From contig CANRBX010000012.1 of assembly GCA_947628955.1 (NCBI GenBank), forward strand, positions 1 to 58,305: a stretch of 58,305 bases of DNA. The letters are read 5' to 3'. Source of the stretch: an uncultured Lachnospiraceae bacterium. GTDB taxonomy: Bacteria; Bacillota; Clostridia; Lachnospirales; Lachnospiraceae. This document shows, piece after piece, positions 1 to 58,305 of this stretch. Below the pieces are notes generated by a model. It saw nothing but the letters and a program-made list of their open reading frames with translations. It was not told where the DNA came from and did not search any database. Each line of letters begins with the position of its first letter. The stretch's first letter is position 1. A program made the position numbers and the translations under genes.

Positions 1-137
1 GCTTATTTTATAGGAATTTCCTGGGGTGTTTCAATTTTGGGGATGCTCGATGGCATACCTAATTGCAATCGTTACAGATTAAATTTTTATTAAATGTGAG
101 ATTTTCCACCATTTTAGCACGCAAAAAATCAGTTTTG

Positions 138-168
138 TTACCAAAAAATTACCAGCGTAGTGTATAAT
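138..168 (+). promoter_or_regulatory. Adhesin promoter with 11-bp-spaced direct repeats (SARP/BTAD-type)
   Basis: The −10 element TATAAT lies at 163-168. There is no good −35 hexamer at 17 bp. Instead TTACCA occurs at 138-143 and again at 149-154, exactly 11 bp apart, and the second copy ends 8 bp before the −10. Activators of the SARP/BTAD family are known to use direct repeats 11 bp apart with the last repeat 8 bp upstream of the −10. The same TTACCA-N8-TATAAT layout precedes the BTAD regulator gene near 56.6 kb. Transcription would start near 175 and give a leader of about 435 nt. Bases 1-137 hold no gene that I can see. Confidence 0.6.
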
Positions 169-242
169 ATATAACGTGCAGACAGAAATATAATTATTTC
201 CGGAAAAGGTTGTGTGTCATATGAGGGAGAGATATAATCTTT

Positions 243-320
<78 letters not shown>

Positions 321-336
321 CGGCGTTTCTGAAATA

Positions 337-455
337 AGATAGAGGTATCAGCACTATCTCCGGGTCACAGGGAATCCCTATGGCCCGTGAGGTGGCTTTT
401 TACTCTTCGGCAGGCAGGGCCGCGCCGTGCTGACGCGGAAAAATTTTCCTGCCGG
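337..455 (+). ncRNA. Structured 5' leader RNA, unidentified
   Basis: Several nested hairpins can be drawn. AGATAG (337-342) pairs with CTATCT (354-359). A near-perfect 12-bp stem with an AAT loop spans 361-387. CGGCAGG (408-414) pairs with CCTGCCG (448-454), enclosing CCGCG (420-424) paired with CGCGG (434-438). It does not match a cyclic-di-GMP riboswitch or a T-box as I know them. It may be a leader regulating the adhesin, or simply structured untranslated RNA. Confidence 0.35.
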
Positions 456-609
456 ATAAAGATGTTTCATGCACGGATGAACAGAGTGTGCAGATGTAGA
501 TTCAAAGGAATACCTACCCTTATAAAAGGTATACCGGAAAAGGACGGGATATCTTTTCAGATAAAATCAGATGGATAAAAACTTTATAAAGAAAGGACAG
601 GTATAAGCT

Positions 610-3600
610 ATGAAGATCAGGAGTTGGAACAGAGTGCTGGCAATGCTTCTTGCAGTGGCGATGGCTGTAAATTCCCAGAGCACCATGGCACTGGCGAAAG
701 TTATTGGTATGAGGCAGGGCGGCGTCCAGCAGCAGGAAACCCCTGGAATCGGGAATCCGGAGACTTTCGGAGACGAGAATGCAGTGCTGAACACGGTCAC
801 GTTCGTGAAAATGGAGGGGGCTGTGATTAAGGTCGGCGATGAAGAGATCGACAATGAAGGGACGGCAGAGGCGAAGGACGGGACGATCATCTTCTCCGTC
901 TTCCCCGAGGAAGGATACGAGATCACCCGCGTGCTGGTGGACGGCGAAGAGGAAGCCGAACACACAGCAGACGAAGAGGGCGAAGAGAATGCGTACGAGT
1001 ACATAATCGAGCACATTCAGACAGACGAGACCATTGTCAGCGTGGAGACGCAGGCCGTGGAGACGGAAAAAGTATCCGAGGCCGAGAGCGGGGCACAGAC
1101 TCCTGCGGAGACAGAGACGCAGGCTGTGGTGGGAGAAACCGTGACGGAAGCGGAGACAACGGTTCCGGCAGAGCAGACTGAGATGGCTGCACAGGAAGAG
1201 ACCGCGACCGAGGGCGTACAGACTGAGACGGCAGCTGAGACGCAGATAGTGGCAGAAGAGCCTGTAACCGAGGCTGCACAGACCGAGACTGAGACGCAGA
1301 CAGTGGCGGAAGAGCCTGTAACCGAGAGTGTACAGACCGAGGCCGTGGCAGAAGCGGACACAACGCTTCCGGCAGAGCAGGTTACTGAGACGGAGCAGAC
1401 CGAGACCGAGACGGTAACAGAGACGCAGGTCGTGACGGAAGAGACGGCGACTGAGGGCGCACAGACTGAGGGAGTGACAGAAGCGGACGCACTGGCTCCG
1501 GCAGAGCAGGTCACTGAGGCAGAGCAGACTGAGAACGAGACTGAAATGCAGACAGTGGCGGAAGAGCCTGTAACTGAAAACGTACAGACTGAGGGAGTGA
1601 CAGAAGCGGATACAACGGCTCCGGCAGAACAGATCACTGAGACAGAGCAGACCGAGACAGAGACTGAAGCAGTGATCGAGACGGCACAGACCGAGGCAGC
1701 GGCGGAAGCGGCGCAGACTGAGGAAGCAACAGAGGCTCCGGCACAGAACCCGGCTCTGACAGCAGGAGATATGGGAATGGACGGCCCGTCGTTTGACGGA
1801 CAATCCATCGGCGGATATTCTATCGGCGGATCCCTGCCCGGCACACCGATCATGAGAGTACCTGGAAGCGAAGAGAAGTCAACAGAGGCTCCGGCAGATC
1901 AGACCGAAGTAGAGACTGAAGCTGCGCAGACGGAGGAAGTGACCGAGGCGGCGACGGACGTCACGGCGGCAGCGGACGGCAGCGTGACGGTAAGCGCGGC
2001 GGAGGGCGTGCTCCCGGCCGGGACGCAGGTGGAAACGGCAGCAGCGGATCAGGACGCGGCGATGGATGCGGTAAGCGCGCAGCTGCAGCAGGAAGATCCG
2101 GAACTGAACCTGAAAGATGTTTACGTGGCGGATATTACCCTGAAAGATGCGGACGGAAACGCAATCCAGCCGAACGGCGACGTGACCGTGACGATTACTG
2201 GCCTTACGGTACCGGAGGGTGCGACCTGGGCGGCGGTTTACCACATTGACGCGGACGGCGCGGCCACCAAGGTGGCGGATGTTGTTCCGGCGGAAACCGT
2301 GAGCTTTACCGCAAGCCATTTCAGCACCTACGCGGTAGCGTTCGGAAGCAAACCCGCATTCACGACGCCAGCGCAGAACCAGACTCCGACAGCGGGAGAT
2401 ATGGGAATGGACGGCCTGTCGTTTGACGGACAGATACCTGTGACGACAGGAACAAAAAATGGAATGACTACTATCGATGGAATTCCTCAGCCAATCGCTG
2501 CCGGAATGAGTCCTCAGACAGTATATGTCTATGTTGCCGTTGAAGGCGATTTCAGAAATGTTATAGGAGAGCCTTGGAATAATGCATATGGTAACAATGG
2601 TATAACTTGGGTTGTTGTTGGTAAAATTGATGGTGTAAATTTGCCTGACGTGAATAATTGGAAACAGAATAAGGGGAAGGACTATGCCTCAACGTTTGGG
2701 GAAGAAAATTTGAAGGCCTTGCTTAAAAATAATCTTCAGAGATGGACAACAAGAGGTAGTGTACCGCAGAATTTGAATAAACTGCTGGATTATTACTTTG
2801 AGGATATTGAAGTAAACTATGATGGAACTGGTTCAAAATATGGACTTTATGTTACCAATACTGCCAGTGGATATAGTATGCCATATGGTGGGAATTATTG
2901 GCATCTCGATCTCTATCTTAATGTGAGGCCATACGAAAATCTTGCTATCGAGAAGAAAGTCATAAATGACGAGAATGGTACAAAAAAATTTAAAGAAGGA
3001 GAGACAGTAGAATTTGAGATCACTGTTACAAATAAAGGAACTACGACTTTAAGCAACATTCATGTGACAGATGAACTTTCCAGAGCCGCACTTAAACAGG
3101 GCAGCGGCTATACTATTCAAGACGGTCAGGCTGTGATTGGTACTCTTAATAAAGGTGCAATAGTCACAATCAAGGCATCTTATGTTGTGCAGAAAGATGA
3201 CCTTGGAAAAGGAACAATCACTAACCATGCTGTTGCGAAGTGGGGAAGTAATACCGTTCGTGGTCAGGATACCTTTAATGTAGCAGATGGGACTATAAAT
3301 GTTACGATTCAAAAAAATTGGGATCACAAAGGAGCCGACGAGACGGATAAGAAAACCGAGGCATCTTTCCAGTTGCTGAGGGATGGAAAACTCGTTGGAA
3401 GTCCAGTGACAATACATGAGAATAATTCCTATACATGGGAAAATCAGCCAATAGGTAACTATTCGATCTCTGAGGGTTCTGTAGACGGTTATAATTCAGA
3501 GATATCGGAGCCCAATGTTGATGATAAAGGGAATATTACTTTTACGGTGACCAATACTTTTACCGGTAAAGATATAATGGCTGACGTCGCTGCAATGAAA

Positions 3601-6600
3601 AAATGGGCAGGTGTCGAAGAAGGAAATACACTTCCTGACTCAGTTCACCTGCAGATTAAGGAGGGCACAAGTGTTGTCGCTGAGGGCGATGTCAAGGCTG
3701 AGAGCGAATGGAAACTTACAAAAGAACTGCCGAAGTATGACAGCAATGGCAACAAGATTATCTACACGGCAGATGAAGAGTCTGTGCCGAATGGGTATGA
3801 AAAAACAACCGACGGCCTGACTGTCACGAATAAATACACCGGTGGCGAAACGAGCGTCGATGTGAAAAAGGTATGGGAACCGGCAGGTCTCGAACATGAT
3901 TCGGTCACGGTGACGCTGAAGAACGGTGATGCAGAAGAAGGAACACTGAGTCTGTCGGCTGAGAATGAATGGAAAGGAACTTTTGATAACCTCCGCAAGT
4001 ATGGGACGGATGGAAATCCCATCAACTATACGGTGGAAGAGATCCGTGTGGACGGCTACACGTCAAAAGTTACTGGTTCCATGGAGGAAGGTTTCGTTAT
4101 CACAAACACACTGCAGACAGGTTCTCTGATAATAAAAAAGACTGTAAAAGCACCGGAAGGTACAGAAACTGGTGCATTTAGCTTTACGATTACTGGTCCG
4201 TTTGTGGGAGAATCCGTTTCTGGAAAGGACGGTAGCACGTATCCTGTGACTTCGAGCGGCGAAGGCACCGGTACGGTCAAGGTTGAGGTAGCAGCGGGTG
4301 GCAGTGTCACATTGACAGTACCTGCAGGTACATATACAGTGGCGGAGACCGGAGCAGAAGGAAACAAAGTAACAGTAAGCGGGCATGATTATACCGTTTC
4401 TCCGGCTTCTCAGAATGTGACGGTGGAAACGGACGACAGTGAAACGGTTACGTTTACCAATACGATCGCAGACCATAAAGAGATTACTGTTACCAAGACC
4501 TGGGATGACCAGGGTAATAAGTATGGCCTGCGTCCGGAACCATTTGCAGTGACGCTCACAGGAGAAGGAAAAGAATATTCTGTGAATAACTGGAGCGGCA
4601 CAGATAGCAGCATCTGGAGCGGTACGGTATCTGTACCTGCATATGATGCAGATGGTGTAGCAATTACCTATACGGTAACAGAGACTACCGATGTGCATTA
4701 CACGGCGGGTGCGGGTAATACAGCTGCAATCACGCCGGCACAGGGCGAGGATTCTGTGGAGCTGAAAAACTCTCTGAAGACGGGCAGCCTTACCTTCCAC
4801 AAGATAGTAAAAGGACTCGGAGAGGAAGAGGCAAGGGAGGATACGTTTAAATTCACGGTTACCGCTCCGGATGGAGTAACAGGTCTGGAAACCAGTTATT
4901 CGTTACAGAATGATGGGAATATGACTTTGTCCGGTATTCCTCTGGGTGCGTACACGGTGACAGAGACCGGGACAGAGGGATTGAGCCAGCATGTCTATAA
5001 GACCAGTGTAGATGGCAAAGAGGAGAAAGAAACAACTGTGACTCTCACAGAGGAGAGTAGCAGCGCAGATGTCACCTTTACCAATACGGCACAGACTGTC
5101 AATTTTGATTTGAGTGCAGGACTGGGTGAAATTGCGACCAAGACCCTGAACGGCCGTGCCATGAGACAAGACGAGTTTTCCTTTGCTGTGACGGACAAGG
5201 CAGGAACGCAGGTAGCGACCGGTTCTAATCTGGCAGCGAATTCGGGCGAGATAGCGGCAATTGATTTCGACGGCGGGACTTTAACCTTTACAAAGACGGG
5301 TATATATACCTATGTGATAACGGAGCAGATTGAGGGTGTGAATCCGCAGAATGGCATTGCTTACGATACCAGTTCTTTCAAAGTACAGGTTACAGTAAGT
5401 GAGGATGAGAACGGCGGCTTGAAAGCAAAGATCACAGGAATAAAGAAGGTAGATGGAGATATTGAAAAAGAGGTAGAAAAGGCTGCGTTTGTAAACGAAT
5501 ATTCTACAATGCCGACCTCTTTCTCTCTTAGCGGTACAAAAGAGCTTACAGGACGGCCGCTGGAGGGTGGCGATTTCACCTTTGAGATTACCCAGGTGGC
5601 GGACGATCAAGGGAAGGAATTAACGAATGATGATGTGAGGGCGAATCCTGCAAGCGCAACGGTTTTAAATAATATAGATGGTCAGTTTACAGAAAACTTC
5701 AGCTTCTCTGCTGCGGGAACCTACTATTTTAAGATAACGGAGCGGAATGGCGGAGAATCCGGCATGATATATGATGGGCATTCTTATGTCGTGGCGGTAC
5801 AGGTTACAGATAACGGCAATGGTACACTGGCTGCAAAGCCTGTGAATGATGCGGAGCTTTCGATATTATTTAAGAATACCTATGAAGCAAAGGGAAGCTA
5901 TGCCGTTAAGGCAAAGAAAACCCTGAAGGGCAGAACCCTGAACAACGGCGAGTTTAACTTTACACTTACGCCTGAGGGTAGTGCGCCGATGCCGGCAGGC
6001 CAGGATTCTCTGATTGCCTCCAATGATGTCAATGGTAACATCAGCTTCAATGAGATTCCGTTTACACAGGATGATATCGGTAAAACCTATACGTATACCC
6101 TGAAGGAAGCGGAAGGAAACTTAAACGGTGTAACATATGATCAGAATTCCTATACAGTAACGGTTACGGTAAAGGATGCCGGGAATGGCAAGTTAGCGAT
6201 TTCGCAGAACACCGTACCAGAATTTGTGAATACTTTTGATCATGGCACCACGGAAATAACAGGAACCAAGACCTGGCTGGATGGAAACAATGAGAGCAAT
6301 ACGCGCCCGGAAAAACTGACTCTGACACTGTATGCAAACGGAAATCCAGTGGAAAACGCTGTGCCAGAATGGACAAAAACAGAGAACAGCAATAAGTGGA
6401 TGTATAGGTTCACTAATCTTAAGAAGTTTACCGAGACGGGTGATGTGATCAATTATACGGTGCAGGAGAGCTTGCCGGAAGGCAGCGCATATGAGTTGGT
6501 ACCTAGTGAAGGATATAACTTCACCAACCGGCTGAAGGATAATCGCGATGTGACGGTCAGCGGTACAAAGACATGGGTGGATCCGGAAGGTACACAGCAC

Positions 6601-9600
6601 GAGAACAGCAGCCTGATGCTGACACTGAAGCGCAAGACGAAAAATGACAGCGATTGGCAGACGGTGTCGGATGCTGTGGCTGTATGGAAAGATGAGGGCT
6701 ATAGCTTCTCTAATCTGGACCGCTATGACGACAACGGATATGCTTATGAGTATGATGTGGAAGAGACGAAGGTAGAGGGTTATGAGGGCCAGAAGACGGG
6801 TCCTGTAAAGGTTAATGGCGGCAACTGGATCGTAAACTTTACGAATACGATCGAGCAGGATAAGAGTGTGGTGGTAGCTGTAACCAAGAAATGGGTGCAG
6901 CCGGATAACATGAACCATCCAGCAGTGAAACTGCAGCTGACGCGCGATGGTGACCCGGTTGAGGGCGAAGGCTGGACGCTAACGCTTCCGGCTGGCACGA
7001 ACAAAGAACAGAGTGACAGCTTCAAAAATCTTCCGAAGTATGCAGTGGATGGCGCCTGGGGCTTGATGGGAAAAGATTTGGACGGCCATGCGTTTAACTA
7101 TTCTGTGGAGGAGGTATCTTCACCTGAGTTAGACGGATACACAAGTTCAGACCCGGTTCTGGATGAAAACGGCGTCTGGATCATTACTAATACGATTAAG
7201 CAGGACAATACGGTTTCTCTGAATTTTGAGAAGATCTGGGTCGGCCCGCCAGATACGCAGAGCATTACCGTGAATCTGCTCTGTGACAGAGAAAAGACAG
7301 GCGAAATCGCAACGCTGCGAAAAGGAACGACAGAAGGTTCGTTTATTGAGCTTCCGAAGTATGCGGTGGATGACGCCTGGGATCTGCCGGGAGATGACCT
7401 GGACGGCCACGAGTTTGTCTACTCGATATCGGAGGAATCCGTAGAGGGATATGAAGATCCGGTAATTGTGCAGAAAGATGGTACCTGGACGATTACCAAT
7501 ACCATCTCACAGGTGGAAACGCAGGTGAAGGTTACCAAGGAATGGGATTTGGTAGAGGGCGAGACCGCACCGGCTGTTACTATGACCTTGTACCAGGACA
7601 GTGTTCCGACTGATCAGTCGGTGATACTGACGGGAGAAAAACTCAGCCATACATTTACCAAACTTCCGAAGTATGCGGTGGCTGGCGCCTGGAATCCGGC
7701 AGGAGCTAACTTGGACGGCCACGAATTTAAATACACCGTACAGGAAAGCGCTGTTCCCGGCTATACGACAGTTGAATCAGTAGAAGGAACGGATGAAGCC
7801 GGGGATAAGACGTTTACCTTTACTAATAAGGCAGACACCAGAACGATAAAGGTGACCAAGAGCTGGCAGGATGGCAGCGGACGGCCTTTGGCAGCGGAGC
7901 TGATACCGAAGGAAGGGCTTGTTGTCTCACTGAACCGCAATGGAAATCCGTATCCGAACAAAGAGGATCCGCGCACTTTGACCCTGAATAAGAGCAACAA
8001 TTGGACGGGCGAATTTACCGGTCTTCCAACGCATGACGCGCAGGGCAAAGAGTACAGCTATTCTGTAACGGAAACTGTTCCGGAAGGATTTACAGCAGAT
8101 AGTAATGGAACTGTCAGCGTCGGTGCAGACGGTACAGCGGCTCTGGTGAATAGGAAGAATGATGATGCGCCGAAGAATCCGGAGAAGACTGCTGCGATTG
8201 CATCGGATTCTCTGGTGACAGAGTCCGGCATCGATATGGTGGAAAAGGGCGGCACTGTTACTTACACCATCAGCTGGTACAATCACAAGAATACGCCGGC
8301 GGATGTAACGATCACGGATACACTTCCGGCAGGCGTGAGTTTTGTGAGAGCTTCGGAACCTGGCACAGAAGAAAAGGGTGTAGTGACCTGGAATCTGAGT
8401 AACCAGCAGCCGTTTACCGGCGGTACTGTGACCGTGACAGTGCAGGTGGATGAAGTGCCGGAGGGACGCACACTGTCCAATACAGCGAACGTTTTCATTG
8501 ATGAGGTGAAGCAGAGCTCTGAACCGTGTAACGTGACGGTAGCGGATCCTTCCTGGACGATTACGAAGGCAGTTGAACCGGCAGACGCAGAAGTAGAAGT
8601 AGGTAAAGAACTGACCTATACGGTTACAGTGACCAATACCGGAAACGTGACATTAAAGGAAGAATTTACCGATGAGTTTATGGTGGATGGCGAAAACCGG
8701 ACATTACCGCTAGAGCTGAAAAATCTGGCGAAAGGTGTCTCCTGCGAAGGAGGAACCCTTACCCTGCCGGTTGGCGCGACCGCGACCTTTGAAGCGAAAT
8801 ATACAGCAGGCAATACCGATAATATTCTGAAGAATGTGGCAGCATATGGCGGAACGACTGATGAGGTTACGACTTCTGTGAAGGATGCGCCGGCATGGAC
8901 GGTCGAGAAACAGGTATTCCTTGTGACCGGAGCGGAAGAGCGTAAACTGGATGACAATGCAGCTGTACAGCCGGGCAATGTTCTGAAATATCAGATCACC
9001 ATTGCAAATACGGGTAATGTAACGATTGAAAAGGAAGTAGAAGATACTTTTAAGGTGGATGGCAAAGCGCAGTCTCTGTCTCTGACCCTGACGCAGGGCA
9101 GCACCGGTGAGTACACCAATGGCAAGGCAATTCTCGATGAGAATGAGAGCATTGTGCTTGAGGCGGTCTATACGGTGGGCGATACAGACAGTGAACTGGT
9201 CAACGCGGTGCAGGCAGGTGATCCGAGCCACACGGATACGGTGACGACGACAGTCGAGGATACGCCGAAATGGTCTGTGGAAAAGAGAGTGTCTAATACC
9301 GGAACCGGTGAGGGCGGCGCGTTCCGTCTCGGCGAGCGGGTGAGATTTGAAATTGTCGTCAGCAATGACGGGAATATGGATCTTACTAATGTGACAGTGG
9401 CCGAGCTGCTGGATGGCGCAAAGTTTACGGATGGTGCAGGCTACACGGTAACCGATGGAGGAGCCAAGGCGCTGATTGAGAAGCTTGCGAAGGGTGGTAA
9501 GGTGACGCTGTACGCGGGCTACACAGTGCAGGAAGAAGATCTGGCAAAGACGATTACGAACGGGGTAACAGCATCGTATGATAGTAGAGTGATGTCGGAT

Positions 9601-12600
9601 TTTGCGGACTTCAAGACAGAAGCGTGGGTTCCGAAGCTGAGCGTGCGGAAGACCATTACCGGCGGAAGCAACGATTGCTTTAAGCTGGGAGATCTGGTGA
9701 CCTTCCATGTTGTAGTGAAGAACGAGGGGAACCTGACGATCAGCGATATCGATGTAACGGATGAGCTGACCAAGAGCGAGTGGTGGAGTGACAGGGATTG
9801 TACGCAGTCAGCAGCAAATATTTCTGAAACCCTTGCACCGGGCGCACAGCTGGATCTCTACACGAAGTATACTGTGACGGAAGCGGACATTCTTGCAGGC
9901 CGGATTGTGAACACAGCGGTTGCAGCAGGAACCGCATCGAACAATGAAAAAGTGCGTGCGCAGGGTGCTGCAGTTGTAAGGCCGGTAGATCCGAACGGCC
10001 ACCTGACAATCACAAAGGATACGACAAGCACGCCGGCGAACGGTACCGCTTATGAGCTGGGCGAGACGATCACCTATGAGATCACGGCGACGAACGATGG
10101 TAACCTGACACTGACGGATATCACGGTGACAGATGAACTGACCAATGATACTTGGCCGATTGAGAGCCTTGCACCGGGCGGGAGCGAGACCTTCACAGCA
10201 TCCTATGTGGTGACGGAGAAGGATATCCTCGCGGGCCATGTGCTGAATGAGGCGACGGCGACAGGCACAAGCCCGGATCCGGAGGAGCCGGAAGTACCGG
10301 TAGAGCCGGGCGAGGACGATGAACCGACCCAGACGCCGAATCCGAGTCTGTATGTGGAGAAGAAAGCGGAGCAGAAGCCGGGCGGCTATAAGCTGGGCGA
10401 GAAAGTTGAATTCACGATTACAGTGAAGAACAACGGCAATGTAACGATCAGTGACATCACAGTGGCCGATAAGCTGACCGGCAATACGGGGGAGGCTGCA
10501 TGGCCGATCGATAGCCTTGCACCGGGCGCGAGTGAGACCTTCACAGCATCCTACGTGGTGACGGAAGATGATATTCTGGCAGGGAAGATTAAAAATGTTG
10601 CAACTGCAGCAGGAAAAGATCCGGAAGGTCAGGAAGTGTCTGCGGAAGGCAGTAAGACCGCTGATACCGAGGATGAGAATCCGCGGCTGAAGGTGACGAA
10701 GCGCAGAAACGGTCTGAGCGACGGCTATGAACTGAACGCTGAGGTGATATTCCATGTAATAGTTGAGAATACAGGCAACCTGACGATCAGTGAACTCCAG
10801 CTAACGGATAGTCAGACCGGGAGCAAGTGGTGGAAGAACAGAGATTGTACGGAGGAAGCAGACATTCCGGGATCTCTTGCACCAGGCGCACAGCTGGATC
10901 TTTACACGAAGTATGTGGTGACGGAAGATGATATTCTGGCAGGTAAAATCGAGAACATAGCGGAGGCAGAAGGAATTGCATCGAACGGGAATCCTGTAAA
11001 CAACAGGGACAATGCATTTGCGACTTCGGTGGAACCGAACGGCCATCTGACAGTGACCAAGGCTACGACAAGCACGCCGGAGAATGGCAAGACGTATGCA
11101 CTGGGCGAGATGATCACCTACAGCATCACGGCGACGAATGACGGCAACCTGACGCTGACGAATATCACGGTGACGGATGAACTGACGGGCAATAACTGGC
11201 CGATTGTGAGCCTTGCACCGGGAGCGAGCGAGACCTTCACGGCAGAGTATGTAGTGACTGAGGCCGATATCCTTGCGGGCAGCGTGGTGAACGTGGCGAC
11301 GGCGACGGGCACGAGTCCGGATCCGGATGAACCGGAAGTACCGACAGATCCGGGTGACACGGAGGATCCGACCGATCCGAAGAACGGCCATCTGACGGTC
11401 ACGAAGACCACGACGAGCACGCCGAAGAATGGTACGGCATATGCGCTGGGTGAGACGATCACCTACAGCATTACGGCGACGAATGACGGCAACCTGACGC
11501 TGACGGGTATCACGGTGACGGATGAACTGACCGGCAATATCAAGGAGAAAGCGTGGACGATTGATTCCCTTGAGCCGGGAGCGAGCCAGACCTTCACGGC
11601 AGAGTACACAGTGACGGAGGCCGACATCCTCGCAGGCAGCGTGAAGAACGTGGCGACGGCGACGGGCACGAGCCCGGATCCAGATGAACCGGAAGTACCG
11701 ACAGACCCAGGTGACACGAAGGATCCGACCGATCCGAAGAACGGCCACCTGACGATTGCAAAGACCGTGACGAGCACGCCGAAGAACGGTACGGCATACG
11801 CGCTGGGTGAGACGATCACCTATAGCATTACGGCGACGAATGACGGCAACCTGACGCTGACGGATATCACGGTGACGGATGAGCTGACCGGCAATATCAA
11901 GGAGAAAGCGTGGACGATTGATTCCCTTGAGCCGGGCGAGAGCGAGACCTTCACGGCAGAGTACACAGTGACTGAGGCCGACATCCTCGCAGGCAGCGTA
12001 AAGAACGTGGCGACGGCGACAGGCACGAGCCCGGATCCGGAGAAACCGGAAGTACCGGTAGACCCGGGCGAGAAGGAAGACCCAACTGAAAAACTGGGAC
12101 CGAGCCTCTTCGTGGAGAAGACCGCGGAGACGAAGGAGGGCGGATATGCTCCTGGCGATACGATTACGTACACCATTACTGTGACGAACAACGGAAATGT
12201 GACGGTGAACGGTATCACGGTTTCCGACCCGCTGACCGGTGACACCTGGACGGAAATGCCGCAGGCGGAAGGAGAGGCGCAGGGCAGTGCGATTGTACTT
12301 AAACCTAACGATAAGGTAAGCTTCACAGCAACGTATACGGTAACCGAGGAAGATATCATTGCGGGCGAGGTAAAGAACGTAGCGACAGCGACAGGCACCG
12401 ACCCGGACGGCGGAAAAGTGACCGACAGCGATGATGAGACGATTAAGACTGTGACAAAGAACGGTCACCTGACGGTCACGAAGACCACAACGAGTGAGCC
12501 GGCGAACGGCGAGACGTATGCGCTTGGCGAGACGATCACCTATGAGATTACGGCGACGAACGACGGTAACCTGACACTGACAGATATCACGGTGACGGAT

Positions 12601-15600
12601 GAACTGACCGGCAATACCGGAGAGAATGCGTGGACGATCGAGAGCCTCGAGCCGGGAGCAAGTGAGACCTTCACGGCGACATATACGGTAACTGAGGCCG
12701 ACATCCTCGCAGGCAGCGTGAAGAACGTGGCGACGGCGACAGGCACGAGCCCGGATCCGGATAAGCCGGACGTACCGGTAGAACCGGGCGAGAAGGAAGA
12801 CCCAACGGATCCGAAGGACGGTCACCTGACGGTCACGAAGACCACAACGAGTGAGCCAGCGAACGGCGAGACGTATGCCCTTGGTGAGACGATCACCTAT
12901 GAGATCACGGCAACGAACGACGGCAACCTGACGCTGACGGGTATCACGGTGACAGATGAACTGACCGGCAATACCGGAGAGAATGCGTGGACGATCGAGA
13001 GTCTCGAGCCGGGAGCGAGCAAGAACTTCACGGCGACATATACGGTAACTGAGGCCGACATCCTCGCAGGCAGCGTGAAGAACGTGGCGACGGCAACAGG
13101 CACGGGCCCGGATCCGGATAAGCCGGATGTACCTGTAACTCCAGGCGAGAAAGAAGATCCGACCGATCCGAAGGACGGCCACCTGACGGTCACGAAGACC
13201 ACGACGAGCACGCCAGCGAACGGTACGGCATACGCCCTTGGCGAGACGATCACCTATGAGATCACGGCGACGAACGACGGCAACCTGACGCTGACGGGTA
13301 TCACGGTGACAGATGAACTGACCGGCAATACCGGGGAGAACGCGTGGACGATTGAGAGCCTTGCACCGGGCGAGAGTGAGACTTTTGAGGCATCCTATGT
13401 AGTGACCGAGGCGGATATCCTCGCGGGCAGTGTGCTGAACGTGGCGACGGCGACAGGCACGAGCCCGGATCCGGAGAAACCGGAAGTACCGGTAGACCCG
13501 GGCGAGAAGGAAGACCCGACCGAGACACCGGGACCGAGCCTGTTCGTGGAGAAGACCGCGGAGGCGAAGGAGGGCGGATACGCCCTTGGCGATACGATCA
13601 CGTACACCATTACTGTGACAAACAATGGGAATGTGACGGTAAGTGATATCACAGTTTCCGACCCGCTGACCGGCGATACCTGGACGGAAATGCCGCAGGC
13701 GGAAGGCGGTGCGATCGTGCTTGAGCCTGGTGATACGGTAAGCTTCACAGCAGAGTATACGGTAACTGAGGAAGATATCCTTGCTGGCAGGGTGGAGAAC
13801 ACCGCGACAGCGACGGGCACAGACCCGAATGGCGGAGACGTGACCGACAGCGATGACGAGACGGTGACGACGGAACCGAAGAGGGGCCACCTGACGATCA
13901 CGAAGACCACGACGGGCACACCGGCGAACGGTACAGCATACGTCCTTGGCGAGACGATCACCTATCGGATCACGGCGACGAACGACGGCAACCTGACATT
14001 GACAAATGTGGTAGTGACGGATGAGCTGACCGGCAATACCGGGGAGAATGCATGGACGATCGCGTCCCTTGCGCCGGGAGCGAGCCAGACCTTCACAGCG
14101 GAGTACGTAGTGACTGAGGCCGACATCCTTGCAGGCAGTGTGGTGAACGTGGCGACGGCGGCGGGCACGAGCCCGGACCCGGAGAAACCGGAAGTACCGG
14201 TAGAGCCGGGTGAGAAGGAAGACCCGACCGAGCCGAAGAGCGGCCATGTGACGGTCACGAAGACCACAACGAGCACGCCGGCGAACGGTACGTCATACGC
14301 CCTTGGCGAGACGATCACGTATCAGATCACGGCGACGAACGACGGCAACCTGACGCTGACAAATGTGGTAGTGACGGATGAGCTGACCGGCAATACCGGA
14401 GAGAATGCATGGACGATCGCGTCCCTTGCACCGGGAGCGAGCCAGACGTTCACAGCGACATATACGGTGACTGAGGCCGACATCCTTGCGGGCGGCGTGG
14501 TGAACGTAGCGACAGCGGCGGGCACGAGCCCGGATCCGGAGAGACCGGAGGTACCGGTAGTACCGGGCGAGAAGGATGACCCGACCGAACCGCAGCGCGG
14601 CCACGTGACGGTGGCGAAGACGGTGACGGGCACGCCGGCAAACGGTGTGGCTTACATCGTCGGTGAGACAGTGACCTACCAGATCACGGCGACGAACGAC
14701 GGCAACCTGACGCTGACAAATGTGGTAGTGACGGATGAGCTGACCGGCAACACCGGGGAGAATGCATGGACGATCGCGTCCCTTGCACCGGGGGCGAGCC
14801 AGACCTTCACAGCGGTATACACAGTGACTGCGGCGGATGCCGCGGCAGGCAGCGTGCAGAACATAGCGACGGCAGCGACGACGCTCCCGAACGGCCCGGC
14901 TGACCCGGAGAACCCGAACGTGCCGGAAGTACCGGTTACCCCGGGACAGGTTGAGGTGCCGGTCGACCCGGGTACAGGGACAGTCACCGTGACCAAGTCG
15001 AACGCTGACGCACTGAACGGGGAAGTCATCGCCCTTCCGAACGCACAGTTCCGGGTGGCGCTCTTCTCGGATGCGGCGCTGACACAGCAGGTCGGCGCAG
15101 CCCAGACGATCAGCTTCGGTGAGAACCAGGCGGCAGCGTCTGCCACCTTCAGCGGCCTCAACAGCGGCGTATATTACGTAGCCGAAGTGGATGGGACAGG
15201 TGCGGTGATCACTGCCGGGGAGTATGACGGCGGACAGTTTGCACCGGGCTATGCAGGCGGCCAGCAGGTGACGGTTGCAGAAATCGGAGGGACGGCGCAG
15301 CTCAGCTTTACGAACAACTTCCTGACCCTGCCGGCTGAGTACTACCGTAATGCAACCCTGACCATCACGAAACAGGTGAGGGATGCGTCCGGAAAGAGCA
15401 TGAATTCAAATGAGACGTTCTATGCCGGTATCTTTGCGGATCCGGAATACACAGTCCTGGCGGACAACGTGGTGACCCCGATCGTGGCCCTGAGCATGGG
15501 AGGCCGCTCAAGCGTGAGCGAGTCGGTCGAGGTGACCGTGCCGAACGACGGCGAATCGACCGTTTATGTGACTGAGGTTACGGCGGACGGGACGCCGGTG

Positions 15601-15969
15601 GAGAATTCTGCAAGCTTCGCGTATGACGTGACTACAGAGAATGCAGCGGTAACCCTGGTCCAGGATGCGAGCGCGGAGACGGTAATTGTCAATACGGCGC
15701 AGGAAGAGATGGAAACGAGCAGTGAGCCCGGCAGTGAGGCCGGCGATGAAAACGAGGAAGAGACCGGCGACATTATCGTAGGCGAGAACGGTGCAGCGGG
15801 CGAAAACCCGGGCGGAGAGTCCGGAGAAGGCTCAGGGGTATCCAGGAATACGAAGAGCGTGAAGACGGGCGACGAGACCCCGGTCATGTTCTACCTGACA
15901 CTGCTGCTGGCAGCGGCGCTGGTACTGATCCTTGCATTCTTCTTCCGCAGGAAACGGAGTAAAGAGTAA
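610..15969 (+). CDS. Giant sortase-anchored surface adhesin with Cna-B, pilin-isopeptide and DUF11/DUF7507-type repeats
   Basis: This 5119-residue secreted protein is probably attached to the cell wall as a stalk-like adhesin. A signal peptide covers about residues 1-30. Residues 143-381 are a low-complexity Glu/Thr/Gln stretch built on TETQ and VTEA motifs. A ZU5-like domain (about 460-580) and a unique domain (about 610-780) follow. Next come alternating Cna-B domains, three Spy0128/FctA-like isopeptide domains (about 1496-1875), more Cna-B domains to about 2514, one DUF11 domain, and then a long array of DUF7507-like repeats (about 2648-4780). SpaA-like domains and an acidic Gly/Glu linker precede the sorting signal: VKTGDETP, a hydrophobic helix and RRKRSKE. 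The signal resembles LPXTG but lacks the Leu-Pro. The start is supported by an AAAGGA-type ribosome site. No sortase gene lies in the window. The ligand is unknown. Confidence 0.93.
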   Translation: MKIRSWNRVLAMLLAVAMAVNSQSTMALAKVIGMRQGGVQQQETPGIGNPETFGDENAVLNTVTFVKMEGAVIKVGDEEIDNEGTAEAKDGTIIFSVFPEEGYEITRVLVDGEEEAEHTADEEGEENAYEYIIEHIQTDETIVSVETQAVETEKVSEAESGAQTPAETETQAVVGETVTEAETTVPAEQTEMAAQEETATEGVQTETAAETQIVAEEPVTEAAQTETETQTVAEEPVTESVQTEAVAEADTTLPAEQVTETEQTETETVTETQVVTEETATEGAQTEGVTEADALAPAEQVTEAEQTENETEMQTVAEEPVTENVQTEGVTEADTTAPAEQITETEQTETETEAVIETAQTEAAAEAAQTEEATEAPAQNPALTAGDMGMDGPSFDGQSIGGYSIGGSLPGTPIMRVPGSEEKSTEAPADQTEVETEAAQTEEVTEAATDVTAAADGSVTVSAAEGVLPAGTQVETAAADQDAAMDAVSAQLQQEDPELNLKDVYVADITLKDADGNAIQPNGDVTVTITGLTVPEGATWAAVYHIDADGAATKVADVVPAETVSFTASHFSTYAVAFGSKPAFTTPAQNQTPTAGDMGMDGLSFDGQIPVTTGTKNGMTTIDGIPQPIAAGMSPQTVYVYVAVEGDFRNVIGEPWNNAYGNNGITWVVVGKIDGVNLPDVNNWKQNKGKDYASTFGEENLKALLKNNLQRWTTRGSVPQNLNKLLDYYFEDIEVNYDGTGSKYGLYVTNTASGYSMPYGGNYWHLDLYLNVRPYENLAIEKKVINDENGTKKFKEGETVEFEITVTNKGTTTLSNIHVTDELSRAALKQGSGYTIQDGQAVIGTLNKGAIVTIKASYVVQKDDLGKGTITNHAVAKWGSNTVRGQDTFNVADGTINVTIQKNWDHKGADETDKKTEASFQLLRDGKLVGSPVTIHENNSYTWENQPIGNYSISEGSVDGYNSEISEPNVDDKGNITFTVTNTFTGKDIMADVAAMKKWAGVEEGNTLPDSVHLQIKEGTSVVAEGDVKAESEWKLTKELPKYDSNGNKIIYTADEESVPNGYEKTTDGLTVTNKYTGGETSVDVKKVWEPAGLEHDSVTVTLKNGDAEEGTLSLSAENEWKGTFDNLRKYGTDGNPINYTVEEIRVDGYTSKVTGSMEEGFVITNTLQTGSLIIKKTVKAPEGTETGAFSFTITGPFVGESVSGKDGSTYPVTSSGEGTGTVKVEVAAGGSVTLTVPAGTYTVAETGAEGNKVTVSGHDYTVSPASQNVTVETDDSETVTFTNTIADHKEITVTKTWDDQGNKYGLRPEPFAVTLTGEGKEYSVNNWSGTDSSIWSGTVSVPAYDADGVAITYTVTETTDVHYTAGAGNTAAITPAQGEDSVELKNSLKTGSLTFHKIVKGLGEEEAREDTFKFTVTAPDGVTGLETSYSLQNDGNMTLSGIPLGAYTVTETGTEGLSQHVYKTSVDGKEEKETTVTLTEESSSADVTFTNTAQTVNFDLSAGLGEIATKTLNGRAMRQDEFSFAVTDKAGTQVATGSNLAANSGEIAAIDFDGGTLTFTKTGIYTYVITEQIEGVNPQNGIAYDTSSFKVQVTVSEDENGGLKAKITGIKKVDGDIEKEVEKAAFVNEYSTMPTSFSLSGTKELTGRPLEGGDFTFEITQVADDQGKELTNDDVRANPASATVLNNIDGQFTENFSFSAAGTYYFKITERNGGESGMIYDGHSYVVAVQVTDNGNGTLAAKPVNDAELSILFKNTYEAKGSYAVKAKKTLKGRTLNNGEFNFTLTPEGSAPMPAGQDSLIASNDVNGNISFNEIPFTQDDIGKTYTYTLKEAEGNLNGVTYDQNSYTVTVTVKDAGNGKLAISQNTVPEFVNTFDHGTTEITGTKTWLDGNNESNTRPEKLTLTLYANGNPVENAVPEWTKTENSNKWMYRFTNLKKFTETGDVINYTVQESLPEGSAYELVPSEGYNFTNRLKDNRDVTVSGTKTWVDPEGTQHENSSLMLTLKRKTKNDSDWQTVSDAVAVWKDEGYSFSNLDRYDDNGYAYEYDVEETKVEGYEGQKTGPVKVNGGNWIVNFTNTIEQDKSVVVAVTKKWVQPDNMNHPAVKLQLTRDGDPVEGEGWTLTLPAGTNKEQSDSFKNLPKYAVDGAWGLMGKDLDGHAFNYSVEEVSSPELDGYTSSDPVLDENGVWIITNTIKQDNTVSLNFEKIWVGPPDTQSITVNLLCDREKTGEIATLRKGTTEGSFIELPKYAVDDAWDLPGDDLDGHEFVYSISEESVEGYEDPVIVQKDGTWTITNTISQVETQVKVTKEWDLVEGETAPAVTMTLYQDSVPTDQSVILTGEKLSHTFTKLPKYAVAGAWNPAGANLDGHEFKYTVQESAVPGYTTVESVEGTDEAGDKTFTFTNKADTRTIKVTKSWQDGSGRPLAAELIPKEGLVVSLNRNGNPYPNKEDPRTLTLNKSNNWTGEFTGLPTHDAQGKEYSYSVTETVPEGFTADSNGTVSVGADGTAALVNRKNDDAPKNPEKTAAIASDSLVTESGIDMVEKGGTVTYTISWYNHKNTPADVTITDTLPAGVSFVRASEPGTEEKGVVTWNLSNQQPFTGGTVTVTVQVDEVPEGRTLSNTANVFIDEVKQSSEPCNVTVADPSWTITKAVEPADAEVEVGKELTYTVTVTNTGNVTLKEEFTDEFMVDGENRTLPLELKNLAKGVSCEGGTLTLPVGATATFEAKYTAGNTDNILKNVAAYGGTTDEVTTSVKDAPAWTVEKQVFLVTGAEERKLDDNAAVQPGNVLKYQITIANTGNVTIEKEVEDTFKVDGKAQSLSLTLTQGSTGEYTNGKAILDENESIVLEAVYTVGDTDSELVNAVQAGDPSHTDTVTTTVEDTPKWSVEKRVSNTGTGEGGAFRLGERVRFEIVVSNDGNMDLTNVTVAELLDGAKFTDGAGYTVTDGGAKALIEKLAKGGKVTLYAGYTVQEEDLAKTITNGVTASYDSRVMSDFADFKTEAWVPKLSVRKTITGGSNDCFKLGDLVTFHVVVKNEGNLTISDIDVTDELTKSEWWSDRDCTQSAANISETLAPGAQLDLYTKYTVTEADILAGRIVNTAVAAGTASNNEKVRAQGAAVVRPVDPNGHLTITKDTTSTPANGTAYELGETITYEITATNDGNLTLTDITVTDELTNDTWPIESLAPGGSETFTASYVVTEKDILAGHVLNEATATGTSPDPEEPEVPVEPGEDDEPTQTPNPSLYVEKKAEQKPGGYKLGEKVEFTITVKNNGNVTISDITVADKLTGNTGEAAWPIDSLAPGASETFTASYVVTEDDILAGKIKNVATAAGKDPEGQEVSAEGSKTADTEDENPRLKVTKRRNGLSDGYELNAEVIFHVIVENTGNLTISELQLTDSQTGSKWWKNRDCTEEADIPGSLAPGAQLDLYTKYVVTEDDILAGKIENIAEAEGIASNGNPVNNRDNAFATSVEPNGHLTVTKATTSTPENGKTYALGEMITYSITATNDGNLTLTNITVTDELTGNNWPIVSLAPGASETFTAEYVVTEADILAGSVVNVATATGTSPDPDEPEVPTDPGDTEDPTDPKNGHLTVTKTTTSTPKNGTAYALGETITYSITATNDGNLTLTGITVTDELTGNIKEKAWTIDSLEPGASQTFTAEYTVTEADILAGSVKNVATATGTSPDPDEPEVPTDPGDTKDPTDPKNGHLTIAKTVTSTPKNGTAYALGETITYSITATNDGNLTLTDITVTDELTGNIKEKAWTIDSLEPGESETFTAEYTVTEADILAGSVKNVATATGTSPDPEKPEVPVDPGEKEDPTEKLGPSLFVEKTAETKEGGYAPGDTITYTITVTNNGNVTVNGITVSDPLTGDTWTEMPQAEGEAQGSAIVLKPNDKVSFTATYTVTEEDIIAGEVKNVATATGTDPDGGKVTDSDDETIKTVTKNGHLTVTKTTTSEPANGETYALGETITYEITATNDGNLTLTDITVTDELTGNTGENAWTIESLEPGASETFTATYTVTEADILAGSVKNVATATGTSPDPDKPDVPVEPGEKEDPTDPKDGHLTVTKTTTSEPANGETYALGETITYEITATNDGNLTLTGITVTDELTGNTGENAWTIESLEPGASKNFTATYTVTEADILAGSVKNVATATGTGPDPDKPDVPVTPGEKEDPTDPKDGHLTVTKTTTSTPANGTAYALGETITYEITATNDGNLTLTGITVTDELTGNTGENAWTIESLAPGESETFEASYVVTEADILAGSVLNVATATGTSPDPEKPEVPVDPGEKEDPTETPGPSLFVEKTAEAKEGGYALGDTITYTITVTNNGNVTVSDITVSDPLTGDTWTEMPQAEGGAIVLEPGDTVSFTAEYTVTEEDILAGRVENTATATGTDPNGGDVTDSDDETVTTEPKRGHLTITKTTTGTPANGTAYVLGETITYRITATNDGNLTLTNVVVTDELTGNTGENAWTIASLAPGASQTFTAEYVVTEADILAGSVVNVATAAGTSPDPEKPEVPVEPGEKEDPTEPKSGHVTVTKTTTSTPANGTSYALGETITYQITATNDGNLTLTNVVVTDELTGNTGENAWTIASLAPGASQTFTATYTVTEADILAGGVVNVATAAGTSPDPERPEVPVVPGEKDDPTEPQRGHVTVAKTVTGTPANGVAYIVGETVTYQITATNDGNLTLTNVVVTDELTGNTGENAWTIASLAPGASQTFTAVYTVTAADAAAGSVQNIATAATTLPNGPADPENPNVPEVPVTPGQVEVPVDPGTGTVTVTKSNADALNGEVIALPNAQFRVALFSDAALTQQVGAAQTISFGENQAAASATFSGLNSGVYYVAEVDGTGAVITAGEYDGGQFAPGYAGGQQVTVAEIGGTAQLSFTNNFLTLPAEYYRNATLTITKQVRDASGKSMNSNETFYAGIFADPEYTVLADNVVTPIVALSMGGRSSVSESVEVTVPNDGESTVYVTEVTADGTPVENSASFAYDVTTENAAVTLVQDASAETVIVNTAQEEMETSSEPGSEAGDENEEETGDIIVGENGAAGENPGGESGEGSGVSRNTKSVKTGDETPVMFYLTLLLAAALVLILAFFFRRKRSKE
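1740..2433 (+). repeat. Direct duplication bracketing the ZU5-like region of the adhesin
   Basis: A segment encoding TAGDMGMDG and SFDGQ occurs at 1740-1803 and again, almost unchanged, at 2371-2433, about 630 bp apart. The duplicated stretch is roughly 63 bp. It would allow recombination to delete or duplicate the domain between the copies. Codon use becomes AT-rich immediately after the second copy. Confidence 0.8.
9997..14950 (+). repeat. Array of about 119-residue near-identical adhesin repeats
   Basis: Ten repeats starting with GHLT or GHVT begin near 9997, 11041, 11387, 11743, 12465, 12820, 13177, 13887, 14242 and 14598. Adjacent copies are 355-360 bp apart. They are interleaved with related repeats starting PSLFVEKTAE or similar. 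Each repeat carries YEITATNDGNLTL and VTEADILAG motifs and ends in a Pro/Glu/Asp-rich linker. The nucleotide identity between copies is high enough for homologous recombination to change the number of repeats. Confidence 0.92.
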
Positions 15970-15970
15970 T

Positions 15971-16063
15971 CTGCGGCAGAGAGAAAGCTGCGGCGGAAGG
16001 CAGACAAAATAAGAAAGCTGCGGCAGAGAGAAAGCCGCGTCAGAAGACAGACAAAATAACAGA
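15971..16063 (+). repeat. Two 47-bp tandem repeats directly after the adhesin stop
   Basis: The unit beginning CTGCGGCAGAGAGAAAG occurs at 15971 and 16018, a period of 47 bp, starting one base after the stop codon. A short degenerate AACCAGTAAAA repeat follows at 16148-16200, and a perfect 10-bp hairpin (GGCTGAAATA/TATTTCAGCC) lies at 16085-16109. Confidence 0.8.
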
Positions 16064-16195
16064 GTTCTGACCCGGGCGCAGTGCGGCTGAAATATCCGGT
16101 ATTTCAGCCGGCTGCAGAGCCGGGGACAGGAAAGAACCAACAGGAAAAAAAACAGGAAAAACCAGTAAAAAATCAGTAAAAAACCAGCAAAAACC

Positions 16196-16259
16196 AGTAA
16201 AGAACTGCTGCGAAACTGCAGGGAGGAACCCCATACAGTTTTGCGGCAGTTCTTTTACT
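16196..16259 (+). terminator. Probable terminator between adhesin and sugar importer
   Basis: AGTAAAGAACTGCTGCGAAA (from 16196) pairs with the complementary arm CAGTTTTGCGGCAGTTC and the T-rich bases after it (16236-16259), forming a stem of more than 20 bp around a small loop. The right arm ends TTCTTTTACT. It could work in both directions. Confidence 0.6.
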
Positions 16260-16440
16260 GTGCAGAGAAAACAAAAAAATATATTACCCGGTTTCTAAAA
16301 ATTTTTCGATTTTTTTGTTGACAGAGTTATAGTACAATAAAAACAAATAAAGATTGTAGCTGTTCCGTACAGACCGGATCGTTCGTTCAGAAAAGCATCG
16401 GGAACAGATACAGATTTTAAAGGAATGGAGGAAAAGGGCC

Positions 16441-17946
16441 GTGTCTGAATATATTCTTGAATTAAAAGGCATCACGAAGATATTTCCGGGCGTGAAGGCA
16501 CTGAACAATGTGCAGTTCCAGCTGAAGCCGGGCGAAGTCCATGCGCTGATGGGCGAAAACGGCGCGGGCAAGTCCACCTTTATCAAGGTGATCACGGGCG
16601 TGCACAAGGCGGAAGAGGGCGAGATGTATCTCGAGGGCCAGAAGGTGGATTTCAAGGGGCCGAGAGACGCGCAGGCGGCGGGCATCGCAGCCGTGTACCA
16701 GCATCCGACCTCATACCCGCACCTGACCGTGGCGGAAAATATTTTCATGGGCCATGAGATCGTGAAGCGCGGGATGCTGCAGTGGAAGACCATGAACGAG
16801 GAGGCGAACAAGCTGCTGAGCCAGCTGAACGCTGATTTCGACTCGACCGCGGAGATGGGCACCCTGAGTGTGGCGCAGCAGCAGATGGTAGAGATCGCCA
16901 AAGCGCTCTCCACAAACGCGAAGATCGTCATCCTCGACGAGCCGACCGCCGCGCTGACAAAGAGGGAGTCCGAGGAGCTCTACCGGATCGTTGACAAGCT
17001 GAAGGAGGAAGGGGTTTCCATCATCTTCATCTCTCACCGCTTCGAGGATATGTACCGCCTCGCGTCGAGGGTTACGGTATTCCGTGATTCCCAGTACATC
17101 GGCACCTACGATGTGAACGGCATCACGAACGCGGACCTGATCAAGGCGATGGTGGGCCGCGAGATCACGGAGCTGTTCCCGAAGCCGGAGGTCAAGCTTG
17201 GCAGGGAGATGCTGCGCGTCGAGGATCTGTCGAGGACCGGCTATTTCAAGAATGTATCGTTCTCCGTGCGCGCCGGCGAGATCGTCGGACTGACCGGACT
17301 GGTGGGCGCGGGCCGCACCGAGGTCGTCGAGGCTGTCTGCGGCATCACGAAGCCGGATTCCGGCAGGGTGTATCTGGAGGGACAGGAGATCCACATCCAC
17401 ACGCCGAGCGAGGCGATGGAGAAGGGCATCATCCTTCTGCCGGAGGACCGCCAGAAGGAGGGCCTGATCATGAGCTGGGGCCTGGGCCGCAATGTGACGC
17501 TCCCGACCATCAGCAAATATGCGAAGAGCGGATTTAACGACGAGAAGAAGGAGCGCGAGCTCTCCAAGGATCTTCTCGAGGAAGTGGACACCAAGGCTGT
17601 CGATATTTTCCAGCCCGCGAGCTCTCTGTCGGGCGGCAACCAGCAGAAGGTCGTCGTCGCCAAGGCCCTGAGCCAGGAGATGAAGGTCGTCATCATGGAT
17701 GAGCCGACCAAGGGCGTCGACGTCGGCGCAAAGGCCGAGATCTACGCGATCATGGGCGACCTGGCCCTGAAGGGCTATGCGATCATCCTGATCTCTTCGG
17801 AGATGCCGGAGATCCTCGGCATGGCCGACCGCATCATCGTCATGTGCAACGGCCGCAAGACCGGCGAACTCTCCCGCGATGAGGCGACGCAGGAGGGCAT
17901 CCTGGAGCTCGCCATGGAGAAGAGCAAGGGGAAGGAGGGCAAATAA
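16441..17946 (+). CDS. Sugar ABC importer ATP-binding protein (RbsA/RhaT type)
   Basis: This 501-residue protein has two fused ABC ATPase domains and energises sugar import at the inner face of the membrane. The first domain has the Walker A motif GENGAGKST, the signature LSVAQQQMVEIAKAL and Walker B ILDEPTAAL. The second has the degenerate Walker A GLVGAGRTE that is normal for this family, a strong signature SGGNQQKVVVAKAL and Walker B IMDEPTKGVD. The start is GTG, preceded by GGAGG. It is the first gene of a four-gene importer whose last gene is followed by rhamnose mutarotase, so rhamnose is the likely substrate. A TTGACA lies at 16318-16323, but no well-spaced −10 was found. Ribose or another sugar cannot be excluded. 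Confidence 0.9.
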   Translation: MSEYILELKGITKIFPGVKALNNVQFQLKPGEVHALMGENGAGKSTFIKVITGVHKAEEGEMYLEGQKVDFKGPRDAQAAGIAAVYQHPTSYPHLTVAENIFMGHEIVKRGMLQWKTMNEEANKLLSQLNADFDSTAEMGTLSVAQQQMVEIAKALSTNAKIVILDEPTAALTKRESEELYRIVDKLKEEGVSIIFISHRFEDMYRLASRVTVFRDSQYIGTYDVNGITNADLIKAMVGREITELFPKPEVKLGREMLRVEDLSRTGYFKNVSFSVRAGEIVGLTGLVGAGRTEVVEAVCGITKPDSGRVYLEGQEIHIHTPSEAMEKGIILLPEDRQKEGLIMSWGLGRNVTLPTISKYAKSGFNDEKKERELSKDLLEEVDTKAVDIFQPASSLSGGNQQKVVVAKALSQEMKVVIMDEPTKGVDVGAKAEIYAIMGDLALKGYAIILISSEMPEILGMADRIIVMCNGRKTGELSRDEATQEGILELAMEKSKGKEGK

Positions 17947-18939
17947 ATGAAAGAGAAATCACTGATCAAAAAGATTACAGGCTCCCGTGAGGCGCTGCTT
18001 GCGGTCATTCTGATCCTGCTGTTTGTGGTAGTCACGATCCTCAGCCCGTCGTTCCTGACCCCAAAGTCCCTGATGGAGGTGCTGAAGAACAATTCCGTCA
18101 CGATCATCATGGCCCTCGGAATGCTGTGCGTCATGCTGGTCGGCGGCATCGATATCTCGATCATGTCCACGGCGGCGCTGGCGGGCATGTCGATCGGAAT
18201 GCTTCTGAAATATGAGAAGATCTCCAGCACGCTGCTGGCCTTTGTGATCGCGATCGTGATCGGAACGGTGTGCGGCGCGGTGATCGGGCTGATCATTTCC
18301 AGGGCGGACGTTCCGCCGATCATCGCGACGATGGGCTTCATGTACATCTACCGCGCGATGGCCTACCTGGTCTCGAACGGAGGCGAGTGGGCCGGAGCTG
18401 CCACGCTCGGCGATTACAAGGATTTTGCGAACAAGAGCTTTCTGGGCGTGAACAGCATCATCTGGATCATGGTCATCTGCTACATATTCTTTTTCTTCTT
18501 CATGAAATGGACACGGACGGGCCGCAAGATCTACGCGGTGGGCAGCAATGCCAACGCGGCTGAGGTCTCCGGTATCAACGTGAAAAATATCAAACTGATG
18601 GTCTACACGATGATGGGCTTCCTGGCGGGGCTCGGCGGAGCCGTCCATGTGGCGGTCTATGCGTCGGCCATGCCGGACCTGCAGCAGGGCGGCGAGATGA
18701 ACGTGATCGCGGCCTGCGTCATCGGCGGCGTGAGCATGAGCGGCGGCAGAGGCACCGTGCTCGGAGCGCTGCTCGGCGCACTGATCCTGGCGACGATCAC
18801 CCGTGCGCTTCCGCTCGTAGGCGTCAGCGCCCTGTGGCAGAATACGATCAAGGGCGTCCTGATCCTCGTCGTGGTCGTGGTGAACGTGGTCCTGCAGCGT
18901 GTCGCTGACAACAATGCACTGAAGGGAAGGGAGATGTAA
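17947..18939 (+). CDS. Sugar ABC importer permease 1 (RhaP/RbsC type)
   Basis: This 330-residue membrane protein is one half of the transmembrane channel of the importer. It has the hydrophobic pattern of the BPD_transp_2 family, with many transmembrane helices, and contains the family-type stretches GGIDISI (near residue 60) and GGVSMSGGRGTVLGALLGAL. It starts immediately after the ATPase stop codon, which indicates translational coupling. Members of this family are usually 310-350 residues, so it is full length. It should pair with the second permease as a heterodimer. Confidence 0.88.
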   Translation: MKEKSLIKKITGSREALLAVILILLFVVVTILSPSFLTPKSLMEVLKNNSVTIIMALGMLCVMLVGGIDISIMSTAALAGMSIGMLLKYEKISSTLLAFVIAIVIGTVCGAVIGLIISRADVPPIIATMGFMYIYRAMAYLVSNGGEWAGAATLGDYKDFANKSFLGVNSIIWIMVICYIFFFFFMKWTRTGRKIYAVGSNANAAEVSGINVKNIKLMVYTMMGFLAGLGGAVHVAVYASAMPDLQQGGEMNVIAACVIGGVSMSGGRGTVLGALLGALILATITRALPLVGVSALWQNTIKGVLILVVVVVNVVLQRVADNNALKGREM

Positions 18940-18941
18940 TC

Positions 18942-19940
18942 ATGGCTGGTAAATCTGGAAGAAGTATTAACAATGTGCCGGAAGCGCCTCTGAAAAAGAT
19001 GATATTCAGCTGGGAAGGCATCCTGGTGATCCTGCTGGTCCTGGTCAACATCTTCTGCGCATTCTACTCTGAATTTTACAATCTGAGCAGCCTTCTGCGC
19101 CAGATGCCGATCTACCTGGCGGAGGTGTTCCTGCTTCTGCCGATGGCCTACATCCTGGTGCTCGGCGAGATCGATATCTCGGTCGGCTCGATCGTCTGCC
19201 TGTCGGCTACGATGAGCTGTATCGTCTGCAACACGGGCGCCCCGTTCGTCGTAGTCATCCTGACGGCACTGGTGGTCGGGGCTGCGTGCGGCGCGGTCAA
19301 CGGCTTCATCCTGACGAGATTCACGGAGCTGCCGCCGATGATCGTGACCCTGGCGACACAGATCATCTTCCGCGGCATCGCGGAGATCGTGCTCGGCAGC
19401 GGCGGAAGTATTTCCGCGACGAATACGGCCGGGCTTGTGACCCTGTCCGGCAAGGTCGGCAAGGTTCCGTACATTCTGTTCCTGCTGGTGATCCTTGCCG
19501 TGATCTTTGCGGTCGTCCTCGGCAGGAGCACTTTCGGACGCCGCGTGTACGCGATCGGCACAAACCGCCTGACCGCGCATTACTCCGGCATCCATGTGCA
19601 GAAGATCCGCTTCATCATCTACACGGTCATGGGCGCATGCTCAGGGATCTGCGCGCTTTTCCTTCTCTCGTCGTCGTTCGGCGCGAACACGACGACCGGC
19701 AAGGGCTTCGAGATGGATGCGATCGCGATGGCAGTCTTCGGGGGCATCTCGTCGACGGGCGGCAAGGGCAACCTGGCCGGAGGCATCATCTCCGCGTTCA
19801 TCATCGTGTGCCTGCGTGTCGGTCTCGGCCAGAGGAACGTGCATGCACAGGTGATCCTGCTGATCCTCGGCGTGCTGCTGATCTGCGCGGTCGCGCTGCC
19901 GAATGTGATCGGGCAGGCAAGGAAGGCCGTGAAGCGGTAA
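18942..19940 (+). CDS. Sugar ABC importer permease 2 (RhaQ/RbsC type)
   Basis: This 332-residue polytopic membrane protein is the second channel subunit. It shares the family motifs LGEIDISVGSIVCLSA and FGGISSTGGKGNLAGGIISA with permease 1. It begins 2 bp after the preceding stop codon, so the two permeases and the ATPase form one transcription unit. Two different permeases are typical of rhamnose (RhaP/RhaQ) and autoinducer-2 importers, while ribose importers normally use a homodimer of RbsC. The downstream mutarotase favours rhamnose. Confidence 0.88.
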   Translation: MAGKSGRSINNVPEAPLKKMIFSWEGILVILLVLVNIFCAFYSEFYNLSSLLRQMPIYLAEVFLLLPMAYILVLGEIDISVGSIVCLSATMSCIVCNTGAPFVVVILTALVVGAACGAVNGFILTRFTELPPMIVTLATQIIFRGIAEIVLGSGGSISATNTAGLVTLSGKVGKVPYILFLLVILAVIFAVVLGRSTFGRRVYAIGTNRLTAHYSGIHVQKIRFIIYTVMGACSGICALFLLSSSFGANTTTGKGFEMDAIAMAVFGGISSTGGKGNLAGGIISAFIIVCLRVGLGQRNVHAQVILLILGVLLICAVALPNVIGQARKAVKR

Positions 19941-20017
19941 GTGAGACCATTCGATGTAAAATGCAATAAAATATATACCCCGGAAGCGGGGGAATATGAT
20001 ATAATCGATGTAGGTTT

Positions 20018-20040
20018 CCGTCCTGCCAAAGGCGGGGCGG
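20018..20040 (+). promoter_or_regulatory. Hairpin ahead of the binding-protein gene
   Basis: CCGTCCTGCC (20018-20027) pairs over its full 10 bp, with G-U pairs, with GGCGGGGCGG (20031-20040) across an AAA loop. It lies just upstream of the ribosome site of the binding-protein gene. A TATAAT at 20000-20005 lacks a clear −35. Such hairpins often protect the 5' end of a processed mRNA and raise binding-protein levels above those of the membrane subunits. Confidence 0.5.
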
Positions 20041-20074
20041 TTCCAAATAAAAATATCCAAAGGGAGGTAACAAA

Positions 20075-21094
20075 ATGAAAAAGAAATTACTTAGTGCAAT
20101 CGTTTGCGGCGCAATGGTTCTCGGAACTGTGATGCCGGCAGCTGCTGCAGGCGTCGGCGAGGGACAGAAGATCGCTGTGGTAGTGAAATCCGCGGGCAAC
20201 GCTTTCATGGAGCTTGCTGCAGGCGCTTTTGTCGAGACGGCAGAGGCTGAGGGCGCGACGGTAGAGGTTGTCTATCCGGAGGCTCCGACGGCTGACGCTC
20301 AGATCAAGGTTCTGGACAACCTGATCTCTCAGGACTTTGACGCGATCGCCATTTCCGCAAACGATGTAAACGCGCTTCAGGCGAAGCTGCAGGAGGCTAT
20401 GGATGCCGGCATCAAGGTGTCTTCCTTTGACTCCGCTCCGAACCCGGACAGCCGCCAGATCTTTGTAAACCAGGCCGGTACCGTTGAGGTTGCTCAGGCT
20501 CTGATGGATGCCGTTCTTGACATCACGGGCGGCGAAGGCCAGTGGGCGATCCTTTCCGCTACGTCCCAGGCTGCAAACCAGAATGCATGGATCGACGCCA
20601 TGAAGACGATCATGGAAGATGATGAGAAGTATGCGAACCTTGAGCTGGTAGAAGTTGCCTACGGCGACGACCTTCCGGACAAGTCCACAGAGCAGACGGC
20701 TGCCCTGCTGCAGAACTATCCGGATCTGAAAGTGATCTGCGCTCCGACAACGGTTGGTATCGGCGCTTCCGCGAAGTACCTCCAGGACAACGGCGCTGCC
20801 TGCAAGATCACCGGCCTTGGACTTCCGTCTGAGATGAAAGAGTATACCGGCGACGACAAGGCTTGCCCGTACTTCTATCTGTGGAACATGGAGGGCCTTG
20901 GAACTCTGACCGCTTACACCACGATGGCGATGGTAGCCGGCGACATCACCGGCGCTGCAGGCGACACCTACACGGCTGGCGACCTTGGCGAGTACACGGT
21001 TGTTGAGGCTGCTGACGGCGGCACGGAAGTAATCCTTGGCGCTCCGATGGAGTTCAACGGCGAGAACATCGAAGAGTGGGCTGAGATCTTCTAA
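20075..21094 (+). CDS. Sugar ABC importer substrate-binding protein (RhaS type), non-lipoprotein signal
   Basis: This 339-residue exported protein captures the sugar and delivers it to the permeases. The mature part has the periplasmic-binding-protein type 1 fold, visible in KIAVVVKSAGNAFMEL, ISQDFDAIAISANDVNAL and DSAPNPDSRQIFVNQAG. The signal peptide (residues 1-25) ends in AAAAG and has no lipobox cysteine at its end; the only cysteine is inside the hydrophobic core (VCGAM). Most Gram-positive binding proteins are lipid-anchored, so how this one stays at the cell surface is unclear. The ribosome site AGGGAGG is strong. A terminator follows at 21.2 kb. Confidence 0.88.
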   Translation: MKKKLLSAIVCGAMVLGTVMPAAAAGVGEGQKIAVVVKSAGNAFMELAAGAFVETAEAEGATVEVVYPEAPTADAQIKVLDNLISQDFDAIAISANDVNALQAKLQEAMDAGIKVSSFDSAPNPDSRQIFVNQAGTVEVAQALMDAVLDITGGEGQWAILSATSQAANQNAWIDAMKTIMEDDEKYANLELVEVAYGDDLPDKSTEQTAALLQNYPDLKVICAPTTVGIGASAKYLQDNGAACKITGLGLPSEMKEYTGDDKACPYFYLWNMEGLGTLTAYTTMAMVAGDITGAAGDTYTAGDLGEYTVVEAADGGTEVILGAPMEFNGENIEEWAEIF

Positions 21095-21206
21095 GATAAG
21101 ATACAGTCAGAGAATTGAATGATGTCTGCGGCGCGGGCTGACCCGGCCGCGGCCATTCGGAATGATCCGTGTGGCGTCATTTGATCTCAGCATCATATGA
21201 ATCTGG

Positions 21207-21291
21207 GCTGCCGCAAAATATACAGGGAGGGTTTTTCACAATCCGGTACGGATTTGTGACAGCCCGACGGATATTTTGCGGCAGCTTTTTT
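21207..21291 (+). terminator. Terminator of the sugar-importer operon
   Basis: GCTGCCGCAAAATAT (21207-21221) is perfectly complementary to ATATTTTGCGGCAGC (21271-21285) and is followed by six T residues. The large loop contains a second hairpin (about 21237-21258, CACAATCCG with CGGATTTGTG). The mutarotase gene lies beyond it and may be expressed by read-through or from its own promoter. Confidence 0.85.
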
Positions 21292-21393
21292 GCTGTCCTG
21301 CCGGAGGGATCCTTTCAAAAGAATTCATTGCTTCCGGCGGGAGGGCGGGGTATAATATCTGTAAAAGAAAACATTATGCGAGGAGGCAGAATT

Positions 21394-21705
21394 ATGATCA
21401 AAGGATTCAAGATGAAACTGTTCCCGGGGCAGGAGGCGGAGTATGAGAGACGCCACAACCTGCTCTGGCCGGAGATGAAGGATATGATCCATGAGCACGG
21501 CGGGAAGAACTACACGATCTTTCTCGACAAAGAGACGCTGACCCTGTTCGGCTATATCGAGATCGAGGATGAAGAGCTGTGGGCGAAGGGCGCGGACACC
21601 GCGATCAACCGTAAATGGTGGGACTACATGGCGGATATCATGGAGACGAACCCGGACAACAGCCCGGTCAGCATCGACCTGCAGAATGTGTTCCATCTGG
21701 ACTGA
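21394..21705 (+). CDS. rhaM: L-rhamnose mutarotase
   Basis: This 103-residue protein interconverts alpha and beta anomers of L-rhamnose. It begins MIKGFKMKLFPGQEAEYERR and includes RHNLLWPEM and the WWDYMADIM segment near the C-terminus, which match the RhaM family at its usual length of about 104. The start at 21394 is chosen over an upstream in-frame one because AGGAGG lies just before it and family members begin here. It follows the sugar importer and supports rhamnose as the substrate. Rhamnose isomerase, kinase and aldolase genes are not in the window. A 16-bp tandem repeat begins inside the last codons. Confidence 0.93.
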   Translation: MIKGFKMKLFPGQEAEYERRHNLLWPEMKDMIHEHGGKNYTIFLDKETLTLFGYIEIEDEELWAKGADTAINRKWWDYMADIMETNPDNSPVSIDLQNVFHLD

Positions 21706-21803
21706 GATTTATCCGGACTGAGATTCGTCTGGACTGAGACTCATCTGAACCGAGATTCATTAGGACCGAGGCTCATCTGGACCGAGATTTATCTGGATTG
21801 AAA
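21692..21803 (+). repeat. Seven 16-bp tandem repeats starting in the rhaM stop region
   Basis: The unit TCCATCTGGACTGAGA repeats seven times with exact 16-bp spacing and a few substitutions. The first copy contains the last rhaM codons and its stop codon. The later copies decay gradually, for example CTCATCTGAACCGAGA. Confidence 0.92.
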
Positions 21804-21900
21804 TTTCTGATCCGCTGCCTGTCCGGGAATGTGCCGAAAAGGAGCGGATCTAAACAGCTGCCGGTTTTGGCGGGCAGTGCGTGGGAGGGGTGAACGGGCC

Positions 21901-23622
21901 ATGAAGAAAAAGCTTCCTGTCGGGATTGAAAATTTTGAGGAAATTTTATCGCGCGGATTTTACTATGCAGATAAGACAATGCTGATCGCGGATATCCTGA
22001 ACGATGGGGGAAAGGTCAGCCTGTTCACCCGTCCGCGCCGTTTTGGCAAGTCGCTTATCATAAGCATGCTGAAGACTTTTTTTGAGATCGGCTGCGACGG
22101 GACGCTGTTTGACGGACTGAAGATCGCGCGGGAGCGGGAGCTGTGCAGACAGCATATGGGGCAGTATCCGGTCATCTCGATTACGCTGAAAAGTGTGGAT
22201 GGCCTGACGTATGAGAGCGCGCGTGCGGCTCTCAGCTCTGTGATCGGGTTTGAGGCCATGCGCTTTCAGTTCCTCGCAGACAGCGTCAGGCTGACTGCAG
22301 AAGAGCGGGAGGTATACCGGCAGCTGATCAGGGTCGGGGACGGGCAGAAGGCCATATTTGAAATGTCGGATCCGGTGCTGCTGTCCAGTCTCAGGACGCT
22401 CTGCCGGCTTTTGGAGAAGCATTATGGACGGAAGGCAATTCTCCTGATCGACGAGTATGATGTGCCGCTGGACAAAGCGTTTCAGGCAGGATACTACGAA
22501 GAGATGATATCCCTGCTCCGCGGCCTGTTCGGCAATGTGCTGAAAACAAATGAATCCCTGTATTTTGCGGTTCTGACAGGATGTCTGCGCATTTCCAGAG
22601 AGAGTATTTTCACGGGGCTGAACAATCTGAAGGTCTATACGATTACGGACACCCGGTATGATGAATATTTCGGCTTCACCGATGCGGATGTCGATGAACT
22701 GCTGAATTTCTGCGGGCTGACTGCCTTTAAGGATACGATCCGGGAATGGTATGATGGCTACCAGTTCGGGGAGGCGTCCGTTTACTGTCCGTGGGATGTG
22801 ATCAATTATTGTGATGCGCTGCTCGCGCGCCCGGATCCTGCGGTGAGACCGCAGAATTACTGGGCGAACACCAGCGGAAATGCCATGGTCCGCCGTTTCA
22901 TAAGCAGGGCCGACCGGAGGACAAAGAGTGAGATCGAGCAGCTGATCGCGGGAGAGTGCATTGTCAAGCCGGTGAATCAGGAGCTGACATACAGTGAACT
23001 GGACAGCTCCATAGAAAATCTCTGGAGCGTACTGTTTACGACCGGTTATCTGACGCAGAGAGGGCAGGCAGATGCAGATGCGGACGCGGATGCCGGCCTG
23101 TTCAGGCTCTCTATTCCGAACCGGGAGATCCGTTCGCTGTTTGTCAGCCAGATACAGACATGGTTCAGGGAGACTGCCAGGGCAGACCCGGGCAGGCTGG
23201 AACAGTTTTGCCGGGCATTTCCGGAGGGAGACACGGCCCGGATCGAAGAGATGCTGAATGACTATCTGTGGAATTCGATCAGCATCCGCGACACTGCGGT
23301 GAGGAAGGACAGGCAGGAGAGCTTTTATCATGGCATGCTCCTGGGGCTTCTGCAGTACGAGGAAAGCTGGGAAACCGATTCAAACACTGAGTCCGGAGAG
23401 GGATATTCCGATATCCTGATCAGAACGCCGGAGAGGATCGGGGTGGTGATCGAGATCAAATACGCCGGGGACGGCGATCTGGAGAGATCATGTGCAGAGG
23501 CACTGCGCCAGATCGAAGAGAAACGATATGATTCGTCGCTTGTGAGAGACGGGATGAAAAAAATTGTGCAGCTGGGGATTGCGTTCTGCAAGAAGAACTG
23601 CAGGGTGGTTTCCGGCGGCTGA
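21901..23622 (+). CDS. AAA-ATPase-like / PD-(D/E)XK nuclease-domain protein
   Basis: This 573-residue protein belongs to the AAA-ATPase_like plus DUF1703-type family, which is abundant in gut anaerobes but has no settled function. The N-terminal ATPase shows RPRRFGKSLIISML (Walker A) and AILLIDEYDVPLD (Walker B). The C-terminal nuclease-like core is visible as YSDILIRTPERIGVVIEIKY, with the Asp and the EIK pattern expected of PD-(D/E)XK enzymes. The ATG at 21901 is preferred over one 72 bp upstream because it starts the conserved KKLPVGIENFEEI segment. A short DADADADA stretch near residue 390 comes from a 6-bp repeat. It may be a selfish or defence-related gene. Confidence 0.85.
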   Translation: MKKKLPVGIENFEEILSRGFYYADKTMLIADILNDGGKVSLFTRPRRFGKSLIISMLKTFFEIGCDGTLFDGLKIARERELCRQHMGQYPVISITLKSVDGLTYESARAALSSVIGFEAMRFQFLADSVRLTAEEREVYRQLIRVGDGQKAIFEMSDPVLLSSLRTLCRLLEKHYGRKAILLIDEYDVPLDKAFQAGYYEEMISLLRGLFGNVLKTNESLYFAVLTGCLRISRESIFTGLNNLKVYTITDTRYDEYFGFTDADVDELLNFCGLTAFKDTIREWYDGYQFGEASVYCPWDVINYCDALLARPDPAVRPQNYWANTSGNAMVRRFISRADRRTKSEIEQLIAGECIVKPVNQELTYSELDSSIENLWSVLFTTGYLTQRGQADADADADAGLFRLSIPNREIRSLFVSQIQTWFRETARADPGRLEQFCRAFPEGDTARIEEMLNDYLWNSISIRDTAVRKDRQESFYHGMLLGLLQYEESWETDSNTESGEGYSDILIRTPERIGVVIEIKYAGDGDLERSCAEALRQIEEKRYDSSLVRDGMKKIVQLGIAFCKKNCRVVSGG

Positions 23623-23663
23623 AGAACGGTGTCAGAAAATAAGAAAGATCCGGGGGAAGAAAG

Positions 23664-24209
23664 ATGCGTATAGGGATGGGATATGATGTGCACCGCCTCA
23701 CAGAGGGGCGGAAGCTGATACTCGGGGGCGTTGAGATTCCGTATGAAAAGGGGCTCCTTGGCCATTCGGATGCGGACGTGCTGATCCATGCGGTGATGGA
23801 CGCGCTGCTGGGCGCGGCGGCGCTCGGGGATATCGGAAAGCACTTCCCGGACACCGATGAGAAGTACCGGGGGATCTCCAGCGTGGTCCTGCTGCGCCGT
23901 GTGGCAGCGCTCCTGGAGGAAAAGTGCCTGGTGATCGAGAACATTGACGCGACCGTGATCGCACAGCGGCCGAAGCTTCTGCCGTATATGGAGCAGATGC
24001 GCTCCAATATTGCGGAGGCGCTCGGCCTGGAGACGGATCAGGTCAACATCAAGGCGACGACGGAGGAAGGGCTCGGCTTCACCGGAAGTGGTGAGGGAAT
24101 CTCCGCGCAGGCGGTCTGCCTCCTGCAGCCGCTCGCGGATCTGATTGCGGACGACCGCATGCGCTCGGCCGGCTGCGCAGGATGCGGAGGATGTGTGCGG
24201 CCGGTGTGA
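23664..24209 (+). CDS. ispF: 2-C-methyl-D-erythritol 2,4-cyclodiphosphate synthase
   Basis: This enzyme converts CDP-methylerythritol 2-phosphate to the cyclic diphosphate in the MEP isoprenoid pathway. The metal-binding motif MGYDVHRL, the [20 protein letters not shown] segment and the C-terminal [19 protein letters not shown] motif are all present. The protein has 181 residues, against about 157 for most family members. The extra residues form a Cys/Gly-rich tail ending [11 protein letters not shown]. The ribosome site AAGAAAG is modest. A tandem repeat starts at its stop codon. Confidence 0.96.
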
Positions 24210-24480
24210 GGGCGTGAATGTGGGATTGCAAAGAGTGAGCCCGGTTGGCCGTGCGTGCTGCGAGATGCACCGGCCGGTACGAGGGCGTGAATGCGTGTCG
24301 CGAAAGGTGAGCCCGGTCGATGTGAAAGCGTGAATGTGCGCTGCGAAAGGTGCGCCCGGCCGGCTTCGAGGTGCCACGGTTGATGTGAGTGCATGAATGC
24401 GTGCCGCGAAGGGTGCGCCCGGTCGGTGTGAGTGCATGAATGCGTGCCGTGAAGAGTGCGCCCGGTCAGTATGAAAATGT
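24200..24480 (+). repeat. Degenerate 40-45-bp tandem repeats after ispF
   Basis: About six units share CCGGT-N5-GTGAGTGCATGAATGCGTG-type sequence followed by GCGAAGGGTGCGC. The first unit includes the ispF stop codon. Copies get closer to each other towards the right end. No credible coding frame spans it. Bases 24481-24700 contain nothing else that I recognise. Confidence 0.85.
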
Positions 24481-24688
24481 GAATATGACGATGGAATATC
24501 GTACCTTGCCCGCACGTTGCCGAAAGACAGCGTTATCGGGCTTAATTTATGTGTGGACAGCATTTCCACTGATTTCTACTGATCAGAGATTTCAATCGGC
24601 TTTGCCGGATGTCCGTTCATATCTGCTTTAGCGAAAAGGGCTCCTGCATGGCCATCACAATATCCGTTTTTATATGTCCTGCAATGCA

Positions 24689-24745
24689 ATTTATATAAAT
24701 GAAATGCAATATATATTTGACATTCCTGCCGATGTGTTGTATGAT
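24689..24745 (+). promoter_or_regulatory. Promoter and palindrome of the XRE operon
   Basis: TTGACA (24717-24722), a 17-bp spacer and TATGAT (24740-24745) make a near-consensus housekeeping promoter. Just upstream lies the perfect palindrome ATTTATATAAAT (24689-24700), flanked by ATGCAAT direct repeats. This could be the operator of the XRE regulator encoded downstream. Confidence 0.75.
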
Positions 24746-24797
24746 TATGGGGAACAGCAGGCCGGGAGCACGGTATGACTGGCAGCAGGAGGCGGAA

Positions 24798-25010
24798 ATG
24801 AGAAATCTGAAGCTTAAATTCAGACGCATTGAAATGGAAATGTCGCAGACAAAGCTTGCTGAGAAAGTGGGTGTTACCAGGCAGACGATAGGGCTGATCG
24901 AGGCCGGGGACTTTAATCCGTCTCTCAGGCTCTGCATCGCCATCTGCAGGGCGCTTGACACTACATTAAATGATCTATTCTGGGAGGACAATGAAAATGG
25001 AGAAAAATAA
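24798..25010 (+). CDS. XRE-family helix-turn-helix regulator
   Basis: This 70-residue protein is a single Cro/CI-type DNA-binding domain. The helix-turn-helix is visible in MSQTKLAEKVGVTRQTIGLI, followed by EAGDFNPSLRLCIAICRAL. The ATG at 24798 is preceded by AGGAGG, whereas the upstream in-frame start is not. The gene overlaps the next one, which encodes a small membrane protein, an arrangement common in Firmicutes. The pair may form a small membrane-linked regulatory module. Its targets are unknown; autoregulation is likely. Confidence 0.88.
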   Translation: MRNLKLKFRRIEMEMSQTKLAEKVGVTRQTIGLIEAGDFNPSLRLCIAICRALDTTLNDLFWEDNENGEK

Positions 25011-25470
25011 GAACATCCTGGACGAGAGGCAGGAACAGACTTTACTTCGGATCGAGCACAGAGGGTGCTGGCTGGCTTTCTGGGGCCTGCTGGCGGTCAT
25101 GATCGTGCAGAGCATCTTTCTGGATTCTGATTTCAGAAATCTTGCGGGGGAATGTATTGTTTTCATGGCGCTTGCACTGTATATCGCCGTGGGGTGCATA
25201 AGGCAGGGAATCTGGGACCGCCGCCTGAAACCGGATACTCCGTCCAATCTTATCGTTTCTCTGGTGGCCGCCCTTGCGTCAGGGGTACTGAATTTTATCA
25301 GTATAGCCAGGAGATTTCCCGGCAGGACGGCGGGCGCCGCTGCTGCCGGATTCGTGTACGCGGCGATAGCGTTTACCATATGCTTTGCAGTCCTGCAGTT
25401 CACTGCTGACCGGTTCAGAAAAAGGCAGGCGAAGCTGGAGGAAGAGCCTTCGGAGGATGAGGAAGAATAA
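24991..25470 (+). CDS. Small membrane protein, DUF6773-like
   Basis: This 159-residue protein has about four hydrophobic segments (approximately residues 27-45, 50-70, 85-105 and 117-140) and an acidic tail ending EEPSEDEEE. It overlaps the end of the XRE gene by 20 bp and has GGAGG at the right distance, so the two are co-translated. Proteins of this type are often encoded next to small XRE regulators. No catalytic motif is visible. The family name is from memory and should be treated as tentative. Confidence 0.65.
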   Translation: MKMEKNKNILDERQEQTLLRIEHRGCWLAFWGLLAVMIVQSIFLDSDFRNLAGECIVFMALALYIAVGCIRQGIWDRRLKPDTPSNLIVSLVAALASGVLNFISIARRFPGRTAGAAAAGFVYAAIAFTICFAVLQFTADRFRKRQAKLEEEPSEDEEE

Positions 25471-25524
25471 AGAGTTATAATAATCATTGACAATAAATAT
25501 TTGGTAGGATGCTATTAAAAGTAT

Positions 25525-25626
25525 ATGGCTGATTTCATTGTTAATTTGTTTGCGGAGATTTTTGATTTCTTTATTACTTTTTGGGTAGACAATGTTATTG
25601 ATAAATTTGCCAAAAGAAATAAGTAA
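25525..25626 (+). CDS. 33-residue hydrophobic small protein
   Basis: A short frame encodes a 33-residue peptide beginning MADFIVNLF and ending FAKRNK. It has one aromatic, amphipathic or transmembrane helix and a basic tail. It starts 54 bp after the membrane-protein gene. TTGACA lies at 25487-25492, but the −10 is poor and the ribosome site is weak. The composition (hydrophobic face, Lys/Arg end) looks like a real small membrane peptide, but the evidence is limited. Confidence 0.4.
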   Translation: MADFIVNLFAEIFDFFITFWVDNVIDKFAKRNK

Positions 25627-25813
25627 AAAACGGGTTTAGGGAGAGGATGCATTTTTTCGGATGTTGTTGTGCATTTTTGCATAATATGGTACAATCACTA
25701 AGAAAAGCAGACGATCTTGATCAGAGGGAGAACAGAAAATTTCCATTTCTTAATATGTATACTTTGTGGGAAAGTAAATATGATACTATAAGGACGCTGG
25801 GGCAATAAGACAT

Positions 25814-26272
25814 ATGAAGATTTCAGAAGAGTTATGCATGAGGTTTCCTGCCATTTTGAGAGATAAACTGCTTGCCCGTGAGATTGAATTGCCGGACGGA
25901 ACCCTGGTTGAATATGAGAAGATATGGGCATATAGGGCGGTAGAACGAGAGGCGGAAGACCAGCACGAGGTAAATATAGAAGATTTCAGATCGTATTTTG
26001 AATTGGGGAAAAGGCCAAAGAAAGAGACAAAGAAAGTGCGGGGCGTATCATCGGATATTGAACATGATCCCAGGTATTATGGAGTGTCGCTTTTTTTAAA
26101 AAAGGAAATTGTTGAGCAGCTTATGAAATTCCCTAATCCGCATAAGAAGATGGCTGGCGGGTATGTGTTTCAGGAAGGCGGCCCTCAGCATACGACGACA
26201 TCAGATCAGCACGTGAGCTGGTGGCTTTATGAGGGGACAGATGTCAGCGGCTTTAAGCTGCTGGAGGGGTGA
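25814..26272 (+). CDS. Hypothetical protein, first gene of the SecB-like cluster
   Basis: I do not recognise this 152-residue protein. It is soluble, with no signal peptide or membrane segment. Notable stretches are EIELPDGTLVEYEKIWAYRA, FRSYFELGKRPKKETKK and a C-terminal part with HVSWWLYEGTDVSG. It is AT-rich compared with the flanking core genes. The next gene begins 5 bp after its stop, and two more follow closely, so it is probably the first gene of a four-gene unit. Toxin, effector or adaptor roles are all possible; nothing in the sequence decides between them. Confidence 0.7.
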   Translation: MKISEELCMRFPAILRDKLLAREIELPDGTLVEYEKIWAYRAVEREAEDQHEVNIEDFRSYFELGKRPKKETKKVRGVSSDIEHDPRYYGVSLFLKKEIVEQLMKFPNPHKKMAGGYVFQEGGPQHTTTSDQHVSWWLYEGTDVSGFKLLEG

Positions 26273-26276
26273 TTTT

Positions 26277-26936
26277 ATGAATGAAAATAAATGTTTTTAT
26301 ATTGAGGGAAATTATCTGTATCTGGAACAGGCGTTGGTAGTATATAATGGAATTCCAATTTTCTTCTTATGCAAATCCGGCAAGAAGTATTACACTGCAT
26401 TATGCACGAATACTGAAGAGATGACATATATTGTTGTGGAGACTCCTGCATTGGAGATTTATAAGCTGCTTCACGGTAGAGTAGCAATGAGGGATGTGAT
26501 TTTGAAAGCAGATCGTTACTGGCAGGTAGTTTCTGCGGAAGATATGCTTCAGGACGATGTAAAGTGTTTTGCCATAGATACGCTGGATCAGTCCCAGCTT
26601 CCGGAGGCTGGTGCATATTATAAAGTATTGTCCGATGACATTCAAGCTTATGTTCAGGCCTTTGACAGGGAGTTCCTGAGTGCGAAATCATTCTCTACGA
26701 CGTTAGAGGAAATGGTGCAAAAGCTGGAAATGGCAACGGTTTTATATGAAGAACATATAGATGTATATAAGAGTATTTCGACATGTACTTTAGGACCTAT
26801 ATTGGCAACACAGCGTCCGTTTGCAAAGAATTTCGGTGGCACTTACAAACCTTATGCGAAAATAAAGAGTATATTGAATCATGACAGTGAATCTGAGGAC
26901 TGGACGGTCAGCCAGATGATACAGCAATCTGCGTAA
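26277..26936 (+). CDS. Hypothetical protein, second gene of the SecB-like cluster
   Basis: This 219-residue protein is not recognised with confidence. It begins MNENKCFYIEGNYLYLEQAL and contains a beta-rich part (GIPIFFLCKSGKKYYTALC) that loosely resembles DUF6575-type proteins, then a helical part with DREFLSAKSF. No signal peptide or membrane helix is seen. The ATG at 26277 sits 5 bp after the preceding stop, with AGGGG as ribosome site, which is better than the upstream in-frame start. The SecB-like gene follows by 18 bp. Its function is unknown. Confidence 0.7.
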   Translation: MNENKCFYIEGNYLYLEQALVVYNGIPIFFLCKSGKKYYTALCTNTEEMTYIVVETPALEIYKLLHGRVAMRDVILKADRYWQVVSAEDMLQDDVKCFAIDTLDQSQLPEAGAYYKVLSDDIQAYVQAFDREFLSAKSFSTTLEEMVQKLEMATVLYEEHIDVYKSISTCTLGPILATQRPFAKNFGGTYKPYAKIKSILNHDSESEDWTVSQMIQQSA

Positions 26937-26954
26937 ATAAGGTGGTGGGTGGTT

Positions 26955-27356
26955 ATGGCAGAGAACAAGCAGGTGCGAAGCACATTACATTTGGACAGAC
27001 TATTGTTTGAGAAGATTGAATTTAAGAGATTGGGGTTTGCTTCGAAGAAGGAATTTGAAGGAAAAATTCAATCGAGTGTATCTCAGAAACAGGGAACAGA
27101 TATTTACCGTGTCACACTGGAGCTTGATGGGAACAAGCCGGATGAATATCATCTTGAGATATGCCTGACGGGATATTTTTCATTCGAGCCGGAGGAAGAT
27201 TTTTCAGATGAGCAGAGAGATGCGTTGATTTCAAAAAACACGATTGCGATTATGATGCCATATCTGAGAAGTCAGGTATCATTGTTGACAGCACAACCGG
27301 GAGTGGAATGTGTGGTTTTGCCTGCATTTAATATTAATAAGATGCTTGAAAAATAA
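26955..27356 (+). CDS. SecB-like chaperone
   Basis: This 133-residue protein resembles the SecB protein-export chaperone. The pattern is clearest in the C-terminal half: a beta strand (CLTGYFSFEP), then the helix IAIMMPYLRSQVSLLTAQPG and the tail VVLPAFNINKML. These align with SecB's LFPYARECITSMVSRG and LNLAPVNF. Firmicutes generally lack a canonical SecB. Isolated SecB-like proteins outside the Sec pathway are known as the chaperone part of toxin-antitoxin-chaperone systems. Its position between unknown genes and a small antitoxin-like gene fits such a role. The assignment is by eye. Confidence 0.65.
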   Translation: MAENKQVRSTLHLDRLLFEKIEFKRLGFASKKEFEGKIQSSVSQKQGTDIYRVTLELDGNKPDEYHLEICLTGYFSFEPEEDFSDEQRDALISKNTIAIMMPYLRSQVSLLTAQPGVECVVLPAFNINKMLEK

Positions 27357-27400
27357 GATTTGTTATTTATTACAGGGTAGATTGTGAACGATTTGGAGGA

Positions 27401-27607
27401 ATGAACATAAAAACGGATACAATTATCAAACAAGAAGGCATGAGTGCATTAATCTCTAAACTTGGTTATGTAGATGCTGAAAGGTTTATCGTACTGATAT
27501 CTCGTGAACCATTTGACTATACCACGTGGCGTGAGCAATATCTGGATGAGGGTTTGAATATCAGGGAATTAAGCGAAAAGGCAATGAATTATTCTAAAAA
27601 ACTATAA
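27401..27607 (+). CDS. Small antitoxin-like protein
   Basis: This 68-residue acidic/helical protein contains EGMSALISKLGYVDAERFIV, REPFDYTTWREQYL and NIRELSEKAMNY. I recall similar small proteins as widespread orphan or antitoxin-like genes in Firmicutes and spirochaetes, but cannot name the family. The ribosome site GGAGGA abuts the ATG almost directly, which is unusually tight and may mean weak translation. It lies 44 bp after the SecB-like gene and may complete that unit. Confidence 0.55.
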   Translation: MNIKTDTIIKQEGMSALISKLGYVDAERFIVLISREPFDYTTWREQYLDEGLNIRELSEKAMNYSKKL

Positions 27608-27810
27608 GCGGCGGGCAGCCTGGGCTGAACGCATAGAAATTCTTCGGTGCCGATGTTGGTATCGAAATTGCAAATCTGAAAATACCATAAAATGGGTAAA
27701 ATGGGCACATCACCAAAATATTGATTTTCAGTCATTTATGGAATATATTATAAGCAAAAATGTATATACGAAAGACAGCTACAAAACTCTTGTATAATGA
27801 ATCTATTATA

Positions 27811-27901
27811 CCTACGAAACCGATTGAAGGGATATACCGCTGGTGAGAGCAGTATATCCTTTTTCTATACCCAAAATCATTCCATTGATTTCGTATAGGT
27901 T
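27811..27901 (+). terminator. Nested palindromic element with terminator core
   Basis: The inner hairpin GGATATAC (27831-27838) with GTATATCC (27853-27860) is followed by TTTTT and looks like an intrinsic terminator for the SecB-like cluster. An outer pair, ACCTACGAAA (27811) with TTTCGTATAGGT (27890-27901), encloses it imperfectly. A further TATAAT/ATTATA inverted repeat lies at 27794-27811. The nested arrangement is larger than a simple terminator needs. The remaining bases of 27608-27810 hold no gene that I can see. Confidence 0.6.
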
Positions 27902-27953
27902 TAATATAACTGGCCCGCATCGATTTGTGTCGAACAGCGCTTCCATAGCAGAA

Positions 27954-28022
27954 ATATTCATGTAATTTAATGCAAATATACGAAGAATATTCGTTGATTT
28001 TTACATGAATATATGTTATATT
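27954..28022 (+). promoter_or_regulatory. Promoter and inverted repeat before the DUF4143 ATPase
   Basis: TTGATT (27994-27999), a 17-bp spacer and TATATT (28017-28022) form a probable promoter. A perfect 12-bp inverted repeat, ATATTCATGTAA (27954-27965) and TTACATGAATAT (28001-28012), straddles the −35, with the palindrome GAATATTC (27985-27992) between the arms. It is a likely operator for an unidentified repressor. Confidence 0.55.
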
Positions 28023-28051
28023 ATAAGTAGCTCCTGAAAGGAGGGACATTT

Positions 28052-29347
28052 GTGTACCGGAAAATCATGCGTTTTTTGGAAGCGTGGAAAGAGAGTAAGC
28101 ACCGCAAACCGCTGATCCTGCAGGGGTCAAGGCAGGTCGGCAAGACTTATTCCATTCTGGAGTTTGGCCGCACACACTATGAAAATGTGGCGTACTTCAA
28201 CTTCGAAACCAATCCCAGGCTAAACGAAACCTTTGCAGAAAATATCAGCCCTGATTATCTGATCCCCATCCTGTCGCACATTGCAGGGCAGACAATCGTC
28301 AGAGAAAAGACGCTCATCGTTTTTGACGAGGTGCAGCTCTGTGAACGGGCGCTTACCTCGCTGAAATACTTTTGCGAGGACGCCCCCGATTACCATATCG
28401 TCGTGGCAGGCAGCCTTCTGGGTGTTGCAGTCAACCGGGCAAGGTTCTCTTTTCCCGTGGGCAAGGCAGACATGAAAACCCTTTATCCGATGGATATGGA
28501 GGAATTTATGCTTGCTCTTGGGGAGGACGCTCTGGTGGAACAGATCAGGAAGTGCTTCCGGACCGACACGCCCCTGCCCTCCGCCCTGCACGATGCGGCT
28601 ATGCTGCTTTACCGTCAGTACCTTGTGGTGGGAGGTATGCCGGAGTGCGTCATGCAGTTTGCCCAGACAAAAGATTATATCCTTGTACGTCATACACAGG
28701 ACACCATTCTGGCAAGCTATCTCAATGATATGAGCAAGTACAACAACTTGAACGAGATTAAAAAGACACGGCTTGCCTATGACAATATTACTGTGCAGCT
28801 TTCAAAAAAGAATACCCGTTTTCAATATAAGCTGATCAAAAAAGGCGGACGGGCTTCCGAATTTGAGAATGCCATCGAATGGCTCTGTCTGTCCGGCATT
28901 GTGTCGCAGGTGTTCAAGGTGGAGCAGGTAAAAAAGCCTTTGGAAAATTACCGTGACATCGACGCTTTCAAGATTTATGTTTCTGATCTGGGTCTGCTTG
29001 CCGCCAAAAAAGATCTGGCAGCTAACGATATCCTCTACATGGTAGATGAGCTGAACGACTTTAAGGGCGGTCTGGCGGAAAACTATGTGAATGTGCAGCT
29101 CACCATAAACGGCTACCAGACCTATTATTGGGAGTCCGCACGCGGGGCGGAAATTGATTTTGTCATTCAGCGGGATGGAAAGCTCATTCCTATTGAGGTC
29201 AAGTCCGCAGACAACACGAAGGCCAAGAGCTTAAAGGTTTATATGGACACCTACAAACCCGACTATGCCATCAAGCTCTCTGCCAAAAACTTTGGCTGTG
29301 AGGATGGGAGAAAGACCGTTCCTCTCTATGCCGCGTTTTGCATCTGA
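28052..29347 (+). CDS. AAA ATPase with DUF4143 / PD-(D/E)XK-like C-terminus
   Basis: This 431-residue protein has an N-terminal P-loop ATPase with GSRQVGKTYS (Walker A) and TLIVFDEVQL (Walker B). The C-terminal DUF4143 part contains YWESARGAEIDFVIQRDG and IPIEVKSADN, a PD-(D/E)XK-like core. The gene starts with GTG, preceded by GGAGGG. It has its own promoter and terminator, so it is a stand-alone gene. Members are common and multicopy in gut anaerobes. Their role is not settled; links to mobile elements or defence have been suggested. The length is normal for the family. Confidence 0.88.
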   Translation: MYRKIMRFLEAWKESKHRKPLILQGSRQVGKTYSILEFGRTHYENVAYFNFETNPRLNETFAENISPDYLIPILSHIAGQTIVREKTLIVFDEVQLCERALTSLKYFCEDAPDYHIVVAGSLLGVAVNRARFSFPVGKADMKTLYPMDMEEFMLALGEDALVEQIRKCFRTDTPLPSALHDAAMLLYRQYLVVGGMPECVMQFAQTKDYILVRHTQDTILASYLNDMSKYNNLNEIKKTRLAYDNITVQLSKKNTRFQYKLIKKGGRASEFENAIEWLCLSGIVSQVFKVEQVKKPLENYRDIDAFKIYVSDLGLLAAKKDLAANDILYMVDELNDFKGGLAENYVNVQLTINGYQTYYWESARGAEIDFVIQRDGKLIPIEVKSADNTKAKSLKVYMDTYKPDYAIKLSAKNFGCEDGRKTVPLYAAFCI

Positions 29348-29405
29348 TCCAACAGGGCAAATTGAGTGGTTCTGAATTTTGCAGTACAATCCTTAAAAAG
29401 CAAAA

Positions 29406-29451
29406 ACACCCTGTCAGCCGTTTATTTAAACTGTTGGACAGGGTGTCTTTT
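29406..29451 (+). terminator. Terminator of the DUF4143 gene
   Basis: ACACCCTGTC (29406-29415) is perfectly complementary to GACAGGGTGT (29437-29446), followed by CTTTTC. The stem has 10 bp and a 21-base loop. Confidence 0.85.
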
Positions 29452-29468
29452 CTTCTGCACAGATTATG

Positions 29469-29612
29469 GCGCAGCAGCAATCAAATGAAATGGCAGCGAT
29501 CCCGTGCATAGACAGCGGCGCAGCAGCAATCACATGGAATAGCAGTGATTTCGTGCACAGACAGCGGTGCAGCGGCAATCACATGTAGTGGCAGCGATCC
29601 CGAGCAGGATGC
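29469..29612 (+). repeat. Three 49-bp tandem repeats beyond the 3' end of cotJC
   Basis: The unit beginning GCGCAGCAGCAATCACATG starts at 29469, 29518 and 29567, an exact 49-bp period with substitutions. It lies between the convergent ends of the DUF4143 gene and cotJC. Confidence 0.88.
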
Positions 29613-29633
29613 CCTGTGCTCGCTTCGCAGGCC

Positions 29634-30251
29634 TTACTTCGCGATATTCATAAACTGCTTATCGAACTCCGGATTGAAGAAATAATAGTTCTTCGCGTCC
29701 AGTGTTTCCTTTGTCTTCTCCAGGGCCTCGCCGAAGCGCTGGAAGTGCACGATCTCTCTCGTCCGCAGGAACTTCAGCGGCTCGCGCACCTCGGGATCCG
29801 TGATGACGCGGAGCAGATTTTCGTAGACGGTGCGCGCCTTCTGCTCTGCGGCCAGATCCTCGTGAAGGTCGGTGATCGCGTCGCCCTTTGACTGAAATTC
29901 TATGGCTGTGAAAGGAACTCCGCCGGCCGCTTGCGGCCACAGCCCCGCTGTATGGTCGATATAGTAGGCGTCAAATCCGGCCGCCTTCGCTTCATCCGGC
30001 GTCAGGTTCTTCGTGAGCTGGTAGACCATCGCGCAGATGATCTCCATATGCCCGAGCTCCTCGGTGCCGATGTCGGTGAGCAGTCCGCCTACGGCTTTTA
30101 CCGGCATCGTGTAGCGCTGCGCCAGATAGCGCATCGACGCGGAGAGCTCTCCGTCCGGGCCGCCGTACTGGCTGATGATCAGCTGGGCTGTCTTCGGACA
30201 GGTTTTGGTGATCTTTACCGGATACTGCAGTCTTTTTTCATAGATCCACAT
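29634..30251 (-). CDS. cotJC: Spore-coat manganese catalase (CotJC)
   Basis: This 205-residue protein belongs to the di-manganese catalase family found in the inner spore coat. It begins MWIYEKRLQYPVKI. The ferritin-like helices carry the expected metal ligands in GTEELGHMEIICAMV and AAEQKARTVYENLL, and the C-terminal helix has TREIVHFQRFGEAL. The gene follows directly after the fused cotJA-cotJB gene, with no gap, so the two are translated together. It probably detoxifies peroxide during spore formation. Length and motifs are normal for CotJC. Confidence 0.93.
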   Translation of the reverse strand: MWIYEKRLQYPVKITKTCPKTAQLIISQYGGPDGELSASMRYLAQRYTMPVKAVGGLLTDIGTEELGHMEIICAMVYQLTKNLTPDEAKAAGFDAYYIDHTAGLWPQAAGGVPFTAIEFQSKGDAITDLHEDLAAEQKARTVYENLLRVITDPEVREPLKFLRTREIVHFQRFGEALEKTKETLDAKNYYFFNPEFDKQFMNIAK

Positions 30252-30809
30252 TTATACGCACGCTCCTTCCCAGGGCATCGGCCCTTTCTGCCAGCACCAG
30301 CAGTCCGGCGCGGGCTCTTTTTCACAGATTTCCGCGGCGCAGCCCGGCGTCAGCGGGCAGAACTGCAGCGCGTACTTTCTCAAAAGCTCTTTTTGTTCTC
30401 TCAGTTTGTCCTTCAAAAGTGCAGTGCCCTGCCGGTCGTCCGAATGGGTGTCCAGATAGAGGCGCAGGTCGTCAAGCACGAACCCGGTCTCCTGAATTTT
30501 CAGCAGCATGCGCTCCCGCGCCGGCTGTTCAAGCGGAACCGTGTGCTCTGGCCTCTGCTGTTCAGGCGGGACCGTGTGATCCGGCGCCGGCTGTTCAGAT
30601 GTGCCTGTATGGTACTGATGGATGGGCGAGGCCGGATCTGCCGAAGCGGCCCCGGAGAGAGACGGATCTGCCGGCCGGCTGTCGGAAGCCGCGAAGAACG
30701 GCTTGTTCAGATCCTGGAAAATGGTGCCGGTGCGCAGCGCTTCTTCCGGCGTAAAGAGTCCGCCCCAGCTCTGTACCGGCACGGATGCGATCGCAAGATA
30801 TTCCTGCAT
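30252..30809 (-). CDS. Fused spore-coat protein CotJA-CotJB
   Basis: The first 42 residues match CotJA (AIASVPVQSWGGLFTPEEAL, then RTGTIFQDLNKPF), which promotes coat assembly of CotJC. Residues from about 100 match CotJB (LLKIQETGFVLDDLRLYLDT, then HSDDRQG). They are normally two genes of about 70-80 codons; here they form one 185-residue frame. The linker is low-complexity and partly repeated (EQPAPDHTVPP, EQQRPEHTVPL, EQPARER). AGGAGG precedes the start. No convincing sporulation promoter was found in the minus-strand sequence upstream, although TCATACTG resembles part of a SigE −10. Confidence 0.85.
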   Translation of the reverse strand: MQEYLAIASVPVQSWGGLFTPEEALRTGTIFQDLNKPFFAASDSRPADPSLSGAASADPASPIHQYHTGTSEQPAPDHTVPPEQQRPEHTVPLEQPARERMLLKIQETGFVLDDLRLYLDTHSDDRQGTALLKDKLREQKELLRKYALQFCPLTPGCAAEICEKEPAPDCWCWQKGPMPWEGACV

Positions 30810-31057
30810 AATGAAACCTCCTTTGCAAAAAATGTCAGTATGATTTTGTCAGTGTGATCCTGTGCAGCGCCGGCAGACGGCGTGCCATTCTGCCGTCCGG
30901 AACATGGCGCAGCCTGAGCGGATCAAAACCGCTCTCAGTAGTTTGTGCAAAAAAGAAGATCTTTTCACAGGGAGTTTCTGCAAACTGCGGGAAAAAGTCC
31001 GGTTGCATAACAGTAACCTGCTTGTCTGAGATAGGACTGGCACAGTTTAAATTGAGA

Positions 31058-31086
31058 TTGTGTTTCGTCAGGGTATCTTGTATAAT
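31058..31086 (+). promoter_or_regulatory. Promoter of the DUF3791 genes
   Basis: TTGTGT (31058-31063), a 17-bp spacer and TATAAT (31081-31086) lie about 75 bp before the DUF3791 start. The rest of the 350-bp gap between cotJAB and this gene holds no gene that I can see. Confidence 0.65.
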
Positions 31087-31161
31087 TAAGATAAATCAGA
31101 AAAAGTATTGACTGTAGATGTTTGACTGAACAGCCAGGCTTATACGTGAGGTGCTGCGTTT

Positions 31162-31377
31162 ATGGACAAAAAAACACTGGAATTTGCGGTCTTCCTGATC
31201 CACGCACTGGCAGATGACTGGGGAAAACCATACGGGTATGTGTATCAGGTATTAGATAAATCTGGTATCCTTGATGACTATATTGTGCCGTTTTATGATG
31301 TGCTTCATACGCAGGGAAAGCAGTATCTGGTGGAGGATATCACTGATTTTGTGAAGGAAAAGGGAGTTCAGGTGTAA
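31162..31377 (+). CDS. DUF3791 protein
   Basis: This 71-residue protein matches the DUF3791 family: an N-terminal EFAVFLIHALADDWGKP-like helix and the YQVLDKSGILDDYIVPFYDV segment, ending in an EDITDFVKEKG helix. These proteins are usually encoded beside DUF3990 genes and another small gene, and the set has been thought to be toxin-antitoxin-like. The ribosome site GAGGTG is adequate. The neighbour downstream is a broken DUF3990 gene, so the partner of this protein is probably inactive here. Confidence 0.82.
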   Translation: MDKKTLEFAVFLIHALADDWGKPYGYVYQVLDKSGILDDYIVPFYDVLHTQGKQYLVEDITDFVKEKGVQV

Positions 31378-31652
31378 AGGAGTTTAAAGATACAGACCGG
31401 GAATGGCTGCAGTTTGTTGCGGACTGCAGAAATGGAAAAGATGTGTATAAGGGTTATGACGCGGTCGTCGGCAATGCCGCGAATGATGATGTCTTCAAAT
31501 GTGTCAGTATGTATATGGACGGAATCTGGGATGAAGAACGCACTTTGAAGGAACTTCGCTATTTTAAAAAGAATGATCAGATCGTTTTTTTAACACAGGA
31601 AATGATTGATGATACAGTGAAGTTTATAGAATCATATGAGGTGAAGCGATGA
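31377..31652 (+). pseudogene. DUF3990 remnant (N-terminus missing)
   Basis: The frame reads KEFKDTDREWLQFVADCRNG, then YKGYDAVVGNAANDDVF and, near the end, KNDQIVFLTQEMIDDTVKFI, which match the C-terminal two thirds of DUF3990 proteins. Intact members begin with a YHGS motif and about 60 more residues that are missing here; the DUF3791 gene abuts directly. Only a GTG at 31443 could serve as a start. DUF3990 is thought to be related to ADP-ribosyltransferases, so loss of the N-terminus should remove the active-site region. A deletion joining two neighbouring genes is the simplest explanation. Confidence 0.7.
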
Positions 31653-31876
31653 TAGAAAAAGAAAAGCTGGAACGAACCTATAAGGAATTACTGGAAGAAA
31701 AAATCATCAGTCATCTGGCCGAAAAGAAGAATCTTCCTATCCGTCAGGCGATGGATATTTATTACAGAAGCAGGCTGTCGCAGCAGATCGATGCCGGCAG
31801 CTATGGCATAGAGAATATGGACTACAGGTATCTGGTACAGGATCTGATCGAAAACGAGCCGGAAGTTTTTTCATGA
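31649..31876 (+). CDS. Second DUF3791-like small protein
   Basis: This 75-residue protein contains SHLAEKKNLPIRQAMDIYYR and GIENMDYRYLVQDLIE. The pattern (helix, AMDLYY-like motif, then a GI-x-YLV-x-DL end) is typical of the small partner that accompanies DUF3990/DUF3791 genes. Its ATG overlaps the end of the DUF3990 remnant (ATGA), so it was part of the same operon. Confidence 0.7.
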   Translation: MIEKEKLERTYKELLEEKIISHLAEKKNLPIRQAMDIYYRSRLSQQIDAGSYGIENMDYRYLVQDLIENEPEVFS

Positions 31877-31971
31877 GATTAAGACCGGACACGTTACTGT
31901 TCAGATCAGGCCGAAGCACTTGCTGCTGAGGCCGTAAGAAAGTGATTCAGGCGGACATTCTGCATTCGGAG

Positions 31972-32017
31972 ATGTAATTTACATAAAAACTTGACATATT
32001 TTACGAAATTTTATAAT
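31972..32017 (+). promoter_or_regulatory. Promoter region of the opp operon
   Basis: TTGACA (31991-31996) is followed by TATAATATA from 32012; spacing is 15 bp to TATAAT or 17 bp to TAATAT. The palindrome ATGTAATTTACAT (31972-31984) lies just upstream and could bind a regulator. This promoter is about 280 bp before oppB, leaving a long leader. Confidence 0.6.
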
Positions 32018-32165
32018 ATATAAATGTTCTTGCACAACTATACTTTGATGCGATACAGTAGTACACTGGTATACTGCCAGACCTTTCCGGCGTGAATGGC
32101 AGCAGGACGGATGATTGTGGGCGAGGACCGCGCAGCGTGTTCTGCCCTGTTTACAGAGGCGAATG

Positions 32166-32195
32166 GGCCGGCAGTTCAGTCTGCTGGCCTTTTTT
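32166..32195 (+). terminator. Intrinsic terminator in the opp leader
   Basis: GGCCGGCAG (32166-32174) pairs with CTGCTGGCC (32181-32189) and is followed by six T residues. Because it lies between the predicted promoter and oppB it could be an attenuator. It could equally end transcripts from the DUF3791 genes. No T-box or known riboswitch motif was recognised in the leader. Confidence 0.7.
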
Positions 32196-32294
32196 GCCCT
32201 GCCTTCCCTGACGTTTCGCGGAACCTGCGCGGCGCGCCCTGGCCTGTCTGATGATGCCGGACTGTAAAGTCAAGAAGAAAAGGAGAACTGCAGT

Positions 32295-33212
32295 ATGGGA
32301 AAATACATTCTGAAACGCCTTGGGATTGCGGTGGTGACGATCTGGCTGATCGCGACGCTGACCTTTTTCCTGATGAACATGGTGCCGGGCGGCCCGTTCC
32401 TGTCGGAGAAGGCCGTGAGTCCGGCGGCGATGGCGGCCCTGGAGGCGAAGTACGGCCTGGATAAGCCGCTGTTCCAGCAGTACCTTACATACATGGGCGA
32501 CGCGCTCCACGGAGATTTCGGGGACAGCCTGAAGCAGCGCGGCCGCACGGTGACTTCGATCATTGCCACGAAGTTCCCGGTGTCCGCCCGTATCGGCGGG
32601 CTGGCGGTCCTGACGGCCTTCTGCCTGGGAGTGCCCCTAGGCTGCATCTCGGCGATGAACCGGGGAAAGCTGGGGGACAGTGTGATCATTGTGATCGCGA
32701 CGTGCGGAATTGCGGTGCCCAGCTTCGTGATCTGTACGGTCCTGATGTACACCTTCGGCGTGAAGCTGGGGTGGCTGCCGACGCTCGGGCTGAGCAGCTG
32801 GAAGCACTATATCATGCCGGTGACGGCGCTCGCGTTTTACCCGACGGCCTACATTACCCGGCTGATGCGCTCGTCCATGCTGGACGTGCTCGGCCAGGAC
32901 TATATGCGCACGGCGCGGGCCAAGGGCGTGAACCAGGTCGTCAGCCTGTTTAAGCATGCGCTCAGAAACGCGATCCTGCCGATCGTCACCTATCTGGGGC
33001 CGCTGCTCGCCTACACGGTGACCGGCAGCTTTATCGTGGAGAAGATCTTCACGATCCCGGGACTTGGAGGAGAATTTATCGGCTCCATCACGAACCGTGA
33101 CTATACGGTGATCATGGGGACGACGATCTTCCTCGCGACACTGATGATCCTGATGAATGTGGTCGTGGACATTGTCTATAAGCTGGTCGACCCGCGCATC
33201 AAGCTGAAATAA
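32295..33212 (+). CDS. oppB: Oligopeptide ABC importer permease OppB
   Basis: This 305-residue membrane protein is one channel subunit of a peptide importer. It begins MGKYILKRLGIAVVTIW, as OppB/DppB proteins do, and has the RARGVN-like EAA loop (YMRTARAKGVNQVVSLFKHA) that contacts the ATPases, followed by PIVTYLGPLLAYTVTGSF. Six transmembrane segments are expected. It is the first gene of oppBCDFA, 13 bp before oppC. AAGGAG precedes the start. The substrate range (oligo- or dipeptide) cannot be read from the sequence. Confidence 0.92.
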   Translation: MGKYILKRLGIAVVTIWLIATLTFFLMNMVPGGPFLSEKAVSPAAMAALEAKYGLDKPLFQQYLTYMGDALHGDFGDSLKQRGRTVTSIIATKFPVSARIGGLAVLTAFCLGVPLGCISAMNRGKLGDSVIIVIATCGIAVPSFVICTVLMYTFGVKLGWLPTLGLSSWKHYIMPVTALAFYPTAYITRLMRSSMLDVLGQDYMRTARAKGVNQVVSLFKHALRNAILPIVTYLGPLLAYTVTGSFIVEKIFTIPGLGGEFIGSITNRDYTVIMGTTIFLATLMILMNVVVDIVYKLVDPRIKLK

Positions 33213-33225
33213 GGAGGGGCGAGCT

Positions 33226-34278
33226 ATGAAAGAAAATCCGAATCCGCTGAGCTTTCAGGCGAGGATCCGTCCGGAGGACTTTCTCCCCGCCTCGAACGAG
33301 GAAAAGCAGAGCCTCGTGATCATGCGCGAGAGCGTGAGCTTCTGGAAGGACGGCGTGCGCCGGTTCCGCAAGAATAAGGTGGCAATGGTCAGCCTGGCTG
33401 TCGTCATCCTGATCATGTTCTTCTCATTCATTGTACCGTTTTTCTATCCGTATACATACGAACAGCAGATCCGCGGCAGCGAGCATCTGGCGCCGATGCA
33501 GTATTCGGAGCAGGAGCTTGAGCAGAAGGCCGCGGGGGAGAGCGTGTTCCCGCATATCCTGGGAACCGACCGCCTGGGCCGCGACTATGCGATCCGCGTG
33601 ATGATGGGGAGCCGCATTTCCCTGATCGTCGGCCTTGTGGCCGCGGTCATCATCCTGGTGATCGGCTCTGCGTTCGGCTCGATCGCCGCGTTTTTCGGCG
33701 GCTGGGTTGACATCCTGATGATGCGTGTCGTCGACATCATTTACACGATACCTGACATTCTGCTGATCGTGCTTCTGTCATTCGCGCTGAAGGCGCCGCT
33801 GGAGGCACTGGCGATGGTGCCGGGCTTCGGATGGATCCAGGTGCTCGGGCGCAACCTGATCAGTATCTTCATCGTGTTCGCGCTGCTGTACTGGGGCGGC
33901 ATGGCGCGCATGGTGCGCAGCCAGATCCTCACGCTCAAGGAGAGCGAGTACGTGACGGCCGCGCGGGCGCTTGGCGCGACCAGCGGGCGCATTATCAAGA
34001 AGCACCTGCTGACAAACTGTATCGGCACGCTGATCGTCACGACGACGCTGCAGATCCCGTCCTCGATCTTCACCGAGAGCTTCTTAAGCTTCCTCGGCCT
34101 GGGCGTGGCGGTTCCGATGCCCTCGCTCGGCAGCCTTGCGAGCGACGCGATCAACGGCATCAACACCTACCCGCACCTGCTGTTTATCCCGGCGGCGCTG
34201 ATCAGCCTGATCATTCTGAGCTTCAACCTGCTGGGCGACGGTCTGCGCGACGCGTTTGACCCGAAGATGAAAAATTAA
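33226..34278 (+). CDS. oppC: Oligopeptide ABC importer permease OppC
   Basis: This 350-residue protein is the second channel subunit. It has the long N-terminal cytoplasmic part and FRKNKVAMVSL helix typical of OppC, a DRLGRDYAIRVMMGSRISL stretch, the EAA loop YVTAARALGATSGRIIKKHL and the ending NLLGDGLRDAFDPK. A strong AAGGAGG site precedes it. It should form a heterodimer with OppB. Length is slightly above the usual 300-340, due to the N-terminal part. Confidence 0.92.
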   Translation: MKENPNPLSFQARIRPEDFLPASNEEKQSLVIMRESVSFWKDGVRRFRKNKVAMVSLAVVILIMFFSFIVPFFYPYTYEQQIRGSEHLAPMQYSEQELEQKAAGESVFPHILGTDRLGRDYAIRVMMGSRISLIVGLVAAVIILVIGSAFGSIAAFFGGWVDILMMRVVDIIYTIPDILLIVLLSFALKAPLEALAMVPGFGWIQVLGRNLISIFIVFALLYWGGMARMVRSQILTLKESEYVTAARALGATSGRIIKKHLLTNCIGTLIVTTTLQIPSSIFTESFLSFLGLGVAVPMPSLGSLASDAINGINTYPHLLFIPAALISLIILSFNLLGDGLRDAFDPKMKN

Positions 34279-34292
34279 AGGAGGAGACAGCC

Positions 34293-35291
34293 ATGAGTGA
34301 ATATCTGGTAAAAATCGAACACGAGCGTCTCTCCTTTTTCACACCGGCGGGAGAGGTCAAGGCGCTCAATGATGTGTCCTTCCATATCAAAGAGGGCGAG
34401 GTGATGGGGATCGTGGGAGAGAGCGGTTCCGGCAAATCGGTGACGGCCTACAGCCTGATGGGGCTGACGGCCTATCCCGGGAAGCTGCTGGGCGGCACGC
34501 TCGAATTCAACGGCCACCACATCAATGACATGACGGAGAAGGAATTTCAGAAGATGCGCGGCAACGAGGTCTCGATTATTTTCCAGGATCCGATGACGAG
34601 CCTGAATCCGGTCTATACGATCGGCAACCAGATCCGCGAAGCGCTCAAGCTGCACACAGATAAAAACAAGGAGCAGCGCCAGGCGAGGGCGGTCGAGCTT
34701 TTGGAGCTCGTCGGCATCAATGAGCCGCAGAAGCGCCTGAAGCAGTACCCGCATGAGCTCTCGGGCGGCATGCGGCAGCGCGTGATGATCGCGATCGCGC
34801 TGGCATGTGAGCCGAAGCTGCTGATCGCGGATGAGCCGACGACGGCCCTGGATGTGACGATCCAGGCGCAGATCCTCGAGCTGATGATGGAGCTGAAGGA
34901 CAAGCTCGGCATGGCGATCATGATGATCACGCACGACCTCGGCGTCGTGGCGAGCATGTGCGATCACATCGCGGTCATGTATGCCGGAAATATCGTGGAG
35001 TACGGCACGACAGACGACATTTTCTATAACCCGAAGCACGAATACACGAAGGGCCTGCTGCGCAGCATTCCGCGCATGGACAGCAGGGAGCACGAGCGCC
35101 TGATCCCGATCGAGGGCACGCCGGTGGATCTTCTGAACCCGCCGAAGGGCTGCCCGTTCGCGTCCCGCTGCGACAGCTGCATGCAGATCTGCCTGCGCGA
35201 GAAGGCGCCGGTCATGTATTTCGGAGACGTACATTACACCTCCTGCTGGATGAACCAGAAGGCGGAGCTGGAAGGGGGAAGTGAAAAATGA
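34293..35291 (+). CDS. oppD: Oligopeptide ABC importer ATPase OppD
   Basis: This 332-residue cytoplasmic ATPase powers peptide import together with OppF. Visible motifs are Walker A GESGSGKSVTAYSL, signature LSGGMRQRVMIAIAL, Walker B LLIADEPTTALDVT and the switch histidine in MITHDLGVVA. The C-terminal oligopeptide-transporter extension has CPFASRCDSCMQIC, a cysteine cluster typical of OppD/DppD that often binds an iron-sulfur cluster. AAAGGAGGAG precedes the start. It overlaps oppF by 4 bp (ATGA). Confidence 0.93.
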   Translation: MSEYLVKIEHERLSFFTPAGEVKALNDVSFHIKEGEVMGIVGESGSGKSVTAYSLMGLTAYPGKLLGGTLEFNGHHINDMTEKEFQKMRGNEVSIIFQDPMTSLNPVYTIGNQIREALKLHTDKNKEQRQARAVELLELVGINEPQKRLKQYPHELSGGMRQRVMIAIALACEPKLLIADEPTTALDVTIQAQILELMMELKDKLGMAIMMITHDLGVVASMCDHIAVMYAGNIVEYGTTDDIFYNPKHEYTKGLLRSIPRMDSREHERLIPIEGTPVDLLNPPKGCPFASRCDSCMQICLREKAPVMYFGDVHYTSCWMNQKAELEGGSEK

Positions 35292-36337
35292 GCGAAAGAT
35301 TACTCAGAGTGGAACACCTCTACCAGTATTTTCCGGCCGGGGGCTTTGGAAAAAACAAGAGATACGTGCAGGCTGTGGACGATGTGTCCTTCTTTATCAA
35401 TAAAGGAGAGACGCTCGGGCTCGTCGGCGAGTCCGGCTGCGGCAAGACGACCACGGGCAGGTCGCTGCTGCGCCTCTATGAGCCGACGAAGGGCCGCATC
35501 ATCTATGACGGCAAGACGCTCTTTGACAGCGGCGACGTGCCGGTGATGGACGAGGACGGAAAGGACGTCCTCGAGAACGGCAGAGTGAAGTACGGGGCGA
35601 AGACCGCGGTCGACATGAAGCCCTACCGCCGCGAGATGCAGATCGTATTCCAGGATCCGTACGCGAGCCTCGACCCGCGCATGACCGTCGGCGATATCGT
35701 CGGCGAGGCCATTGACATCCACAAACTGGCTTCCTCGAAGGAGGAGCGCTACAACAGGATCCAGAGCCTGCTCCAGTGCGTGGGGCTTAATTCCGAGCAC
35801 GCGAACCGCTATCCGCATGAGTTCTCGGGCGGCCAGCGCCAGAGGGTGGGAATCGCCCGCGCGCTTGCGGTCGATCCGAAATTCATCGTCTGCGACGAGC
35901 CGATCTCTGCGCTGGATGTGTCGATCCAGGCGCAGGTGGTCAACATGTTCGAGGATCTGCAGGCCCAGATGGGGCTGACCTATCTGTTTATCGCGCATGA
36001 CCTGTCCGTGGTGAAGCATATTTCCAGCCGCATCGGCGTGATGTACCTCGGAAAGCTGGTGGAGCTGGCGGACAGCTACGAGCTGATCTTCCACAATGTG
36101 CATCCGTACACGAGGAGCCTGATCTCCGCGATTCCGATCGCGGATCCGAAAACGGCGCGCGCGAGCAAGAGGATCGCCCTCGAGGGCGACGTCCCGAGCC
36201 CGCTGAACCCGCCGTCCGGCTGCCGCTTCCGCACGAGATGCCCGTACGCGACTGAGCAGTGCGCGGCCGAGGCGCCGAAGTGGAGAGAGGTCAGCACGGG
36301 ACACTACGCGGCGTGCCACAATCTGGAAAAGCTGTAG
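35288..36337 (+). CDS. oppF: Oligopeptide ABC importer ATPase OppF
   Basis: This 349-residue ATPase is the partner of OppD. Motifs are Walker [16 protein letters not shown], signature [15 protein letters not shown], Walker [15 protein letters not shown] and [12 protein letters not shown]. The C-terminal cysteine cluster [14 protein letters not shown] is present. Between Walker A and the Q-loop there is an insertion around [18 protein letters not shown] that many OppF proteins lack. Translation is coupled to oppD by the overlapping stop/start. Confidence 0.93.
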
Positions 36338-36389
36338 TATGTAGCAGCATTGGGCTGTTTACATAAATCATTATTAAAGGAGGAACAAG

Positions 36390-38006
36390 ATGAAAAAGAG
36401 AGTAATCAGTGTGCTGCTTGCAGCTGCGATGACCGTCTCCATGGTGAGCGGCATGGCGATGACTGCGGCAGCAGAGGAAACAGAGGGGAAACAGCTCTCC
36501 GTGCAGATCGGTCCGGATCCTGAGACGATCGACCCGGCTCTGAACAGTGCGGTAGACGGCGGCAACATGCTTCTGCATGCTTTCGAGTGCCTGCTGACGA
36601 TCGACCAGGACGGCCAGATCGCACCGGGCCAGGCAGAGACATGGGAGAATTCTGAGGACGGCCTTACCTGGACCTTCCATCTCCGCGACGGACTGAAATG
36701 GTCGGACGGCAGCGATCTGACAGCGAATGATTTCGTATACAGCTGGAAGCGTGTCTGCGATCCGGAAGTAGCAGCTCCGTATGCTGAGACCGTGCTTGGC
36801 ATGGTGGCAGGCTTCGACGAGGCGATGGCCGGCGATCCGGATGCCCTTCAGGTGAGCGCACCGGACGACCTGACACTGGAAGTAAAGCTTTCGGCTCCGT
36901 GCACGTTCTTTGAGAGCCTTGCGGCATTCGCTACCCTGAGCCCGGTTCAGCAGGCGACGGTGGAGGCGAACGGCGACGCGTGGGCAGTTGACGCATCGAC
37001 CTACATCTCCAACGGCCCGTTCTACGTAACCGAGTGGGTTCCGGGTTCCCACATCATCATGAGCAAGAACCCGTACTACTGGAATGCAGACGCGATCAAG
37101 CTCGGCAGCATCAAGTTCAATCTGATCGAGGATGCGAACGCGGCTTACAGCGCATACCAGAGCGGCGAAGTTCTGATGATCAAGGACGTTCCGACCGAGG
37201 AGATCCCGAGCCTCGAGGGCAATGACGACTTCTTCGTAGATCCGATCATCGGCACCTACTACATTTCCTACAACACAGCGATCGAGCCGTTTGACAATCC
37301 TCTGGTGCGCAAGGCTCTGAACCTGGCGATCGACAGAGAGTATGTTGCGAACACGATCATGCAGGGCACATATTCACCGGCGACCAACTTCATGGGCCCG
37401 GGCTGGATTGACACAGACGGAAGCAGCTTCATGGAGAACGCAAACGGCGGCGAGCCGTATATGTCGGCAACTGCGGACATCGAGGGCGCAAAGGCAGCTC
37501 TTGAGGAGGCAGGCTATCCGAACGGCGAGGGCCTTCCGGTTCTTCACTACAGCACGAACGACGCAGGCTACCACAGACCGGTTGCAGAGTATCTGCAGAG
37601 CGCATGGGCTGAGATCGGCGTCACGCTCGAGGTTGAGATCGTTGAGTGGTCCAGCTTCACGCCGATGCGCCGTAACGGTGAGTATGAGATCGCACGTAAC
37701 GGCTGGGTAGGCGACTACGCGGATCCGTCCAACATGCTGGATCTTCTCTACTCCACGAACGGCAACAACGACGGCAAGTTCAACAATGCAGACTACGATG
37801 CGGCAATGGACGTTGCGAGATCCACGATTGATCCGGAGGAGCGCTCTGAGGCACTTCATCAGGCTGAGGATATCATGATGAACGAGTATGCGTGCATCCC
37901 GCTTGCGTACTACAATGACTTCTGGCTGCAGAGCCCGAAGATCGAGGGCGCATGGCATTCCGCATACGGCTACTGGCACTTCATGTACGCGGACATCGCT
38001 GAGTAA
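36390..38006 (+). CDS. oppA: Peptide-binding protein OppA, non-lipoprotein signal
   Basis: This 538-residue SBP family 5 protein captures peptides outside the cell. Typical stretches are GPDPETIDPALNSAVDGGNM, WTFHLRDGLKWSDGSDLTAN and, towards the end, NGWVGDYADPSNMLDLLYST. The signal peptide (about residues 1-28) ends TAAAEE and contains no cysteine at all, so it cannot be a lipoprotein. This is unusual for a Gram-positive binding protein and parallels the rhamnose-type binding protein in this window. AAAGGAGGAA precedes the start. It ends the opp operon, before the terminator near 38.1 kb. Confidence 0.93.
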   Translation: MKKRVISVLLAAAMTVSMVSGMAMTAAAEETEGKQLSVQIGPDPETIDPALNSAVDGGNMLLHAFECLLTIDQDGQIAPGQAETWENSEDGLTWTFHLRDGLKWSDGSDLTANDFVYSWKRVCDPEVAAPYAETVLGMVAGFDEAMAGDPDALQVSAPDDLTLEVKLSAPCTFFESLAAFATLSPVQQATVEANGDAWAVDASTYISNGPFYVTEWVPGSHIIMSKNPYYWNADAIKLGSIKFNLIEDANAAYSAYQSGEVLMIKDVPTEEIPSLEGNDDFFVDPIIGTYYISYNTAIEPFDNPLVRKALNLAIDREYVANTIMQGTYSPATNFMGPGWIDTDGSSFMENANGGEPYMSATADIEGAKAALEEAGYPNGEGLPVLHYSTNDAGYHRPVAEYLQSAWAEIGVTLEVEIVEWSSFTPMRRNGEYEIARNGWVGDYADPSNMLDLLYSTNGNNDGKFNNADYDAAMDVARSTIDPEERSEALHQAEDIMMNEYACIPLAYYNDFWLQSPKIEGAWHSAYGYWHFMYADIAE

Positions 38007-38096
38007 TCCGATGTTCTGCGCCGATGTCCTGCGGCCTGCCGGAAGAGACGGCAGGGCAGACATGCGTATTGTGAAAAAGTAAGATGAGATTTTCCG

Positions 38097-38148
38097 GGCC
38101 GCCGCCCGGTCTGTCCCGGAAGAAGGGGCGGATCGGACGGCGGCCTTT
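38097..38148 (+). terminator. Terminator of the opp operon
   Basis: GGCCGCCG (38097-38104) pairs with CGGCGGCC (38138-38145), followed by TTT. The inner arms (CCCGGTCTGTCCC with GGGGCGGATCGG) extend the stem. The hairpin is long and GC-rich, with a short T tract. Confidence 0.75.
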
Positions 38149-38158
38149 GCTGAATGGA

Positions 38159-38187
38159 TTGCAAATTAATTGCTTAGATATTATAAT
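38159..38187 (+). promoter_or_regulatory. Promoter of the aminopeptidase P gene
   Basis: TTGCAA (38159-38164), a 17-bp spacer and TATAAT (38182-38187), about 42 bp before the start codon. Confidence 0.75.
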
Positions 38188-38229
38188 GGTGGCAGGGGCA
38201 TCTGCCCGGAAAAAGGAGAGAATAAGGAC

Positions 38230-40071
38230 ATGGACAATGTGATCAGAAAACGCCTGACGGAGCTGCGCGCCCTGATGGCGGAGAAGGAGATTGACGCCTG
38301 CCTGGTGCCGACGGATGATTTCCACGCGTCGGAGTATGTGGGTGGCCATTTTAAGTGCAGGGAGTATATTACCGGTTTTACGGGGTCCGCGGGGACTGCG
38401 GTGGTGACGCAGGATATGGCGGGCCTGTGGACGGACGGGCGCTATTTTATCCAGGCGGCGCAGCAGCTTGAGGGCAGCGGCGTGACGCTTTACAAAATGG
38501 GGGAGCCGGATGTGCCCACGGTGCATGAGTTTCTGGCGAAGACCCTGAAGGAGGGGCAGTGCCTCGGATTTGACGGGCGGACGGTCAGCGCGAAGGAGGC
38601 CTCCGACCTGGCGCGGAAGCTGCGGGAGAACGGCGTGTCGGTCAACGACGCAGAGGATCTGGTCGGGACGATCTGGAAAGACCGCCCGCCGCTGTCCTGC
38701 GAGCCGGTCAGCGAGCTTGGAACGCAGTGGGCCGGGCGCTCACGCGCGGAAAAGTGTGCGGATATCCGCGGAAAGATGCGGGAAAAGGGCGCGGACGTAT
38801 TTCTGCTGACGGCGCTCGACGACATCGCGTGGCTGCTCAACATCCGCGGCGGCGACGTACACTGCAATCCGGTCGTGCTGGCCTATCTGGCGATGACGCA
38901 GCAGGAGATCCTGCTGTTCGCGAATGAGAAGGCGTTTCCGGAGGCCGTGCGGCGGTCGCTTGAGGCGGACGGCGTGCAGCTGCGGCCGTATGACGCGGTC
39001 TACGGCTATGCCGCGTCTCTGGGAGCCGGGGCGGACGGCTGCGTTTCCGGCGGGACGGCCTGCGCGCACGGCATGAAGGTGCTTCTGTGCCGGGCAAAGG
39101 TCAACAGCCGCCTGGTCAGCAGCATCCCGGAGGGCGCAGAGATCCTTGACGAAGAAAATCTGACGCTGCTTCCGAAGGCGGTCAAGAATCCGACCGAGGT
39201 CGCAAATGAGCGCATTGCGCACATCCGTGACGGTGTCGCGGTGACGAAATTTATCTTCTGGCTGAAAAAGAACGTCGGAAAAATTCCGATGACAGAGCTG
39301 AGCGCTGCGGATCATCTGAACGGCCTGCGCGCCGCGCAGGAGCACTTTATGGGCAACAGCTTCGACCCGATCATTTCCTACGGACCGCATGCCGCGATCA
39401 ATCACTATTCCGCGACGCCCGAGACGGACGTGCCGATCGGGCCGGAGGGATTTCTGCTGGCCGATACCGGCGGACAGTATCTGGAGGGCACGACGGATAT
39501 CACGCGGACGATCGTGATGGGGCCGGTGTCTGACGAGCAGAAAATGTACTTTACGGCGGTCCTGCGCGGGATGCTGAATCTGGCGGACGTAAAATTCCGG
39601 CAGGGCTGTACCGGCCGCAATTTTGACTATGTCGCGCGCGAGCCGCTCTGGAGGCTCGGGCAGGATTTCAACCACGGCACCGGCCACGGGGTCGGCTATT
39701 ACCTGAATGTGCACGAGGCGCCGAACGGCTTCCGCTGGAGGACCGTGCCGGAGCGCAAAGACGACGCCGTGCTGGAGGAGGGTATGATCACCTCCGATGA
39801 GCCGGGCTATTACGTGGAGGGTCAGTACGGGATCCGCCATGAGAACCTGATCGTCTGTCAGAAGGCGGAGAAGACCGCATTCGGACAGTTCCTGTGCTTT
39901 GAGCACCTGACGATGGTGCCGTTCGACCTTGACGGCGTCGTGCCGGAGCAGATGACGGAGCGTGAGAGGGGACTGCTGAACGCGTACCACGCAAAGGTGT
40001 ATGAGACGATCGCCCCGTATCTGGAGCCGGAGGAACGGGAATGGCTGAAGAAAGCAACGCGGGAGATATAG
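38230..40071 (+). CDS. Xaa-Pro aminopeptidase (M24B, three-domain type)
   Basis: This 613-residue metallopeptidase removes N-terminal residues that precede proline. Two creatinase-like N-terminal domains (about 1-310) are followed by the M24 catalytic domain. The metal ligands are seen in LLADTGGQYLEGTTDITRT (two Asp), NHGTGHGVGYYLNVHE (His), GMITSDEPGYY (Glu) and GIRHENLIV (Glu). Length matches the cytosolic XPNPEP1-like type rather than the shorter bacterial PepP. The ATG at 38230 fits the AAGGAGAG site and the conserved start. Its position after opp suggests digestion of imported proline-containing peptides. Confidence 0.93.
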   Translation: MDNVIRKRLTELRALMAEKEIDACLVPTDDFHASEYVGGHFKCREYITGFTGSAGTAVVTQDMAGLWTDGRYFIQAAQQLEGSGVTLYKMGEPDVPTVHEFLAKTLKEGQCLGFDGRTVSAKEASDLARKLRENGVSVNDAEDLVGTIWKDRPPLSCEPVSELGTQWAGRSRAEKCADIRGKMREKGADVFLLTALDDIAWLLNIRGGDVHCNPVVLAYLAMTQQEILLFANEKAFPEAVRRSLEADGVQLRPYDAVYGYAASLGAGADGCVSGGTACAHGMKVLLCRAKVNSRLVSSIPEGAEILDEENLTLLPKAVKNPTEVANERIAHIRDGVAVTKFIFWLKKNVGKIPMTELSAADHLNGLRAAQEHFMGNSFDPIISYGPHAAINHYSATPETDVPIGPEGFLLADTGGQYLEGTTDITRTIVMGPVSDEQKMYFTAVLRGMLNLADVKFRQGCTGRNFDYVAREPLWRLGQDFNHGTGHGVGYYLNVHEAPNGFRWRTVPERKDDAVLEEGMITSDEPGYYVEGQYGIRHENLIVCQKAEKTAFGQFLCFEHLTMVPFDLDGVVPEQMTERERGLLNAYHAKVYETIAPYLEPEEREWLKKATREI

Positions 40072-40144
40072 GCTTCCCGCGGGGGCTTCCGGCCCTGGTG
40101 GCACCTTTTGGCGCCCGGCGCAGCAGTTTGGACAGCCTTTGAAT

Positions 40145-40240
40145 GCCGTGGATTACAAGTGCCATGGATCATGAGCGGCATGATCATAAGCGCCGTGGAT
40201 CATGAGCGGCATGGATTATAAGCGCCATGGATCACAGGCC
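40145..40240 (+). repeat. Six degenerate 14-17-bp repeats after the aminopeptidase
   Basis: Units like GCCATGGATCATGAGC begin at 40145, 40161, 40178, 40192, 40209 and 40224. Each contains a near-palindromic CCATGGATCATG core. No gene spans it. Confidence 0.8.
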
Positions 40241-40307
40241 GGTCAGATCCTGACTGTCCTGCCATTCACAAGTGCAGCGGATAATTGCGAATTCTCTGAG
40301 AAAAGAA

Positions 40308-40336
40308 TTGACAACATCTGCGAATTTGCTTAGACT
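40308..40336 (+). promoter_or_regulatory. Promoter of the cysS operon
   Basis: TTGACA (40308-40313), a 17-bp spacer and TAGACT (40331-40336), 44 bp before the cysS start. It probably drives cysS, mrnC and rlmB. Confidence 0.7.
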
Positions 40337-40379
40337 TGAAATACGGCGAAAACAAAAATGGAAGAGAAGAGGAATCCGG

Positions 40380-41983
<1,604 letters not shown>

Positions 41984-41999
<16 letters not shown>

Positions 42000-42415
42000 C
42001 TTCATTTACCGAGAGCCTGGATGAGACATTCAGGCTCTCTGACAAGAACTGGAAAATGTATTCGCCGCTGACGCTTGCGTATATCGGGGACGGGGTTTAT
42101 GACCTGGTGATCAGGACCATCTTTGTGAAGCGGGCGAACTGCCAGCCTCAGAAGCTTCACCAGAGAGCGTCGGCCTGCGTGAACGCGAAGGCGCAGTCGC
42201 GGATGATCCGCGCTCTGCGGCCGCTTCTGACGGAGGAGGAAGACGGGGTATACCGCCGAGGCCGCAACTCCAAGCCGTACACGAAGGCGAAGAACGCCAC
42301 TATGGAAGAGTATCTGGAAGCGACGGGATTTGAGGCGGTGATCGGATATCTGTACCTGCAGAAGGAGTACGGCAGGCTGATCGAGCTGGTCGCGCGCGGC
42401 CTGGAGGAATTATAA
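41984..42415 (+). CDS. mrnC: Mini-ribonuclease III
   Basis: This 143-residue enzyme is a RNase III catalytic domain without the double-stranded-RNA-binding domain; in Bacillus it matures 23S rRNA. The catalytic helix is LAYIGDGVYDLVIR, and the downstream YTKAKNATMEEYLEATGFEAVIGYLYL region carries the second acidic motif. It overlaps cysS by 16 bp, an order conserved in Firmicutes (cysS-mrnC-rlmB). Length is normal. Confidence 0.95.
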
Positions 42416-42433
42416 AAGGAGCGGAAAGCGAAG

Positions 42434-43438
42434 ATGAAGCGTATGGATGAAAACAGGGGGTCAAACCAGAGAGATGCGGGCGGGAGAAGGGCGCGCCCGG
42501 CGGAAGCCTCCGGTGCGGGAAAAGCCGGCGGCAGAACGTATGGGGTGAAGTCCGCGGACAGAGCGGGTGCACACAGAAGAGATATGAACAGGGCGTCCGC
42601 GGACGGAGCGGATACACATAGAACGAATACAGACAGAGCGGATATGGACAGGAGGGCGGCGCACAGGGCAGCCGCGGACGGAGCGGATAACGGTGAGGAC
42701 GCGCGCATCGTGGAGGGCAGGAATGCCGTGATCGAGGCTTTCCGTTCGGGGCGCGAGATCGAGCGCCTGCTGATCCAGGACGGCTGCCAGGACGGCCCGA
42801 TCCAGACGATCAGGCGCGAGGCCAGAAAACATGATACCGTGGTCGATTTTGTGCCGCGCGCGCGCCTGGATATGATCTCTCCGGGCGGGAAGCATCAGGG
42901 AGTCATCGCGTATGCGGCGGTCTGCGAGTATGCGGCGGTGGACGATATCCTGGAGGCGGCACGCGCAAAGGGGGAGGATCCGTTCCTGATCCTTCTGGAC
43001 AATATTGAGGATCCGCACAATCTTGGCGCGATCATCCGCACGGCCAATCTGGCCGGGGCGCACGGCGTCATCATTCCGAAACGCCATGCCGTGGGGCTGA
43101 CGTCGACCGTGGCCCGGACGTCCGCGGGGGCGCTGAATTACACGCCGGTAGCCCGTGTGACGAACCTGGGAAATACGATTGAAGAGCTGAAAAAAGAGGG
43201 CATCTGGTTTGTATGCGCGGCCATGGATGCGGAACCGGCATATAACCAGAATCTGACCGGGCCGATCGGCCTGGTCATCGGGAGCGAGGGCGAGGGCGTC
43301 AGCCGCCTCGTGCGCGAGAAGTGCGATTTTGCCGCGTCGATCCCGATGAGGGGAGATATCGATTCCCTGAACGCGTCGGTGGCGGCCGGCGTGCTGGCAT
43401 ATGAGATTGTGCGCCAGAGGATGCAGGCAGGAGAATAA
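42434..43438 (+). CDS. rlmB: 23S rRNA 2'-O-methyltransferase RlmB with repetitive N-terminal extension
   Basis: This SPOUT methyltransferase modifies G2251 of 23S rRNA. The conserved part starts at about residue 92 with VEGRNAVIEAF and includes LDNIEDPHNLGAIIRTANLA, VIGSEGEGVSRLVR and IPMRGDIDSLNASVAAGVLA. The first 90 residues are an Arg/Ala/Asp-rich, partly repeated extension (SADGADTHR, ADMDRRAAHR, AADGADNGED), giving 334 residues instead of about 245. Translation might also start inside; no better ribosome site was seen. It follows mrnC by 18 bp. Confidence 0.93.
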   Translation: MKRMDENRGSNQRDAGGRRARPAEASGAGKAGGRTYGVKSADRAGAHRRDMNRASADGADTHRTNTDRADMDRRAAHRAAADGADNGEDARIVEGRNAVIEAFRSGREIERLLIQDGCQDGPIQTIRREARKHDTVVDFVPRARLDMISPGGKHQGVIAYAAVCEYAAVDDILEAARAKGEDPFLILLDNIEDPHNLGAIIRTANLAGAHGVIIPKRHAVGLTSTVARTSAGALNYTPVARVTNLGNTIEELKKEGIWFVCAAMDAEPAYNQNLTGPIGLVIGSEGEGVSRLVREKCDFAASIPMRGDIDSLNASVAAGVLAYEIVRQRMQAGE

Positions 43439-43441
43439 ATC

Positions 43442-44842
43442 ATGAAGGACTGGGGCAAAATCAGAAGAATCTCCCGAAAAATAGAAGATAAGCTGACGGC
43501 ATCCCGGCTGATGGTGGGCGGTTTCGCGGCCGTGATCCTGGCCGGCGGCATCCTGCTGACTCTGCCGGTATGCAACGCGGGCGGCAGGTGGCTGAATTTT
43601 GTGGATGCGCTGTTTACGGCGTGCTCTGCCGTGTGTGTGACCGGGCTTGTGACGATCGTGCCCGCCGCGCAGTTTACTATGTTTGGGAAGCTGATCCTGC
43701 TTCTGCTGATCCAGGTGGGCGGTTTCGGGATCGTAGTCTGTACGCTGGGCGCCTATCTGATCTTTCAGAGAAAGATCTCCGTGAAGCGCCGTGTCATGCT
43801 CCAGGAGCAATTTAATCTGGATACGCTGAGCGGGCTGGTCGCCCTGCTGAAATATGTGCTGTGCGGGACCTTTGTGGTGGAGGGCATCGGCGCGCTCGGC
43901 TACGCGTTCCAGTTTGTGCCGCAGTTCGGCCTGTGGCGCGGCCTCTGGTACTCTGTGTTTCACGCGGTCTCTGCGTTCTGCAACGCGGGGATCGACATTC
44001 TCGGGGACAGCAGCCTGCAGGGATATCAGCTGAATCCGCTGGTCAACGCGGTGACGGCGGGCCTGATCATCATGAGCGGGCTCGGCTTTGTCACCTGGCG
44101 CGACCTCCTGCGGATGCTTTCGCGCATTAAAAGAAAGGAGTGCAGCGTCCGCCGTTCCCTGCAGATGCTGAGGCTCAATACAAAGATCGCCGTGGTGACG
44201 ACGCTGGTCCTTATTCTGGGAGGCGCGTGCCTGGTCTTCGGTCTCGAGTACGGCAACCCGGACACGCTCGGGAATCTCACGTTCGGCCAGAAATGCATGG
44301 CGTCTGTGTTCCAGTCCGTGACGACGAGGACGGCAGGATTTTTCACGATCCCGCAGAACCTGTTCCGCGAACAGTCCAGGCTGATCTTCTGCGTGCTGAT
44401 GTTTATCGGGGGATCCCCGGGCGGCACGGCGGGAGGCATCAAGACGACGACGGCCGCGGTTCTGCTTCTGCACTGCCGCGCGATCCTGAAGGGAAATGAA
44501 GATGTGGAGTGCTTCCGCAGAAGGATCCCGCAGGCCGTTGTGCGGACGGCCTTTGCGGTGCTCACGGCGGCCTTCCTCACGGTCATCCTGGGGACGCTGC
44601 TGCTTGCGGCTACAGAGCATTCCGCGCTGATGCCGGCACTGTACGAGGTGGTGTCCGCGGTCGGGACCGTTGGACTGACGGCCGGGCTCACGCCGGTACT
44701 GACGACGGCAGGAAAATGGATCATTATTATTCTGATGTATATGGGACGTCTCAGCCCGGTCACGCTTGCGATCATGTTTGCGGGCAAAGGCGGCAGGCAG
44801 AGCGGAAGGAAGCTTCCGGAAGAAAGGATCATGGTTGGATAA
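43442..44842 (+). CDS. ktrB: Potassium uptake channel subunit, TrkH/KtrB type
   Basis: This 466-residue membrane protein forms the K+ translocation pore. Four pore-loop repeats are recognisable: TACSAVCVTGLVT, HAVSAFCNAGIDILGD, SVTTRTAGFFTIP and SAVGTVGLTAG. A GGSPGGTAGGIKTTT segment matches the gating/intramembrane loop of the family. It starts 3 bp after rlmB and its stop codon overlaps the next gene's start. It works with the regulator encoded next. Confidence 0.93.
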   Translation: MKDWGKIRRISRKIEDKLTASRLMVGGFAAVILAGGILLTLPVCNAGGRWLNFVDALFTACSAVCVTGLVTIVPAAQFTMFGKLILLLLIQVGGFGIVVCTLGAYLIFQRKISVKRRVMLQEQFNLDTLSGLVALLKYVLCGTFVVEGIGALGYAFQFVPQFGLWRGLWYSVFHAVSAFCNAGIDILGDSSLQGYQLNPLVNAVTAGLIIMSGLGFVTWRDLLRMLSRIKRKECSVRRSLQMLRLNTKIAVVTTLVLILGGACLVFGLEYGNPDTLGNLTFGQKCMASVFQSVTTRTAGFFTIPQNLFREQSRLIFCVLMFIGGSPGGTAGGIKTTTAAVLLLHCRAILKGNEDVECFRRRIPQAVVRTAFAVLTAAFLTVILGTLLLAATEHSALMPALYEVVSAVGTVGLTAGLTPVLTTAGKWIIIILMYMGRLSPVTLAIMFAGKGGRQSGRKLPEERIMVG

Positions 44843-45489
44843 TGGGTAAACAGTATGCAGTATTCGGGGCAGGAGAATTCGGGTCAAGCGTTGCGACAGC
44901 GCTGCAGCAGCTTGGCTGGGAGATCATTGTGGTGGACAAGGATCCGGAGGTGATCCAGGAGATCGCGGATCAGGTGAGCTATGCGGTCTGCGCGGATCTT
45001 GACGATCCCGGAGTGTTTGAGAAGCTCGGCCTCCACGATCTGGACGGGGTGATCATCTCGATTACGGAGCGTCTGGAGACCAGCATTGTGGTCACGATGA
45101 TGTGTAAGGAAATGGGGGTGCCGAGGATCCTGGCAAAGGCGCGGAACCGGACGCACGAGAAGATCCTGCGGAGCGTCGGCGCGCACAAGGTGATCTTTCC
45201 GGAGGTGGAAATGGGGCGCCGCATTGCGAAATACCTGGCGGCCGACAATTTTCTCGACTGGATCGAGCTGTCCCCGAAGTACAGCCTGGCGGAGGTGAAC
45301 ACGCCGGCAAAGTGGTGCGGCAGGGGCCTGCTCGAGCTGAAGGTCCGTGAGAAATATCATTTGAATGTGATCGGGATCAAGCGAGGGGACTCCGTCACCA
45401 TCCATATTGATCCCAGGCAGCCGCTCTCGGCGGATGATATCCTGATCGTTGTCGGGGAAAACGAGGACCTGAATATTCTTCAGGAGTAA
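44842..45489 (+). CDS. ktrA: Potassium uptake regulator, TrkA/KtrA type
   Basis: This 215-residue cytoplasmic protein gates the K+ channel in response to nucleotides. The N-terminal RCK domain has the Rossmann motif VFGAGEFGSSVATAL with the acidic VVDKDPE end of the second strand; the C-terminal RCK domain (about 135-215) ends DDILIVVGENEDL. The ATG at 44842 overlaps the ktrB stop (TAATG). In Bacillus the orthologue also binds cyclic-di-AMP through the C-terminal domain; that cannot be confirmed here. Confidence 0.93.
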   Translation: MGKQYAVFGAGEFGSSVATALQQLGWEIIVVDKDPEVIQEIADQVSYAVCADLDDPGVFEKLGLHDLDGVIISITERLETSIVVTMMCKEMGVPRILAKARNRTHEKILRSVGAHKVIFPEVEMGRRIAKYLAADNFLDWIELSPKYSLAEVNTPAKWCGRGLLELKVREKYHLNVIGIKRGDSVTIHIDPRQPLSADDILIVVGENEDLNILQE

Positions 45490-45527
45490 AGCGGCCGGCA
45501 CGGCAGGGGACATGGAGGGTCTGACTG

Positions 45528-47276
45528 ATGACAGATATGGCGGACGATTTACTGACAAAGCTGAAGCGCTACGGCGGCTCTGACTATTATCCGCTGCACA
45601 TGCCGGGGCACAAAAGGCGGATCAGCCATTTTGAGCAGCCGTTCGCGATCGATATTACAGAGATAGACGGTTTCGATGATCTGCACCACGCGCAGGGGAT
45701 TCTGCGGGAGGCGCAGCAGAGAGCCGCCAGGCTGTACGGCGCGGATGAGACGTATTACCTGGTCAACGGAAGCACCTGCGGGATCCTGGCCGCGGTGGCC
45801 GCGGCCGTACCGCGCGGCGGCAGGATCCTGATGGCGCGCAACAGCCACAGGTCCGTGTACAATGCGGTTTTTCTGAATGACCTGCACGCGGAGTATCTCT
45901 GCCCGCCGCTGGATCCGGCGCGGGGGATTGCCGGGAGCATTTTGCCGGAGGATGTGCACAGGATGCTGCGGGGAGGCGCAGGGGCTCATACAGTGGTGGT
46001 TACTTCGCCGACCTACGACGGCGTTGTGTCGGATATCCGGGCGATCGCGGAGGAAACGCACCGCGCCGGTGCGGTGCTGATCGTAGACGAGGCGCACGGC
46101 GCGCACTTCGGGATGCACCCGTATTTTCCAGAATCGGCGCTCTCCTGCGGCGCGGATATCGTGGTCAACAGCCTGCACAAGACGCTCCCGTCTCTGACGC
46201 AGACGGCGCTCCTGCATGTGCGCGGTGACCGGGCCGACCGGGAGAAGCTCAGGAGATATCTTGATATTTACCAGACCAGCAGCCCGAGCTACGTGCTGAT
46301 GGCTGGGATGGATGCGTGTGTGAGCCTGCTCGAAAGACAGGGCAGGGAGCTGTTTGATGAATTTGTCGGGCGGCTCGAAAAAATGCGGGATGCGCTGCGG
46401 CAGATGCGGGTGCTGCACATGGTGGACGGCCGCGAGCGGGAGCTTCAGGCGTTCGGTTTTGACCGCTCGCGCATACTGATCTCACTGGAGCGAAGCACAA
46501 TGACGGGCCCTGAGCTGGCGCAGATCCTGCGCGGGCGCTACCATCTGGAACCGGAGATGGCCGCCGCGGATTATGTGACGGCGATCATGACGGTGGCCGA
46601 CGGACAGGAGGGGTTTGACCGCCTGACGGAGGCGCTTCTGGAGACGGACGCCGGGCTGCAGGCTGATCTGCGGCCTGCGGAGCCGGAAATGCGCAGGGAT
46701 GCAGGGAAAGCAGAGACTGTGCACAGGCCGGGCACAGCAGAGCCGGGAAGTGCAGAAAGGACTGCTGCAGACTGGACGGGCAGGCCTGCGAGGCCGGGAA
46801 AGCGCAGGGACGCAGGGAAAACAGAGGCTGTGCGCAGGCCGTGCGCAGCAGAGCCGGGGAGCGCAGAGAAGACTGCTGCAGACTGGACGGAAGATGGGCC
46901 TGTGGAGCCGGAAATGTGCAGGGAAGCAGGGAAAGCAGAGGCCGTGCGCAGGCCCGGCGCAGCAGAGCCGGGGAGCGCAGAAAAAACCTCGGCAGCGGGG
47001 AGCCTCCGGGGGCGCTGGCCCCGAAATGAGGAAGCCATGAGCATCCGGGAGGCCCTGGAGCGGCCGGCGGAGCCAGTTTTGCTGCGGGAGAGCGCGGGCC
47101 GGGTGTCCGCGGAATATATCTATCTGTATCCGCCGGGGATTCCGCTTGTGGTTCCGGGCGAGCGGATATCCGGGGAGCTTCTGCGGGAACTGGAACACGA
47201 TCAGTCCGTCGGGCTGAGGCTGCAGGGTCTGGCCGACCCTGACGGGACTTCTGTCAGGGTGGTCAGAGAAGAATAG
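45528..47276 (+). CDS. Orn/Lys/Arg decarboxylase family protein with internal repeats
   Basis: This PLP enzyme belongs to the YaaO-like basic amino-acid decarboxylases. YYPLHMPGHKRR opens the catalytic domain, the PLP pocket has VNGSTCGILAAV and VDEAHGAHFGMHPYFPESAL, and the PLP lysine is in VVNSLHKTLPSLTQTA. The C-terminal domain resumes at MSIREALERPAEPVLL. Between them lie three in-frame repeats of 37-38 residues, giving 582 residues against about 480 for YaaO. The substrate (Arg, Lys or Orn) is not resolved. It heads the conserved gene cluster that includes holB and ricT. Confidence 0.9.
   Translation: MTDMADDLLTKLKRYGGSDYYPLHMPGHKRRISHFEQPFAIDITEIDGFDDLHHAQGILREAQQRAARLYGADETYYLVNGSTCGILAAVAAAVPRGGRILMARNSHRSVYNAVFLNDLHAEYLCPPLDPARGIAGSILPEDVHRMLRGGAGAHTVVVTSPTYDGVVSDIRAIAEETHRAGAVLIVDEAHGAHFGMHPYFPESALSCGADIVVNSLHKTLPSLTQTALLHVRGDRADREKLRRYLDIYQTSSPSYVLMAGMDACVSLLERQGRELFDEFVGRLEKMRDALRQMRVLHMVDGRERELQAFGFDRSRILISLERSTMTGPELAQILRGRYHLEPEMAAADYVTAIMTVADGQEGFDRLTEALLETDAGLQADLRPAEPEMRRDAGKAETVHRPGTAEPGSAERTAADWTGRPARPGKRRDAGKTEAVRRPCAAEPGSAEKTAADWTEDGPVEPEMCREAGKAEAVRRPGAAEPGSAEKTSAAGSLRGRWPRNEEAMSIREALERPAEPVLLRESAGRVSAEYIYLYPPGIPLVVPGERISGELLRELEHDQSVGLRLQGLADPDGTSVRVVREE
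46674..47010 (+). repeat. Three in-frame 111-114-bp repeats inside the decarboxylase
   Basis: Units begin at 46674, 46785 and 46899 and encode PAEPEMRRDAGKAETVHRPG-type sequence followed by AEPGSAEKTAADW. They fall between the catalytic and C-terminal domains. Confidence 0.93.
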
Positions 47277-47303
47277 AAGAGTTATTTTGCTGGCAGGATA
47301 ATT

Positions 47304-47903
47304 ATGGGAAAATTATTTTATGTGATGGGCAAGAGCTCATCGGGGAAGGATACTGTTTATGAAGAGCTTCTGACGCGCAGCGAGCTGGGCCTGAAGCCGT
47401 ATATCATGTATACGACGCGCCCGATCCGCGCGAAGGAGACGGACGGCGTACAGTACCATTTCGTGACGGAGGGACAGCTGCGCGCGATGCAGGAAAAGGG
47501 GCAGGTCATCGAGCTGCGCTCCTACAATACCGTCTATGGGATCTGGTATTATTTCACGGCGGACAGTGAAGCGGTGGACATGGAACACTGCAGCTATCTG
47601 GCGCTGGGAACGCTGGAATCCTATCAGAAGATCCGCGGCTACTACGGGGAGGACCGCGTCGTACCGGTCTATATCGAGGTCGAGGACGGAAACCGGCTGG
47701 AGCGGGCCCTGAAGCGCGAGAGGAAGCAGGCCGTCCCGAATTATGACGAGGTCTGCAGGCGTTTTCTGGCCGACCAGAAGGATTTCTCAGAGGAAAATAT
47801 CCAGAAGGCAGGGATTACGCGGCGCTTTCTGAATAATGACGACCGGCAGGTCTGCATGGATGAGATCGCAGAGTTTATTGCGGGGGAAACCGGGCTTTCC
47901 TGA
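47304..47903 (+). CDS. Guanylate kinase-like protein
   Basis: This 199-residue P-loop kinase has VMGKSSSGKDTVYEELL at its start, the YTTRPIRAKETDGVQYHFV segment that matches the GMP-binding region of guanylate kinases, and a C-terminal helical part. Classical Gmk has a GxSGAGKST loop; KSSSGKDT is diverged. In Bacillus the gene at this position between the decarboxylase and holB is thymidylate kinase (tmk); this protein looks like guanylate kinase instead. GMP phosphorylation is the likely reaction but a different nucleotide is possible. Confidence 0.82.
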   Translation: MGKLFYVMGKSSSGKDTVYEELLTRSELGLKPYIMYTTRPIRAKETDGVQYHFVTEGQLRAMQEKGQVIELRSYNTVYGIWYYFTADSEAVDMEHCSYLALGTLESYQKIRGYYGEDRVVPVYIEVEDGNRLERALKRERKQAVPNYDEVCRRFLADQKDFSEENIQKAGITRRFLNNDDRQVCMDEIAEFIAGETGLS

Positions 47904-48118
47904 GCTTTTTTTCGCAATAAACCGCAAGAAAGCGGTCATGTCCCGCAGGCGGTGCTTCACATTCACTTAAAAATGTGTTAAACTAAAACAAACAGACAGT
48001 GTGCAGACACCTCAGGGCTGAGGGATCGGGAGGCTGTAGCGGCCTGCCCGCCTCCTTCCTGAACAGAGCAGTTCGGAACAGAGACGAGTCTGACAATATA
48101 CGGAGGATATGCGAAGCT

Positions 48119-49117
48119 ATGGCGGGATTCAGGGACATGCTCGGACACAAGCAGGAGATCGCTCATCTGGAGCGCGCGATAGAGACTGGAAAGGTCAGCC
48201 ATGCATATATATTTACCGGGGAAAAGGGGACGGGCAAGAAGCGCCTTGCGGACGCCTTTGCCATGACCCTGCAGTGTACGGCGGAGGGAGAGCGGCCCTG
48301 CGGAGTGTGCCATTCCTGCCACCAGGCGGCCAGCGGCAGTCACCCGGATATTATCTATGTCCGCCATGAAAAGCCGGCGAGTATCGGTGTGGACGACGTG
48401 CGCGCGCAGCTCTCGGGGGATATCCAGATCCGCCCCTACAGCGGCAGGTACAAGATCTACATAGTGCCGGATGCGGAGAAAATGACGGTTCAGGCGCAGA
48501 ACGCGCTTCTGAAGACGATCGAGGAGCCGCCGGAATATGCGGTGATCCTCCTGCTTGCGGAGAACGACCAGGTGTTTCTGGAGACGATCCGCTCGCGGTG
48601 TGTGGTGATGCATCTGAAGCCGGTGCCGGACGATCTGGTCAGGGCTTACCTGATGGAGCAGCTGCAGATCCCGGATTATCAGGCGGATATCTGCGTGGCG
48701 TTTGCCCAGGGAAACATCGGCAAGGCGGTGCGGCTGGCCTCATCGGAGGACTTTGCCGCGATCAAATCCTCCGCGATGATGCTGATCCGCAATGCCGGGA
48801 AGATGGAGATCAGCGAGCTGATCGACTATGTCCGGCAGATCCAGGAGTACAAGGTTTCCATTCAGGACTATCTGGACATCCTTGCGCTCTGGTACCGGGA
48901 TATGGTATATTTCAAGGCGACGCGCGATGTGGACGGCATCGTGTTCAAGGACGAGCTGCGGACGATCCGCGATACCGTCAGCTACTGCACGTATGAGGGC
49001 GTCGAGGACGTCATGAGGGCGATCGAGAGCGCCAAGTCGCGTCTGAGCGCGAATGTTAATTTTGATCTGACAATGGAGCTTCTGTTCCTTGTCATTAAGG
49101 AGAATATACATGGTTAA
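48119..49117 (+). CDS. holB: DNA polymerase III delta' subunit
   Basis: This 332-residue clamp-loader subunit helps place the sliding clamp on DNA. It begins MAGFRDMLGHKQEIAHL, has a degenerate P-loop GEKGTGKKRLADAFA, a zinc-type cysteine cluster (CGVCHSC), VDDVRAQLSGDIQIRPYSG and the sensor segment NALLKTIEEPPEYAVILLL. The ATG at 48119 fits the family start; GGAGG lies about 12 bp upstream, which is rather far. The gene overlaps ricT by 8 bp. The small genes darA and yaaR that precede holB in Bacillus are absent. Confidence 0.93.
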   Translation: MAGFRDMLGHKQEIAHLERAIETGKVSHAYIFTGEKGTGKKRLADAFAMTLQCTAEGERPCGVCHSCHQAASGSHPDIIYVRHEKPASIGVDDVRAQLSGDIQIRPYSGRYKIYIVPDAEKMTVQAQNALLKTIEEPPEYAVILLLAENDQVFLETIRSRCVVMHLKPVPDDLVRAYLMEQLQIPDYQADICVAFAQGNIGKAVRLASSEDFAAIKSSAMMLIRNAGKMEISELIDYVRQIQEYKVSIQDYLDILALWYRDMVYFKATRDVDGIVFKDELRTIRDTVSYCTYEGVEDVMRAIESAKSRLSANVNFDLTMELLFLVIKENIHG

Positions 49118-50108
49118 AATCATAGGAGTACGATTCCGGAATGCGGGCAAAATTTATTATTTTGACCCGAAAAATTACAAGCTCAGGGCCGGAGATCATG
49201 TGATCGTGGAGACGGTCAGAGGCGTCGAGTACGGAACGGTGGTCGGAAATATCCGAAGCGTAGAAGAGAAGTCCGTCGTCCAGCCGCTCAAGTCGGTGAT
49301 CCGCGTGGCTACGCCGGACGACGACGCGAGAACGAAGCGCAACCGCGAGAAGGAGAGAGAGGCGCTTAAGATCTGCCAGGAGAAGATTGCCAGACACAAT
49401 CTTGAGATGAAGCTGATCGACGCGGAATACACATTTGACAACAATAAAGTCCTGTTTTACTTTACCGCGGACGGCAGGATCGACTTCCGGGAGCTGGTCA
49501 AGGATCTGGCGGCCGTGTTTAAGACGCGCATCGAGCTGCGCCAGATCGGCGTCCGGGACGAGACGAAGATCCTCGGCGGGATCGGCATCTGCGGCCGTGT
49601 ACTCTGCTGCAACAGCTACCTCTCGGAGTTCGCTCCGGTGTCGATCAAAATGGCGAAGGAGCAGAACCTGTCGCTGAACCCGACGAAGATTTCCGGGGCG
49701 TGCGGCAGGCTGATGTGCTGCCTGAAAAACGAAGAGGACACGTACGAGTATCTGAACAGCCGCCTCCCGGCGATCGGAGACACGGTGACGACGCTTGACG
49801 GCCAGAAGGGTGAGGTCAGCAGCGTCAACGTGCTGCGCCAGAAGGTCAGGATACTGGTCGATGTAGATGATGAGAAGGAACTCCAGGAGTACGATGTGAA
49901 GGAGCTGAAGTTCAGGCCGAGGAAGCGCAAGGAGAAGGGCGGAAAGAATAAGGACCGGGATAAGGACAAAGACCGTGAAAAAGAAAAGGGCGGCAGGGAG
50001 AAAGAAAATGCCGGCCGGAACAATGCCTCGGATAAGGAATTAAAAGAGCTGGAGGAACTGGAAAAGCTGGACAAAAAAGAAGGGAAATCAAAGCTGAATG
50101 ACGATTGA
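49110..50108 (+). CDS. ricT: PSP1-domain protein RicT (YaaT)
   Basis: This 332-residue protein corresponds to Bacillus YaaT/RicT, part of the Y complex that stimulates RNase Y-dependent mRNA processing and affects sporulation. The PSP1 core includes YYFDPKNYKLRAGDHVIVET and CGRVLCC plus CGRLMCC, the paired cysteines that bind an iron-sulfur cluster. The C-terminus is a highly charged Lys/Arg/Glu/Asp tail of about 60 residues with KDRDKDKDREKEK-type repeats. The start at 49110 follows AAGGAG. It overlaps trmN6 by 11 bp. Confidence 0.93.
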   Translation: MVKIIGVRFRNAGKIYYFDPKNYKLRAGDHVIVETVRGVEYGTVVGNIRSVEEKSVVQPLKSVIRVATPDDDARTKRNREKEREALKICQEKIARHNLEMKLIDAEYTFDNNKVLFYFTADGRIDFRELVKDLAAVFKTRIELRQIGVRDETKILGGIGICGRVLCCNSYLSEFAPVSIKMAKEQNLSLNPTKISGACGRLMCCLKNEEDTYEYLNSRLPAIGDTVTTLDGQKGEVSSVNVLRQKVRILVDVDDEKELQEYDVKELKFRPRKRKEKGGKNKDRDKDKDREKEKGGREKENAGRNNASDKELKELEELEKLDKKEGKSKLNDD

Positions 50109-50835
50109 GCTCAGGGAAGGGGAACGGCTGGACGATCTGCGCCGCAACGGTTACCAGATCATCCAGAATGAAAAACTCTTTTGCTTTGGCATGGACGCGG
50201 TTCTGCTCTCGGGGTTTGCCAGGGTGGAGCCGGGCGGACGCGCGCTTGACCTGGGGACGGGGACCGGGATCATACCGATCCTGCTGTCCGCGAAGACGCC
50301 CGGATCGTATTTTGCCGGGCTGGAAATATTTGAGAACAGTGTGGACATGGCGCGCAGGAGCGTGGCGCTCAACCATCTGCAGGAGCGGGTGGAGATCGTT
50401 CAGGGAGATATCAGAAAAGCCGGAGAGCTGTTTGCCCCGGCTTCTTTTGATACTGTCACCGCGAACCCGCCGTACATGACAGCCAGGCACGGTCTGGTCA
50501 ACCCGGATCTGGAGAGGGCGGCGGCCCGCCACGAACTGCTGTGCACGCTGGAGGATGTCACGGCGGCTGCGGCGCGGCTTCTCCGCACGGGAGGACATTT
50601 CTACATGGTGCACCGGCCGTTCCGGCTGGCGGAAATCATCCGGACGCTCTCGGCATACCGCCTGGAGCCCAAGCGCATGCGGCTGGTCTATCCGTATGTG
50701 AACCACGAACCGAACATGCTGCTGATCGAGGCCGTGCGCGGCGGCCGGCCGAGGATGACGGTGGAGAAGCCGCTGATCGTGTTTGAGCGGCCGGGCGAGT
50801 ATACGGAGGAAGTCCGGGAGCTGTATGGGTACTGA
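50098..50835 (+). CDS. tRNA1(Val) adenine-37 N6-methyltransferase family protein
   Basis: This 245-residue SAM-dependent methyltransferase matches YabB/TrmN6. The SAM motif is ALDLGTGTGIIPILL and the catalytic NPPY motif is in VTANPPYMTA, typical of amino-group methylation of adenine. FCFGMDAVLLSGFA precedes the SAM motif, as in the family. It ends in VRELYGY. It overlaps ricT by 11 bp. Partial copies of its last codons are found downstream. Confidence 0.9.
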   Translation: MTIELREGERLDDLRRNGYQIIQNEKLFCFGMDAVLLSGFARVEPGGRALDLGTGTGIIPILLSAKTPGSYFAGLEIFENSVDMARRSVALNHLQERVEIVQGDIRKAGELFAPASFDTVTANPPYMTARHGLVNPDLERAAARHELLCTLEDVTAAAARLLRTGGHFYMVHRPFRLAEIIRTLSAYRLEPKRMRLVYPYVNHEPNMLLIEAVRGGRPRMTVEKPLIVFERPGEYTEEVRELYGY

Positions 50836-51180
50836 GCGGCAGCCAAGGATGTGGACGAGGTTCGGGAGTTGTACGGGTACTGAGCGGCGAACGGGATGTG
50901 GGCAGGGCTCAGGGATTGTACAGATGCTGAGTGACGGCTGGGATGCGGTCGAGGATGACGGTGGAGAAGCCGCTGATCGTGTTGGGGGGCCGGGCGAGTA
51001 CACGGAAGGGATTCGGGAGCTGTACGAATACTGAGCAGCGGCTGACCGAGGATGACGGTGGAGAAGCCGCTGATCGTGTTTGAGTGGCCGGGCGAGTATA
51101 TGGAAGAGGTTCGGGAGCTGTATGGATACTAAGCGAGCGGGATATGGACGAGGTTCGCGGAACTATGCAGATACACTATG
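50749..51180 (+). repeat. Decaying duplications of the methyltransferase 3' end
   Basis: The last 85 bp of the gene (50749-50835, from AGGATGACGGTGGAGAAG to the stop) recur almost intact at about 50950-51034 and 51046-51131, each with its own in-frame stop. Shorter copies of the final GAGGTTCGGGAGCTGTA part lie near 50853 and 51146. The copies are too short to be genes. The 440-bp gap to rsmI consists mostly of this material. Confidence 0.92.
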
Positions 51181-51278
51181 CGGATATTGAGCGGGCAGCA
51201 GAGATGTGGACGAGGATTGGGAGCTGTAAGAATTAATTACAGATGAGTTATCAGTATGAAACGGGGAGGGGCAGAGAC

Positions 51279-52199
51279 ATGAAGCAGGAATATGAAAACA
51301 GGGCAGGGCAGGCGTGCGTTTCTGCTGAGGATCAGGCCGGGCCGGGCCGTTTATACCTGTGCGCGACGCCGATCGGCAATCTGGAGGATATCACGATGCG
51401 CGTGCTGCGCACGCTGAGAGAGGTGGATCTGATCGCGGCGGAGGATACGCGAAACAGCCGGAAGCTTCTGAATCATTTTGAGATCCGGACGCCGATGACC
51501 AGCTATCATGAATACAACAAGATTGAGAAGGCCGCTGTGCTGATCGGAAAAATGCAGGAGGGGATGAATGTCGCGCTGATCACGGACGCCGGGACGCCCG
51601 GAATTTCCGACCCGGGGGAGGAACTGGTGCGCATGTGCTGCGAGGCGGGGATTGAAGTGACTTCACTGCCGGGGGCCTGCGCCTGCGTGACTGCCCTGAC
51701 GATTTCCGCGCTCCCGACAAGACGCTTCTGCTTTGAGGCGTTTCTGCCTCTGGAGAAAAAGGAACGCCAGCAGATCCTGGAGGAGCTGAAGACAGAGACG
51801 CGCACGATCATACTGTATGAAGCGCCGCACCGCCTGCAGCGGACACTCAGCGAGCTGCTGGAAACGCTCGGGGACAGGCGGGCGAGTATCTGCAGGGAGC
51901 TGACGAAGAGACACGAGACCGCCCTGCGGACGACCCTTTCCGGGGCTGTCGGCTGGTATGAAGCACACGAGCCGAAGGGGGAGTGCGTGATCGTTCTGGA
52001 AGGGCAGAGCCGGAAGCAGCTGGAGCATGAGGAACAGAAGGACTGGGAAGCGATCGACATCCGCGCACATGTACAGATGTACGAGGCGCAGGGGCTTGAC
52101 CGCAGGGAGGCGATGAAGCAGGCCGCGAAAGACCGGGGCATTTCGAAACGCGAGGTGTATGCGGCCCTGCTGGAGCCGGATACAGAATTTCGCGGATAG
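51279..52199 (+). CDS. rsmI: 16S rRNA (cytidine-1402 2'-O)-methyltransferase
   Basis: This 306-residue tetrapyrrole-methylase-fold enzyme modifies C1402 in the ribosomal decoding centre. GRLYLCATPIGNLEDITMRV, AAEDTRNSRKLLNHF and ALITDAGTPGISDPGEELV are diagnostic. The start at 51279 is favoured by GGGGAGGGG just upstream; an in-frame ATG at 51243 lacks a ribosome site. The N-terminus has about 25 extra residues before the conserved LYLCATPIGN. It is the last conserved gene of the cluster. Confidence 0.95.
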   Translation: MKQEYENRAGQACVSAEDQAGPGRLYLCATPIGNLEDITMRVLRTLREVDLIAAEDTRNSRKLLNHFEIRTPMTSYHEYNKIEKAAVLIGKMQEGMNVALITDAGTPGISDPGEELVRMCCEAGIEVTSLPGACACVTALTISALPTRRFCFEAFLPLEKKERQQILEELKTETRTIILYEAPHRLQRTLSELLETLGDRRASICRELTKRHETALRTTLSGAVGWYEAHEPKGECVIVLEGQSRKQLEHEEQKDWEAIDIRAHVQMYEAQGLDRREAMKQAAKDRGISKREVYAALLEPDTEFRG

Positions 52200-52202
52200 A
52201 GA

Positions 52203-52844
52203 ATGACAGATATGTTGTACGATAAGGATATCAGGGAGCCTCTGTTTGATTTTCTGGAGGCCCGCTATGAAAAGGTGCGCGTGATCGAGGAAAAGCAGAT
52301 GGGCCGGTCGCGCGCGGATATTGTGATGGTGCTTCCGGGGGCGCTGGTCGGCATCGAGATCAAGAGCGATGCCGACACTTACGCGCGTCTGGCGCGCCAG
52401 GTGAAGGATTACGACCAGTATTTTGATGCGAATTACATCGTGGCGGGAACCAGCCATGCGATGCATATCGAAGAGCATGTACCGGAGCATTGGGGGATCA
52501 TCACCGTGGAAGAGGACGGCGGCGAAGCCGACTTTTACGTACTGCGCAGGGCGCGGGAGAATGTGAACGTGGACTGGAAGCGGAAGCTGGGGCTTCTGTG
52601 GAGACCGGAGCTTGTGCGGATTCAGGAGAAAAATATGCTTCCGCGCTATGCGGGCAAGAGCAAACAGTATGTTGTGCAGAAAATTCTGGAGACAGTGCCG
52701 CAGGAGATCCTGCGGGAGCAGATCAGCGAGGAGCTCTTCGAGCGGGACTACCGGGAGATCGCACAGGAGATCGCAGAATACCGGAGCACGAGAGAGGCCG
52801 GAAAGCGCCGGAAACCGGCAAAGAAAAAAGCGCGGCGGGGCTGA
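52203..52844 (+). CDS. sce7726-like protein (possible PD-(D/E)XK fold)
   Basis: This 213-residue protein begins with a helix and a GRSRADIVMVLPGALVGIEI-KSD pattern, followed by LARQVKDYDQYFDANYIVAG. This Asp-x(n)-E-x-K arrangement and the following region match sce7726-type proteins, which are thought to have a restriction-endonuclease-like fold. The C-terminus is very basic (KRRKPAKKKARR), possibly for nucleic-acid binding. It starts 3 bp after rsmI and is probably co-transcribed. The biological role is unknown. Confidence 0.7.
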   Translation: MTDMLYDKDIREPLFDFLEARYEKVRVIEEKQMGRSRADIVMVLPGALVGIEIKSDADTYARLARQVKDYDQYFDANYIVAGTSHAMHIEEHVPEHWGIITVEEDGGEADFYVLRRARENVNVDWKRKLGLLWRPELVRIQEKNMLPRYAGKSKQYVVQKILETVPQEILREQISEELFERDYREIAQEIAEYRSTREAGKRRKPAKKKARRG

Positions 52845-52910
52845 TGAGTGCCAGGTGACAACGAGAAAAAACCGGCGGGAAGCCCGGGCTGATGCAAAAG
52901 AATGCCTGGA

Positions 52911-53176
52911 GGCAATGAGAAAAGGGTTGACAGGGAAGCTCGGAGCTAACGCGAAAGAGTGCCCGGCGGCAATGAGAGAAGGGTTGACAGGGAAGCTTGG
53001 AGCTGACGTGAAGAGTGCCCGGCGGCAATGAGAGAAGGGTTGACAGGGAAGCTCGGAGCTGACGTGAAAGAGTTTCTGACGGCAATGAAAGAAGGGTTGA
53101 CAGGGAAGCTTGGAGCTGACGTGAAAGAGTTTCTAACGGCAATGAGAGAAGAGGTCGGCCTGGAAGTTTGGAGCTG
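52911..53176 (+). repeat. Five 57-bp tandem repeats after the sce7726-like gene
   Basis: Units starting GGCAATGAGAGAAGGGTTGACA begin at 52911, 52968, 53024, 53081 and 53138; four spacings are 57, 56, 57 and 57 bp. The period equals 19 codons and the text reads AMREGLTGKLGADVKEF, but one 56-bp spacing shifts the frame and no start precedes it. The first four copies carry a TTGACA but none has a matching −10. Confidence 0.92.
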
Positions 53177-53195
53177 ATAAAGAAGGAATGGCGGA

Positions 53196-54434
53196 ATGGA
53201 TAAGAATCTGGAAGAAAGAAAAATGGCCGGACCAGATTATGCGGGTGCAGCGGATACAGGCAGAACGCGAAAGGTGCTGCGTGCGGCCGTCCTGCCGGAA
53301 GGGGACGGAGAAAAACTGGAGCGCTATCTGAGAAAAAATCTGGAATTTACCAGGGCCCAGATCAGGAGTATGAAATTCCGCCCCGACGGTATCGTAGTGA
53401 ACGGCCGCCGCACCCGTGTCAGCTATATCCTGCAGGCAGGAGATGTACTGGAGCTTCGCCTGGAGGCAGAGGAAGCGTCGTCGGAGAAATTAAAAGATTC
53501 ACAGGCCGGGGCCGTGGACTGTGAAGCCGGATCGCCGCTGTCTGTCTGGCTAAAGCAGCATGTATTGTATGAAGACGGCGACATGATCCTTGTGTGGAAG
53601 GATGCGGGGCAGGTAATTCACCCGGCGCACGGCCACCACGCTGATACACTCTCAAATCTCCTGTATGCCTGTTTTGAAGAAAAAAAGGAAAAGGTGGTCA
53701 TCCGCAGCATCGGGCGGCTTGACCGGGATACGAGCGGCATCGTGGTGTTTGCGAAGAATAAAACTGCTGCCGGGCGTTTGTGGAGACAGAAGGAACAGGG
53801 GATTTTCTGGAAGGAGTATCTGGCACTGTGCGAGGGACATTTCACGGAGGCGGACGCAAAGCAGACGCGGGAATGCGTTCTGTCTGGCCGCGGCCAGTGG
53901 ATATCCGGCCTGCCCGGTTGCGGCCAACAGAAATCTGGTCTGCCCGGCGTTGTCCTGACCGGCTGTGGCCAACGGAAATCTGGTCTGTCCGGCGTCGGCC
54001 TGCCCGGCTGCGGCCCGTGGAATCCTGCTTTGCCTGGCGCTGACCTGTCCGGAGATGATCTGGATCTGCCCGGCGGAAGCCTGCCCGGTCTGACCTGGCA
54101 GGTTATCGATGCTCCGATTGCCCCTGCCTCCGGTGAGCTTATGAAGATGTGCATTTGTCCGGATGGGAAACCTGCGGTTACGTATTACCAGATGGCGGAG
54201 CAGTATGAGAACCGTGCATTGCTGCGCGTGCGAATCGCGACCGGACGGACGCACCAGATTCGGGTACACATGGCTTATTTGGGGCATCCGCTTGTCGGAG
54301 ACGTGCTTTACGGAAATGAGAGCGAATGCGGATCCGGGCTGCAGCTGTGCGCGTGGAAAGTCAGGCTGCTGCAGCCTTTCACCGGAGAAGAGATTACCGT
54401 GCAAAAGGAACCAGTCACTGCTTATCAGATTTGA
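53196..54434 (+). CDS. RluA-family pseudouridine synthase with internal repeats
   Basis: This enzyme isomerises uridine to pseudouridine in rRNA or tRNA. An N-terminal S4 RNA-binding domain (GEKLERYLRKNLEFTRAQI, then IVVNGRRTRVSYILQAGDVL) precedes the catalytic domain with the signature SIGRLDRDTSGIVVFAKN, where the second Asp is catalytic. The ending RTHQIRVHMAYLGHPLVGD is also typical. The protein has 412 residues rather than about 300. Most of the excess is a Gly/Leu/Pro-rich repeat insertion of about 68 residues (232-299), with a further 27 residues at the N-terminus. Confidence 0.92.
   Translation: MDKNLEERKMAGPDYAGAADTGRTRKVLRAAVLPEGDGEKLERYLRKNLEFTRAQIRSMKFRPDGIVVNGRRTRVSYILQAGDVLELRLEAEEASSEKLKDSQAGAVDCEAGSPLSVWLKQHVLYEDGDMILVWKDAGQVIHPAHGHHADTLSNLLYACFEEKKEKVVIRSIGRLDRDTSGIVVFAKNKTAAGRLWRQKEQGIFWKEYLALCEGHFTEADAKQTRECVLSGRGQWISGLPGCGQQKSGLPGVVLTGCGQRKSGLSGVGLPGCGPWNPALPGADLSGDDLDLPGGSLPGLTWQVIDAPIAPASGELMKMCICPDGKPAVTYYQMAEQYENRALLRVRIATGRTHQIRVHMAYLGHPLVGDVLYGNESECGSGLQLCAWKVRLLQPFTGEEITVQKEPVTAYQI
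53887..54085 (+). repeat. In-frame Gly/Leu/Pro repeats inside the pseudouridine synthase
   Basis: Units such as SGLPGCGQQK, SGLPGVVLTGCGQRK and SGLSGVGLPGCGPW derive from a degenerate TCTGGTCTGCCCGGC-type DNA repeat. The array separates the two halves of the catalytic domain and keeps frame throughout. Confidence 0.9.
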
Positions 54435-54542
54435 GTTCGTTCCCTTTTCTTCTGTGCTTAGCCGAGTCTGCCATTTATATAGAATTCCTCTGCCATGCTT
54501 TAACTGAAATCTGCCGGAACCGGCACAAATAATTATTCAGAT

Positions 54543-54584
54543 GAGATTGTCCCGGGTCTGTACGGCGCGGGACACATCTCTTTT
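54543..54584 (+). terminator. Terminator after the pseudouridine synthase
   Basis: GAGATTGTCCCG (54543-54554) pairs with CGGGACACATCTC (54568-54580) with one bulge and is followed by TTTT. Confidence 0.8.
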
Positions 54585-54682
54585 AGAACCGGAACGTTTA
54601 TCCGGTCATAGAATGTAGACATTTCTCATTTGTATATTTCCGGCGGCTTTTCATATCCGCCGTTTCTTAAGCACACAGCTCT

Positions 54683-55582
54683 TCAGGGGTGTGCTGCAAG
54701 GGAGAGGGACCGCATGAATTCTTCGACCGAATGGGCAGAAGCGGCCAGCTTCAGGTAATGACGCAGTGTTTTGCTGTCCCTGTTCAAAAGAATATCATTC
54801 TTCAGACCGTCTGGCAGCTCGCCGGGCAGATCATCCAGCAGGTCGAGTACTGCTTCTGCCTTGCCTTCTGCCTTACCTTCTGCTTTACCTTCCTCCCTGC
54901 CTGCGGCACGCTCACTTTCCAGCATCTCCTGCAGTATCATATACCTCGCCTCCATTTCACGGCTCGCCTTCACCTTGCGGACAGCAGCCTGCAGCAGCCG
55001 TACATAATCATCTTCAAATTCTTCTGTACTTTTTTTCAAATCTGATCCTATGTATTGCAGAAAGCTGACAAGCTTTTCGGACACATCATCCGGATTTTTG
55101 CCGCAGGTACTCAGGAATACGGTCGTCTGTCCGTCAGGAAGCAGAAAATCGGTTTTCTCCTGACATGTGTTTTGAAAGACATAGCGGTAATTTTCGTATC
55201 CAAATGGATCAAAATCACAGATAAAGATTACAAAAGTATCCGGGAGATTTCCATAGCTGTGGCCCCGCAGCAGCAGATCCATGTCAAGCTGACTGCGATA
55301 ATATCGTGCTCTGCGAGCCAGATACGGTTTCCGGATCACCTGCATTTCAATGTTGTACCGGGTGTGACGTTCATCCTGCGCCTCGACATCCAGACGCACT
55401 CCTTTATAGTCCGGATGGTATATCAGGCTCTTTTCGAGATTGACTGTTAATTTCCCTATCGGAAATCCGAGTACCATTTCGAGAAAAGGCCTGCAGTTCT
55501 CGGATTCGCACATCACTGCCCCAAACATAAAATTGTCTTTTAATGTCAGCGTTTCTAATTTACTTTTAATGTTTTCTTCCAT
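54683..55582 (-). CDS. Rpn-family recombination-promoting nuclease / PD-(D/E)XK transposase-like
   Basis: This 299-residue protein is of the Rpn type, often annotated as PD-(D/E)XK nuclease family transposase. It begins MEENIKSKLETLTLKDNFMF; the nuclease core is in VRLDVEAQDERHTRYNIEMQ, followed by RARYYRSQLDMDLL. The C-terminal part has REEGKAEGKAEGKAEAVLD, a short EGKA repeat common in these proteins. It stands alone on the minus strand. Rpn proteins promote RecA-independent recombination in Escherichia coli; a role here is unproven. No IS-type inverted repeats were found around it. Confidence 0.88.
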   Translation of the reverse strand: MEENIKSKLETLTLKDNFMFGAVMCESENCRPFLEMVLGFPIGKLTVNLEKSLIYHPDYKGVRLDVEAQDERHTRYNIEMQVIRKPYLARRARYYRSQLDMDLLLRGHSYGNLPDTFVIFICDFDPFGYENYRYVFQNTCQEKTDFLLPDGQTTVFLSTCGKNPDDVSEKLVSFLQYIGSDLKKSTEEFEDDYVRLLQAAVRKVKASREMEARYMILQEMLESERAAGREEGKAEGKAEGKAEAVLDLLDDLPGELPDGLKNDILLNRDSKTLRHYLKLAASAHSVEEFMRSLSLAAHP

Positions 55583-55702
55583 TCACTTTCCTCCACTTTG
55601 CAGCAGAGGAATCCTATGCGTTCATTATAGAACAGACACGGAAGAAATTCAAGAAACATTTTGTTGCGTGATATAGGATCAGGAGCAGGGCAAAGACCAG
55701 GA

Positions 55703-55789
55703 CAGAAAACAGAAAGCAGAAAACAGAAAACAGAAAACAGAAAACAGAAAACAGAAAACAGAAAACAGAAAACAGAAAACAGAAAACAG
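55703..55789 (+). repeat. Heptanucleotide (CAGAAAA)12 repeat
   Basis: Eighty-seven bases contain about 12 copies of CAGAAAA with one substitution. The tract sits between the divergent starts of the Rpn gene and the small cysteine protein, about 105 bp upstream of the latter's −35. It does not fall inside a gene. Changes in copy number would alter spacing in the shared upstream region. Confidence 0.95.
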
Positions 55790-55895
55790 GGGGACAGCTG
55801 CCGGCATGCGCAGAGTGGGAGAGGTCCGGAATGCCCGGTGCCATGTGGTTTGACAAGTGTCCGGAATACCCCGGAATGCCCCGGCATCATGCTGC

Positions 55896-55925
55896 TTGAC
55901 AAGTATATTCCCGGCGCTGTAAAAT
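55896..55925 (+). promoter_or_regulatory. Promoter of the small cysteine-containing protein
   Basis: TTGACA (55896-55901), an 18-bp spacer and TAAAAT (55920-55925). A second TTGACAAGTGTCCGG lies about 48 bp upstream as part of a short direct duplication. Confidence 0.6.
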
Positions 55926-55997
55926 TGAAAAGAGATTAATTTGAGTCGATATGCAGGGAGAAACTACAGAACAAAAGAAAAAATGGAGGTGTTTCAA

Positions 55998-56327
55998 ATG
56001 AGTGGGGTAAGACAGAAGGTACAGGAGATGATCGCGGCATATTCGTGCTGTGCGGAGCTTAAGGCGGCCGGGCAGGCATGGCTTGATGCGGAGGGAACGG
56101 ATCAGGAGAAGACTGCGACGGAGAATCTGCTGGCGGAGATCGAGGCGGATGTCATGTCGATTGACGGCCTGATCGCATTTGCGGGCTCGGAGGCCGGTGC
56201 AAAGGTGTTCGGAGACAGGGCGGCCGCGATATTGGAGCATGCGAAGGAAGTCAAGGCGAACGGCGGCATGTACTGCGACTGTCCGGCCTGCACGGCGGCG
56301 CTTGCAGTGAAAGCCATGCTGAGCTGA
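55998..56327 (+). CDS. Small cysteine-containing conserved protein
   Basis: This 109-residue soluble protein has SCCAELKAAGQAWLDAEGT, MSIDGLIAFAGSEAGAKVFG and a C-terminal CDCPACTAAL cluster. Similar proteins in Lachnospiraceae are often labelled molecular chaperone Hsp90 in databases, but it has none of the Hsp90 domains and is much too small, so that name is misleading. The cysteines suggest metal binding or redox sensing. The start at 55998 follows TGGAGGT. A degenerate 12-16-bp repeat (about 56340-56400) and a weak hairpin with TTTTT (56412-56456) follow. Confidence 0.75.
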   Translation: MSGVRQKVQEMIAAYSCCAELKAAGQAWLDAEGTDQEKTATENLLAEIEADVMSIDGLIAFAGSEAGAKVFGDRAAAILEHAKEVKANGGMYCDCPACTAALAVKAMLS

Positions 56328-56561
56328 AGTAATGTAAAAGGGTCCCATAAAAGGGGGATCCCGAAAGAGAAACCCCAAAAGGGAGACCGTAAAAGACGGA
56401 TGGCGTTCTATGAGAAACGGCCGGATGCTTTCGCGGTTTTCTTTTTGTCGTAAAAGTAAGCGTATGTAAATATGCCAACTTTAATGTTGATAGCAAATAT
56501 CAAGGATTTTCTCCTGTATGTCAAGTAATAAAAAAAGTTTTTTCCAACTTTTTGAGCTTTG

Positions 56562-56593
56562 TTACGTGTCGTGTTACCAACAGGTCTTATAAT
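56562..56593 (+). promoter_or_regulatory. Promoter of the BTAD-regulator operon
   Basis: TATAAT (56588-56593) lies inside the inverted repeat GGTC-N7-GACC. TTACCA at 56574-56579 ends 8 bp before it, and a related GTTACG sits 12 bp further up, inside TTTGTTAC. The adhesin promoter at 138-168 has the same TTTGTTAC, TTACCA and 8-bp gap to TATAAT. This suggests autoregulation by the BTAD protein. The rest of 56460-56802 is AT-rich; it would form a leader of about 200 nt and holds no further gene that I recognise. Confidence 0.55.
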
Positions 56594-56802
56594 GACCTAA
56601 AGTCGGTCGTACTGTGCAATTTCGAAAAATAATTTGGCCCAATATGTAAAATACTATACGTTTTCACATGATTTTGGCGAGTATTCCACAAAATAGTCTG
56701 ATATCTGACAGCAATCATGTTGAGCCGTATACGCAGTATGACCTTGGTTATAGAGAGATTCTATGGTTTTTGCGGCAGTAGTACAAAGAAAGGACAGTTG
56801 CT

Positions 56803-57027
56803 ATGAACAAAAAGCAGGTATTCATATTGGAGGTTATGAACAACCAGAAGGGTACATGGCAGGGACAGCTCCGCTGGATCGATGGAAAGAAAGACCGCTC
56901 CTTCCGAAGCGCTCTGGAACTGCTTCATCTGGTTGATTCTGTGATCAATGAAGAAGAAGACAAGCCGGCCGACCCGGCAGCCATGTGGAGCACGGGGACA
57001 GTCGGCAATCAGAAGGATTTGCTTTGA
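56803..57027 (+). CDS. Small conserved protein upstream of the BTAD regulator
   Basis: This 74-residue protein begins MNKKQVFILEVMNNQKGTWQ and contains GQLRWIDGKKDRSFRSALEL. It is predicted to be a small beta-hairpin plus helix protein. No named family is certain. The ribosome site AGAAAGGA is good. It lies 18 bp before the regulator gene and was probably transcribed with it; small proteins of this sort recur ahead of BTAD regulators in related bacteria as far as I recall, which would suggest a functional link. Confidence 0.65.
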   Translation: MNKKQVFILEVMNNQKGTWQGQLRWIDGKKDRSFRSALELLHLVDSVINEEEDKPADPAAMWSTGTVGNQKDLL

Positions 57028-57045
57028 CAAAGGTGTGGTGACGCT

Positions 57046-57906
57046 ATGAAAAATGTAATAAAGATTCGTTTGTTTGGCTCTGTGCAGCTGACAAATGATA
57101 CGGCGAGTATCTGTGAAAATCAGATACATTCTCACAGGCTGCTGACATTACTGGCTTATCTGATCGTCCACAGGGACGACCGTGTGCCGAACGGGACATT
57201 GTATAAACAGTTTATCGGTGAGAAATCGAAGAATCCGGCGGCGACGCTGAAAAATCTGATGTATCGGCTTCGCACGCTGCTGAAGGCACTGGGAGATGAA
57301 GAATATATCTGCACCCTGCAGGATGAATACCGGTGGAATCCGGAGATTCCCGTTCAGGTGGACTACGAACACTTTGAGGGACTGCATACGCAGATTCTTG
57401 CGGAGCAGGATCCGGAGCGGAAAAAGGATTTATGTATCGAGGCCATAGAGTGCTACAACGGAAACTTTTCCCCGGAAATTGCGGAGGAGCGATGGATTGT
57501 TTCCAGCGTCGTCCAGAATCAGACGCAGTATATAGAAATCGTAAATATCCTCGGGAAAATATACGAAAAAGAGAAGGAATGGGAAAAGCTTGAGGCGCTG
57601 TGCAGAAAGGCGCTGGCCCTGGAACCGTTCGAGGAAGATTTTCACAGCCTGCTGATCAGAAGCCTGCGGCAGCAGAACAAATTCAGCCAGGCGATGGAGC
57701 AGTACGAAAGCGCGAAGAAAATCTTCTATGAAAACTTCGGGGTCTGGGATCAGGAAAAGCTGCGGGCCTCCTTTGAGCGGGAAACACAGAATCCCACGGC
57801 GCTGATCATGGATCTCTCAGATATACAGGAAGAATTCATGGAAAAGGATCCCCCCATGGGGGCGTCCAATAAAACAAGTTCAGATTGTTTTCGGAGTGCG
57901 GCATGA
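57046..57906 (+). CDS. BTAD/SARP-like transcriptional regulator, 3' end apparently truncated
   Basis: The N-terminal winged-helix DNA-binding domain (about 1-95) includes HSHRLLTLLAYLIVHRDDRV and NPAATLKNLMYRLRTLLKAL. The bacterial transcriptional activator (BTAD) TPR-like domain follows (about 100-245), with WEKLEALCRKALALEPFEED and QQNKFSQAMEQYESAKKI. The family usually continues for about 100 more residues after the IMDLSDIQEEFMEKDPPMGA segment. Here the frame changes to SNKTSSDCFRSAA and stops, next to the end of a serine recombinase gene. This is best explained by insertion of a mobile element. DNA binding and BTAD parts are intact, so the shortened protein may still act. Confidence 0.85.
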   Translation: MKNVIKIRLFGSVQLTNDTASICENQIHSHRLLTLLAYLIVHRDDRVPNGTLYKQFIGEKSKNPAATLKNLMYRLRTLLKALGDEEYICTLQDEYRWNPEIPVQVDYEHFEGLHTQILAEQDPERKKDLCIEAIECYNGNFSPEIAEERWIVSSVVQNQTQYIEIVNILGKIYEKEKEWEKLEALCRKALALEPFEEDFHSLLIRSLRQQNKFSQAMEQYESAKKIFYENFGVWDQEKLRASFERETQNPTALIMDLSDIQEEFMEKDPPMGASNKTSSDCFRSAA

Positions 57907-57921
57907 TTTCGGTCATGCCGC
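57898..57921 (-). terminator. Perfect 9-bp hairpin overlapping the recombinase stop
   Basis: GCGGCATGA (57898-57906) pairs perfectly with TCATGCCGC (57913-57921) across a six-base loop and includes the stop codons of both converging genes. There is no T tract, so it may act as a weak bidirectional terminator. Confidence 0.5.
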
Positions 57922-58305
57922 GCTTCCGTTTATGAGGTCGTTCAAAAGTGAGGCAGGGAGTATCCCGATATAGTTGTAGCTGATGTCTACATCCTGTACC
58001 CGGTGTCCGCTGGACTTGTCCGGCGCGTGAACGTAGACCGCCTTGACCAGATCGTTCAGGATTGCAGATGTAAGCTCCGTCAGACAGAGATACTTCTTCA
58101 CCGTGCGGATGAAACGGTCTACATTGTCCGCCTGATCCTCCTGCTCGGAGATTTCCTTAGTCAGAACAGTAATTCTTTCCCGCAGCTCCGTTTGCTCCTT
58201 TTCGTAGTCGTCGGAAAGCATTTGAAATCTCGCCTCACTCAGCCGTCCCGCTACCATATCCTCATAGATCCGCTTGAAAAGCCTGTCAAGCTCGGCGATA
58301 CGGTT
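57913..58305 (-). CDS. Large serine recombinase, C-terminal part (partial)
   Basis: The frame is open to the window edge, 131 codons including the stop. It reads AELDRLFKRIYEDMVAGRLS, a coiled-coil with KEQTELRERITVLTKEISEQ, and ends with LVKAVYVHAPDKSSGHRVQD and ISYNYIG. This matches the C-terminal zinc-ribbon-following and DUF4368 region of TndX/TnpX-type recombinases that move conjugative and mobilisable elements. The catalytic serine domain lies outside the window. It belongs to the element interrupting the BTAD gene. Confidence 0.88.
   Translation of the reverse strand, partial: NRIAELDRLFKRIYEDMVAGRLSEARFQMLSDDYEKEQTELRERITVLTKEISEQEDQADNVDRFIRTVKKYLCLTELTSAILNDLVKAVYVHAPDKSSGHRVQDVDISYNYIGILPASLLNDLINGSAA

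Follow-up and report, generated by a model that had tools for sequence, protein, structure and literature searches.

A predicted SARP-type regulon of giant surface adhesins in a Lachnospiraceae genome, with a likely cyclic di-GMP sensor

BTAD regulators of the AfsR/SARP type appear, in the Lachnospiraceae genome studied here, to govern one regulon that consists of giant adhesins and the regulators' own operons, and cyclic di-GMP (c-di-GMP), a biofilm-associated signal molecule, probably controls what they do; we put the probability of this explanation as a whole at about 0.8. SARPs are switches of antibiotic clusters in actinomycetes. An earlier note on this DNA had supposed that a SARP-like regulator, or a paralogue of it, activates one giant adhesin and its own gene; judged from sequence, that idea is likely to be right in kind and the system broader than was supposed, a SARP-type giant-adhesin regulon with a likely c-di-GMP sensor. 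New is the observation that the C-terminus of intact regulator copies is a degenerate GGDEF domain, one that has lost the catalytic motif and kept the residues of the c-di-GMP inhibitory site (I-site). The motif, its specificity, the list of its targets, the homology and fold that relate the regulators to SARPs, and the I-site residues were all computed, for a window of 58,305 nucleotides that is the entire contig C12 of an assembly of 3,499,446 bases in 136 contigs (93.8% complete).

Results

A common box at two promoters of the window

The features of the two promoter regions are given in Table 1. The earlier note had placed TTACCA before the adhesin gene at 138-143 and 149-154, 11 bp apart, with TATAAT at 163-168, 8 bp past the second copy, and we find the box and its TATAAT just so; what must be added is a second sigma-A-like promoter, P2, between the box and the gene. 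At the BTAD promoter the TTACCA at 56574-56579, the TATAAT at 56588-56593, the 8-bp gap and the 12-bp distance between the repeats also hold, but the region starts at 56558, not 56559, its upstream repeat region (56558-56565) being TTTGTTAC. TTACC-type pairs do stand at both promoters, but the half-site consensus over the nine sites described below is GTKACC (K = G or T), and the whole box reads GTKACC-N5/6-(A/G)TKACC-N9/10-TATAAT. The adhesin has a signal peptide (by eye) and a C-terminal sorting-like signal, KTGDETP.

Table 1. Features of the adhesin and BTAD promoter regions and of the genes that they precede (window coordinates).
Feature	Position	Strand	Remark
GTTACC, upstream half-site of the adhesin SARP-type box	137..142	+	fits the consensus of nine sites
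ATTACC, downstream half-site of the adhesin box, 11 bp past GTTACC	148..153	+	
TATAAT, -10 of adhesin promoter P1	163..168	+	best -35 only 2/6 to TTGACA
P2, TTGTGT-N17-TATAAT, sigma-A-like	210..238	+	same layout before other (GACA)n arrays of the genus
(GACA)14 repeat at the predicted P2 transcript start	246..301	+	
Hairpin of the repeat end with TTCTGTC, then U-rich; terminator- or attenuator-like	297..317	+	
Giant surface protein (adhesin), 5119 aa	610..15969	+	Cna_B / FctA / DUF7507 / DUF11 repeats
GTTACG, upstream half-site of the BTAD-operon box	56561..56566	+	
GTTACC, downstream half-site of the BTAD-operon box, 12 bp past GTTACG	56573..56578	+	
TATAAT, -10 of the BTAD operon	56588..56593	+	
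Small ORF, 74 aa, family ..KQVFILEV..WQGQLRW..	56803..57027	+	
SARP-type regulator (winged helix and BTAD), 286 aa, truncated	57046..57906	+	
Recombinase-like ORF with DUF4368, adjacent to the truncated BTAD gene and open at the contig end	57913..58305	-	

Nine sites in the genome

A whole-genome search for the motif, which the earlier note had proposed, gives nine sites, all before BTAD paralogues or giant surface proteins: all four close BTAD paralogues and five giant surface-protein loci. The pattern TTACCN{4,7}TTACCN{7,10}TATAAT finds the adhesin alone, and TTACN{5,9}TTACCAN{7,9}TATAAT finds the adhesin and the BTAD operon only. The loose TTAC pattern with an exact TATAAT has five matches, namely the adhesin and the four close BTAD paralogues, and TGACN{6,7}TKACN{9,10}TATAAT adds four sites, on contigs C35, C129, C130 and C131. 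Reversed-pattern controls of these TATAAT patterns gave 0 matches in this genome, except for 1 with the loose TTAC pattern. When the -10 is relaxed (TTACN{6,8}TKACCN{7,11}TANNNT), ten matches are found against 13 in the reversed control; five of the ten end in TATAAT and are the same five that the loose TTAC pattern finds with an exact TATAAT, and the other five are scattered. The TGAC-first sites are followed by giant secreted ORFs (3322; 2953; 659 then 2523; and 658 then 2329 aa, most of the giant ones open at the end of the examined stretch) that bear Cna_B or FctA domains. The nine sites may be an incomplete list, as TGAC-first boxes were sought at N6-7 and N9-10 spacings with an exact TATAAT only.

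Within the window, TTACN{6,8}TKACCN{7,11}TATAAT has two matches, and no match of any kind arose in 100 dinucleotide shuffles. A looser script that allowed TGAC first returned a third window match at 3548, which lies inside the adhesin coding sequence and is taken as chance. A protein search located BTAD genes in five places: that of the window, three close ones at 41-63% identity and, on C24, a distant paralogue at 27%. Each of the four close genes has this box upstream, as reading of the DNA showed; none was seen before the C24 paralogue, where the promoter looks ordinary by eye.

The two half-sites are 11 bp apart at seven of the nine sites and 12 bp apart at two; the second 6-mer lies 9 bp from the -10 at seven and 10 bp at two (counted from the 7-mer, 8 bp and one base longer), and one site combines the 12-bp spacing with the extra base. 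At all nine, the best -35 at 16-18 bp spacing agrees with TTGACA in 1-3 of 6 positions. Mean pairwise identity is 81% and 88% in the half-sites and 36% and 31% in the flanks. Because the half-sites are conserved and the flanks are not, the likeness cannot be put down to shared ancestry of whole promoter regions, except for the C129/C130 pair.

The regulators as SARPs with a degenerate GGDEF domain

The SARP reading of the earlier note gains from the genome-wide specificity of the box, the four BTAD paralogues, the recurrence in other species, and homology and a fold match to AfsR (VIA-align search). The regulator has the family's layout, with an OmpR-type winged helix at the N-terminus and BTAD behind it, and the promoters share the features of SARP promoters, in which repeats are 11 or 22 bp apart, the 3' repeat is 8 bp from the -10 and the box lies over a poor -35. 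For residue counts, sequences shorter than 380 aa, including the truncated copy of the window, were excluded; 64 were kept, which reduce to 61 at 98% and 54 at 90% identity. The position of the base-contacting R92 of AfsR is Arg in all 54 homologues, and that of T88 is Asn in 53 of 54, a substitution.

Intact paralogues, among them those on contigs C17 (405 aa) and C43, have a further, third domain that shows the GGDEF fold in degenerate form; the two closest are 404-405 aa long. The catalytic GG(D/E)E occurs in 0 of 54 homologues; S-x-x-Q stands in its place (Ser in 47, Gly in 5; Gln in 53). The I-site residues are kept: R340 in 53 of the 54 homologues at 90% identity, D343 and R371 in all 54, at a spacing that we take to be that of the PleD I-site and that resembles R363, D366 and R395 of Bacillus cereus PelD. 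PelD and PopA have likewise lost GG(D/E)EF and retained the RxxD I-site and the second Arg. Since the domain is catalytically dead and its I-site is conserved, the activity of these proteins is probably c-di-GMP-gated; RxxD is frequent in active cyclases, so conservation of the I-site alone is no proof of binding. From these residues we predict that the intact regulators are c-di-GMP-responsive SARPs that drive the adhesins. In B. cereus PelD, according to PMC7112168, Ala at R363, D366 and R395 left no detectable c-di-GMP binding.

The system differs from AfsR, DnrI and ActII-ORF4 in its Firmicute host, in the half-site GTKACC and in its targets, which are giant surface adhesins rather than antibiotic genes. 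AfsR has NOD and TPR domains at its C-terminus, where the present regulators have a degenerate GGDEF, and the extra domain of EmbR of Mycobacterium tuberculosis is FHA and not GGDEF-like. PelD acts on a polysaccharide synthase after translation, whereas the present domain is joined to a putative DNA-binding activator. A term search of the main text of a review of c-di-GMP effectors (PMC12564702) found neither SARP nor BTAD in it.

The BTAD operon of the window

The window's regulator retains the entire SARP part and ends at residue 286. DUF4368 is presumably the C-terminal domain of large serine recombinases, and the simplest reading of the truncation beside the DUF4368 ORF is an insertion, probably of a mobile element, just before the GGDEF-like domain. 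Because the intact paralogues carry the third domain, one of them is a likelier activator of the adhesin than the truncated copy of the window.

The 74-aa ORF that precedes the regulator has no Pfam or NCBIfam match, and its relatives stand after many boxes. Two uncurated small-protein families, of about 70-90 and about 145 aa, share a ..WQG.. segment and travel with the regulator and its targets, possibly as co-regulators. Besides the 74-aa ORF, their members include P0006 in locus L009 (3010-3453, minus strand) and ORFs at 5394-5822 and 12227-12472 of locus L282; the ORF of about 145 aa 3' of the regulator had no match above a curated cut-off. By a heuristic count, a P0006-like ORF is present in 27 of 48 loci, a number in which the small-family profile caught a larger ORF too, and a same-strand secreted ORF of at least 500 aa in 35 of 48, some of these being non-adhesins or not downstream. 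Upstream of the BTAD operon lies a 128-aa ORF (55941-56327, TTG start as listed) with no Pfam match.

The box in other genomes

Matches to the loose TTAC pattern are present in 88 of 299 genomes of the family, by eye near background; the genome studied here has the most matches, five, and the next has three. Homologues of P0003 (E 1e-3 or better) are found in 31 of 47 genomes of the genus. The 11-bp form TKACC-N5-(A/G)TKAC accounts for 29 of the 64 genus matches, and these are confined to genomes that have a close homologue (E below 1e-60): 14 of those 24 carry the form and 0 of the remaining 23 do (Fisher p 8e-6, which is only indicative because the form was picked after the matches had been seen and the genomes are related). 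The other 35 are evenly spread (12 of 24 versus 13 of 23 genomes). Extended DNA was examined for 16 genus sites outside our genome. Four have a contig end within 50 bp of the box; 11 of the remaining 12 lead to secreted or giant ORFs (signal peptides by eye), two of them with the signal peptide in a different frame from the giant ORF, and one leads to a small ORF with a BTAD gene after it.

A pattern set before the search, TGACCNNNNNRTGACN{9,10}TATAAT, gave 11 matches in 9 of 299 genomes, with 1 in the reversed control. Five of its nine matches outside the genus lie 44-77 nt before a signal-peptide ORF as called by a heuristic; a sixth (L237) looks secreted and was missed by the heuristic, two precede unrelated genes, one of these two matches lying within a coding sequence, and for the ninth no gene is clear. 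Among 29 loose control matches, 2 were within 150 nt of a signal-peptide ORF and 15 in coding sequence. Three of the 29 (L021, L037 and L038) also stand before ORFs with a signal peptide, and these three may be related to the box.

Genome G077 has three boxes within 10 kb around a BTAD gene (L282, contig C18:28000-44000), and that regulator gene, of SARP-GGDEF-like type, lies among secreted proteins of SipW-dependent type: a signal peptidase (TIGR02228) and a SipW-type signal-peptide protein (TIGR04088) both exceed their cut-offs, and the BsaA and SipW models score below their own. SipW-dependent secretion is shared with the SipW-BsaA biofilm operon of Clostridium perfringens, which PMC7395162 places under the BsaS/BsaR two-component system; by term search, neither SARP nor BTAD occurs in the text of that paper. 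G292 has a BTAD gene 2.5 kb away from the box. A Pfam search found no BTAD in G037 (96% complete), G245 (80%) or G006 (67%) despite a box before a surface protein, a context that in G037 applies to one of its two matches. In all, BTAD is present in three of the eight outside-genus genomes with the fixed motif, a weak test of whether BTAD predicts the motif.

Repeats 11 bp apart before a -10 are not enriched in the 64 homologue upstream regions free of motif-defining loci (2, against 0-7 for other spacings), so autoregulation through the box would be confined to a subset, and a box before the regulator's own gene is no family-wide feature; over all 75 regions, scanned without a fixed sequence, the 11-bp spacing occurs 9 times and ties with 19 bp (9). 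Most of the distant homologues have no box upstream. In the Lapin subclade, at least in G333 and G336, a box precedes surface-protein genes and none precedes the BTAD gene. By eye, loci L050 and L053-L055 of this subclade, whose isolates are named Lapin, have upstream of BTAD, in place of the usual box, GTCAC-N6-GTCTC at a distance of some 21 bp or more from the TATAAT that follows, with a GTGAC half-site downstream of that TATAAT. The p values of a PWM scan are optimistic, as its half-sites came partly from the scanned regions and some genes were counted twice (one genome under two handles).

A second adhesin promoter

P2 is followed by the (GACA)14 repeat, the only GACA repeat of this genome (9 overlapping matches, the number that one 14-copy array yields). 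Arrays of six or more copies occur in 14 of 47 genus genomes, and the 30 loci that were read (among them L203-L215) have a recurrent layout of a TTGAC-like -35, N17, a -10, a few bases and (GACA)n, often with a hairpin and U-rich tail, mostly without a box and usually, by eye, before a signal-peptide ORF; L206 and L208 precede a different type of gene, and several contigs end within the repeat. Folding of the window hairpin gives z -2.2 for 290-330 (7 of 200 shuffles as good) and z -0.8, not significant, for 243-330. In G152 (C11; L202, L289) a box and, behind it, the repeat promoter precede a BTAD gene, and G342 (C36; L214) has the same tandem at a contig end. This arrangement suggests two layers rather than one, and box and P2 may act as such layers in adhesin expression.

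Discussion

Binding, activation, autoregulation and the c-di-GMP step we infer from sequence, and they would run as follows. Both window motifs would be operators of a single regulon. BTAD regulators, the window copy and/or the three intact paralogues, would bind side by side at two GTKACC half-sites 11-12 bp apart, which would stand in for a -35 element, and would bring sigma-A RNA polymerase to a TATAAT that lies 9 (or 10) bp past the second 6-mer, as AfsR does. The targets would be giant signal-peptide surface proteins of Cna_B/FctA type and the regulators' operons, making for positive autoregulation, and the dead GGDEF domain with its conserved I-site would probably place the intact regulators under c-di-GMP.

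Two explanations that deny the box any function are rejected. Chance matching in AT-rich promoter sequence would suit the single TTAC-TKACC-TATAAT matches in 88 of 299 family genomes, which by eye about equal the reversed control. It hardly suits this genome, where at its size and the window's base composition about 0.05 sites of TKACC, TKAC and TATAAT at four spacings are expected and six of the nine fit that form; shuffles, reversed controls and the fact that all nine sites precede the same two gene classes dispose of it almost completely. Recent duplication of promoter regions free of functional constraint is suggested by the 93% identity of the C129 and C130 upstream regions and is nonetheless very improbable: in five loci chosen as unrelated the half-sites are 78% and 83% identical and the flanks 39% and 28%, so that flanks have diverged while half-sites stayed conserved, and the same box stands before unrelated surface proteins outside the genus.

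The box might instead be bound by another winged-helix regulator, its co-occurrence with BTAD reflecting linkage in surface-protein operons, as the three genomes with boxes and undetected BTAD would allow; we think this improbable, given the box at all four close BTAD genes and none seen before the distant C24 paralogue, the 14/24 versus 0/23 association in the genus, and an architecture that fits the published SARP rule. A better, if still unlikely, alternative has the adhesin transcribed mainly from P2, with change of repeat number setting its expression and the box secondary. The recurrence of the P2-like layout in the genus, mostly box-free and usually before signal-peptide ORFs, and the terminator-like hairpin at 297-317 of the P2 transcript speak for it, but the P2 -35 (TTGTGT) is weak, the L206 and L208 arrays lead to another kind of gene, this genome has the repeat at the adhesin only and the SARP box at nine loci, and the tandem promoters of G152 and G342 suggest that the two coexist. 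The reading that we prefer thus remains a SARP-type regulon acting through the box.

More tentatively, and at somewhat less than even odds, we suggest a widespread family of c-di-GMP-gated SARPs in the Lachnospiraceae and related Clostridia, in which an AfsR-type module fused to a dead GGDEF with an intact I-site would control sortase-type giant adhesins, SipW-dependent matrix proteins and its own operon, the window copy being a sensor-less, signal-independent "small SARP". Within the reach of our literature search, most subscription papers lying outside its scope, we found no account of Firmicute surface proteins controlled by a SARP and none of a c-di-GMP receptor that is a SARP-GGDEF fusion. 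In gut Firmicutes, a promoter architecture known from SARPs appears to serve a regulon of surface adhesins, which offers a candidate answer to how very large surface proteins are controlled in gut species; the conserved I-site opens to test a possible connection between c-di-GMP and the transcription of adhesins, and the simple motif can serve for cataloguing adhesin regulons of unstudied gut species.

Several simple repeats lie at positions where slippage could matter. The (GACA)n array with its hairpin is possibly a phase-variable attenuator cassette. In L186 (G334 C11) and L193 (G329 C102) a G run lies just past the signal-peptide start, the giant ORFs (2275 and 2406 aa) being in another frame, and phase variation of the giant surface protein is possible there. 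Finally, the spacer from the second half-site to TATAAT is a run of eight G at five genus sites (G329 C53 and C112, G331 C24 and C211, G334 C37) and of nine G in L102 (G340), and slippage in such a run could possibly alter the distance from box to -10 and so act as an on/off switch of a SARP promoter.
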